Shown: piece after piece, positions 1 through 37,484 of the stretch
Layout: each line of letters starts with the position of its first letter
How positions within the stretch are numbered: the stretch's first letter is position 1
From: Planctomycetota bacterium
GTDB lineage: Bacteria > Planctomycetota > Phycisphaerae > Phycisphaerales > SM1A02
Direction: 5' to 3'
DNA length: 37,484 nucleotides
NCBI GenBank assembly: GCA_017859745.1
Contig: JAFMML010000012.1
Location: forward strand, 18,213-55,696
The notes under the pieces: model-generated
What the model was told of the DNA's origin: nothing
What the model saw: only the letters and a program-made list of their open reading frames with translations
Database searches by the model: none
Position numbers and translations under genes: made by a program

Positions 1-41
1 GTCCGGCAAGTCCGCAGATGCCGCAGTCAGTGGGGCGATCC

Positions 42-70
42 TTGCTTCGGATCGCCGCGGAACGTACCCT
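42..70 (+). promoter_or_regulatory. Possible promoter of rpmE, overlapping a hairpin
   Basis: TTGCTT (42-47), a 17-nt spacer and TACCCT (65-70) resemble a housekeeping promoter, about 70 nt ahead of the L31 start. The -35 falls in the loop of an 8-bp perfect stem (34-41 with 49-56, GGCGATCC/GGATCGCC). The stem may instead belong to the 3' end of an upstream gene outside the window; it has no T tract. Called by eye. Confidence 0.35.
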
Positions 71-139
71 CTCCGATTCGCCCGGACCCGCGTATGGCGT
101 CTTCAGGGGCGACTCACTCCCGCGTTCAGGTCCCTCCCG

Positions 140-385
140 ATGAAGAACGACACCCACCCCAAGTACTACCCCGAGGCGAAGGTCTTCTTCCGCGGCGAGG
201 TGGTCATGACCGTCGGCGCCACGGTTCCGGAACTCCATGTCGAGGTCTGGAGCGGATCGCATCCGTTCTTCACCGGGCAGAAGTCCTTCATCGACGCCAC
301 CGGTCGGGTCGAGCGGTTCCAGAAGAAGTTCGCCGGGAACTACTTCAACCGCGGCAAGAAGGGCAAGAAGAACGAGGACAACTAG
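140..385 (+). CDS. rpmE: 50S ribosomal protein L31, zinc-independent type
   Basis: This is an 81-residue L31, a protein of the large ribosomal subunit. The family core HPFFTGQKSF...DATGRVERFQKKF is clear, and the KYYPEAKVFFRGEVVMTVG segment matches the N-terminal half of L31. The four zinc-ligand cysteines of the C+ form are all absent: the first CxC pair is replaced by phenylalanine and arginine, and the second CxxC by WSGS. It should therefore fold without zinc. The tail is basic (RGKKGKKNED), which suits rRNA contact. The ATG follows only a weak AGG. A 9-bp hairpin lies after the stop and prfA follows on the same strand. Identity is firm; the start is reasonably sure because the family begins a few residues before HP. 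Confidence 0.93.
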   Translation: MKNDTHPKYYPEAKVFFRGEVVMTVGATVPELHVEVWSGSHPFFTGQKSFIDATGRVERFQKKFAGNYFNRGKKGKKNEDN

Positions 386-407
386 TTTCGTGACGCAGTC
401 GATTCAG

Positions 408-438
408 CGCCGCCGGTCAAGCCGGCGGCGTTGTCGTT
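408..438 (+). terminator. Hairpin terminator after rpmE
   Basis: A perfect 9-bp G+C stem (408-416 with 422-430, CGCCGCCGG/CCGGCGGCG) encloses a 5-nt loop (TCAAG) and is followed by TTGTCGTT. It sits 23 nt after the rpmE stop. It argues against the TTG at 431 as the start of prfA, because that codon would abut the stem. Confidence 0.6.
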
Positions 439-469
439 GAGGGCCCCTGCACCGATCACGGACGCCGCC

Positions 470-1555
470 GTGCCGCTCGAGATCCACGACAACCTCCGCC
501 GGACGCTCGAAGGCCTCGACCGCTCGTACGAGTCGCTGTCGGCGGAACTGCTCGATCCCGAGGTCGCCGCGGATCATCGAAGATCTCGTGGCATCGCCAT
601 CCGACGGGCGGCACTCGAACCGCTCGTCGAGCGCTGGCGGGAGATCGCCGGTCTCGAACGTGAACTCGACGAGGCGACCGCTCTCGCCGCGGAGCCCTCC
701 GACGCGGAGATGGCGGCGTTGGCGCGGGAGGAGGCCGCCTCGCTCGAGGCCCGGGCGAAGACCCGACTTGCCGAACTGCAGGAACGACTCGTCACCGCGG
801 ACGACGACGCGATCGGCGCGACCATCCTCGAGATCAGGGCCGGCGTGGGCGGAGACGAGGCCGCCCTGTTCGCGGGCGATCTGCTCGAGATGTACCGGCG
901 GTTCGCGGCCGTGCGGCGCTGGAGCGTCGAGGTGCTCGATGCGAGTCCCGGCGACGCCGGTGGATTCAAGCAGGCGATCCTCTCGGTCAAGGGCGAGCGG
1001 GCCTTCACCGACCTTGCGTTCGAGAGCGGCACCCATCAGGTCAAGCGGGTGCCGGCGACCGAGGCCCAGGGCCGCATCCACACCTCGACCGCGACCGTTG
1101 CGGTGCTTCCCGAGCCGGAGGAGGTCGAGGTCGATCTCGATCCGGACGACGTGCAGGAGTCGATCACCACCGCCCAGGGCCCCGGCGGGCAGAACGTCAA
1201 CAAGGTCGCCACCGCGGTGCACCTGATCCACCGCCCCACGGGGATCGAGGTCCGCATGCAGGAGACCAAGAGCCAGACCCGCAACCGTGAAAAGGCCTGG
1301 CAGCTGCTGCGGGCCCGCCTCTTCGCGCGGCAGCAGGCCGAGGCCGCCGCCCGTCGCGCCGAGGCCCGCAGCGGCATGATCGGCTCGGCGAGCCGATCGG
1401 AGAAGATCCGCACCTACCGGTTCAAGGAGAACCTCGTCGCGGACCACCGCCTCGGCGAGAGCTTCAACCTCGGATCCGTGCTGGGCGGCGAGATGCAGCC
1501 GCTGGTCGACGCGCTGAGAAGGCTCGAGGTCGCCCGGCGCCTCGAGGCGCTCTGA
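470..1555 (+). CDS. prfA: Peptide chain release factor 1
   Basis: RF1 recognises UAA and UAG in the ribosomal A site and triggers peptide release. With the GTG at 470 the protein has 361 residues, the normal family length, and begins MPLEIHDNLRRTLEGL, a helix typical of RF1 N termini. The codon-recognition tripeptide of RF1 is present as PAT (195-197, in RVPATEAQGRIH), which excludes RF2 (SPF). The catalytic GGQ is at 239-241. The frame stays open back to a TTG at 431, but that codon touches a hairpin and would add 13 untypical residues. Neither start has a clear Shine-Dalgarno. The next gene is convergent, so the usual partner prmC, which methylates the GGQ glutamine, is not adjacent. Confidence 0.94.
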   Translation: MPLEIHDNLRRTLEGLDRSYESLSAELLDPEVAADHRRSRGIAIRRAALEPLVERWREIAGLERELDEATALAAEPSDAEMAALAREEAASLEARAKTRLAELQERLVTADDDAIGATILEIRAGVGGDEAALFAGDLLEMYRRFAAVRRWSVEVLDASPGDAGGFKQAILSVKGERAFTDLAFESGTHQVKRVPATEAQGRIHTSTATVAVLPEPEEVEVDLDPDDVQESITTAQGPGGQNVNKVATAVHLIHRPTGIEVRMQETKSQTRNREKAWQLLRARLFARQQAEAAARRAEARSGMIGSASRSEKIRTYRFKENLVADHRLGESFNLGSVLGGEMQPLVDALRRLEVARRLEAL

Positions 1556-1567
1556 GTTCGCGAGCGA

Positions 1568-2107
1568 TCAACTCTCGACTTGCCGCGCCCGCGCCGCGAG
1601 CGCCGCCTCGAGAAAGCCGTCGAGGTAGCGGTCGGCGAAGATCCGCACCGCCTGCTCGGTCCGCTCGGGGCCGGCGCCCCACATCACCGCGCGAATCCGC
1701 GGGTATTCCGGATCGAGGTGGATGCGCAACGCGTCCTCGAGCACCAGCATCTGCGGCAATCGCACCGCGTGGTGGGCCGAGGCGGCATTGACTCCGGGCT
1801 CGCCGATCACGATGGACGGCTGGTGCATCAGCAGGCGATCGTTCAGATACCACAGGTCGGTCATCGCCATCGGCAGCACGCCGCGGGTCTCGCCCATCGA
1901 GGCGAGCCGGCGGCGCACGGTCTCGACGAGCCACTCGACGATCGGTCGGTCCTCGCACTCGCTGCGAAGGTGGGCGCCGGCGACGACGCACAGGAGATCC
2001 TCGGTGTCCCAGCCGCCGCGCGCCGGCAGGTGCCGGCGGCGCTCGGCGAGAAGCAATTCGGGCGATCGATCGTCTGGTGACGGAGCCGGCAGGGAGGATC
2101 CACTCAT
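1568..2107 (-). CDS. Conserved-looking hypothetical protein
   Basis: I do not recognise this 179-residue protein. It looks genuinely coding: composition is balanced, with segments such as TDLWYLNDRLLMHQPSIVIG and LVLEDALRIHLDPEYPRIR, unlike the Arg/Ser/Pro-rich shadow frames around it. I see no signal peptide or membrane segment, so it is probably cytoplasmic and largely alpha-helical. The start is set at the ATG at 2107 (MSGSSLPAP). The frame is open further upstream to 2413, but that stretch is low-complexity Arg/Gly and runs into the start region of the divergent TPR gene. Its end faces prfA with only 12 bp between the two stops. No function can be given. Confidence 0.7.
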   Translation of the reverse strand: MSGSSLPAPSPDDRSPELLLAERRRHLPARGGWDTEDLLCVVAGAHLRSECEDRPIVEWLVETVRRRLASMGETRGVLPMAMTDLWYLNDRLLMHQPSIVIGEPGVNAASAHHAVRLPQMLVLEDALRIHLDPEYPRIRAVMWGAGPERTEQAVRIFADRYLDGFLEAALAARARQVES

Positions 2108-2354
2108 GGCGATGGTTGTCGGCGATCGCCGGGGAGAGACTCCACTCCCGACCTCGACGCCGCCTCGATCGGCGGACCTTCCTCCTCGCGGGCGGATCGA
2201 CTCGCGTCGCGACCGATCGCCACCCCCCGCACGAACGGTCAAGTCGCCCCAATCGAGCGCGTACTTGGCGACCGGTGCCGCGGCGCAGGCGACTTCGCCA
2301 CCCGAACCGCTACGGTGCCCCGGCCCCGTCAGGAGACCTTCCAGGAGATCCCCC

Positions 2355-4046
2355 ATGCTCGCCCTGTCCTCGATCGGCGTTTCGTTGCTGAGTGTCCTCG
2401 TGGGGCTCGCCACCCTCTCCGATCCCCCGAGTCTCCCTCCGGACTCGATCTCGGCGCCGCCGATGATTCTCGAGCGACTCGGCGATCACCGCCGCCCGGT
2501 GGCCACGGACTCCGAATCCGCGCGACGTTGGTTCGATCAGGGACTCGCCCTGATGAACGGATACAACTTCGACGGCGCCGTCGCGTCGTTCCTCGAGGCG
2601 ACTCGGCACGATCCGGACTTCGCCATGGCCTGGTGGGGCATCGCCTACGCCTGTGGTCCGAATCAGAACAACCCCGCGATCGTGCCGCCCAAGGACGAGT
2701 GGTCCCACGCCGCCGCGGCACGGGCCTACGAACTGAGGGAGCGAGAGACCGGCGCGAACCGGGCTCTCATCGACGCGCTGCCGACCCGATACCGCCTGCC
2801 GTTGCCCGAGGACCTGACCGAGCAGAACCAGGCGTGGCTCGCCGCCATGCGGAAGATCGCCGAGCGGTACCCCTTCGACGCCGACGTCCAAACCTGGACC
2901 GCCGAGGCGATGCTCTGCCTGCAACCCTGGCGGTACTGGACCCTCGAAGGGGAACCGATCGAGAACGTGCTCGAGATTCGCGAGATCCTCGAGCGGGTGA
3001 TGCGCCAGGATCCATTCCATCCCGCGGCGAACCATCTCTACATCCATGCGATGGAGTCGTCGCCCTGGCCGGAACTGGCCGAACCGGCCGCCGATCGACT
3101 GATCGAACTCATGCCGGCGTCGGGGCATCTCGTGCACATGCCCTCGCACATCTGGATGCAGACCGGCCGCTACGACGACGCCGCGGACTGCAATCGCCGC
3201 GCCGCGGCGCTCGACGACCAGTGGTTCGAGGGAGACCCCAACGCCGGCGAGTACCGGATCTACATGTCGCACAACCGCCACTTCCTGACCTGGGCCGCGA
3301 CGATGCAGGGTCGTCGCCGCGAGGCGGTGACCTCGGCGCGGGCGATCTGGACGGAGGTTCCTCCGCCGTTGATGGAGGCGCTTGCGTTCATCACCGACGG
3401 CATCGCCGCGTGCAAGTGGCACGCGCTCGTCCGTTTCGGCATGTGGGACGAGATCCTCGCCGAACCGGCCGATCCGGAGTGGGCGGTGGTCAACCACTGT
3501 CTGCGCCGGTACGCCCGTGGCGTCGCGCTGGCCAACTCCGGCCGCATCGCCGAGGCTCGCGACGAGCTGGCCGCCTTCGACGAGGCCGTTTCCGCGCTCG
3601 AGCGTCTCGAACCCCTCGAACGGATGCTGGGCAACCAGCCCGCGGCCGAGATCATGCCGCTGGCCCGACTCGTGCTCGAGGGCGAAATCGAGTTCAAGGC
3701 CGGCAACGAGGCCCGCGGGCTCGAACTGCTCGGGCGGGCGTGCGCGTTCGAGGAGCGGATCGTCTACGCCGAGCCGGCACCGTGGATGATGCCGGCTCGA
3801 CACGCCTACGGGGCGCTCCTGATCGCGTCCGATCGATTCGCCGACGCCGAGAAGGTCTACCTCCGGGATCTCGAGGTCTATCCCGCCAACGGCTGGGCCC
3901 TGCTGGGACTCCGCGACGCGCTTCGCGGCCAGGGCCGCGCCGACGAGGCGGCCGGCGTGGACCGCGCCTTCCGCCGGGCCTGGAAGAGTGCCGACGTCAT
4001 GCCACCGGCGTCCTGCTACTGCGGCACACCAGTGGCGTCGCGATGA
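2355..4046 (+). CDS. Exported tetratricopeptide-repeat protein
   Basis: The product has 563 residues. It begins with a short hydrophobic leader (MLALSSIGVSLLSVLVGLA), a probable Sec signal or anchor. TPR-like helical pairs follow, the first at about residues 50-85 (ARRWFDQGLALMNGYNFDGA...DPDFAMAWWG). A central block with HPAANHLYIHAMESS and GHLVHMPSHIWMQTGRYDDA is a hallmark of a family of large TPR proteins that, from memory, is common in Planctomycetota and Bacteroidota. The last third again looks like TPRs (ADAEKVYLRDLEVYPANGWALLGL). TPRs bind other proteins; the partner is unknown. AGGAG (2343-2347) lies 7 nt before the ATG and fixes the start. A TACGGT box at 2311-2316 could be its -10. 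The C terminus has a small Cys motif (CYCGTP). Confidence 0.85.
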   Translation: MLALSSIGVSLLSVLVGLATLSDPPSLPPDSISAPPMILERLGDHRRPVATDSESARRWFDQGLALMNGYNFDGAVASFLEATRHDPDFAMAWWGIAYACGPNQNNPAIVPPKDEWSHAAAARAYELRERETGANRALIDALPTRYRLPLPEDLTEQNQAWLAAMRKIAERYPFDADVQTWTAEAMLCLQPWRYWTLEGEPIENVLEIREILERVMRQDPFHPAANHLYIHAMESSPWPELAEPAADRLIELMPASGHLVHMPSHIWMQTGRYDDAADCNRRAAALDDQWFEGDPNAGEYRIYMSHNRHFLTWAATMQGRRREAVTSARAIWTEVPPPLMEALAFITDGIAACKWHALVRFGMWDEILAEPADPEWAVVNHCLRRYARGVALANSGRIAEARDELAAFDEAVSALERLEPLERMLGNQPAAEIMPLARLVLEGEIEFKAGNEARGLELLGRACAFEERIVYAEPAPWMMPARHAYGALLIASDRFADAEKVYLRDLEVYPANGWALLGLRDALRGQGRADEAAGVDRAFRRAWKSADVMPPASCYCGTPVASR

Positions 4047-4050
4047 CCGA

Positions 4051-4134
4051 GGCGCCACCGGCGGTCGCCGGGACGCTCCGCGCCGGGCCGTGGCGCAGAT
4101 CGCTCAACGGGCCGCCACGACGACCGGTGGCGCC
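4051..4134. terminator. Nested inverted repeat between convergent genes
   Basis: Two nested perfect inverted repeats fill the gap between the TPR gene and glyA. The outer arms are 11 bp (4051-4061 and 4124-4134, GGCGCCACCGG/CCGGTGGCGCC). The inner arms are 7 bp (4089-4095 and 4113-4119, CGTGGCG/CGCCACG). There is no T tract on either strand, so this may be a bidirectional 3'-end structure rather than a classical intrinsic terminator. Confidence 0.45.
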
Positions 4135-4149
4135 CGTTCGACCGCCGAC

Positions 4150-5457
4150 TCAGTGCGGCAGCGGGAAGCCTCGGCAGAACTCGCGGATCTCGCCGCGCAC
4201 CGCTTCGGCGGTCGCGGCGTCGCCCTTGGCGAGCAGCACCCGGTCGAGCCAGGCTGCGACGGTCGCCATCTCCGCCTCGCCGAGGCCGCGAGTGGTGAGC
4301 GCCGGCGTGCCGAGACGCAGGCCGCTGGTGACCATCGGCGGTCGCGGATCGTTGGGGATGCCGTTCTTGTTGACGACGATGCCCGCCTGCTCGAGCCAGC
4401 GCTCCGCGTCGGCGCCGGTGAGTTCGGCGTCGCGGGGCCGCAGGTCGACGAGCATCAGGTGGTTTTCGGTGCCGCCGGAGCAGAGGCGGTAGCCCCGCTC
4501 GGCGAGCGCCGTCGCAAGGGCGTGGGCGTTGGCGGTCACCTGCCGGCAGTAGCTCGTGAACTCCGGCTTCAGGGCCTCGCCGAACGCGATCGCCTTCGCG
4601 CCGATCACGTGCATCAACGGCCCGCCCTGGCTTCCGGGAAAGACCTTGCGGTCGAGCTTCTTCGCAAGCTCCTCGTCGTCGGTGAGGATCAGTCCGCCGC
4701 GCGGGCCTCGAAGGGTCTTGTGGGTCGTGGTGGTCACGACGTGGGCGTGGGGAAACGGCGAAGGATGCACGCCGGTCGCGCAGAGGCCGGCGATGTGGGC
4801 GATGTCCGCAAGCAGATGGGCCCCCACGCCGTCGGCGATCTCGCGGAAGCGGGCGAAGTCGATGACCCGCGGGTACGCCGAGAAGCCGCAGATGATCAGC
4901 TTCGGACGGTGCTCCCTGGCGAGCGCCTCGATGCGGTCGTAGTCGAGAAGTTCGGTCTCGGGGTCGAGGTCGTAGTCGACGATCTTGAAGAAGGTCCCCG
5001 AGAAGTTGACCTTCAGGCCGTGGCTCAGGTGCCCCCCCGACTTGATCGGCAGGCTCAGCACGGTGTCGCCGGGCGAGAGCAGCGCCATGAACGCGGCGAT
5101 GTTGGCGTTGGCGCCGCAGTGGGGCTGCACGTTCGCGAAGCCGCAGTTGAAGAGGCGCTTGGCTCGATCACGGGCGAGATCCTCGATGCCGTCGTGGAAC
5201 TCGCACCCGCCGTAGTAGCGCTTGCCGGGGTAGCCCTCGGCGTACTTGTTGGTCAGCCAGCTGCCCGCGGCGTGCATCACCGTCGTCGAGACGTGGTTCT
5301 CGCTGGCGATCAGTTCGAGCGTCGAGGCCTGGCGCTCCGCCTCGGCGGCAAGCAGAGAAGCCATCTCAGGATCGCTTGCACCCACGAGTTCGAGCAGGCC
5401 GGTGGAAAGGTCGTCGAGCCGAGCGACGGGAGCGGATTCGGTGGTGGTTGGGGCCAT
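4150..5457 (-). CDS. glyA: Serine hydroxymethyltransferase
   Basis: GlyA interconverts serine plus tetrahydrofolate with glycine plus 5,10-methylene-tetrahydrofolate, using pyridoxal phosphate in the cytoplasm. The 435-residue product shows family signatures throughout: LIASENHVS near the N terminus, [16 protein letters not shown], the cofactor region [11 protein letters not shown], and [14 protein letters not shown] with Lys247 as the PLP Schiff-base lysine. The length matches the family (about 415-430). The start is taken at the ATG at 5457. A GTG at 5544 is in frame, but a TACCCT box (5519-5524) suitable as a -10 lies inside that extension. No clear Shine-Dalgarno precedes 5457. It is transcribed toward the TPR gene. 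Confidence 0.95.
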
Positions 5458-5497
5458 GGGAGGGGACGAGTCCGATTCGGGGGGAGTGCTCTGAGCC

Positions 5498-5524
5498 GGC
5501 GTTCTCTGGAACGCCAGCAGGGTA
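5498..5524 (-). promoter_or_regulatory. Possible glyA -10 box and leader hairpin
   Basis: On the minus strand TACCCT (5519-5524) is placed to start transcription near 5512, leaving a leader of about 55 nt. A perfect 7-bp stem with a 4-nt loop (5498-5504 with 5509-5515, GGCGTTC/GAACGCC) would lie at the 5' end of that leader. No convincing -35 is seen. The leader does not resemble a glycine riboswitch. Confidence 0.3.
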
Positions 5525-5666
5525 GCGCGGACATCGTCATCCACGCCCTCTCAGCGAGATCTTTCGGGCGATGGGCCGAGGTTGCCGCTACAAAACGGTG
5601 CCCGGGCCGACGGCGAGTTGCCTCGCATGCCGACGCCCATTCCTCGAACGCCTGCAGGACCTCGTC

Positions 5667-7184
5667 ATGCCCGTTTCGCTCTTGCCGATCCTCTGCGTGC
5701 TCCCCGTGTTCGCCGCCCCCCCGTCCACGGACGCCCCGCCGCCGCGGCTCGACGGCCTCGACGAGGAGTGGCGGAGCATCGCTCCGGCGGTGACCGATCC
5801 CACGGGCGACCACGGGGGCGGGGTGCTCGATCTCCGTTCCATGCAGCTGCGGGAGACGCCCGACGCCCTCTGGGTTCGCCTGGAGATCGCGGGAACGCCC
5901 GTCAACGTGCAGAGCCTCGCGGAGTCCCTCGAACTGCTGATCGACATCGACGGCGATGCCGCGACGGGCGATGCCCGCGACTCGATGGCGGGCGTCGATC
6001 TGGCGATTCGGTTCTCGCCCCGGGGTCGGGGGATCTCGCGCGAGGGTCGAGGTTCCGCGGTCGAGATCGTCGAACCGGCGCTCGTCGCGGGACAGGATCG
6101 GCCACGCATCGCCACACCGTTTCCAACCGGTGTCGGAAGTGCCCCCACCACCGCCTCGAGGTGGCTGGAGTTTCGTCTGCCTCGAGCCGCTGGGGACGAC
6201 CCCCTCGCAGGCCTGAGATTCGGCGAGACCGCTCGCCTCGGTGCTCGTGTCGTCGCCGACGGCGAGACCCGCGACGAATTGACGCCCACCACCTGGCGGT
6301 TCGCGTCCGAGGCGTCGAGCGCCACCAGACTTGCGAGAGCCCTGCCGCTCGCGGCCGCCGGCACGATGCGGGTGGTCTCCTGGAACGTCGAACGAGGCGG
6401 GCTCTTCAACGATCCCGAGCCGTTCGAGACGGTGCTCGAGGGCCTTCGTCCGTCGGCGATTCTCCTGCAGGAACTCGACGGCCGAGCCACGCCCGAGGCA
6501 CTGGCGAACTGGCTTGACACGCGACTCCCGACCGAGGGCGGATGGAAGGTCGCGGTCATCGGCGGCGACCTCCGGGTCGCGGTCGCTTCGCCTCGCCTCG
6601 CCCCGGCTCCCGCGCTCGCCTCGGTCGAGCGTCCGCTGCCCGACGGCACCCGCACCGTGCGGGCCATCGGCGCCATCCACGAGTTCAACGGACGACAGGT
6701 GCTGCTGGTCTCGGTGCACCTCAAGTGCTGCGGCTCGATCGGGAGCCGCGAGGATCGGATTCGAGAGGCCGAGGTTCAGGCGATTCGCGAGGCCGTGCGC
6801 CTGGCGATGGCCGAAGCCGCCCGCGAGGGCCGCCGCATCGACGGCGTGGTGATGGGCGGCGACTTCAACCTCGTCGGCGGGGTCGGCGTGCTCGACGAGG
6901 CCGCCAGAGGTCTCGATCTCGATGGGACTCCGCTGACCGTCGCACCGCTCTACGCGCCCGACGGCGGCACCAACCTCACCTGGCGCGACGCCCGAAGCGA
7001 GTTCATGCCGGGCCGACTGGACTTCCTGCTCTTCAGCGATGCACGTCTTGAGATGGTCGACGGGCTGGTGGTCGATCCTGCGGCCTTCCTTCCAAGCGGC
7101 GCCGCCGCCGATGGACCGAGCGATCACCTTCCGCTGGTCGTCGATCTGCGGTGGAAGGCGGTCGCGGACGCACGCCGACGATGA
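5667..7184 (+). CDS. Exported endonuclease/exonuclease/phosphatase-family protein
   Basis: The 505-residue product has a signal-like N terminus (MPVSLLPILCVLPVFAAPPS). A region at about 25-180 starts with RLDGLDEEWRSIAP, which looks like a beta-sandwich (DOMON/CBM9-like) module; that module call is inference. The C-terminal half is an EEP domain with its motifs in order: SWNVERGG (Trp239, Asn240), LLQELDG (metal-ligand Glu269), VSVHLKCCGS, GGDFNLVG (Asp399, Asn401), DFLLFS, and PSDHLP (Asp486, His487). This Mg-dependent fold cleaves phosphodiester or phosphomonoester bonds; the substrate cannot be read from sequence, but export suggests extracellular DNA or a phospholipid/phosphate ester. It overlaps the next gene by ATGA. 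The start is chosen for the signal peptide. Confidence 0.85.
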   Translation: MPVSLLPILCVLPVFAAPPSTDAPPPRLDGLDEEWRSIAPAVTDPTGDHGGGVLDLRSMQLRETPDALWVRLEIAGTPVNVQSLAESLELLIDIDGDAATGDARDSMAGVDLAIRFSPRGRGISREGRGSAVEIVEPALVAGQDRPRIATPFPTGVGSAPTTASRWLEFRLPRAAGDDPLAGLRFGETARLGARVVADGETRDELTPTTWRFASEASSATRLARALPLAAAGTMRVVSWNVERGGLFNDPEPFETVLEGLRPSAILLQELDGRATPEALANWLDTRLPTEGGWKVAVIGGDLRVAVASPRLAPAPALASVERPLPDGTRTVRAIGAIHEFNGRQVLLVSVHLKCCGSIGSREDRIREAEVQAIREAVRLAMAEAAREGRRIDGVVMGGDFNLVGGVGVLDEAARGLDLDGTPLTVAPLYAPDGGTNLTWRDARSEFMPGRLDFLLFSDARLEMVDGLVVDPAAFLPSGAAADGPSDHLPLVVDLRWKAVADARRR

Positions 7185-7792
7185 CGTCGATCGACACGCC
7201 CTGCGGCCGCTTCTGGTGCGGCGTCGATTCGGAGAATCGGCCGTGGTGCGGATGGGTCGATCTGCTGGCCGCGCCCGAGTCGCTGCGACCCGCACCGGCG
7301 GCGTGGCGCCTGCCGCAGCGACTCGCCCACTGGTTCGAGGATGCCGACGCTCGGCGAGCGGATCGATTCCTCGATCTGCCCCTGCCAGCCGGAAGCGCAT
7401 TCTCCGACCGATGCCGCGAGGCGCTGCGCCGACGGTCGCTTCTCGCGCCGATCACCTACGGCCAGCTGGCCAGTTCGATCGGACACCGGGGTGCCGCCCG
7501 AGCGGTCGGCCGGGCCATGCGGACGAATCCGGCGCCGGTGCTGGTGCCCTGCCACCGCGTCGTCGCGGCGGGCGGACGGCTCGGCGGGTATTCGGGCGAG
7601 GCGAACTCCCCTCCGTCGGTGCCTTCCACCGGCCTCGATCGGACGCCTCCTCGGTCCGATTCCCGGACCGTCGCGGCCCTTCGAATCAAGCGAACCCTGC
7701 TGGAACTCGAGGCCGCCGCCAGCGACGGCCCGATCGAAAGTCGCCCCGAGGCCACGAACCGCCTTCAATCCCAGGCGCCGAACCGCCGATGA
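7181..7792 (+). CDS. ogt: Methylated-DNA-protein cysteine methyltransferase, Ogt type
   Basis: The 203-residue protein ends in a methyltransferase domain that removes O6-alkyl groups from guanine in a suicide reaction. Diagnostic segments are ITYGQLASSIGHRGAARAVG (DNA-binding helix-turn-helix) and NPAPVLVPCHRVV, where Cys124 is the alkyl acceptor in PCHRV, followed by GGRLGGYSG. The N-terminal domain is divergent (MTSIDTPCGRFWCGVD), as is usual. After the active site there is an atypical roughly 20-residue Ser/Pro-rich insert before the terminal helix (AALRIKRTLLELE), and a further loose tail. The ATG overlaps the stop of the upstream gene (ATGA), so translation is probably coupled, although no functional link is obvious. 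Confidence 0.87.
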   Translation: MTSIDTPCGRFWCGVDSENRPWCGWVDLLAAPESLRPAPAAWRLPQRLAHWFEDADARRADRFLDLPLPAGSAFSDRCREALRRRSLLAPITYGQLASSIGHRGAARAVGRAMRTNPAPVLVPCHRVVAAGGRLGGYSGEANSPPSVPSTGLDRTPPRSDSRTVAALRIKRTLLELEAAASDGPIESRPEATNRLQSQAPNRR

Positions 7793-7925
7793 CCCGCGAG
7801 CGTCGGAGGAATCGACGTCCCGGGCTTCCCGGTGGCGACGCATCCCTTCCGAACTCCCGTTCCGTCGACACCCTTGCCGATTGCCCCGCCGTCGGCCCGC
7901 GTCTCCGCTTGAGAGGACCTTCCCG

Positions 7926-9275
7926 ATGAAGTTGACCATGGTTGGCACCGGCTACGTAGGCCTCGTCACCGGCGTGTGCTTTGCAGAGAGCGGCAACGAG
8001 GTCACCTGCCTCGACACCGATCAGCGGAAGATCGCCATGCTCGAGGGTGGAAGGAGCCCGATCTACGAACCCGGTCTCGACGAGATGATCGTTCGCAACC
8101 GCAAGGCCGGACGACTGCACTTCTCGACCGACAAGACCACCGCCTACGACGATGCCGACGCGATCTTCATCTGCGTGGGCACGCCGAGCGACGAGGACGG
8201 CTCCGCGGACCTGCAGTACGTCCTGAAGGTCGCCGAGGACATCGCCGACGCGCTCGAGCGGCTCGGCCCCGGCCAGAAGGCCAAGACCGTGGTGGTGAAG
8301 AGCACCGTCCCCGTGGGCACGAGCCACAAGGTGCGGGACCTGATTCGGTCTCGGACCCGGGTCCCCTTCCACATCGCCGACAACCCGGAGTTTCTGAAGG
8401 AAGGCGATGCGATCAACGACTTCATGAAGCCCGACCGCGTGGTCTGCGGCGTCGAGAGCGATGAAGCGGCCGAGACGATGCGGGATCTCTACGACCCGTT
8501 CGTCCGCCAGGGCCATCCCATCCTCGTCATGGACGTCCGCTCGGCGGAGATGGTCAAGTACGCCTCCAACGCGATGCTGGCCTGCAAGATCAGCTTCGTG
8601 AACGAGATCGCCACGCTCTGCGAGCACTACGAGGCCAACATCACCGCCGTGCGCGAGGGCATGTGCGCCGACCGCCGAATCGGCAACCAGTTCCTGCACC
8701 CGGGCCTGGGCTACGGCGGCTCGTGCTTCCCGAAGGACACCCTCGCCGTGGCCTCGATGGGCCGCGAGGTGGGCTTCCCCTGCCGGCTGAACGAGGCGGT
8801 GCACGAGGTCAACCAGCGACAGCGGGACCTCTTCTGGTCGAAGATCTCCGACGAGCTCGGCGAGGATCTCGCCGGCAAGACCCTGGCCTTCTGGGGTGTC
8901 GCCTTCAAGCCGCGAACCGACGACATTCGAGAGGCTCCCTCGGTGGCCCTCATGAGGCGGGCCCTCGCCGCGGGAGCCTCGGTTCGGGCGTTCGACCCGG
9001 TGGCGCTCGAGAATCTGGCGGGCGACCTCCCCGACGCGACGAGGGTCGAGGACATGTACGAGGCCCTGGACGGCGCCGACGCCCTGGTGATCTGCACGGA
9101 GTGGAACGAGTTTCGAACCCCCGATTTCTCGGAGATCTCCCGCCGCTTGAAGGCCCCGGTGATCTTCGACGGGCGGAACCTCTACCGGCGTCAGGCCATG
9201 GCGGATCTGGGCTTCGTCTACGTCTCGGTCGGTCGACCGTCCGTCCGACCGGCCTCGGCGGCGGCGACGTCCTGA
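7926..9275 (+). CDS. ugd: UDP-glucose 6-dehydrogenase
   Basis: This 449-residue enzyme oxidises UDP-glucose to UDP-glucuronate with two NAD+, giving a precursor for acidic surface polysaccharides. The N-terminal Rossmann motif is MVGTGYVG (residues 5-12). CVGTPSDEDGSADL and VVKSTVPVGTS are typical. The catalytic cysteine is Cys267 in LGYGGSCFPKDT. The C-terminal UDP-binding domain carries FWGVAFKPRTDDIREAPS and the closing FDGRNLY. Family members with other nucleotide sugars (UDP-ManNAc dehydrogenase) share the fold, but these motifs favour glucose. The ATG follows AGAGGA at a proper distance. The 133 bp upstream show no promoter-like box. Confidence 0.93.
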   Translation: MKLTMVGTGYVGLVTGVCFAESGNEVTCLDTDQRKIAMLEGGRSPIYEPGLDEMIVRNRKAGRLHFSTDKTTAYDDADAIFICVGTPSDEDGSADLQYVLKVAEDIADALERLGPGQKAKTVVVKSTVPVGTSHKVRDLIRSRTRVPFHIADNPEFLKEGDAINDFMKPDRVVCGVESDEAAETMRDLYDPFVRQGHPILVMDVRSAEMVKYASNAMLACKISFVNEIATLCEHYEANITAVREGMCADRRIGNQFLHPGLGYGGSCFPKDTLAVASMGREVGFPCRLNEAVHEVNQRQRDLFWSKISDELGEDLAGKTLAFWGVAFKPRTDDIREAPSVALMRRALAAGASVRAFDPVALENLAGDLPDATRVEDMYEALDGADALVICTEWNEFRTPDFSEISRRLKAPVIFDGRNLYRRQAMADLGFVYVSVGRPSVRPASAAATS

Positions 9276-9339
9276 CGGACCCGATCGCTGCGACCTCCGT
9301 CGATCTTCGAAAATCCCTTGATTTCTAGGGGTGGGCGCC

Positions 9340-9369
9340 TTGGCGGCGTCTTGCCGATTGGTGTACCTT
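9340..9369 (+). promoter_or_regulatory. Possible promoter of the HU gene
   Basis: TTGGCG (9340-9345), an 18-nt spacer and TACCTT (9364-9369) lie about 65 nt before the HU start. The -10 has the same TACCNT form as several other boxes in this window. Called by eye. Confidence 0.4.
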
Positions 9370-9434
9370 CCGCCGGTCGGACGGCCGCCGTGGCCGTGCC
9401 GGACCGGTTCGAACGCTTCGAAAGGATTCAGCGC

Positions 9435-9827
9435 ATGGCCACGAAGGTTGCCAAGAAGACCCGCACCAACAGCCGGACCACCAAGAAGGCCCGCACCACC
9501 AAGAAGGCGGCCGCCGCCAACAAGCCCCGCACCAAGAGCGAGCTGTTCGGCTCGATCGCCGAGCGGACCGAGCTCACCCGTCGTCAGGTCTCCGAGGTGT
9601 TCGAGGCCCTCGGCGGCGAGATCAAGAAGGACATCGGCAAGCGTGCCGGCGGCCAGGTCTTCAAGGTCCCCGGCCTGATGACCATCAAGATCGTCAACAA
9701 GCCCGCCACCAAGGCGCGCAAGGGCATCAACCCCTTCACCGGCGAGGAGATGACCTTCAAGGCCAAGCCCGCCAGCCGCAAGGTGAAGATCCTCGCGATG
9801 AAGGGCCTGAAGGACCTCGTCTGCTGA
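9435..9827 (+). CDS. HU-family DNA-binding protein with a basic N-terminal tail
   Basis: HU proteins bend and compact DNA as dimers. Residues about 34-130 form an HU/IHF domain: SELFGSIAERTELTRRQVSEVFEALGG, the dimer core, then FKVPGLMTIKIVNKPATKARKGINPFTGEEMTFKAKPASRKVKI, where the DNA-binding arm contains the conserved RxGxNPxTGE-type motif. Ahead of it is a roughly 33-residue tail of Lys, Arg, Thr and Ala (KKTRTNSRTTKKARTTKKA) like a histone H1 tail, which E. coli HU (about 90 residues) lacks. Such a tail would increase non-specific DNA binding and compaction; this role is inferred. AAAGGA precedes the ATG. A strong intrinsic terminator follows, so the gene is probably a highly expressed single unit. 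Confidence 0.93.
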   Translation: MATKVAKKTRTNSRTTKKARTTKKAAAANKPRTKSELFGSIAERTELTRRQVSEVFEALGGEIKKDIGKRAGGQVFKVPGLMTIKIVNKPATKARKGINPFTGEEMTFKAKPASRKVKILAMKGLKDLVC

Positions 9828-9878
9828 ACGATCGCTCACGAGCGCGACGCCGAGAACCGGCATCGCCACTCGAACAAG

Positions 9879-9902
9879 CGCCCCGCACTCGCGGGGCGTT
9901 TT
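9879..9902 (+). terminator. Intrinsic terminator of the HU gene
   Basis: A perfect 8-bp stem (9879-9886 with 9891-9898, CGCCCCGC/GCGGGGCG), a 4-nt loop (ACTC) and a TTTT run form a classical intrinsic terminator about 50 nt after the HU stop. It may also serve the convergent peptidase gene, whose stop is at 9967. Confidence 0.9.
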
Positions 9903-9966
9903 CATGCGCACGTGCGACACCCGACTCGCGATGTGCCGCATCGAGCGACGACGAGATGGGTTTCGA

Positions 9967-12156
9967 TCAGGGCGATCGGCCGGCGGCGGCCGCCGGCGCA
10001 CCGCCCGGAGCCGCGTCGAGCTCGCGTTGCAGGAACGACCATCGAAGGCGCTGCATCGATGGACTTCCGACGCCGTGGCCGCTGTCGGCGAAGAACATCA
10101 TCTCGAAGGGCTTGTCGAGCGCCTGCAGTCGCGATGCGACCTGCCACGCGTTCGCCGGATGCACGTTGTCGTCGACCATGCCGTGCAGGAGCAGCAGCGC
10201 TCCCTCGAGCCGATTCGCCTGCTCGACCGCCGAACTCGCCGCGTAGCCCTCGGGATTCTCCTCGGGCAGTCGCATGTACCGCTCGGTGTAGATCGTGTCG
10301 TAGTTTCGCCAGTCGCTGACGGGCGCCCCCGAGACGCCGGCGGCGAAGAGCTCCGGATGACGCAGCAGTCCCCACAGCACCATGCTCCCGCCGTAGCTCC
10401 ACCCGTTGATGCCGATCCGATCCGGGTCGAGGTAGTCGCGGGACGCGAGCAGCTGTCGCACCGCCGCCGCCTGATCGTCGATGTCGGTCTGACCCAACGT
10501 CAGGTACGCCGCCGTCTCGAACGCCTTCCCTCGGCCGGGCGTTCCGCGATTGTCGATGCGGGCGACCACGAATCCGAACTCGCAGTCGGGCTCCGCCGGG
10601 CGATACCGGTTGGACACGGTCTGGACGGTCGGTCCGCCGTAGACCTCCACCAGCAGCGGCCAGCGTCTCCGGGGATCGAAGTCCGTCGGGAAGTGCAGGC
10701 TCGCGTAGATCGGGGTCTCGCCGTCCGCGGCGACGAGTTCGACGAGTTCGGGTGCGCGAAGCCCGATCGCCGTCGCGGCCGCATCGTCGGCCTCGGCAAG
10801 GGTGGCGAGCCCGCGTCCATCCTCGTCGAACAGCCGGGTCCGTGGAGCTTCGTCCAGGCGCTGCCCCACCGCCGTGAACCTCGTGCCGTCGGCGGCCAGC
10901 CGGAACCGGCTGTAGTGCCGATCGCCCGGCGTGAGCATGCGCTGTCCGGTGCCGTCGAGGTTGACCCGACACAACTGGGGATCGAGCGGATGCTCGCCGC
11001 AGCGGGCGGTGAAGTGCAGCACGCCCCGCTCCTCGTCCACGTCGACGATCGACTCGACCGGATAGTCCCCGCGGGTCAGCACGGCGATGCGCCCGCGATC
11101 GAGATCCCACAGTTCGTAGTGGGCGAAGCCGGTCCGTTCGCTCTCCCAGATGAACCGGCGGCCGCCGCGCAGGAATCGCATCTCCGGCCGGTGGTCCTGC
11201 CAGCACGGCTGCTCCTCGACGAGCACCACCCGGCTCTCGCCCGTCTCGGGATCGGCAGCCAGCAGCTCGAGCCGGTCCTGCCGCCGATTCAGGCGGAAGA
11301 ACAGCAGATCGGTGCCGTCGGGAGAGAACCCGACGTTGTAGATGTACCGGTCCGGCTCATCGCCGACATCGACTTCGACGAGGCCCCCGCTCGAGAGGTC
11401 GTGCACCAGCAGGCCGGCGACGGGGTTGGGGTCGCCCGCCTTCGGATAGTGCTCGCTGTCGATCCGCGTACGCAGATCGGTGAGCCCGCGAAGCAGGTGG
11501 TACTGCGGCACCCCGCTGTCGTCGAAGCGGTAGAACGCCAGATGCCGGGCATCGGGCGACCACCACATGGCCGTGTCCTGATCGAGTTCCTCGCCGTACA
11601 CCCAACTCGCTCGCCCGTATCGAATCTCCGCGGTGCCATCGGTCGTGACCGGTCGGGCGTTGCCGCCGTCGGGGTCGGTGATCCAGACGTCGTGGTCGCG
11701 ATGCTCGGCGACGAGACGACCATCCGGCGACGGCTCTCGACTCGCCTGGCGACCTCGGGCGGCTCGGCGTCCGGACGATCCGGCAACGTCTCGCACCCGC
11801 ACCGATTCGGGAACGGCGGACTCCTCGATCGAAACCACTTCCCCGCCATCCCAAGGGGTCTCGAACCACTCCCGGCCGCGGCGAAAGCAGACCCGGCCAC
11901 CCTCGGCATCGAAGCGAACCTCGTCGACGGTGCCACCGGCGCCGAGTCGGCGCATCCGGCTTCGGACCATCTGCTGCTTGTCGAGGCCCGGCAGACTCTC
12001 CGTGCCGCCTCGCCCCTCGGCGCCCCGGCGGGACTCGGCGGACTGGGGCTGCGCCGCATCGGCCGTCGCGCCCACGGTCGCGATCGATGCCACGACCAGG
12101 CCGAACGCGAGGGCTCGGCCGATGCCTGCCTCTCGGCGTCTGAGGATCCGCGGCAT
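9967..12156 (-). CDS. Dipeptidyl-peptidase IV family serine peptidase (S9B)
   Basis: This 729-residue exported peptidase releases dipeptides, usually with proline in second place, from peptide N termini. A signal peptide is likely (IGRALAFGLVVASIATVGATADA). The long middle region is the beta-propeller. It contains WVYGEEL with Glu189-Glu190, the pair that binds the substrate amino terminus in DPP-IV, followed by WWSPDARHLAFYRFDD. The C-terminal alpha/beta hydrolase carries the triad Ser587 (GWSYGG), Asp662 (HGMVDDNVH) and His694 (DSGHGVG). Length and motifs fit DPP-IV closely. The ATG shares one base with the stop of the PfkB gene (TGATG), so the two are probably co-translated, although no pathway links them. 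The frame stays open far upstream, but only through the kinase gene. Confidence 0.92.
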   Translation of the reverse strand: MPRILRRREAGIGRALAFGLVVASIATVGATADAAQPQSAESRRGAEGRGGTESLPGLDKQQMVRSRMRRLGAGGTVDEVRFDAEGGRVCFRRGREWFETPWDGGEVVSIEESAVPESVRVRDVAGSSGRRAARGRQASREPSPDGRLVAEHRDHDVWITDPDGGNARPVTTDGTAEIRYGRASWVYGEELDQDTAMWWSPDARHLAFYRFDDSGVPQYHLLRGLTDLRTRIDSEHYPKAGDPNPVAGLLVHDLSSGGLVEVDVGDEPDRYIYNVGFSPDGTDLLFFRLNRRQDRLELLAADPETGESRVVLVEEQPCWQDHRPEMRFLRGGRRFIWESERTGFAHYELWDLDRGRIAVLTRGDYPVESIVDVDEERGVLHFTARCGEHPLDPQLCRVNLDGTGQRMLTPGDRHYSRFRLAADGTRFTAVGQRLDEAPRTRLFDEDGRGLATLAEADDAAATAIGLRAPELVELVAADGETPIYASLHFPTDFDPRRRWPLLVEVYGGPTVQTVSNRYRPAEPDCEFGFVVARIDNRGTPGRGKAFETAAYLTLGQTDIDDQAAAVRQLLASRDYLDPDRIGINGWSYGGSMVLWGLLRHPELFAAGVSGAPVSDWRNYDTIYTERYMRLPEENPEGYAASSAVEQANRLEGALLLLHGMVDDNVHPANAWQVASRLQALDKPFEMMFFADSGHGVGSPSMQRLRWSFLQRELDAAPGGAPAAAAGRSP

Positions 12157-13070
12157 CACGCGATCCGCGCCGCCCGCCGGAACTCTTCCAGCCGGGTGTT
12201 CAGGTCCCCGTCGTCGATGGCACGGATCCCGTCGAGACCGAACGCCTCGATGGTGTGGCTCGCCATCACCGTGCCCCATGCCAACGCGGACTGGAGGGTC
12301 TCGAAGTCGGTGCGGTCGGACTTGGCGATGTGGGCCATCATGCCGCCGGCGAAGGTGTCGCCGGCACCGGTGGGGTCCACGACGCGATCGAGCTGCGCCG
12401 GAAACGCGGGCACCGTGGCGACCCCTTCGGAATGCACCAGCACCGCACCGTGCTCGCCCTTCTTGACCACGACGAAGTTGGGACCCATCTCGACGATCGC
12501 CCGCGCCGCCGAGACCGCGTTGGGGATCTCCGTCAGCAGCGTGGCCTCTTCGTCGTTGAGAATGACCCCATCGAGCTCCTCGAAGAGCGCCAGGAGATCC
12601 TTGCGGGCGACGTTGATCCAGAGGTCCATCGTGTCCGCCACCGCGAGCGCCCGATTGGGGAAGCCCGCAAGCAGTTGCCGCTGCACCGCCGGGTGGGTGT
12701 TGGCGAGAAAGACGTAGCGACTGTCGGCGTACTCGGCAGGCACCGGCGGAGGAGCCTCCTCCAGCACGCCGAGTTCGGTGAAGAGCGTCTCGCGGCGATT
12801 CAGGTTGTCGAAGTATCGGCCGCCCCAGGCGAAGGTCCTGCTGCCCGGACGAACTTCGAGTCCCTTCGCACAGACGTTCGGGAAGCCGGTGAGGACTCGC
12901 CGGTGCTCGTCCGGCCAATCCCCTCCGACGGCCGCGACGAGCCGCACCGGCCCGAGCATGCTGGCCGCCGCGGCGAAGTAGGCCGCGGAGCCTCCCGCGA
13001 CGCCTTCGACGTTCGCGGAGGGCGTGTGGATGGTGTCGATTCCAACGGTTCCGGTGACGACGAGTGGCAT
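12156..13070 (-). CDS. PfkB-family carbohydrate kinase
   Basis: The 304-residue cytoplasmic protein is a ribokinase-fold kinase. It opens with MPLVVTGTVGIDTIHTPS and GGSAAYFAAAASMLG, the PfkB N-terminal signature, and closes with the C-terminal signature DPTGAGDTFAGG, where Asp238 is the catalytic base and GAGD forms the anion hole. VVVKKGEHGAVL is the usual strand before it. The substrate (fructose, ribose, adenosine or another sugar) cannot be told from the motifs visible. The start at 13070 is supported by the domain edge and by a TATACT box 7 nt before it, which suggests a leaderless mRNA. It overlaps the DPP-IV gene by one base. Confidence 0.9.
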   Translation of the reverse strand: MPLVVTGTVGIDTIHTPSANVEGVAGGSAAYFAAAASMLGPVRLVAAVGGDWPDEHRRVLTGFPNVCAKGLEVRPGSRTFAWGGRYFDNLNRRETLFTELGVLEEAPPPVPAEYADSRYVFLANTHPAVQRQLLAGFPNRALAVADTMDLWINVARKDLLALFEELDGVILNDEEATLLTEIPNAVSAARAIVEMGPNFVVVKKGEHGAVLVHSEGVATVPAFPAQLDRVVDPTGAGDTFAGGMMAHIAKSDRTDFETLQSALAWGTVMASHTIEAFGLDGIRAIDDGDLNTRLEEFRRAARIA

Positions 13071-13077
13071 GGCCGCG

Positions 13078-13083
13078 AGTATA
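13078..13083 (-). promoter_or_regulatory. -10 box for a leaderless PfkB kinase mRNA
   Basis: TATACT on the minus strand lies 7 nt before the ATG of the kinase, so transcription would start at or next to the start codon. There is no Shine-Dalgarno. The -35 position holds only a weak TCGGGA. Confidence 0.55.
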
Positions 13084-13187
13084 CGACGCCAACGGAGCGT
13101 TCCCGACTCGCCGCGCCGACTGCACGCGATGGGTTCGTGGCGCACGGATCGGCCCGATTCGACGGTCGCCCGACTCGCCGACGCGAT

Positions 13188-14036
13188 CTAGCCCTGGATC
13201 GCCCGCTTGAGCGTCGGAGCCGGCGCCGGATCCTCCTTGACGAAACCTCGCGCCCACCCGAATCCGATCGCCACGCCGCACAGGCTTCCGGCCGCCCAGT
13301 CGATCGGCATCGGGTAGGCGAGCCGCGAGAGCGAGCCGTCGACGAACGCGGTGGCGATGTCGCCCTTCACGCCGTAGGCGGCCATCGACATCGCGGCGGC
13401 TCCGGCGACCACCGGCATGGCGAACAGCAGGATCGGCTGGGTTCTCGGGGACAGCAGACGACCGACGAAACCGGCCGCGGCCGATGCGGCGATGGTCCCA
13501 CCGAGCGCCTGCCCCTTGGCGGGCGTCTGCACCACGAGCCACACGACCGGAATCGCGATCGCCGACGCCGCCAGGAAGATCGCGGCACGGGAATCGGCCA
13601 GCTCGGCGAGCCAGGAACCACGACGGCGCTGGAGATCGGGCAGCGGTCCACTTCCGACGAAGACCACCAGCGAGAGGATCGCGACCACCACGGCCCACAC
13701 GACGGTCTCGACCGCCGCGGCCGCGGGATTGCCGTTCGAAAAGACGAAGTCTTCGATCGTGCCGAACCGCATCGACAGGCCCGCGATCGCCGTGCCCACC
13801 ACGAAGCACCCGACGACCGCGTTGAAGATCCTGCCCACCACGATCGCCAGCAGCGTCGCGGGCACGAGCGCGAGACCGAGCAGCACGAGTCCTCGGGTCG
13901 GGCTCTCCGCGAAGGAGACCGTCGGGCCGGCGAGACCTCGCGCGGACATGAAGGACCCGGCGGTCCCCCCGACGAGCAGGGCGCCGAGCAGCATCGATCC
14001 GAAGTAGATGGCGTTGCGGATGGCGGCGTTCAGCAT
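13188..14036 (-). CDS. Multipass membrane protein of unknown function
   Basis: The 282-residue product is very hydrophobic, with about eight candidate membrane spans: FGSMLLGALLVGG, GLVLLGLALVPATLLAIVVG, IFNAVVGCFVVGTAIAG, VVWAVVVAILSLVVFVG, AAIFLAASAIAIPVVWLVV, TIAASAAAGFVG, ILLFAMPVVAGAAAMSMAA and a final GSLCGVAIGFGWA. Small residues (Gly/Ala) dominate. It ends in a short cytosolic-looking tail (KEDPAPAPTLKRAIQG). I see no transporter or enzyme motif and no recognised family. The start at 14036 (MLNAAIRNAIYFG) places the first span near the N terminus; there is no clear Shine-Dalgarno. A TACTCT box at 14097-14102 could be the -10. It is divergent from hutH. Confidence 0.75.
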   Translation of the reverse strand: MLNAAIRNAIYFGSMLLGALLVGGTAGSFMSARGLAGPTVSFAESPTRGLVLLGLALVPATLLAIVVGRIFNAVVGCFVVGTAIAGLSMRFGTIEDFVFSNGNPAAAAVETVVWAVVVAILSLVVFVGSGPLPDLQRRRGSWLAELADSRAAIFLAASAIAIPVVWLVVQTPAKGQALGGTIAASAAAGFVGRLLSPRTQPILLFAMPVVAGAAAMSMAAYGVKGDIATAFVDGSLSRLAYPMPIDWAAGSLCGVAIGFGWARGFVKEDPAPAPTLKRAIQG

Positions 14037-14217
14037 GGGCGTTGGATCTTCTGCGGCTCGGCGGACACGGTGGAGGGACCCGCGTCGCCCTCGTCGAGAG
14101 TATCGACCTCGGACGGGGTCCGGCATCGGTCGATCCGGTCCCGTTTCTCCGCGAGATCCGCCTCGGCCGGGTCCAGCGAGCTCGGAGCGACGCGTGGGTC
14201 GTCGCGGAACTCCGGGG

Positions 14218-14247
14218 TTCGCAGACCGCAAGACCGCGTCGTAGCAT
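14218..14247 (+). promoter_or_regulatory. Possible hutH promoter
   Basis: TTCGCA (14218-14223), an 18-nt spacer and TAGCAT (14242-14247) would start transcription near 14254, giving a 48-nt leader with a good Shine-Dalgarno. No operator-like dyad for a HutC repressor is evident. Confidence 0.35.
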
Positions 14248-14301
14248 CCAGCCGGATCACGCCGTGGCCATTCCGCAGGAACCCGCCCAGGAGCTCGCAG
14301 G

Positions 14302-15834
14302 GTGACCGAACTCGACCCGCTTCTCCTCGATGGCTCGCCGCTGTCGCCCGCCGAGGTGCACGATGTCGCCCACCGCCGCCGCCGGGCCGTGCTCGCACCG
14401 CAGGCCCGTGACGCCGTGCTCGCCGGACGGCGTCTGCTCGAGCGTTCGCTGGCCGCGGGCCACGCCATCTACGGCGTCAACACCGGATTCGGATCGCTCG
14501 CACGAGTGCGCCTCGAACCGGCGGAGCTCGAGGAGGTGCAGGCGAACCTTCTGCGCTCGCATGCCTCGGGTGTCGGTCCGCCACTCGAGTCCGAACTGGT
14601 CCGCGGGATGATGCTGCTGCTCGCGGCCAGCCTTTCCCGCGGGCACTCCGGAGTGCGCCCGGAACCGATCGAACTGATCCTGTCGATGCTCGACGCGGAC
14701 CTGCTTCCGGTGGTGCCGTCGCGAGGCTCCGTCGGGGCGTCGGGCGATCTCGCTCCGCTGGCCCATGTCGCCCTGGCGATGCTTGGCGAAGGCGACGCGA
14801 CGCTCGCAGGGCGGCCGGTCTCCGGCGGCGATGGACTGCGCGAGGTCGGACTGGCCCCGTTCCGCCCCGCCGCCAAGGAGGGCCTCTCGATCATCAACGG
14901 GACCCACCTGATGGCGGCCTCCGGCGCCTTGTGCCTCGTCGAGATCGATCGAGTCCTCGCCGCCGCCGAGGTGGCCGCCGCCATGGCGATCGACGCCTGT
15001 CGCGCGACCGACGGATTCCTCGATCCGCGCCTGCACGAGATCCGTCGGCAGCGTGGCCCCATCGAGGTCGCCGCCCGCATCAAGCGACTTCTCGAAGGCA
15101 GCGAGGTGGTTCCCTCGCACGCCGAGAACGACCCTCGGGTGCAGGACCCCTACTGCCTCCGGGCGGCTCCTCAGGTCATCGGCGCAGCTCGCGAGACGAT
15201 CGCTGCGGCACGCGTGCCGCTCGAGGCCGAACTCGGAGCGGTCACCGACAACCCCCTGCTCTTCACCGATTCGACCGGCAACGATGCGGTGGCCCTCAGC
15301 GGCGCGAACTTCCACGGCATGCCGATCGCGATTCCCCTCGACACCCTCGCGATCGCCCTCGCCCACGTCGCCGGCATCTCCGAACGGCGGATCAACTGGC
15401 TCCTGACCGCCGGCGATCCGGAAAACCCCGTCACCCCGCATCTCAGCCCGCGACCAGGACTCCACAGCGGCCTGATGATCGCCCAATACGCCGCGGCGGC
15501 GTGCTGCAACGAGCTCCAGGGGCTCGCCTCGCCGTCTTCGGTCGCGAACATCCCCACCTGCGCAGGGATCGAAGACTACAACTCGATGGGCGCCACCTCG
15601 GCCGCCAAGCTGCGGACGGCCGTCGATCTCGTACGCAGCGTGGTGGCGATCGAACTGCTCGTGATGGCCGAGGGCCTCGAGTTCCAGCGACCGCTGAGGA
15701 GCGGAGCCGGAGTCGAACACGCCCACGCCCGGATCCGCGCCACGGTGCCGCGTCTGCTCGGCGACCGGCCGCCCGCGCCCGACATCGCGACGATCGAGCG
15801 TCTCGTCCGCGAGGGCGCGTTCGGCCCGGCATGA
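14302..15834 (+). CDS. hutH: Histidine ammonia-lyase
   Basis: HutH converts L-histidine to urocanate and ammonia, the first step of histidine degradation. The 510-residue protein contains the Ala-Ser-Gly triad (146-148, in GSVGASGDLAPLAH) that cyclises into the MIO electrophile. Other family marks are YGVNTGFGSL (active-site Tyr), LLRSHASGVGPPL (the SH pair marks histidine rather than tyrosine or phenylalanine lyases), GLSIINGTHLM, and DNPLLF. The length agrees with the family (about 505-515). The GTG start is supported by AGGAG (14289-14293). hutU follows 74 bp downstream on the same strand. hutI and hutG, which finish the pathway, are not in the window. Confidence 0.95.
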   Translation: MTELDPLLLDGSPLSPAEVHDVAHRRRRAVLAPQARDAVLAGRRLLERSLAAGHAIYGVNTGFGSLARVRLEPAELEEVQANLLRSHASGVGPPLESELVRGMMLLLAASLSRGHSGVRPEPIELILSMLDADLLPVVPSRGSVGASGDLAPLAHVALAMLGEGDATLAGRPVSGGDGLREVGLAPFRPAAKEGLSIINGTHLMAASGALCLVEIDRVLAAAEVAAAMAIDACRATDGFLDPRLHEIRRQRGPIEVAARIKRLLEGSEVVPSHAENDPRVQDPYCLRAAPQVIGAARETIAAARVPLEAELGAVTDNPLLFTDSTGNDAVALSGANFHGMPIAIPLDTLAIALAHVAGISERRINWLLTAGDPENPVTPHLSPRPGLHSGLMIAQYAAAACCNELQGLASPSSVANIPTCAGIEDYNSMGATSAAKLRTAVDLVRSVVAIELLVMAEGLEFQRPLRSGAGVEHAHARIRATVPRLLGDRPPAPDIATIERLVREGAFGPA

Positions 15835-15896
15835 CCACCGAGGCCGACGCGACCGGCAGGTCCGCCGGAACGGCACCGGGTCGTGGGGGCGGAACC

Positions 15897-15902
15897 TAGA
15901 CT
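15897..15902 (+). promoter_or_regulatory. -10 box for a leaderless hutU mRNA
   Basis: TAGACT ends exactly 6 nt before the hutU ATG, the spacing expected if transcription starts at the A of the start codon. There is no Shine-Dalgarno and no obvious -35. It suggests that hutU can be transcribed independently of hutH. Confidence 0.5.
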
Positions 15903-15908
15903 TCGCCC

Positions 15909-17582
15909 ATGACCACGATCGATCCCACCACCACCCGCGTCGTCCGCGCCCCGCGCGGTCCCGAGAAGACCTGCCGGACCTGGGCCGCCGAGGCGGCGAT
16001 GCGAATGCTGATGAACAACCTCGATCCCGAGGTCGCGGAACGTCCGGAGGATCTGGTGGTCTACGGCGGCCGCGGGCAAGCGGCCCGATCGTGGGAGGCC
16101 TTCGACGCGATCGTGGCGAGTCTGCGGGAGCTCGGCGTCGACGAGACCCTGCTGGTCCAGTCCGGCAAGCCGGTGGGCGTGATCCGCTCCCATCCCGACG
16201 CGCCGCGGGTCCTGATCGCCAACTCGAACCTCGTGCCGCACTGGGCCACGCAGGAGCACTTCGACGAGTTGGCCGCGAAGGGCCTCATGATGTACGGCCA
16301 GATGACCGCGGGAAGCTGGATCTACATCGGGACCCAGGGCATTCTCCAAGGCACCTACGAGACCTTCGCCGAGTGCGCCCGCCAGCACTTCGGCGGATCG
16401 CTGAAGGGCACGCTGAACGTCACCGCCGGCTGCGGCGGAATGGGGGGCGCCCAGCCGCTCGCGATCACCATGAACGAAGGCGTGTGCCTGATGGCGGAGA
16501 TGTGCCGCGAACGTCTCGCCAAGCGCATCCACGACCGCTACCTCGACGTCGAGGAGGACGACCTCGACGCCGCGATCGACCGTGCCCTCGACGCGAAGGC
16601 GAAGGGCGAGGCGATCTCGATCGGCTGGCTCGGCAACGCGGTGGACCTGCTCAAGCGTCTCGATGAACGGAAGATCGTGCCCGAGACCCTGACCGATCAG
16701 ACCTCCGCACACGATCCGTTGGAGGGCTACTACCCCGACGGTCTCTCCCGCGACGAGGCCGATCGCCTGCGGGCCGAGGACCCACATCGCTACACCGAGT
16801 TGAGCATGCGGAGCATGGGCGAACACGTCCGCCTGATGCTGCGGTTCCTCGATGCGGGCAGCAAGGTGTTCGACTACGGCAACAACCTGCGCCAGCGGGC
16901 CCTCGACGCCGGCGTCGAGCGGGCCTTCGACTTCCCGGGATTCGTGCCCGCGTACATCCGTCCGCAGTTCTGCACCGGTCGAGGGCCCTTCCGCTGGGCG
17001 GCGCTCTCGGGAGATCCGGAGGACATCCGCATCACCGACGAGGCCCTGCTCGAGCTGTTCCCCGAGGACGAGAGCCTCCACCGCTGGATTCGCATGGCCC
17101 AGGAACGGGTCGCCTTCCAGGGACTCCCCTGCCGGATCTGCTGGCTCGGCTACGGCGAGCGGGACAAGGCCGGTCTCCGCTTCAACGAGCTGGTGCGGGA
17201 CGGTCGGGTGAAGGCGCCGATCGTGATCGGCCGCGACCATCTGGACTGCGGCTCGGTGGCCTCGCCCAATCGCGAGACCGAGGCGATGCTCGACGGCACC
17301 GACGCGGTCAGCGACTGGGCCATCCTCAACTTCGCGACCAACATCGCCGGCGGTGCGAGCTGGGTCAGCTTCCACCACGGCGGCGGCGTCGGGATCGGCT
17401 TCAGTCAGCACGCCGGACAGGTGATCGTGGCCGACGGCACCGACGAGGCCGCGGCGCGGCTCGAGCGGGTGCTCTCGAACGACCCGCTGATGGGGGTGCT
17501 TCGTCACGCCGATGCGGGCTACGACCTCGCACGCGAGTGCGCCGATCGAACCGGCGTTCGAATTCCCATGCGGAACTGGTGA
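15909..17582 (+). CDS. hutU: Urocanate hydratase (urocanase)
   Basis: HutU adds water to urocanate to form imidazolonepropionate, using tightly bound NAD+ as an electrophile. The 557-residue length is that of bacterial urocanases. Recognisable segments are [72 protein letters not shown] (nucleotide-binding loop), [14 protein letters not shown], and [15 protein letters not shown] near the active-site region. The C-terminal part keeps VGRGGASWV-like [20 protein letters not shown]. It is the second gene of a two-gene hut cluster. The start is at the only sensible ATG, directly after a -10-like box. It ends 45 bp from the convergent tsaC-type gene. Confidence 0.96.
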
Positions 17583-17627
17583 CCGGTCGGCCGAGCCGCC
17601 TTGTGGCCCCGCGAAGCGGCCGCCGAT

Positions 17628-18635
17628 TCACGCCGTCGTCGTCGCCCGTTCGAGTCGATCGAGAATGGTCGACCACAACCCCACGCGAGATGGCGGGCGT
17701 TCGATGAGGATCGCCGAGAAGCCCGCCTGATCCACCTCCCGAAGCACCGCGTAGAGCCGGGCCGCGTACGCCTCGGCGTCCTTGGGCATGGACATGCGTC
17801 CGTGCGGCCGCGGCACGTCGAGATCGCTGGTGGCGACGACGGCGCAGGGTTCGCGGCGCTCGGCGAGCGCCTGCCGAAGACCGGCGAGGTCGAGCAGCAG
17901 CGCGGGCGTCCGCGGGCTGTAGTGCCGCGCCGCCGTGCCGGGACTCGCCCCCTGCGCCGACATGGGCGTCGTGTCGATCTCGCCCAGCGCCTCGACGAGC
18001 TGCTCGGGCAGCACCGAGCCGGGGCGGAGAAGGCGAGGCGGATCCGCGACGAGATCGACGACGGTGCTCTCGACGCCGACTCGACTCGGTCCCCCATCGA
18101 TCACGAGCAGCTCCGAGGCGTTCGCGAAGTCGGCCAGCACATGCGCCGCCGAGGTCGGCGAGATGTGGCCGGAACGGTTGGCCGAGGGCGCCGCGATCGG
18201 CGCCCCGAACGCCGTCAGCAGGGCTCGGGCCACCGGATGCGCCGGACACCGCACCGCGACCGTGTCCCTGCCGCCGGTCGCCGACGGCGACATGCCGGGC
18301 CCGCGAGGAAGGACCATGGTGAGCGGCCCCGGCCAGAATCGCCGGCCAAGGTCCGCCAGCATTCCTGCCTGGCGAGGCGTGGGACACGCCACCAGACCGA
18401 CCTCACCCGGCGTCGCCACGTGGGCGATGAGCGGGTTGTCTCCGGGCCGGCCCTTCAACGCGTACAGCCGGGCGAGTGCCGACTCGTCGGTGCATGATGC
18501 GCCGAGGCCGTAGACGGTCTCGGTCGGAAACGCGACGAGCCGCCCCTGCCGCAGCCACTGGGCCGCCAGCAGGATCGACTGGTCGTCCGCGGGCAACGAG
18601 TTCACCGACGCCACCGGGGGCACGGGCGTCGTCAC
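17628..18635 (-). CDS. tsaC: L-threonylcarbamoyl-AMP synthase (Sua5/YwlC type)
   Basis: This enzyme makes threonylcarbamoyl-AMP from threonine, bicarbonate and ATP for the t6A modification at A37 of ANN-decoding tRNAs. The 335-residue product is the long two-domain (Sua5) form. The YrdC domain at about 15-200 has GRLVAFPTETVYGLGA, LKGRPGDNPLIAHV, FWPGPLTMVL, VAVRCPAHPVARALL and PIAAPSANRSGHISPT. A linker then leads to a C-terminal Sua5 domain beginning PGTAARHYSPRTP. The GTG start overlaps the stop of the TolC-type gene (GTGA), which implies coupled translation. The frame is open far upstream only because it runs beneath the TolC gene. Confidence 0.94.
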   Translation of the reverse strand: MTTPVPPVASVNSLPADDQSILLAAQWLRQGRLVAFPTETVYGLGASCTDESALARLYALKGRPGDNPLIAHVATPGEVGLVACPTPRQAGMLADLGRRFWPGPLTMVLPRGPGMSPSATGGRDTVAVRCPAHPVARALLTAFGAPIAAPSANRSGHISPTSAAHVLADFANASELLVIDGGPSRVGVESTVVDLVADPPRLLRPGSVLPEQLVEALGEIDTTPMSAQGASPGTAARHYSPRTPALLLDLAGLRQALAERREPCAVVATSDLDVPRPHGRMSMPKDAEAYAARLYAVLREVDQAGFSAILIERPPSRVGLWSTILDRLERATTTA

Positions 18636-20446
18636 GGAGCCTCCGCCGAGACGTTCTCGCCGGCATCGGGAAGCGCCAGTTCGATGCGGTTCATCTCGAG
18701 ACCGGTGCCCATCGCCCGCTGCAGGTTGGCGATGGCGACGTTGTACTCCACCAACGCAGCCACTTCGGTCGCCTGCGCGAGGGCCAGGCCGTTCTGGCGT
18801 TGGAACTTCAGGTTCAGGAACTCCGGCGTCAGACTCGCGCGGGTGCGCTCGAGCACCCGCAGCGCCCGCAGGTTCTCCGCGGCCGCGATTCTCGACGCCC
18901 GGGTCTGACCGATCAGCTGCCACGCCGCGACGACGTCGCGCAGGGCGATCCGTACCGCAAGCACCGTCTGCTGGATCGCCTGCCGGTAGCCGAGCACCGC
19001 GCCGGACCGCCGCAGCCTCGCCTGCCGGTACTCCGCCTCGGCAGCCCGGTTGCCGATCGGCTGGCTGAACTGCAGGCCGACCACATAGTCGATGAAGTTG
19101 GCCTGCCCGAGTTCGTTCCAGGCGTTGCCGAAGTCGCCACCGAGGCCGAAGTAGGCCATCTCCGCGGCGAGGTCGAGCTGCGGAAGTCGCCCGTTGTCGG
19201 CGACGAGTTCGCGAATCGCGGCGTCGTCGAGCGAGAGCAGCGACTGCTGCACCGTCGGCGACTCGCGGACCGCGGTGGCGAGCACCTCGGCGAGATCGAA
19301 CTCCAGCGGCGTCGAGACCATCCAGTCCGCGGGCACGATGGTGGTCTCGGCGCCGAGTGGGTACCGGGGATCGTTGAGCAGCGCCTTGAGGCGATCGACC
19401 GCGACGCCGACGTCGCGGCGGACTCGGATCACCTCGGCCTTGCGGCTCTCGACGGTCGCCACGGCGTCGGCGAAGTCCGCAAGCGTCACGTCGAGCTGCT
19501 GCCGCCGCTCGAGGATGTCGCGCACGTCCTCGCCGACCTCGACGAGCCACTGCCGGATCGCCAGGCGTTGCCGAGCAAGCACGAGGGTCCAGTACGCCGC
19601 CTCGGTGTCGGCGACGACCGCCAGCAGGCGCTCCCGAAGCGCCTGCAGACTTCGGCGATCCGCGTTGCGGGCCAGCGCCACCCGCGCGGTGTTGACGTCG
19701 CCGCCGAATCCCCGCAGCAGCGGCTGCTCCAGCGCCAAGGTCAGCGAACTGTCCCACGCCGGGTTGGGCGACAAGGTCAGTCCGGCGAGGAGATTCTCGT
19801 TTCGCCCACCCGCCGCGGTCACCGAGACCGTCGCTCCCGAGGGCAGGAACTGGCTCAGTCCGGCCTCGTAGGCGAACAGCCGACTGTCGGTGCCCCCCGG
19901 ATTGACCTCGACCGCCGGCCCTCCACCCGGAGGCGTGACCAGCACCATTTGACCGGGCTGGTCGGTTCGCCCGAAGCCGGTGCCGGCGAACAGGACCGCG
20001 TCGAAGATCGCCTCGGCCTTGATGATCTCCGCCTGACCGATCGCCTGATCGATGCGGGCGGCCTGCACGCCGAGGTTGTTCCGGACTGCTGCGGCGATCG
20101 CCTCCTGCAAACCGAGGCTCGCCTGTGGGGGCGTGGATCCGAGGAGATCACGGCCCACGTCCAGGCGAGGACCCCCATCCTCGATTTGGGGACCGAGGGC
20201 ATCGAGTTCCGCCCTGCGGGGAGCCAACGCCTCCTCGACGGGCGTCTCCGCCACCTCCAGCGCGACGATGGGAGTCTCGTCGGCCTCGGGCAGCGCCTCG
20301 CGTCGCGCCGTCTCCGCCACCACCTGCTCGAGGGGATCCGCGAGGGATGCCCGGTAGGGGCGACTGCACGAGGCCGCCGAGGCCGCGGCGCAGATCGCGA
20401 GCGGCAGGACGAATCGGCGAAGGTGAGAGCGGGACGGTCGTGGCAT
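18632..20446 (-). CDS. TolC-family outer-membrane efflux lipoprotein
   Basis: TolC-type proteins form trimeric channels through the outer membrane and periplasm for efflux or type I secretion. The 604-residue product starts with a lipoprotein signal peptide (FVLPLAICAAASAASC, lipid-anchored Cys27). After a Pro/Glu-rich linker come two homologous halves rich in long helices, e.g. GLQEAIAAAVRNNLGVQAARIDQA and LAEVLATAVRESPTVQQSLLSL, the start of each repeat, with coiled-coil stretches between. Beta strands such as LTLALEQPLLRGFG and VGLQFSQPIGNR fit the barrel. No inner-membrane pump or membrane-fusion gene is adjacent. Starts at 20446 and 20473 are both possible; 20446 places the signal peptide best. 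It overlaps the downstream tsaC-type gene. Confidence 0.9.
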   Translation of the reverse strand: MPRPSRSHLRRFVLPLAICAAASAASCSRPYRASLADPLEQVVAETARREALPEADETPIVALEVAETPVEEALAPRRAELDALGPQIEDGGPRLDVGRDLLGSTPPQASLGLQEAIAAAVRNNLGVQAARIDQAIGQAEIIKAEAIFDAVLFAGTGFGRTDQPGQMVLVTPPGGGPAVEVNPGGTDSRLFAYEAGLSQFLPSGATVSVTAAGGRNENLLAGLTLSPNPAWDSSLTLALEQPLLRGFGGDVNTARVALARNADRRSLQALRERLLAVVADTEAAYWTLVLARQRLAIRQWLVEVGEDVRDILERRQQLDVTLADFADAVATVESRKAEVIRVRRDVGVAVDRLKALLNDPRYPLGAETTIVPADWMVSTPLEFDLAEVLATAVRESPTVQQSLLSLDDAAIRELVADNGRLPQLDLAAEMAYFGLGGDFGNAWNELGQANFIDYVVGLQFSQPIGNRAAEAEYRQARLRRSGAVLGYRQAIQQTVLAVRIALRDVVAAWQLIGQTRASRIAAAENLRALRVLERTRASLTPEFLNLKFQRQNGLALAQATEVAALVEYNVAIANLQRAMGTGLEMNRIELALPDAGENVSAEAP

Positions 20447-20511
20447 CGGGAAACCGGTCGGGCGTCGCAGCATGCTCGTGCTCGATACGGCATCGAGACG
20501 AGGGGTCGCCA

Positions 20512-20540
20512 ATCGTACGGTCGGGCGCCAAGGTGGTCAG
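20512..20540 (-). promoter_or_regulatory. Promoter of the tolC-like/tsaC operon
   Basis: On the minus strand CTGACC (20535-20540), a 17-nt spacer and TACGAT (20512-20517) match four of six bases in each consensus hexamer. Transcription would start near 20505, leaving a leader of about 60 nt before the ATG at 20446. Confidence 0.5.
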
Positions 20541-20613
20541 ACCGACGTCGGCGGGACCCGGTCTCTTTCGCTCTTCGCCGTCGCGTCGACGCCCCGCGAA
20601 TCCGCCGACGAGG

Positions 20614-20619
20614 TAGCAT
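20614..20619 (+). promoter_or_regulatory. -10 box for a leaderless mRNA of the SH3-like gene
   Basis: TAGCAT ends 6 nt before the ATG at 20626, the same geometry as at hutU and the bamD-like gene. No -35 is apparent at 16-18 nt. Together with the divergent tolC-like promoter it makes this 179-bp gap a two-way promoter region. Confidence 0.45.
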
Positions 20620-20625
20620 CCGCGC

Positions 20626-22056
20626 ATGACGCCCATCACCCTCGCCGTACTGATCGTCGCTGCTGTCGGCTCGACCCCCACCTCGGCGCCCTCCCTGCTC
20701 TCGGCGTCCCTTGCCGAACCGATCCAGACCCCGGGTGTGCCGTCGGGGTCGACGGCGGCGACGCCTGCCGGGCAGTCCGGCGCCGCGTCTCCGACGACAC
20801 CCTCCACCGACGCCGGGGACGCGACCGGCGCCACTCGCTGGTATCGCGTCTCTGCAGGCAATGCCTTCGTCCGTTCCGATGCCAGCGCCACGGTCGCCTA
20901 TCCGATCGGTCGGATCGCCGAGGGCACGATGCTTGCCGTGGTCGAAGAGCGGTTCGGCTGGGCACGCATTCACGGCGACAAGGCACTCGGCGATCTTCAC
21001 GGCTTCATTCCTGCCGAGACCGCGGCGGTGTCCGAGGACGGTCGATTCGTGGTCGTGTCGGTTCGTACACCCCTCAAGGCCGCGAATCTCGCCGCCCGTC
21101 AGGATCCGGCGCGCAGCTGGAAGGAGGTCGCCCGCGTCGAACCAGGCGATCGACTTCAACTCGTGGAGACGGTCGGTTCCGACGGCGATGCGTTTCACAA
21201 GGTGGTGTTGCCGGACTCGGCCGCCGCATGGATCAATCTGGCATTCCTCTCGCCCGCGACCCCCGACGAGATTCGATCGATGCAGGCGGACTCCTCCGCC
21301 GACGCGGCCCCCAGCGAGGGAGGCGACCTCGAACTGATCGCGTCCTCGAACGAGGAGGGCCCCGCGATTCCGGCGACGACGGGGCCGGCACCGGCGGTGG
21401 TGACCGCCGGCGTGAGAACCCTCGGCGAGGAGACTCTTCTGGAAGGGCCGACCGCGGAGGGTGACGTGGCCTTCGTGGACATCGACGCGGTCGAGGCGGA
21501 CGCCGACCTCGCTCGACTTGCCGAACCTCGCCTGGAGGACCTCGAGTCGATCTGGACGCGAATCTCCGAAGCACCGGAGACACCCGCCTCCGACGTCGAG
21601 GAACTCCGCGGCAGGTACGTCGCGCTGGCCTCGTCGGAATCCTCCACCGCTGCGGTCAGGGCTCGGGCGAAGTTGCGTTCGGAGCAGATCCTGCTTCAGC
21701 AGCAGATCCAGAATCGCCTGACGGAACTTCGTCGCCTGCAGGAGGAGAACCTCATGAACCTGCAGGCGATCCGCGACGTTCGCGAGGTGATCGAGTCTCG
21801 AACCGACTACGAGGCGGTCGGGCGACTCAACACCTCGCTGGTCTACGACGGCCGGCGCCTGCCGCTTCTGTACCGGCTTCAGGAGCCTGGAGAGGGCGCC
21901 ACGGTCGCGTATCTCATCCCGACCAGCGACTTTCGATTGGCCGAGCTGACCGGGCAACTCGTCGGAGTGGATGGTGTCGTCCGCTATGACGAGGCGCTGC
22001 GGCTCAACATCATCACCCCCGATCGCGTCGATGTCCTGCAGGACGGCCGTCCATGA
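20626..22056 (+). CDS. Exported SH3-like domain protein
   Basis: The 476-residue product has a signal-like N terminus (MTPITLAVLIVAAVGSTPTSA), then a Pro/Ser/Thr/Gly linker. At about 70-210 there are two SH3b-like stretches (RWYRVSAGNAFVRSDASATVAYPIG...FGWARIHG and VRTPLKAANLAARQDPARSWKEVARVEPGDRLQLVE), of the type found in bacterial cell-envelope proteins that bind peptidoglycan or proteins. An acidic low-complexity linker follows, then a helical, probably coiled-coil region near 345-395 (RSEQILLQQQIQNRLTELRR), then a short beta-rich C-terminal module (YRLQEPGEGATVAYLIP...LVGVDGVVRYD) that looks like a third SH3-like fold. No catalytic motif is seen. A periplasmic scaffold or wall-binding role is inference. 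tRNA-Ala follows 70 bp later. Confidence 0.82.
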   Translation: MTPITLAVLIVAAVGSTPTSAPSLLSASLAEPIQTPGVPSGSTAATPAGQSGAASPTTPSTDAGDATGATRWYRVSAGNAFVRSDASATVAYPIGRIAEGTMLAVVEERFGWARIHGDKALGDLHGFIPAETAAVSEDGRFVVVSVRTPLKAANLAARQDPARSWKEVARVEPGDRLQLVETVGSDGDAFHKVVLPDSAAAWINLAFLSPATPDEIRSMQADSSADAAPSEGGDLELIASSNEEGPAIPATTGPAPAVVTAGVRTLGEETLLEGPTAEGDVAFVDIDAVEADADLARLAEPRLEDLESIWTRISEAPETPASDVEELRGRYVALASSESSTAAVRARAKLRSEQILLQQQIQNRLTELRRLQEENLMNLQAIRDVREVIESRTDYEAVGRLNTSLVYDGRRLPLLYRLQEPGEGATVAYLIPTSDFRLAELTGQLVGVDGVVRYDEALRLNIITPDRVDVLQDGRP

Positions 22057-22126
22057 CGACGGACATCTCGATCGGCGGAAGAACCACCGAAGGCGACGGG
22101 GATCCAGGACCCGACACCTTCTCGAC

Positions 22127-22199
22127 GGGGCGTTAGCTCAATTGGGAGAGCGCCGCCTTTGCAAGGCGGAGGTTACCGGTTCGACCCCGGTACGCTCCA
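22127..22199 (+). tRNA. alaT: tRNA-Ala (anticodon TGC)
   Basis: A 73-nt cloverleaf is complete. The 7-bp acceptor stem (GGGGCGT/ACGCTCC) contains the G3-U70 wobble pair that identifies alanine tRNAs. The D arm has TAGCTCAATTGGGAGAGC. The anticodon stem CCGCC/GGCGG holds the loop TTTGCAA with anticodon TGC at 22160-22162. The T arm is ACCGG-TTCGACC-CCGGT, and the discriminator is A. CCA is not encoded. The gene lies alone, outside an rRNA operon; no terminator follows directly. Confidence 0.98.
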
Positions 22200-22274
22200 T
22201 GACCGTGTGACCGTGAGACTCGTGCGTCGATCGCGACGGAGGGCCGCTCGTCGCGACCCCTCGAGACCCCCGAT

Positions 22275-22298
22275 GCATGACCGCATGACCGCATGACC
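22275..22298. repeat. Tandem octamer GCATGACC, three copies
   Basis: Three perfect head-to-tail copies lie at 22275-22282, 22283-22290 and 22291-22298. Two looser units (GACCGTGT, GACCGTGA) lie directly after the tRNA at about 22200-22216. Function unknown. Confidence 0.8.
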
Positions 22299-22541
22299 GA
22301 TTCGCCGCACGCGCGACTCGGTCACGGCCTTGGGAAGCGACTCGGTCGCTGCCTCCTCGATGGGACGCCAGGCGGGGGCGTCGGAATCGCGTCGGCAAGA
22401 CGACTTCTCTGCCGGCGACTGCCTCCTGTTCGCCGAATCGACGGGGGGATGCGGGGCGTCGCGAAGGGCGGGCCAAAATCGGTGATCTTGCCCACATTGG
22501 TCTTGACGACACGCCGCTCATTCGCACCATCCGGGGTAAGA

Positions 22542-22602
22542 ACCTCAATCCGGCGGTGAGGTCCGACGACGCAAGGGTGCGTCCTTCGCCGCGAGGGCGG
22601 CG
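22542..22602 (+). promoter_or_regulatory. Three consecutive hairpins in the leader of the dockerin-tailed gene
   Basis: Perfect 6-bp stems lie at 22542-22547/22557-22562 (ACCTCA/TGAGGT), 22568-22573/22578-22583 (GACGCA/TGCGTC, loop AGGG) and 22587-22592/22597-22602 (CGCCGC/GCGGCG, loop GAGG). The last ends 15 nt before the ATG at 22618. They may be an RNA leader element, or palindromic DNA; no T tract follows any of them. Confidence 0.4.
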
Positions 22603-22617
22603 GATTCGGATGGGGAG

Positions 22618-23493
22618 ATGTCGATTGCGGCCCTTGGAGGGGCATGGCCCCGCGTTCAACGGCGCCTGCATGCGTTCGTGGCCATCGTCGCGGCCACCAC
22701 GTGCTGGAACGCTGCTGCGCAGAACCTGATCGGGAACGGAAGTTTCGAGGCGATGCCGGAAGCTCCACCTCGCATCGACTGCTGCGCCGAACTCGGGACC
22801 GTCGGCGCAGGAAGCGATGCCATCGCACCCTGGACGGTGTCCGGGGCCGGCGTCGAGCTTCGAGGAAGATCGATCGAGTGTCCCGCAGGCGGCGCCAACG
22901 GACAGCGGTGGATCAGACTCGGAACCGGTACCGCAGGCGGCTCGGTCGAGCAGAGTTTCCCCACCGAGGCCGGGCGCCGGTACATCTGCCGCTTCCGACG
23001 CTGGGTTCAGGCATCGCCGGGCCCCACCGTGCCGATTCAAGTGGTGGGGCCGGGCTTCTCGGTGTTCATGCACCTGCCGTCCGACGGGCCCGTCTGCGAG
23101 CCGGCCGTGGCCGGCACCAGCAGCGTGCAGTTCGACGCCATCGCCGGCGACTCCTCGATTCGCTTCGCCTACGGCGGAGGTCCGGCGATGTGGAACGTCT
23201 TGATCGACGAGGTCGTGATCGTGCCGGTCGAGGACTGCGATGGCGATGGGATCGTCGACGGACTGGCCATCCAGGATGGCGTCGCGGAGGATGCCGACGA
23301 CAACGGCATCCCCGACACCTGCGACTGTCTCGGCGATGCGAACGGCGATCGACGGGTCGACGGCTTCGAACTTTCGATGCTGCTCGGCAACTGGAACGGC
23401 CCCATTCCGGCCGCCCTCGACTTCGACGGGAACGGAATCGCCGGAGGCGCGGATCTGGCGGCACTGCTGGGGGCCTGGGGCCCCTGCCGCTGA
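22618..23493 (+). CDS. Secreted protein with DUF642-like domain and dockerin-like tail
   Basis: The 291-residue product has a long signal peptide ending AAAQ (about 1-35). The mature start NLIGNGSFE, followed by WTVSGAGVEL, RWIRLGTGTAGGSVEQSF and RYICRFRRWVQ, matches the beta-sandwich of DUF642/choice-of-anchor type carbohydrate-binding domains. Next comes a TSP3-like calcium segment (DCDGDGIVDG...DADDNGIPDTCDC) at about 205-237. The C terminus has two dockerin-like loops, GDANGDRRVDGFELSMLLGNW and DFDGNGIAGGADLAALLGAWG, with the Asp/Asn spacing of a calcium site. Such tails are, from general knowledge, common on exported proteins of Phycisphaerae, but their partner is unknown. The ATG has GGGGAG directly in front, unusually close for a Shine-Dalgarno. 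The gene is convergent with fliA. Confidence 0.85.
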   Translation: MSIAALGGAWPRVQRRLHAFVAIVAATTCWNAAAQNLIGNGSFEAMPEAPPRIDCCAELGTVGAGSDAIAPWTVSGAGVELRGRSIECPAGGANGQRWIRLGTGTAGGSVEQSFPTEAGRRYICRFRRWVQASPGPTVPIQVVGPGFSVFMHLPSDGPVCEPAVAGTSSVQFDAIAGDSSIRFAYGGGPAMWNVLIDEVVIVPVEDCDGDGIVDGLAIQDGVAEDADDNGIPDTCDCLGDANGDRRVDGFELSMLLGNWNGPIPAALDFDGNGIAGGADLAALLGAWGPCR

Positions 23494-23526
23494 CGATCGG
23501 CGGACCGGAGCACTCGAGGCGCCTCG

Positions 23527-23558
23527 CCAAGAACACCGCCGCCCGGCGAGGGCGGCGG
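23527..23558 (-). terminator. Terminator of fliA
   Basis: A perfect 9-bp stem with a 5-nt loop (23536-23544 with 23550-23558, CCGCCGCCC/GGGCGGCGG) is followed on the minus strand by TGTTCTTGG, a modest T-rich run. It lies about 70 nt after the fliA stop and about 40 nt past the convergent dockerin-tailed gene, where it lacks a T tract on the plus strand. Confidence 0.55.
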
Positions 23559-23629
23559 CGGAGTGCGTTCGACGGATGTTTCAGGAGTCGCGGATCGCCG
23601 CAAACGAGGCGGGAGACCGACGGCGTCCC

Positions 23630-24718
23630 TTAGAGATCCTTGGTCCGATGCTGCATCTGAGCCTTCAGTCGGGCCAGAATGCTGCTGTGCATCTGACTCA
23701 CACGACTCTCCGAGAGGTCGAGGGTCGTGCCGATCTCCTTCATCGTCATCTCCTCGTAGTAGTAGAGGATCAGGATGAGTCGTTCGGCCCGCGACAGGCC
23801 GCGGGTCATCAGCGTCTGAAGATCCTGCTTCTGGATGACCTGGACGGGATTCTCCTGCCGCACGTCCCGGATGACGTCGATCTCGCGGACATCGCGACTC
23901 GAGTCGCTCTCGAAGCACTTGCGGTTGAGACTCACCACGCCCACGGGTCGAGAGTCCTTGCTGAGCTTCTCGAACTCGCTCTTGGAGACGTTCAGGCGGG
24001 AGCAGACCTCGTCGTCGGTCGGACGCCGGCCCGTCTCCATCTCGATCATCTTGCGCACCCGATCGACCTTGGCGGTGCGGGACCGAACGAGTCGCGGCAC
24101 CCAGTCCATCGCCCGAAGCTCGTCGAAGATCGCGCCGCGGATCCGTTGGGCACAGTAGGTCTCGAACTTCACACCCCGATCCGGGTCGAAGTTCTCGATC
24201 GCATCCATCAGTCCGAAGAGACCGGCGGACATGAGATCGTCGACGTCCACTTCCGACGGAAGCTTCATGTGCATCCGCTCGGCGGTGAAGCGGACCACGT
24301 CGTGGTACCGCTCGACGAGGAAGTTGCGAAGGCTCTCCGTCGGAGCCGTGCGGTACTCCCGCCAGATCTCGTCCATCGGCCGCTTGGAAAGCGGCACCCG
24401 AGCGACCTGGGAGGTCCGGCGACGGGATCTCATCGACACCGTCGGAACCCCGGTGTCGCGGGTGCGAGTCGCCTTCTCCGCCTTGAGCACCGGCAAGATC
24501 TCCGCTGGCGGCTCGGCCAGGGCGACACCGCCGCCGTCAGCGGCCGAGGCGGACTTGACGCCATCGTCCCGCTTCCGGGTCGTGGCGCGACTGGCCGTGT
24601 TGGAGGACGCCGTTCCGGTGGCTCGATTCGAGCCTTTCCCGGAGTCGGCCGTCGATGGACGAGAAGTCGCGGATTTCCGTGTGGAGGTCCGCGCCGCCTT
24701 CGTGGCTGCCTTCGGCAT
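23630..24718 (-). CDS. fliA: Flagellar-type sigma factor (sigma-28/WhiG family)
   Basis: This sigma factor directs RNA polymerase to late flagellar and chemotaxis promoters. The core at about 116-362 has region 2 (YHDVVRFTAERMHMKLPSE, DLMSAGLFGLMDAIENFDP, FETYCAQRIRGAIFDELR, WVPRLVRS), region 3 (GRRPTDDEVCSRLNVS) and region 4 (LSRAERLILILYYYEEMTMKEIGTTLDLSESRVSQ), so it is full-length for FliA. Unusually, about 115 residues precede it, rich in Lys, Arg, Ser, Thr and Ala. The start at 24718 is fixed by AAGGAG 7 nt upstream; an earlier ATG at 24769 lacks such a site. It follows flhF-flhG after a 400-bp gap with its own sigma-70-type promoter. No anti-sigma gene flgM is visible here. Confidence 0.93.
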   Translation of the reverse strand: MPKAATKAARTSTRKSATSRPSTADSGKGSNRATGTASSNTASRATTRKRDDGVKSASAADGGGVALAEPPAEILPVLKAEKATRTRDTGVPTVSMRSRRRTSQVARVPLSKRPMDEIWREYRTAPTESLRNFLVERYHDVVRFTAERMHMKLPSEVDVDDLMSAGLFGLMDAIENFDPDRGVKFETYCAQRIRGAIFDELRAMDWVPRLVRSRTAKVDRVRKMIEMETGRRPTDDEVCSRLNVSKSEFEKLSKDSRPVGVVSLNRKCFESDSSRDVREIDVIRDVRQENPVQVIQKQDLQTLMTRGLSRAERLILILYYYEEMTMKEIGTTLDLSESRVSQMHSSILARLKAQMQHRTKDL

Positions 24719-25120
24719 TGGTCTGCTCCTTGACCCTGAATCCGAACGCTCTGCTGACTGCGAGGTCACTCGACGTGCCCTCGCGGTCCCCTCGATGCGA
24801 GCGGCTCCGCCGAACGCATCGAGTCGTCGATCGCCAATCCTCGGCGACCGACTCGCGGAGTATACGGATGGGTCGCTGCGCCCTCAAGTTGCACTCCCGA
24901 TCGGTTCGGCGCAAACCCGCGTCGACACGGCGACGACGCTCTCGAATAGGAGTCTTCCATTCGTCGCGCCGAGTTCCGAAGCGAGTCTGCGAGAACCCGC
25001 GCCAAACGACGCGGGCGACGCCATCACGACCGGCGCCGTCGATCCATCCGCATCGGAGATCGCGAGTCCCCACTTCGCCCTGGGTCCGAAAATCGCGCGA
25101 GTTCGACTTCTCGGACCCGC
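24719..25120. other. Gap between flhG and fliA: leader and promoter only
   Basis: I see no gene in these 402 bp. On the minus strand they hold the fliA promoter (24859-24887) and a leader of about 135 nt. The open frames are short and Arg/Ser-rich, with no start site of their own. No sigma-54 or sigma-28 type box was seen. Confidence 0.55.
24859..24887 (-). promoter_or_regulatory. Sigma-70-type promoter of fliA
   Basis: On the minus strand TTGAGG (24882-24887), a 17-nt spacer and TATACT (24859-24864) form one of the best housekeeping-type promoters in the window. Transcription would start near 24852. It separates fliA from flhF-flhG transcription. Confidence 0.6.
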
Positions 25121-26149
25121 TCAGGCGTCCCGGCGGATCCAGCCCGCCAGACGCTCGAGGAATCCACGCTCGCCGCCCTCCGCCCCGCCCTTCGCGGGCG
25201 AAGTCGAAGGCTCGTCGCCGAACTCCCGCGAGAGCGTCTCGGCGAGGGCCCGGATCGCCCGAGCCGCCGGAGCGTCCGGTGCCGCCACCGCGAGGGGGCG
25301 TTGTCGACGGACCGCCGCTTGCAGCGATGGATCGGAGGGCACGGCACCGGCATACGCGACACCGCGGCCGAGATAGCGACGGCTGACTCGATCGATCCGG
25401 GCGTGGACGTCCCGGGCCTCGGCCAACGAGGCGACCTGGTTCACCACCAGACGCGGCCGGGCGTGGGGGAGATCGGCCGCAAGAACCTTGATGGCCCCGT
25501 AGGCGTCGGTCATCGAAGTGGGCTCGGGCGTGACGACGACGAGCGTCGCCGCCGCGGCCGCGACGAAGCTGGTGACCGCGGTCCCAACCCCCGCCCCCGT
25601 ATCCACGACCACCAGATCGACGGTCCGCTCGAGAAGGCCCAGCTGCTCGACGAGGCGATGCTGCTCGGACACCTCCAGGTTGGCGAGGCGCCCGACGCCG
25701 GACGCCCCCGGGATCAGGGTGAATCCGCCGGGTGCGGGCACCACGACTTCGCTCAGTCGCCGATCGCCCTTGACGACGTCCTCGAGGGTGTGCTTCGGCG
25801 CCAGGCCGCACAGCACATCGGCGTTGGCCATGCCCAGGTCGGCGTCCAGAAGGCACACTCGAAGTCCCTGACGTGCCAGGCAAACCGACAGATTGACCGA
25901 GAGGTTGCTCTTGCCGACCCCACCCTTGCCGCTGGTCACGGCGATGGCTCGGGCGAGACGACGCGACGAGATCGGGACCTCGGCGACGGCTCGGGGCCGT
26001 GACAGCGGCGAGAACGGCGCCGGTGGCGGCACCGGCGACATGGTGGACGCGGGGCGGGGCTCGATCGATCGCGGCGTGGTCGGCGCCGCAACGCTGCCCA
26101 CCGCGAGTCGCTCCGCCAGTTCGCGAAGCTGCGTGGCTTGATCGCTCAC
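25121..26149 (-). CDS. flhG: Flagellar number regulator, MinD/FlhG-family ATPase
   Basis: FlhG is a MinD-like ATPase that limits flagellar number and stimulates the FlhF GTPase. The 342-residue product carries DQATQLR at residues 3-9, matching the DQAxxLR activator motif by which FlhG contacts FlhF. A Pro-rich linker follows. The deviant Walker A motif is KGGVGKS (75-81), with LLDADLGMANADVLCG (the DADxGxxN signature of this subgroup) and VVVDTGAG as Walker B. The C terminus (GFLERLAGWIRRDA) could be the amphipathic membrane-targeting helix of the MinD family. The GTG start overlaps the flhF stop (GTGA), so the pair is co-translated. The adjacent fliA supports the flagellar role over cell-division MinD. 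Confidence 0.92.
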   Translation of the reverse strand: MSDQATQLRELAERLAVGSVAAPTTPRSIEPRPASTMSPVPPPAPFSPLSRPRAVAEVPISSRRLARAIAVTSGKGGVGKSNLSVNLSVCLARQGLRVCLLDADLGMANADVLCGLAPKHTLEDVVKGDRRLSEVVVPAPGGFTLIPGASGVGRLANLEVSEQHRLVEQLGLLERTVDLVVVDTGAGVGTAVTSFVAAAAATLVVVTPEPTSMTDAYGAIKVLAADLPHARPRLVVNQVASLAEARDVHARIDRVSRRYLGRGVAYAGAVPSDPSLQAAVRRQRPLAVAAPDAPAARAIRALAETLSREFGDEPSTSPAKGGAEGGERGFLERLAGWIRRDA

Positions 26150-27402
26150 TGGCGGGTCGATCCTCCCAACACAAGCTCGGCAAGGCGGCGTGGGGTGGCC
26201 GCCTCGAGGTGCTCGGGGACCTCCTGCCCGGTGGTCACGAAGCCCACCGGCAGGTTTCGCCGGATCGACAAGGAGAGCAGCGGCCCGTACGCGACCGCCT
26301 CATCGAGCTTGGTGAAGAGCAGGCGATCCGCGTGGATCCGCCCAAACGCCTCGGCCTCGCGGGCGAGCACGCGATCCCCGGCGATGCTCGACAGCACCAT
26401 GTGGACCTCGTCCGCCTCGGCCGCTTCGATGAAGGCCTGCAGTTCGGCGAGGCGGTCATGGTCGTTCTGACTGCGGCCCGCGCTGTCGACCAGCACGACG
26501 TCGCAGCCTGCAAAGCGGTCCTTGGCCTCCCGCATCTCGGCGGGGTCCTGCACCACTTCCAGCGGCAGGCCGATGATCTCGGCATAGGTCCGCAGCTGCT
26601 CGACCGCGGCGATCCGGTAGGTGTCGCAGGTGATCAGGCCGACGTCGAGACCCCCTCGCAGCTTGTAGAGCGCCGCGAGCTTGGCCAGCGTCGTGGTCTT
26701 TCCGACCCCGGTGGGTCCGATGAGGCAGATCGTTCGGGCCGGGTTCCGGCTCGGAGCCGGCTCGCCGGCCGCCGGCAGGACCCGCTCCAGAGCGGAGGCG
26801 ACGGCTTCGCGCACGGACTTCAGGTCGTGCCAGCACGCCGGGGCGAGTTCGGCTCGGGCCTCCGAGACGACCTGATCGGTGATCGACCGATCCAGCTCCT
26901 GCTCGAGGAGACCGGTGTAGACCTCGAGGAACCGACCCGGCAGTTCGAGTTCGCCCGCGCCGGTGGACTGCTGCAGGCCCCGGTCGAGCACCGCCGTGAC
27001 GGCCCCTTCGATCTCGGCCAGCGGCGCCGAGGAGGCCAGTCGTTCCGCCTCGCTCCGCGCGATCGCTCCAAGCAACGACGCCCGCTCGTCCCGACCACCC
27101 CCCGAGGCCGTCGCGGGCAGCGGCCGTCGCGGCTCGACGATGGTTCGGGGGCGTTCGCCGACGGCACTCGCCATGCCGAGGCCTGGAAGCTGTCTTGAAC
27201 GAGGGACCACGGTCCGGCCGGCTGGGGGCGCCGGCGTCGCGGTCGCGACGGTCAACTCGATCATGCGGCGTCCACCGATGCCGAGGAATCCGCCCTCCCG
27301 GGTCGATCTGGAGGTCACCAGCTCGAGGCCGCCTCCAAGTTCGCGTCGAGCACATTCCCACGCCCGCTCGACCGATGAGGCTCGGTACGTCCTGATCTGC
27401 AC
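26146..27402 (-). CDS. flhF: Flagellar SRP-type GTPase FlhF
   Basis: FlhF is the third member of the SRP GTPase family and sets the site of flagellar assembly at the membrane. The 418-residue product has the N-terminal B domain (MQIRTYRASSVERAWECARRELG, then TREGGFLGIGGRRMIEL), a variable Pro/Arg linker, an N domain, and the G domain with GPTGVGKTTTLAKLAALY (P loop, Lys235), DTYRIAAVEQLRTYAEI (G2), DSAGRSQND (G3) and TKLDEA (G4). The length is normal. AGGAGG 8 nt before the GTG at 27402 is one of the strongest ribosome binding sites in the window. It overlaps flhG. The DNA upstream to the lipid-kinase gene (181 bp) shows no sure promoter. Confidence 0.95.
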   Translation of the reverse strand: MQIRTYRASSVERAWECARRELGGGLELVTSRSTREGGFLGIGGRRMIELTVATATPAPPAGRTVVPRSRQLPGLGMASAVGERPRTIVEPRRPLPATASGGGRDERASLLGAIARSEAERLASSAPLAEIEGAVTAVLDRGLQQSTGAGELELPGRFLEVYTGLLEQELDRSITDQVVSEARAELAPACWHDLKSVREAVASALERVLPAAGEPAPSRNPARTICLIGPTGVGKTTTLAKLAALYKLRGGLDVGLITCDTYRIAAVEQLRTYAEIIGLPLEVVQDPAEMREAKDRFAGCDVVLVDSAGRSQNDHDRLAELQAFIEAAEADEVHMVLSSIAGDRVLAREAEAFGRIHADRLLFTKLDEAVAYGPLLSLSIRRNLPVGFVTTGQEVPEHLEAATPRRLAELVLGGSTRQ

Positions 27403-27522
27403 GGTGTGGGCCTCCTGCCGCCATCGAGGCGACGCCGCAACGCTGCGGGGTCACGTCGATGCCTGATCCACCGATGGGGAGTTCGGCGAACCTCCGGTTC
27501 CGCCTGCAATATCGGAATCGGT

Positions 27523-27536
27523 CCTCCGCGCGGAGG
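27523..27536. repeat. 14-bp perfect palindrome upstream of flhF
   Basis: CCTCCGCGCGGAGG reads the same on both strands and lies in the 181-bp gap between the lipid-kinase gene and flhF. It may be a protein-binding site or part of a weak 3'-end structure; there is no T tract. Confidence 0.4.
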
Positions 27537-27583
27537 CCGGAGGCCCGAGTCCCACCGCCGCTCGAGCGGCTCCCTCGATCTCC

Positions 27584-28495
27584 TCACCGATCTGCCGGCA
27601 GCAGGACCGACAGCGCCGATGGCACGATCCCACACTCGACTCGATGGACGGCTCCACTCCCGATCGCGTCCCCATCGAGTTGAAGGACGAACGGATCCGG
27701 CGACTCGATCACGATGCGCCGCCCCACGCGATAGGCCAGACGGTGGTCCGCCAGATGCTGTCCCATCGCGAGACGGACCGCCCAGCCGAACAGTTCGCGA
27801 GTGTTCGAGGTCGGGAATGCCAGGGCATCCAGCACGCCGTCGGTCGGATCCGCCCACCGCGCGGGGTTCAGGCCACGGGCGTAGTCGGGCAGGTTCGAGA
27901 CCATCGCGAACGCGGGTCCGTCCGCGATCGTCTCTCCGTCGACGTCGATCCGAAGTCGAGGCGGCCGCCACGATCGCAGCTGCCGAAGGATCGGCCGGAG
28001 GTAGGACCAGTGCGTGATCGATCCGTGCCGGTTCGCGGCGAGATCGTGAACCACCGCGGCGTCGAATCCGATCGAGGCCATGATCGCGAAGGACTCCTCG
28101 ACGACGCTCGCCTCTCCGATCCGCACGCATCCGAGATCGATGCGCCGAACCGTCCACGCCTCGATCGCCGCCTGCAGCGAGGCGACGTCCGATCGCATGC
28201 CGAAGGACTTCGAGAACAGGTTCTCCGTCCCCGCCGCGGCGTGATGGAGCGGCACCCCCAACGCCGCAGCCGTCGGGGCCGCCAGTCGAACCGCCCCATC
28301 CCCGCCGAGAACGACCAGGAGATCGGTCCCGGCGAGTCCTCGGGCGAGCCATCCAGAGTCCGCCTCTCCCGGCGGCCGCGTTTCGAGCTGCCGGACCTCG
28401 TACCCCGCATCACGAAGCCCTCGAGCGAGACGATCCGCCTCGGCGGCGCTCCGCCCGCGGCCGGAGATGGGGTTGAACAGGCAGGTGATCCGCAT
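27584..28495 (-). CDS. Diacylglycerol kinase/YegS-family lipid kinase
   Basis: Members of this family phosphorylate diacylglycerol or related lipids with ATP at the inner membrane. The 303-residue protein opens MRITCLFNPISGRGRSAAEADRLARGL, the family's NPxSG phosphate loop, followed by LLVVLGGDGAV (GGDG at 64-67, nucleotide binding). AAGTENLFSKSFG corresponds to the PxGTxND motif, but the usual Pro and Asp are replaced, so substrate preference may differ. The second domain has SIGFDAAVV and VSNLPDYARGLNPARWADPTDGVLDALAF, both characteristic. It ends in a typical lipid-kinase region (QLDGDAIG). The ATG is preceded by GGAAGGCGAG. It is divergent from the bamD-like gene. Confidence 0.9.
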   Translation of the reverse strand: MRITCLFNPISGRGRSAAEADRLARGLRDAGYEVRQLETRPPGEADSGWLARGLAGTDLLVVLGGDGAVRLAAPTAAALGVPLHHAAAGTENLFSKSFGMRSDVASLQAAIEAWTVRRIDLGCVRIGEASVVEESFAIMASIGFDAAVVHDLAANRHGSITHWSYLRPILRQLRSWRPPRLRIDVDGETIADGPAFAMVSNLPDYARGLNPARWADPTDGVLDALAFPTSNTRELFGWAVRLAMGQHLADHRLAYRVGRRIVIESPDPFVLQLDGDAIGSGAVHRVECGIVPSALSVLLPADR

Positions 28496-28634
28496 GATCT
28501 CGCCTTCCGGGGGAAGCCATCGGCGACCGGATGAGGTTCGCGATGATGGCGAGGCCGCCGAAATCGCATCGGTCGGTCCCTTGCCCGCGGCCGTCTCATC
28601 GGCGAAGGCCCCCGGACCGCCCCACTGCGACCGG

Positions 28635-28640
28635 TACCAT
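28635..28640 (+). promoter_or_regulatory. -10 box for a leaderless mRNA of the bamD-like gene
   Basis: TACCAT ends exactly 6 nt before the GTG at 28647. There is no Shine-Dalgarno, and no -35 is seen at the usual distance. Confidence 0.45.
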
Positions 28641-28646
28641 TGCGAC

Positions 28647-29849
28647 GTGATCCCATCCCGTCCACGCCGCCTCCCCCCCTCCAAGGGTCCTCTCGCGGTC
28701 CGAGCCCTCGTCGCCGCCCTCCTCGCGTGGTCCGTGGCGTCCTCCGCGGCCGCGCAGGAGAAGACCTACGAACTGACCGAGGACGACCAGTGGTCGCTGC
28801 TGGCCGAGAAGGATCCCGACGGCGAGGCGGCTCAACTGCTGCAGGTCCGACGAGCACTCGGCATCGACGAACCGCGCCGGGCCTTGAACCTCGTCGAGGG
28901 CTTTCTCGACCGCGCGCCGTTCTCGCGGTGGCGGCCGGAGGCGCTGCTTCTGAAGGGCGACGCCCAACTCGCCCTCGGCGACGAGTACGACGCCCTCATG
29001 ACCTACGAGGAACTCGTTCAGAAGTACCCCGGCAGCGCCGTCTTCGTCACCGCCCTCGAGCGCGAGTTCGACATCGCCAAGGCCTACGCCGGCGGGCTCA
29101 AGCGCAAGTTCCTGGGCCTCTTCCGGATCCTCGACACCGCCGACGACGCCGAGGAGCTGCTGATTCGAATCCAGGAGCGTCTGCCCGGCAGCACGCTGGC
29201 CGAGAACGCCGGCATGACGCTGGCGGACTTCTACTTCGAGCGACGCGATCTGTTCATGGCGGCGGAGGCCTACGACATCTTCATCGAGAACTACCCCCGC
29301 TCGACGCAGATCGACAAGGCCAGGCTGCGGCTGATCTACTCCTATCTCGCGAACTTCCGAGGCCCGGAGTACGACGCCGTCGGCCTGCTCGAAGCGCAGG
29401 CCCGCCTGCGAGAACTGCAAGCGATCCGCCCGGCGCTCGCCCAGAAGGTCGGCGCCGAGGCGCTGCTGGTACGGGTCTACGAGTCCGATGCCGTCAAGAT
29501 GCTGCAGACGGCGCGGTGGTACCTCGAGACCGAGGATCCGATCTCGGCCGAGCACGTGATCCGACGCCTCGTCGAGGCGTATCCGGACTCGATCGCCACC
29601 CTCGACGCGCTCCGCATGATCCCCTCCATTCTGAGTCTGATGCCGGAGACGGCCGTCGCCGCCGCCCCCGACTACGCCGCGTGGCGCGAGGCGAAGCTGG
29701 GCCTGTCGCCCGAGCAGGCGGCGGTGCCTCGCGGCATTCCCGCGCGGCCCGATCCGATTCCCGGCCTGCATGAGGGCACCCCCTCGAATCCGCCCGGAGG
29801 TCCCTCCGAACTCCCCGAGCCGACCCCATCGGCATCGGAATCCACATGA
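28647..29849 (+). CDS. BamD/YfiO-like outer-membrane assembly TPR protein
   Basis: BamD is a TPR subunit of the complex that inserts beta-barrel proteins into the outer membrane. The 400-residue product has an N-terminal signal (VRALVAALLAWSVASSAAAQ) and then TPR pairs with the family's typical spacing: RPEALLLKGDAQLALGDEYDALMTYEELVQKYPGS, NAGMTLADFYFERRDLFMAAEAYDIFIENYPRS, and a last pair with WYLETEDPISAEHVIRRLVEAYPDS. It is longer than E. coli BamD (about 245 residues) and has a Pro-rich C-terminal tail. There is no lipobox cysteine after the signal, whereas classical BamD is a lipoprotein, so 'BamD-like' is safer. Its stop overlaps the LptE-like start (ATGA), which supports an outer-membrane biogenesis role. 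Confidence 0.83.
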   Translation: MIPSRPRRLPPSKGPLAVRALVAALLAWSVASSAAAQEKTYELTEDDQWSLLAEKDPDGEAAQLLQVRRALGIDEPRRALNLVEGFLDRAPFSRWRPEALLLKGDAQLALGDEYDALMTYEELVQKYPGSAVFVTALEREFDIAKAYAGGLKRKFLGLFRILDTADDAEELLIRIQERLPGSTLAENAGMTLADFYFERRDLFMAAEAYDIFIENYPRSTQIDKARLRLIYSYLANFRGPEYDAVGLLEAQARLRELQAIRPALAQKVGAEALLVRVYESDAVKMLQTARWYLETEDPISAEHVIRRLVEAYPDSIATLDALRMIPSILSLMPETAVAAAPDYAAWREAKLGLSPEQAAVPRGIPARPDPIPGLHEGTPSNPPGGPSELPEPTPSASEST

Positions 29850-30394
29850 CCACTTCTCGCCTCATCCCGTCGCTTCCGATTCTCGCCCCGGTGGCGTTGG
29901 CGATGCTCACCCTGCTGTCGACCTCGGGCTGCAGCACCGATCCGCGTGAAGGCTGGTCGTCCGCGTCGGCGTGGCCCACCACCTACCGCACGGTGGCGGT
30001 CCCGGTCTTCGGCAACCGCACGTTCGCCCGCGAGCTCGACACGCAGCTGACCGAGGCCCTCGTCAAGCAGATCGAGGCGACGACGCCCTACAAGGTCACC
30101 GGCCAGGGCACCGCCGACACGATGCTGCGGGGCACCATCACCGACGTCCAGATCCGAGAGATCTCCAAGAGCGTGATCACCGGCCTTGGCGAGGAGGTGG
30201 CCCTCCGAGTGACGCTCGACTACGAGTGGCTCGACATGAGGACCGGAGAACCCCTGGTGGCCCGCAACGGCTACATCGGAACCGCGATCTTCATTCCCAG
30301 CCGCCCCACCCAGGAGCCGCTTGAACTCGCCGGCTTCGAGGTCGTACAGCAGTTGGCCCGCGAAATCGTCGATTCCCTCCAAGGCGAGTGGTAA
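29846..30394 (+). CDS. LptE-like outer-membrane lipoprotein
   Basis: LptE plugs and assembles the LptD translocon that places lipopolysaccharide in the outer leaflet. The 182-residue product has a lipoprotein signal peptide with lipobox LSTSGC (Cys29). The core shows TYRTVAVPVFGNRTFARELDTQLTEALVKQIE, the typical opening of the LptE fold (two-strand entry and helix), GTADTMLRGTITDVQI, and a final helix EVVQQLAREIVDSLQ. The sequence is more like the planctomycete/Bacteroidota 'LPS assembly lipoprotein LptE' than the E. coli form. It is translationally coupled to the bamD-like gene, and ftsH follows 37 bp later, so all three may form an operon. LptD is not in the window. Confidence 0.83.
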   Translation: MTTSRLIPSLPILAPVALAMLTLLSTSGCSTDPREGWSSASAWPTTYRTVAVPVFGNRTFARELDTQLTEALVKQIEATTPYKVTGQGTADTMLRGTITDVQIREISKSVITGLGEEVALRVTLDYEWLDMRTGEPLVARNGYIGTAIFIPSRPTQEPLELAGFEVVQQLAREIVDSLQGEW

Positions 30395-30431
30395 CCCCCT
30401 TCCGGCTCCCATCAGGCCCCCAAGATCCCTC

Positions 30432-32513
30432 ATGGCATCAACCCCAGAACGTCCCGACTCGACCGGCAAGCGATCCGGAGACTCCGGCAAGACCGGAAAC
30501 TCGCCCCAGCGATCGAACCGCCCGGGCACCCCACCGCCGCCGCAGAGGAATCGTCGCCAGGCGTTCACGTGGCTGACCCTGCTGGGTCTGGTGATCCTGT
30601 TGTGGGTGGTGATGACCGGCCCCGGTCGAGGGATGCGGGAGATCCCGACGTTCAAGGACTTCGAGACCTACGTCGAGGAGAACAAGGTCCGGCCGGGCTC
30701 GGTGGTCATCGAGGACACCCGGATCGTCGCCGAGATCAAGCCCAAGACCCCCGGTTTCGAGGGCAGCGGCGACAAGGGAACCGCGGTCTTCGTCTCGATC
30801 ACGCCCGGCGAGTTCGCGTACTACCAGGACAAGCTCGACGCACTCGGCATCGGCTGGAAGGCCGATGCCGGTAGCAGCATCTGGGTGCAGCTGCTCGTCG
30901 GCATCGCCCCGGTCCTGCTGCTGCTGCTGATCGTCTGGTTCTTCATCGCGCGTTCGATGCGGGCCGCCGGCGGCGGCCCCGGCGGCATGCTGGGATCCTT
31001 CGGCAAGAGTCGCCACCGCGTCGGCACCAAGGACACCGTCAGCGTCACCTTCAACGACGTCGCCGGCATCGACGAGGCCCGCGAGGAGGTCACCGAGCTC
31101 GTCGAGTTCCTCAAGAACCCCAAGCGATTCCAGCGTCTCGGCGGTCGCATCCCTCGCGGCGTGCTGCTCGCCGGCCCGCCCGGGTGCGGCAAGACCCTGC
31201 TCGCCAAGGCGATCGCCGGCGAGGCGGACGTGCCGTTCTTCTCGATCTCGGGCTCGGACTTCGTGGAGATGTTCGTCGGCGTCGGCGCGAGCCGCGTCCG
31301 CGACCTCTTCAAGCAGGCCAAGGAGAACTCCCCCTGCATCATCTTCCTCGACGAGATCGACGCGGTCGGTCGCCGTCGCGGCGGCGGGTTCTCCTCCGGC
31401 GGCCACGACGAGCGCGAGCAGACCCTCAACGCGATCCTCGTCGAGATGGACGGCTTCGAGGCCGCGGACCAGGTCATCGTGATCGCAGCGACCAACCGCG
31501 CCGACGTGCTCGATCCAGCACTCACCCGGCCCGGCCGCTTCGATCGGCAGGTGCAGGTGACGCTGCCTGATCTCGTGGGCCGCAAGCAGATCCTCGAGGT
31601 GCACGCCAAGAAGGTGAAGCTCGGTCCCGACGTCGATCTCGAGCGGCTCGCCCGGGGCACCCCGATGTTCTCCGGCGCCGATCTCGCGGCGATCATCAAC
31701 GAGGCCGCGATCATCGCCACGATGGGCGAGAAGGACTCCGTCGAGATGGCGGACCTCGAGGAGGCCCGCGACAAGATCCGCTTCGGCCGGGCCCGCAAGA
31801 GCCGCAAGCTCGAGGAGACCGAGCGGATCGCCACGGCGTACCACGAGGCCGGCCACACGGTGGTGCAGGCGCTGCTCGAGGACGCCGACCCGCTGCACAA
31901 GGTCACGATCATCCCCCGCGGGCAGGCCCTCGGCGCCACCTTCAGCCTGCCCGAGAAGGACCGCTACGGCTACGCCCGGCGGTATCTCGATGCCACGATG
32001 CGGGTCCTCTGCGGCGGACGCATCGCCGAGGAGCGGAAGACCGGCGACGTCTCGAGCGGTGCGGGCATGGACATCCGCATGGCGACGGCCTACGCCCGGC
32101 ACATGGTGCTCGAGTGGGGCATGTCCGATCGCCTGGGCTTCGTCAACTACGCCGGCAGCGACACCCGCGAGATGTTCATGCCGGAGAAGGACTACTCGCC
32201 GGACACCGCAAGGATCATCGACGAGGAGATCCGGAAGTTCATCGACGCAGCCTACGACGATGCCAAGCGTCTCATCGAGGCCAACTGGGACAAGGTGGTC
32301 GCGATCGCCGAGGCGTTGCTGAAGTTCGAGACGCTCTCTCGGGACGACATCGACCGCGTCATGCGCGGAGAGCAGTTGGTCAAGCCGACGGTTGCGGATC
32401 TGCTCGCGGCGGAGACCGCCAAGCCGGCCGCAACGCCGACGACCACGCCGGCTCCCGACGCGGATCCCGACACCGACGAAGATCTCGGCGGCATGGTGCC
32501 AAGCCCGGCGTAG
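30432..32513 (+). CDS. ftsH: ATP-dependent zinc metalloprotease FtsH
   Basis: FtsH is the membrane-anchored hexameric AAA+ protease that degrades misfolded membrane proteins and regulatory substrates. The 693-residue product has a basic, Pro-rich cytosolic start, TM1 at about 45-62, a periplasmic domain, and TM2 at about 150-172 ([20 protein letters not shown]). The AAA domain has Walker A GPPGCGKT (248-255), Walker [12 protein letters not shown] (Asp307) and the second region of homology [20 protein letters not shown]. The protease domain carries HEAGH (471-475) as zinc ligands. The GFVNYAGSD-like segment and an acidic Pro/Thr-rich tail close the protein. Start 30432 is the ATG that gives the usual short cytosolic segment before TM1. 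No clear Shine-Dalgarno was seen. Confidence 0.97.
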
Positions 32514-32524
32514 GGATCGAGGGG

Positions 32525-32581
32525 GACCCGTCGGACGGGTCGGACCTGTCAGACACGTCGGACCTGTCGGACCCGCCGACC
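32525..32581. repeat. Array of 9-bp units GACNNGTCG (six units)
   Basis: Six consecutive 9-bp units lie between the convergent ends of ftsH and uvrC: GACCCGTCG, GACGGGTCG, GACCTGTCA, GACACGTCG, GACCTGTCG, GACCCGCCG. Each is an 8-bp dyad GAC-NN-GTC plus one G, with the central two bases variable. The first two units are mutually complementary (GACCCGTC/GACGGGTC). The same unit recurs in an array at 35241-35309. Translation gives Ser-Asp-Arg/Leu triplets, but no gene is credible here. Confidence 0.85.
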
Positions 32582-32582
32582 T

Positions 32583-34133
32583 TCAACTCGCCTCAGGCTC
32601 GCCGGACTGCTCCGGCCCGTCGGCCTTTCGCGAGGTCTTTCGAGAGGTCTTCCGCTTGACCGGTCCCGCGTCCGGCATGGTGCGCTTCCGCACCAGCAGA
32701 TGGTGGTAGTGCTGCGCGAAGCGGTGCGCCTCGTCGCGGATCGCCTGACAGAGCTTCAACCCCGGGTTCTCGCGGCCGAGGCGAATCGCTTCCTGCTCGC
32801 CGGGCAGGAAGATCAGTTCCTCCTTCTTGGCGAGGCCGATCACGATCGGGGGCCGCGCCCCGAGCCCTGCGAAGACCTCCATCGCCGCGTTCAGCTGTCC
32901 CTTGCCACCGTCGATCAGGACGAGGTCGGGAAAGAGCTCTTCTCCCGCCGCCGCCTCGCGGTAGCGGCGATCGACGACCTCCTGGATCGCGCGGTAGTCG
33001 TCGTTCTCGACCGACTGGATGCGGTAGCGGCGGTAGCCGTCCTTGAACGGTCGCCCATCGATGAAGCAGACCTTGCTGCCCACGGTCTCGCCGCCGGCGA
33101 GGTGCGCGATGTCGATCGCCTCCATGCAGCGGATCGGATGCTCGGTGCCGAGGGCACGCTGCAGGCTGCGCAGGCCGCCCGCGGGATCGCCGGAGAAGAC
33201 CGTGACCTCGGGTTGCCACTCGAAGTCCACCTCGCCGCGGCGCTTCTCGCGCTCGTCGAGCTTCTCGATCGCCTTGATCTGGTCCCGCAGCGCCGCGGCA
33301 TGCTCGAACTTCAACTGCGTGGAGGCCTCCGCCATCTCGGCCTTCAGTTCGCGAAGCAGGGCGCTTCGCTTCGAGCCCAGAAATCGCACGAAGCGGTCGA
33401 TGTCGCTGCGGTAGGCCTCCGGCGAGATCCGGTCGGCGCAGGGCGCCGAGCACTGGCCGATCGCGTGCAGGAGACAGGGTCGGAACCGACGGTTGGCCGG
33501 ATCACCCGGCACGATGTCGAGTTCGCAGGTGCGGTACTTGAAGACCTTCTGCAGCAGTTGCACCGCTCTCCGCAAACCGTTCGCCGAAACGAACGGGCCG
33601 AGGATGCGGGCCCCCTTGAAGCGGGCGTCGGCGGGATTGCGGGTGATGTAGACCCCCGGCGAGGCGTCGCGGAGCGTCACCGCGAGGTACGGATAGGTCT
33701 TGTCGTCGACGAGGCGGTCGTTGAAGCGGGGACGCGTGTCCTTGATGAGGCGGCTCTCGACGAGGAGCGCCTCCCACTCGCCCTCGCACTCGATGACGTC
33801 GAAGTCCTCGACGACGTCGAGCAGCGGCTGCTTGCGGAAGCCCAGATCCGCCGACGGCACGAAGTAGCTCGAGACCCGGTTCGGCAGCACACCCGCCTTG
33901 CCCACGTACAAGACCTGCCCGGCGGCGTCCTTCATCAGATAGACCCCCGGGACCTTGGGCAGCGACCGGGCCTTGGCGAGCAGGCGGTCGAGTCGGGCCC
34001 GTGGGCCATTTCCGGAAGACCACGACTCCGTCGCCGCCGCCTCGGAGGTGCTCGTCGGCGCGTCACCGCGGCGCGGAGGCCCTTGCGGGTCGCCGGGGTC
34101 GCTGGAATCGGGAACAGATGGCGGCATGGGCAT
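32583..34133 (-). CDS. uvrC: UvrABC system protein C, short form
   Basis: UvrC makes the two incisions around DNA lesions during nucleotide excision repair. The GIY-YIG domain that cuts 3' lies at about 60-140 (PGVYLMKDAAGQVLYVGKA). CSAPC marks the Cys-rich segment, and LKFEHAAALRDQIKAIE is the UVR motif that contacts UvrB. The RNase H-like domain that cuts 5' has EAIDIAHLAGGETVGS, DLVLIDGGKGQLNAA and RDEAHRFA (Asp, Asp and His470 conserved). The protein then stops after a basic tail (RKTSRKADGPEQSGEPEAS) of about 35 residues. The C-terminal helix-hairpin-helix pair present in E. coli UvrC (about 610 residues) is missing from this 516-residue form. No frameshifted HhH remnant follows. Start 34133 is chosen because upstream sequence is low complexity. 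Confidence 0.93.
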   Translation of the reverse strand: MPMPPSVPDSSDPGDPQGPPRRGDAPTSTSEAAATESWSSGNGPRARLDRLLAKARSLPKVPGVYLMKDAAGQVLYVGKAGVLPNRVSSYFVPSADLGFRKQPLLDVVEDFDVIECEGEWEALLVESRLIKDTRPRFNDRLVDDKTYPYLAVTLRDASPGVYITRNPADARFKGARILGPFVSANGLRRAVQLLQKVFKYRTCELDIVPGDPANRRFRPCLLHAIGQCSAPCADRISPEAYRSDIDRFVRFLGSKRSALLRELKAEMAEASTQLKFEHAAALRDQIKAIEKLDEREKRRGEVDFEWQPEVTVFSGDPAGGLRSLQRALGTEHPIRCMEAIDIAHLAGGETVGSKVCFIDGRPFKDGYRRYRIQSVENDDYRAIQEVVDRRYREAAAGEELFPDLVLIDGGKGQLNAAMEVFAGLGARPPIVIGLAKKEELIFLPGEQEAIRLGRENPGLKLCQAIRDEAHRFAQHYHHLLVRKRTMPDAGPVKRKTSRKTSRKADGPEQSGEPEAS

Positions 34134-34282
34134 TGAGGGCGAGTGGCGGGCGAATCGCGGGATTCCGGGACCTCGACGGGCACCCGTTCCGGCATCCGAT
34201 CTAAGGGCGGATCGTCGGTCCGGAGAAGGCGGGGCAGCCTGAACTTGGGGCGTTCTCTCTGCTCCTGAGACTGGACGATGCC
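34134..34282. other. Gap upstream of uvrC without a recognised element
   Basis: About 150 bp separate the uvrC start (minus) from the promoter of the Cys-rich gene (plus). I see no promoter-like box for uvrC on the minus strand. The uvrC frame stays open up to 34481, but the extension is Arg/Pro-rich and unlike UvrC. Confidence 0.4.
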
Positions 34283-34311
34283 TTGAATCGGGTGCGATCG
34301 GGTCGTATTCT
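34283..34311 (+). promoter_or_regulatory. Promoter of the Cys-rich lipoprotein gene
   Basis: TTGAAT (34283-34288), a 17-nt spacer and TATTCT (34306-34311) match four and five of six consensus bases. This is the best plus-strand promoter I see in the window. Transcription would start near 34318, leaving a leader of about 312 nt. Confidence 0.6.
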
Positions 34312-34317
34312 TGGCGA

Positions 34318-34629
34318 AGGGGCGGGGTCTCGCACGAGATTCTCGCAACCGACGGTCGTCGCCAACAGAACACGTTGGCAGGTGTGGCGGCCGGTCCGAT
34401 CGGTGTTCGGATCCGTCCGCCGCCGAGTGTTGGGATTCGCGAACCGTGCTCCGGCATCGACCGGGACACCGACCGAATCATCGCTTCCGTTCGTCGATGT
34501 GATCGGCTCCCGACTCTGGGTCCCCGATTGCAGGTCCCTGAACGCCTTCCAAAAGGCCACCGTCAGCGACCACCGTTTCGTCCACACGACCATCGAGTCA
34601 CCGACCATCGAGTCACCAAGGAGATCACC
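34318..34629 (+). promoter_or_regulatory. Long structured leader, candidate cis-regulatory RNA
   Basis: The presumed 5' leader of the Cys-rich gene contains a 6-bp stem with a 7-nt loop (34361-34366/34374-34379, GCCAAC/GTTGGC), a longer imperfect hairpin (34386-34421, about 13 pairs with one mismatch and one bulge) and a small GCCTT/AAGGC stem (34543-34556). Two perfect 14-bp direct copies of ACCATCGAGTCACC lie at 34589-34602 and 34604-34617, right before the Shine-Dalgarno (AAGGAG, 34618-34623). It matches no riboswitch class that I recognise. It contains no good ORF. Confidence 0.4.
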
Positions 34630-35112
34630 ATGAGCATGCTTCGACTGTTCGCCGCCGCCACCATCGTCGCCGCCCTCGGCGCCTGCGCATCCACTGGCAA
34701 CGACAGCTCCGCCAACCCCGGTGCGGTCAGCGGCGGCGCCGCCAAGGCCGAGTGCTGCGGTTCCTGCGGCGGTGAGGCCAAGATGGGCGCCGTCAGCGGC
34801 AAGAGCGACTGCTCCGCCAAGAGCGACTGCGCCACCTCCTGCGGCGGTGAGGCCAAGATGGGCGCCGTCAGCGGCAAGAGCGACTGCTCCGCCAAGAGCG
34901 ACTGCGCCAGCTCCTGCAGCGGCGAGGCCAAGATGGGCGCCGTCAGCGGCAAGAGCGACTGCGCCACCTCCTGCGGCGGCGAGGCCAAGATGGGCGCCGT
35001 CAGCGGCAAGAGCGACTGCTCGAGCCCCTGCGGCGAGAAGAAGATGGAGACCAAGATGGGCGCCGTCAGCGGCAAGAGCGGCTGCTGCCCCATGAGCAAG
35101 AGCGACTGCTGA
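34630..35112 (+). CDS. Cys/Met-rich repeat lipoprotein, GAVSGKSDC repeats
   Basis: I do not recognise this 160-residue protein. It has a lipoprotein signal (LFAAATIVAALGAC, Cys19), so it is anchored to a membrane facing the periplasm. The mature part has 16 further cysteines (42, 43, 46, 61, 67, 71, 86, 92, 96, 111, 115, 130, 134, 152, 153, 160), seven methionines, many Gly/Ser/Lys/Asp, no aromatic residue and no histidine. It is built from six copies of a motif: one degenerate (31-42) and five close to KMGAVSGKSDC, ending at Cys61, 86, 111, 130 and 152. Spacing is 25, 25, 19 and 22 residues, with SAKSDC and SCGGEA between. The DNA repeats are nearly identical. Such a disordered, thiol-rich chain could bind soft metals or act as a thiol buffer; this is inference. 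AAGGAG at 34618-34623 sets the start. Confidence 0.85.
   Translation: MSMLRLFAAATIVAALGACASTGNDSSANPGAVSGGAAKAECCGSCGGEAKMGAVSGKSDCSAKSDCATSCGGEAKMGAVSGKSDCSAKSDCASSCSGEAKMGAVSGKSDCATSCGGEAKMGAVSGKSDCSSPCGEKKMETKMGAVSGKSGCCPMSKSDC
34771..35085 (+). repeat. In-frame tandem repeats inside the Cys-rich gene
   Basis: Near-identical copies start at 34771, 34846 and 34921 (75-bp periods) and at 34978 and 35044 (57- and 66-bp periods). Synonymous positions are conserved as well, so the copies arose by recent duplication or are homogenised. Copy number could vary between strains, and assembly of this stretch should be checked. Confidence 0.85.
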
Positions 35113-35130
35113 TCGCTTGAAGACACACCT

Positions 35131-35174
35131 CCCGGCCCGACGGCCGGGTGCGGTCGTCCCGACCCGCTCGGGAC
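35131..35174 (+). other. Two hairpins in the 3' region of the Cys-rich gene
   Basis: Perfect 7-bp stems lie at 35131-35137/35142-35148 (CCCGGCC/GGCCGGG, loop CGAC) and 35156-35162/35168-35174 (GTCCCGA/TCGGGAC, loop CCCGC). They precede the terminator at 35192 and would protect the mRNA 3' end or fold as one element with it. Confidence 0.55.
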
Positions 35175-35191
35175 ACCGCTTCAGGAAACAC

Positions 35192-35231
35192 GAACCGCCC
35201 ACCGCTCTCTCGACGGTGGGCGGTTCTCTTT
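35192..35231 (+). terminator. Intrinsic terminator of the Cys-rich gene
   Basis: A perfect 13-bp stem (35192-35204 with 35214-35226, GAACCGCCCACCG/CGGTGGGCGGTTC) with a 9-nt loop is followed by TCTTT. It is the longest perfect stem I found in the window and isolates the Cys-rich gene from the DUF4920 gene. Confidence 0.88.
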
Positions 35232-35240
35232 GGAGGGCAC

Positions 35241-35309
35241 CAGATGTCGGACCGGTCGGACCGGTCGGACGGGTTGGACGTGTCGGACATGTCGGACGGG
35301 TCGGACCGA
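35241..35309. repeat. Second array of 9-bp units GACNNGTCG
   Basis: Six full units (35250-35303) are flanked by degenerate ones (CAGATGTCG before, GACCGA after): GACCGGTCG twice, GACGGGTTG, GACGTGTCG, GACATGTCG, GACGGGTCG. The 8-bp core GACNNGTC is a perfect palindrome in GACCGGTC and GACATGTC. The array starts 10 bp after the terminator of the Cys-rich gene and is in the same orientation as the array at 32525-32581. Confidence 0.85.
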
Positions 35310-35385
35310 ACCGTCGCGTGGCGATCTCGCGGCAGCAGAGCTCGCCCCGGCCGCACAACTCCAAGCCCGTCGGCGATCCGACCGA

Positions 35386-35391
35386 TACGAT
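35386..35391 (+). promoter_or_regulatory. Possible -10 box of the DUF4920 gene
   Basis: TACGAT lies 12 nt before the ATG at 35404, so transcription would start only about 6 nt before the start codon. No convincing -35 is seen. Confidence 0.3.
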
Positions 35392-35403
35392 CCCACCCGA
35401 ACC

Positions 35404-36105
35404 ATGGCCCGCCGGAGTCTCCGAATGTCCCGATGCCGCTCGCTCGCCTTGCTTGCTCTCCTTGCCGCAGTCGTTTCCGGGTGCGCTTCGAAGGGCCCCT
35501 ACCAGACCGCCGTTTCGGAGGACTGGTCGCCGTATGGCCCGGTGCTGTCCGGCGATCCCCCGGCGACCAGCATGGACGAGATCGTCTCCTCCGAGCCGAC
35601 CGGCCCGGTGGTGCTGATGGGAACCGTCCGCGGGGTCTGTCAGACCAAGGGGTGCTGGATGCAGATGACCCCTGAAGGCGCCACCGACCCGATGTTCGTC
35701 AAGTTCCGCGACTACGGCTTCTTCGTGCCTCGCAACGCGGCGGGCCGCTACGTCGTGATCCGGGGCACCCCGGTCTACACCGAGGTCTCCGTCGAGATGC
35801 TCCGCCACTACGCCATGGATGCCGGACGCACCGAAGCCGAGATCATGGCCATCACCGAGCCGCAGCGCCGCATCGAGTTCATCGCCGACAGCGTGCTCAT
35901 CCAGGGCCGTGGCCTCGAGGCCCCCTACGTCTCCGAAGTCGAGGAGAACTGCGAGCCCGCCCCCACGGAAACGCCGGCCGACGACGCGTCCACGGAATCC
36001 CCGACGGACCCGGCGGAACCGGTTCCCGTGGAAACACCTCCGACCGCCGAGCCTGCCGAGGAGCCGGTCGGCGCCAGTCTGCTCGACGACCCGGGCGTTC
36101 AATGA
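35404..36105 (+). CDS. DUF4920-type lipoprotein
   Basis: The 233-residue product has a lipoprotein signal (SLALLALLAAVVSGC, Cys27). The core at about 60-175 fits the DUF4920 family: VVLMGTVRGVCQTKGCWMQM (Cys79 and Cys84), then FVKFRDYGFFVPRNAAGRYVVIRGTPV, then VSVEMLRHYAMDAGRTEAEI. The family's function is not established to my knowledge; it has a small beta-barrel (OB-like) look with the conserved CxxKGCWM and FxDYGFFVP motifs, so a metal or redox role is possible. The C-terminal 60 residues are a Pro/Thr/Glu-rich low-complexity tail. An ATG at 35425 is an alternative start that still keeps the signal. Dihydroorotase follows 31 bp later and may be co-transcribed. Confidence 0.85.
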   Translation: MARRSLRMSRCRSLALLALLAAVVSGCASKGPYQTAVSEDWSPYGPVLSGDPPATSMDEIVSSEPTGPVVLMGTVRGVCQTKGCWMQMTPEGATDPMFVKFRDYGFFVPRNAAGRYVVIRGTPVYTEVSVEMLRHYAMDAGRTEAEIMAITEPQRRIEFIADSVLIQGRGLEAPYVSEVEENCEPAPTETPADDASTESPTDPAEPVPVETPPTAEPAEEPVGASLLDDPGVQ

Positions 36106-36136
36106 ACACCCGTCCAACCAGAGCCGGAGGCGAGGC

Positions 36137-37447
36137 GTGAGTCGTCTGCTGCTCCGCGGTGGTCGACTGGTCGATCCCGCGTCCGGCTTCGACGGCACCG
36201 CCGACCTGCTGATCGAAGGCGACCGTGTCGAGGCGATCTCGGCGAGTCCGATTCCCCCGTCCGCGATCGGCGACGCTCGCGTCCTCGACTGCGAAGGTCG
36301 GATCGTCGCCCCGGGGCTGATCGACGGCCATGTCCACCTGCGTGAACCCGGCGGCGAGCGATCGGAGACGATCGCGAGCGGAACCGCGGCCGCCGCGGCG
36401 GGCGGCTTCACCACCGTCTGCTGCATGCCCAACACCCAACCCGCCCTCGACAGCGCGGCGTTGATCCACTTCATCCGCCTCCGCGGCGCCGAGATCGGAC
36501 GCTGCCGGGTGTTTCCCATCGGCGCCGCCACCGAGGGTCGGCGCGGCGAGCGACTCGCCCCGATGCTCGCGATGGCCGCCGCCGGGGCGGTCGGGTTCTC
36601 CGACGACGGCGACGTGGTCGCGGATGCGGCCATGATGCGGAAGGTCCTGCGGACCTGCGCGGCGATCGGGCGTCCCTTCCTCCAGCACTGCCAGGAACCC
36701 ACGCTGACCACGGGGGCCAGCATGCACGAGGGCGAACGGTCGGCGCGGCTCGGCCTCGTCGGGTGGCCCCGTGAGGCCGAGGAGTTGATCGTCGAGCGGG
36801 ATCTTCGGCTCAACCGCTCGATCGGCGCCCGCTATCACGCCCAGCATCTCTCGGCCGCTGGAAGCGTCGAGGCGTTGCGGGCCGCACGAAATCGAGGCGA
36901 ACCGGTCAGCGGCGAGGCCACCCCCCACCACCTGCTGCTGACCGACGAGGCGTGCGAGACCTACGACACCCGCGCCAAGATGAACCCTCCGCTGCGGGAG
37001 GAGTCCGATCGCCTGGCGCTGGTCGAAGGCGTTGCGGACGGCACCATCACGATCCTCGCCACCGACCACGCGCCCCATGCCACCGAGAGCAAGGAGGTCG
37101 ACTTCGCCTCGGCGAGCTTCGGGATCGTCGGCGTCGAGGGCGCCCTGCCCCTCTATGCCGAAGCGTTGGTGGCGAGCGGCGCCATCGAGTGGCCTCGCCT
37201 GCTCGCCATGATGACCGTCGAACCCGCGAAGCTCCACGGCCTCGACACCCAGGGCTTCGGTCGGCTCGCCGAAGGCGGCCCCGCCGACGTGACCGTCATC
37301 GATCCCACCCTGGCGTGGACGATCGACCCGGATCGGTTCGAGACGCTCGGACGCAACACGCCCTTCGCAGGACGCGAGGTCGTCGGTCGAGCCACCCACA
37401 CGATCGTCGCTGGCGAGATCAGATTCGAACTCGGCGCCGGGACCTGA
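36137..37447 (+). CDS. pyrC: Dihydroorotase, class I
   Basis: Dihydroorotase closes carbamoyl-aspartate to dihydroorotate in pyrimidine synthesis. The 436-residue protein has the amidohydrolase metal motif GLIDGHVHLREPGG (His65, His67), MPNTQPALDS, the later ligand region FLQHCQEPTLT, HHLLLTDE, KMNPPLR, and ATDHAPHATESK with catalytic Asp310. The C terminus contains GRLAEGGPADVTVIDP and the closing NTPFAGREVVG, both typical of class I enzymes. Length agrees with the family (about 425-440). GGAGG (36126-36130) lies 6 nt before the GTG start. The usual partner pyrB is not in the window, though it might lie beyond another end. Nothing recognisable is in the last 37 bp. Confidence 0.95.
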   Translation: MSRLLLRGGRLVDPASGFDGTADLLIEGDRVEAISASPIPPSAIGDARVLDCEGRIVAPGLIDGHVHLREPGGERSETIASGTAAAAAGGFTTVCCMPNTQPALDSAALIHFIRLRGAEIGRCRVFPIGAATEGRRGERLAPMLAMAAAGAVGFSDDGDVVADAAMMRKVLRTCAAIGRPFLQHCQEPTLTTGASMHEGERSARLGLVGWPREAEELIVERDLRLNRSIGARYHAQHLSAAGSVEALRAARNRGEPVSGEATPHHLLLTDEACETYDTRAKMNPPLREESDRLALVEGVADGTITILATDHAPHATESKEVDFASASFGIVGVEGALPLYAEALVASGAIEWPRLLAMMTVEPAKLHGLDTQGFGRLAEGGPADVTVIDPTLAWTIDPDRFETLGRNTPFAGREVVGRATHTIVAGEIRFELGAGT

Positions 37448-37484
37448 GGCCGGCCCTCGCCGCGAGTCGACTCAGCCGCACTCG

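Follow-up and report, generated by a model that had tools for sequence, protein, structure and literature searches.

The 37,484-nucleotide stretch of planctomycete DNA analysed here (the window) encodes a 160-residue, cysteine-rich repeat lipoprotein, which, as judged by sequence comparison, belongs to an unnamed, fast-evolving and lineage-restricted family. A protein of this kind holds a fixed position in 38 of the 41 genomic regions surveyed, most of them chosen for a match, and recurs there in 13 of 16 genomes selected because no match had been detected, yet none of the libraries searched offers a name, profile or function for it. These proteins may constitute a new class of envelope polythiols: disordered, lipid-tethered repeats, passed on vertically at one locus, that favour CC, Cx3C and Cx5C and shun CxC and CxxC. 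They would furnish the envelope with a lining of thiols, serving either as an extracytoplasmic buffer for metals or oxidants, with a chemistry unlike that of metallothioneins, or as a flexible cross-linker set by redox state; we place this proposal just short of an even chance. With somewhat less assurance, we tentatively read the protein as a polythiol buffer, disordered and tethered to the membrane, that takes up soft metals or oxidants, favouring a constitutive buffer over a disulfide cross-linked mesh, which is a weaker but genuine possibility. Small, Cys-rich exported proteins are an already known kind; what is distinctive here is the Cys-spacing rule and the strikingly fixed locus.

The lipoprotein gene and its product

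Recounting bore out the original prediction in its description of the gene (Table 1): the open reading frame, its coordinates, the 160-residue product, the 16 non-lipid cysteines, the seven methionines and the lack of histidine and aromatic residues in the mature part are all correct, and so are the six GAVSG motifs and the similarity of the repeat DNA, recounted in both protein and DNA. The mature part comprises 142 residues, including 17 Cys (the predicted lipid Cys, C19, plus 16), 7 Met and 16 Lys, and is devoid of His, Phe, Trp, Tyr, Leu, Ile, Gln and Arg; the sole aromatic residue of the precursor, F7, lies inside the signal peptide. Four of the six GAVSG motifs read GAVSGKSDC, one reads GAVSGKSGC and one is divergent. 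At the DNA level, a 75-nt unit is present in 2.7 copies with 97% matches, a second, 57-nt unit in 3.2 copies with 87% matches, and five 103-nt copies stand in register with 64-100% identity. Modules 2-6 thus appear, from their DNA, to be the product of recent tandem duplication.

Table 1. Features of the lipoprotein locus and its surroundings, in window coordinates
Feature	Position	Strand	Remarks
Outer-membrane efflux (OEP) protein	18632-20512		
Tandem GTCGGACNN-like 9-mer array	32524-32573		
uvrC	32583-34481	-	named by eye; true start uncertain
Shine-Dalgarno-like AAGGAG	34618-34623	+	upstream of the ATG; direct sequence reading
Cys-rich repeat lipoprotein gene	34630-35112	+	160 aa; based on ORF, relatives and dN/dS
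Signal peptide ending in lipobox LGAC	34630-34683	+	lipobox position common to relatives
Alternative start, second ATG	34636		in frame
Codon of predicted lipid Cys, C19	34684-34686		
Module 1, PGAVSGGAAKAECCGSC type	34711-34776	+	close match to congener G001
Modules 2-6, KMGAVSGKS(D/G)C type	34777-35085	+	DNA strongly alike
C-terminal CPMSKSDC	35086-35109	+	counterpart of the family's CPx(S/T) tail
13-14 bp hairpin	35192-35226		between lipoprotein and DUF4920 genes; starts 80 nt past the stop
Tandem GTCGGACNN-like 9-mer array	35246-35308		
DUF4920 lipoprotein	35404-36105	+	PF16267, E=1.7e-26
pyrC-like dihydroorotase	36119-37447	+	Amidohydro_1/DHOase; conserved downstream flank

The original prediction could assign the protein to no family, and neither could we: the window protein had no match in Pfam or NCBIfam at E<=1, and neither it nor other members significantly matched PDB sequences. 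When 25 members were compared with Pfam, no match was significant; the sub-threshold ones were to LPAM_1, a lipobox model (two members), YHR052C-B (one member, E 0.089) and DUF6491 (one member, E 0.098). No description of such a Cys-rich lipoprotein family was found in one open-licence library of papers. AlphaFold, run on an alignment of six rows, gave the window protein a mean pLDDT of 33 and no secondary structure.

Codon bias gave no clear sign of high expression (p<0.05 in 2 of 7 genomes), Rfam had no regulatory RNA match for the lipoprotein locus, and neither a sigma-70 site nor a TATA(A/C)T-like -10 element was found in the region upstream of the window gene. Across 58 upstream regions, a TATA(A/C)T-like -10 element reached the top score in 13, with a mean best score of 5.6 versus 4.4 in mononucleotide shuffles. 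The hairpin that follows the gene is called by the terminator scan on the minus strand only. In the 5' leaders of seven loci (L010, L012, L013, L014, L016, L036 and L062), two kinds of hairpin were picked out by eye, one CCCGCGTGT-CGCGGG-like and the other GTCCG..ACACGCGGAC-like; their arms could cross-pair into a possible alternative-structure leader. The 9-mer of the two tandem arrays listed in Table 1 is dispersed genome-wide, since its three-unit pattern (up to 1 mismatch) was counted 160 times in the genome to which the window belongs, 111 on one strand and 49 on the other with overlapping units included, versus 0 times for a reversed-pattern control.

Distribution and genomic setting

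Homologues in related genomes, which the original prediction had proposed to look for, do exist. Used as a query, the window protein gave a match in 7 of 61 related genomes, one of which (L007) was false, whereas a relative from G017 matched 53 of the 181 genomes of the window's own family in its order (hereafter f1), in 14 of 45 genera, at E<=0.001. A 25-member profile run against 397 genomes of the class returned 30 matches, all in one order (24 in f1 and 4 and 2, respectively, in two other families, f2 and f4), and 2 matches, both in f1, in a phylum sample of 294. Combined, sequence matches cover 66 of 181 f1 genomes (the 53 plus G022, G032 and eleven found by the profile), and for roughly half of these genomes the protein itself was read. 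Two matches proved not to be members. The false one (G018:C34) lies antisense to transport genes, the true G018 copy being elsewhere, and a second match in the window's own genome (G000:C69) is a different, His/Gly-rich protein, alike only in its signal peptide and a single PGAVSG.

The position of the gene reveals relatives that sequence searches do not. From the f1 genomes absent from the match lists, eighteen were taken, and pyrC could be located in 16 of them; in 13 of these, a short Cys-rich exported protein is encoded immediately before pyrC, at the equivalent position and in matching orientation, its sequence having diverged beyond the reach of the searches. No Cys-rich protein was found in this slot in G011, G023 and G030. 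No match was found in the sampled genomes outside the window's order, but because the searches miss diverged members even within f1, such absence carries little weight. Outside f1, the gene is patchy: the sequence preceding pheS was read over as much as 1.5 kb in 22 genomes, and none of the 20 non-f1 ones yielded a convincing Cys lipoprotein, two short 4-Cys ORFs (G044 and G045) having been set aside. The f2 copies lie beside rplQ and/or pheS at 3 of 4 loci and the f4 copies follow pheT at 2 of 2, these neighbours being named by eye.

The 53 matching genomes, together with the 13 same-slot proteins, exclude an orphan gene. The original prediction had also offered an assembly artefact as a way in which it might fail. 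This is excluded as well: the same architecture recurs, with differing repeat numbers, in many separate genomes, including six public MAG contigs from several projects, some of which are the same records as genomes of our G set. The titles of these contigs refer to Planctomycetaceae, Phycisphaerales or uncultured bacterium, and some mention ponds or ErkenSummer.

For a survey of the locus, we compared 41 regions, the window and 40 others, each spanning 20 kb at most and chosen mostly for a match or a located slot. The order is uvrC on the minus strand, then, on the plus strand, the Cys lipoprotein gene, in some regions a DUF4920 gene, and pyrC. The Cys-rich lipoprotein was placed from its CDS in 34 regions and from an ORF in 3, a long variant occupies 1, and the remaining 3 yielded nothing. 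In all 34 regions with a located CDS, uvrC is divergent from it, and pyrC falls within the region in 33, the contig ending in the other one. Further genes complete a conserved block, bamD-lptE-ftsH-uvrC, the lipoprotein gene and pyrC, with ftsH in 33 and bamD in 28 of the 41 regions (bamD, lptE and pyrC have Pfam support; the names uvrC and ftsH were given by eye). Membership in this block points, at the level of gene order, to vertical inheritance of the lipoprotein gene in f1. Plasmid or phage carriage yielded no match, which, with the low-complexity filter on, is weak evidence.

Several variations on the locus deserve mention. In G014 and G032, the slot beside uvrC holds an exported long variant of 327/344 residues (L084:5134-6117 in G032 and L157:8796-9830 in G014), with VAQ(V/I)(N/K)(A/S)..C repeats, a shared non-repeat C-terminal region and a tail of the LGAVS..CC or LGSISGC type, and without a match in Pfam. 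G014 is counted among the 13 of 16 above, and G032 carries both the long variant and a standard Cys lipoprotein. G117 encodes a second member of the family, a paralogue at an unlinked site (L083:6012-6278). Beyond uvrC, the four regions of genus g60 (L129, L130, L131 and L140) carry cusCBA-type RND efflux genes, accompanied in two of them by a short His-rich exported protein. In seven other regions (L132, L133, L134, L136, L139, L141 and L142; by tblastn also L128 and L145), an MMPL-type RND gene is followed by a small HMA-domain protein; these MMPL-linked HMA-domain proteins lie downstream of pyrC and mostly have a lipobox-like start.

Cysteine content, spacing and selection

Across 64 members, the 6,211 mature residues include 659 Cys (about 10.6%, in part a selection effect, because Cys content helped to decide which proteins entered the set), 709 Lys and 78 Met, but 0 Trp, 0 Tyr, 5 His, 3 Arg, 18 Leu and 5 Ile. 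The original prediction had labelled the protein Cys/Met-rich; the second half of that label does not extend to the family, because 27 of 66 members have no Met in the mature part. The consensus module is (A/M)(P/M)GAV(S/G)xxKSxC(C)xxKxxC, and the repeats come and go, three congeners having six, four and three motifs. Among 33 hand-picked diverse representatives, a GA(V)-type motif is found in 30 and CPx(S/T) in 25, while Cys spacing varies; over all 66 members, CPx(S/T) lies inside the last 25 residues in 49.

The spacing of the cysteines departs clearly from chance, although the counts are not independent events, because members are related and repeats are copies. Among 595 Cys gaps, CC occurs 138 times (shuffle mean 64.5), Cx3C 77 times (46.6) and Cx5C 95 times (37.2), whereas CxxC occurs 11 times (52.0) and CxC never (57.5, the lowest of 1,000 shuffles being 36). 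There is likewise no CxC in the 33 representatives. The number of non-lipid cysteines is odd in 39 of 64 members and in 20 of the 33 representatives.

In ten groups of close relatives, all 65 pairs compared have a dN/dS below 1 (range 0.08 to 0.74), and Cys positions are kept better than other positions in all ten groups, in alignments made by an aligner that rewards Cys matches. Judging from these substitution patterns, the family is under purifying selection, with Cys kept best.

Candidate functions

The original prediction proposed a membrane-anchored metal or thiol sponge, and as a tentative claim, a constitutive polythiol buffer is still the best single reading; it is weakened by the absence of CxC and the rarity of CxxC. 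The precursor would be exported and, as the lipobox suggests, lipidated at C19, leaving a flexible chain tethered in the envelope. In its repeated modules, roughly (A/M)(P/M)GAV(S/G)xxKSxC(C)..K..C, the PGAV turn may serve as a spacer and the Lys-flanked thiols as working groups. The thiols would be held reduced in the periplasm through a DsbD-type electron supply, and the buffer would take up soft metals (Cu(I), Zn, Cd and Hg) as well as oxidants or electrophiles. Consistent with this reading are the metallothionein-like composition and lysine flanks, the preferential conservation of Cys in ten of ten groups, the predicted disorder and the odd Cys counts, which are unlike those of a chain with all cysteines paired internally.

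Metallothioneins provide the closest comparison in composition. As described for SmtA/BmtA and MymT (PMC7558416, PMC12193353), these proteins are small and Cys-rich, with Lys near Cys, virtually no aromatic residues, hardly any His and no predicted apo fold, and the present family has the same low-aromatic, low-His, Cys- and Lys-rich composition. Metallothioneins are, however, cytoplasmic, whereas members of this family are predicted exported lipoproteins, with about 10.6% Cys spread over extended repeat modules, in which CxxC is rare and CxC absent. Of the metallothionein arrangements CxC, CxxC and CC, only the last is enriched. No metallothionein profile or solved sequence was matched in Pfam, NCBIfam (window protein only) or PDB, no significant Pfam match of any kind was found, and no metal regulator was recognised alongside. 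Since CxC never occurs (0 versus 57 expected), the protein is not a canonical metallothionein, and the absence of this classic arrangement and depletion of the other, CxxC, count against the buffer. If it is nonetheless an extracytoplasmic thiol buffer, metallothionein-like chemistry would extend to the envelope, with an unusual Cys spacing. The CxxxC spacing, which is enriched in this family, is typical of copper storage proteins (Csps). Csps also resemble it in having many cysteines, but they are described as rigid four-helix bundles (PMC7558416), whereas no helices were predicted for the window protein (pLDDT 33, on a shallow alignment).

The genomic setting speaks both for and against the buffer. 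The two metal-related families sought, cusA and HMA-domain proteins, occur in 6 of 28 genera (cusA beyond uvrC in 4 of 41 regions, all in one genus; HMA-domain proteins further downstream in 9 of 41 regions, in five genera), although these may be hitch-hikers of vertically inherited blocks. None of the 20 window ORFs scanned belongs to a metal-specific Pfam family, and no SmtB-type regulator was found among them or recognised among the recurrent neighbours, i.e., among linked genes. The original prediction had further suggested induction by copper, silver or oxidative stress. This part finds no support, because the conserved neighbourhood is one of housekeeping genes, the 20 window ORFs scanned include no metal-specific Pfam family and metal-related neighbours are few. 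The housekeeping surroundings, showing no sign of metal control, and the codon bias, from which high expression is not evident, likewise weigh against the buffer.

The chief rival, which we regard as possible though less probable, is a disulfide cross-linked envelope lipoprotein, the chains of which would oxidise mutually or to other envelope proteins to form a flexible mesh. In 16 f1 genomes, 14 of which carry the lipoprotein gene, DsbD_TM was found throughout, a point in favour of the buffer, while VKOR scored over the cut-off in 6 and DsbB in 5. DsbD_TM proteins, however, also serve cytochrome c biogenesis. Neither DsbB nor VKOR is over the cut-off in 6 of the 14 gene-bearing genomes (G002, G017, G019, G079, G015 and G029), as befits a reduced buffer and not a cross-linker, although draft genomes can miss either gene. 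In contrast, one or both are present in the other 8, including the window's own genome (DsbB yes, VKOR no), which fits cross-linking and speaks against the buffer. The two gene-less genomes differ, G011 lacking both and G023 having VKOR. On balance, the Dsb/VKOR content leans, indecisively, toward reduced thiols.

Cross-linking has precedents in the PVC superphylum, and the protein could, with the same limited probability, do the work that chlamydial OmcA or the Cys-rich YTV wall proteins of other planctomycetes do elsewhere. OmcA and OmcB are reported as Cys-rich envelope proteins of this superphylum (PMC2811131), and YTV proteins are reported solely from Planctomycetales (PMC8567305). Like OmcA, a small Cys-rich lipoprotein of a PVC bacterium, members of our family combine a lipobox signal peptide with a Cys-rich mature part. 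By analogy, they perhaps work like a metallothionein or like OmcA. They differ from OmcA, in a comparison made at the family level, in being built of repeats, Lys-rich and nearly without hydrophobic residues, and they have no significant Pfam match; their cross-linking is putative. The likeness to YTV proteins (PF07639) is that of Cys-rich exported planctomycete proteins, but the present ones are short lipoproteins, found within our samples only in the window's order. The YTV domain was not matched by the window protein or the 25 members, and a YTV search of 16 genomes gave 0 matches with a control that was likewise silent.

A cross-linker would also suit a gene that is old in its family and fixed close to bamD and lptE, which belong to outer-membrane biogenesis, the free variation in repeat number, and odd Cys counts, which are compatible with inter-chain bonds. 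The preference for CC, Cx3C and Cx5C and the avoidance of CxC and CxxC are explained by it at least as well as by the buffer. Hydrophobic and aromatic residues for assembly are, however, nearly absent, and significant Pfam matches are lacking. If true, the cross-linker would be these planctomycetes' own Cys-rich envelope protein, replacing the Cys-rich wall proteins of others, and would bear on how planctomycete envelopes are constructed, a question of long standing.

Less likely by far than the buffer or the cross-linker is that PGAV and the C-terminal CPx(S/T), more than the thiols, are the functional elements, serving as recognition sites for a modified peptide, cofactor attachment or partner docking. 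The persistence of both motifs in most of the 33 representatives despite variable Cys spacing is in keeping with this, as is the long variant with VAQ(V/I)-type repeats and another region in two genomes. PGAV may, however, be a mere turn, and no candidate enzyme was recognised among the recurrent neighbours in the 41 regions, of which a minority of clusters were profile-searched.

Copper or zinc delivery together with a DUF4920 or HMA-domain protein, as opposed to bulk buffering, is slightly less probable still. In its favour, 16 of the 41 regions contain a DUF4920 gene, which immediately follows the Cys gene wherever the two co-occur and their order was examined, and 9 contain an HMA-domain protein. 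No region has both a DUF4920 gene and an HMA-domain protein; their mutual exclusion is perhaps a clade effect. Both partners, however, are missing from 16 of 41 regions, and in G011, one of the 16 with DUF4920, this gene stands at the slot without a Cys gene. A C-x4-C-W motif is seen in the window's DUF4920 protein and in most copies read; both of its cysteines are lost in L138, L143 and L144, which tells against delivery, as does a low-confidence DUF4920 model without a match to PDB folds at E<=0.001.

Finally, an ordinary low-complexity lipoprotein without a Cys-specific role, or a non-coding repeat, is very improbable: fast evolution, easy repeat expansion and a slot left empty in three genomes would suit it, but dN/dS below 1 in every pair, better-kept Cys in every group and a Cys-rich exported protein in the slot of 13 of the 16 genomes picked for no sequence match argue strongly otherwise.
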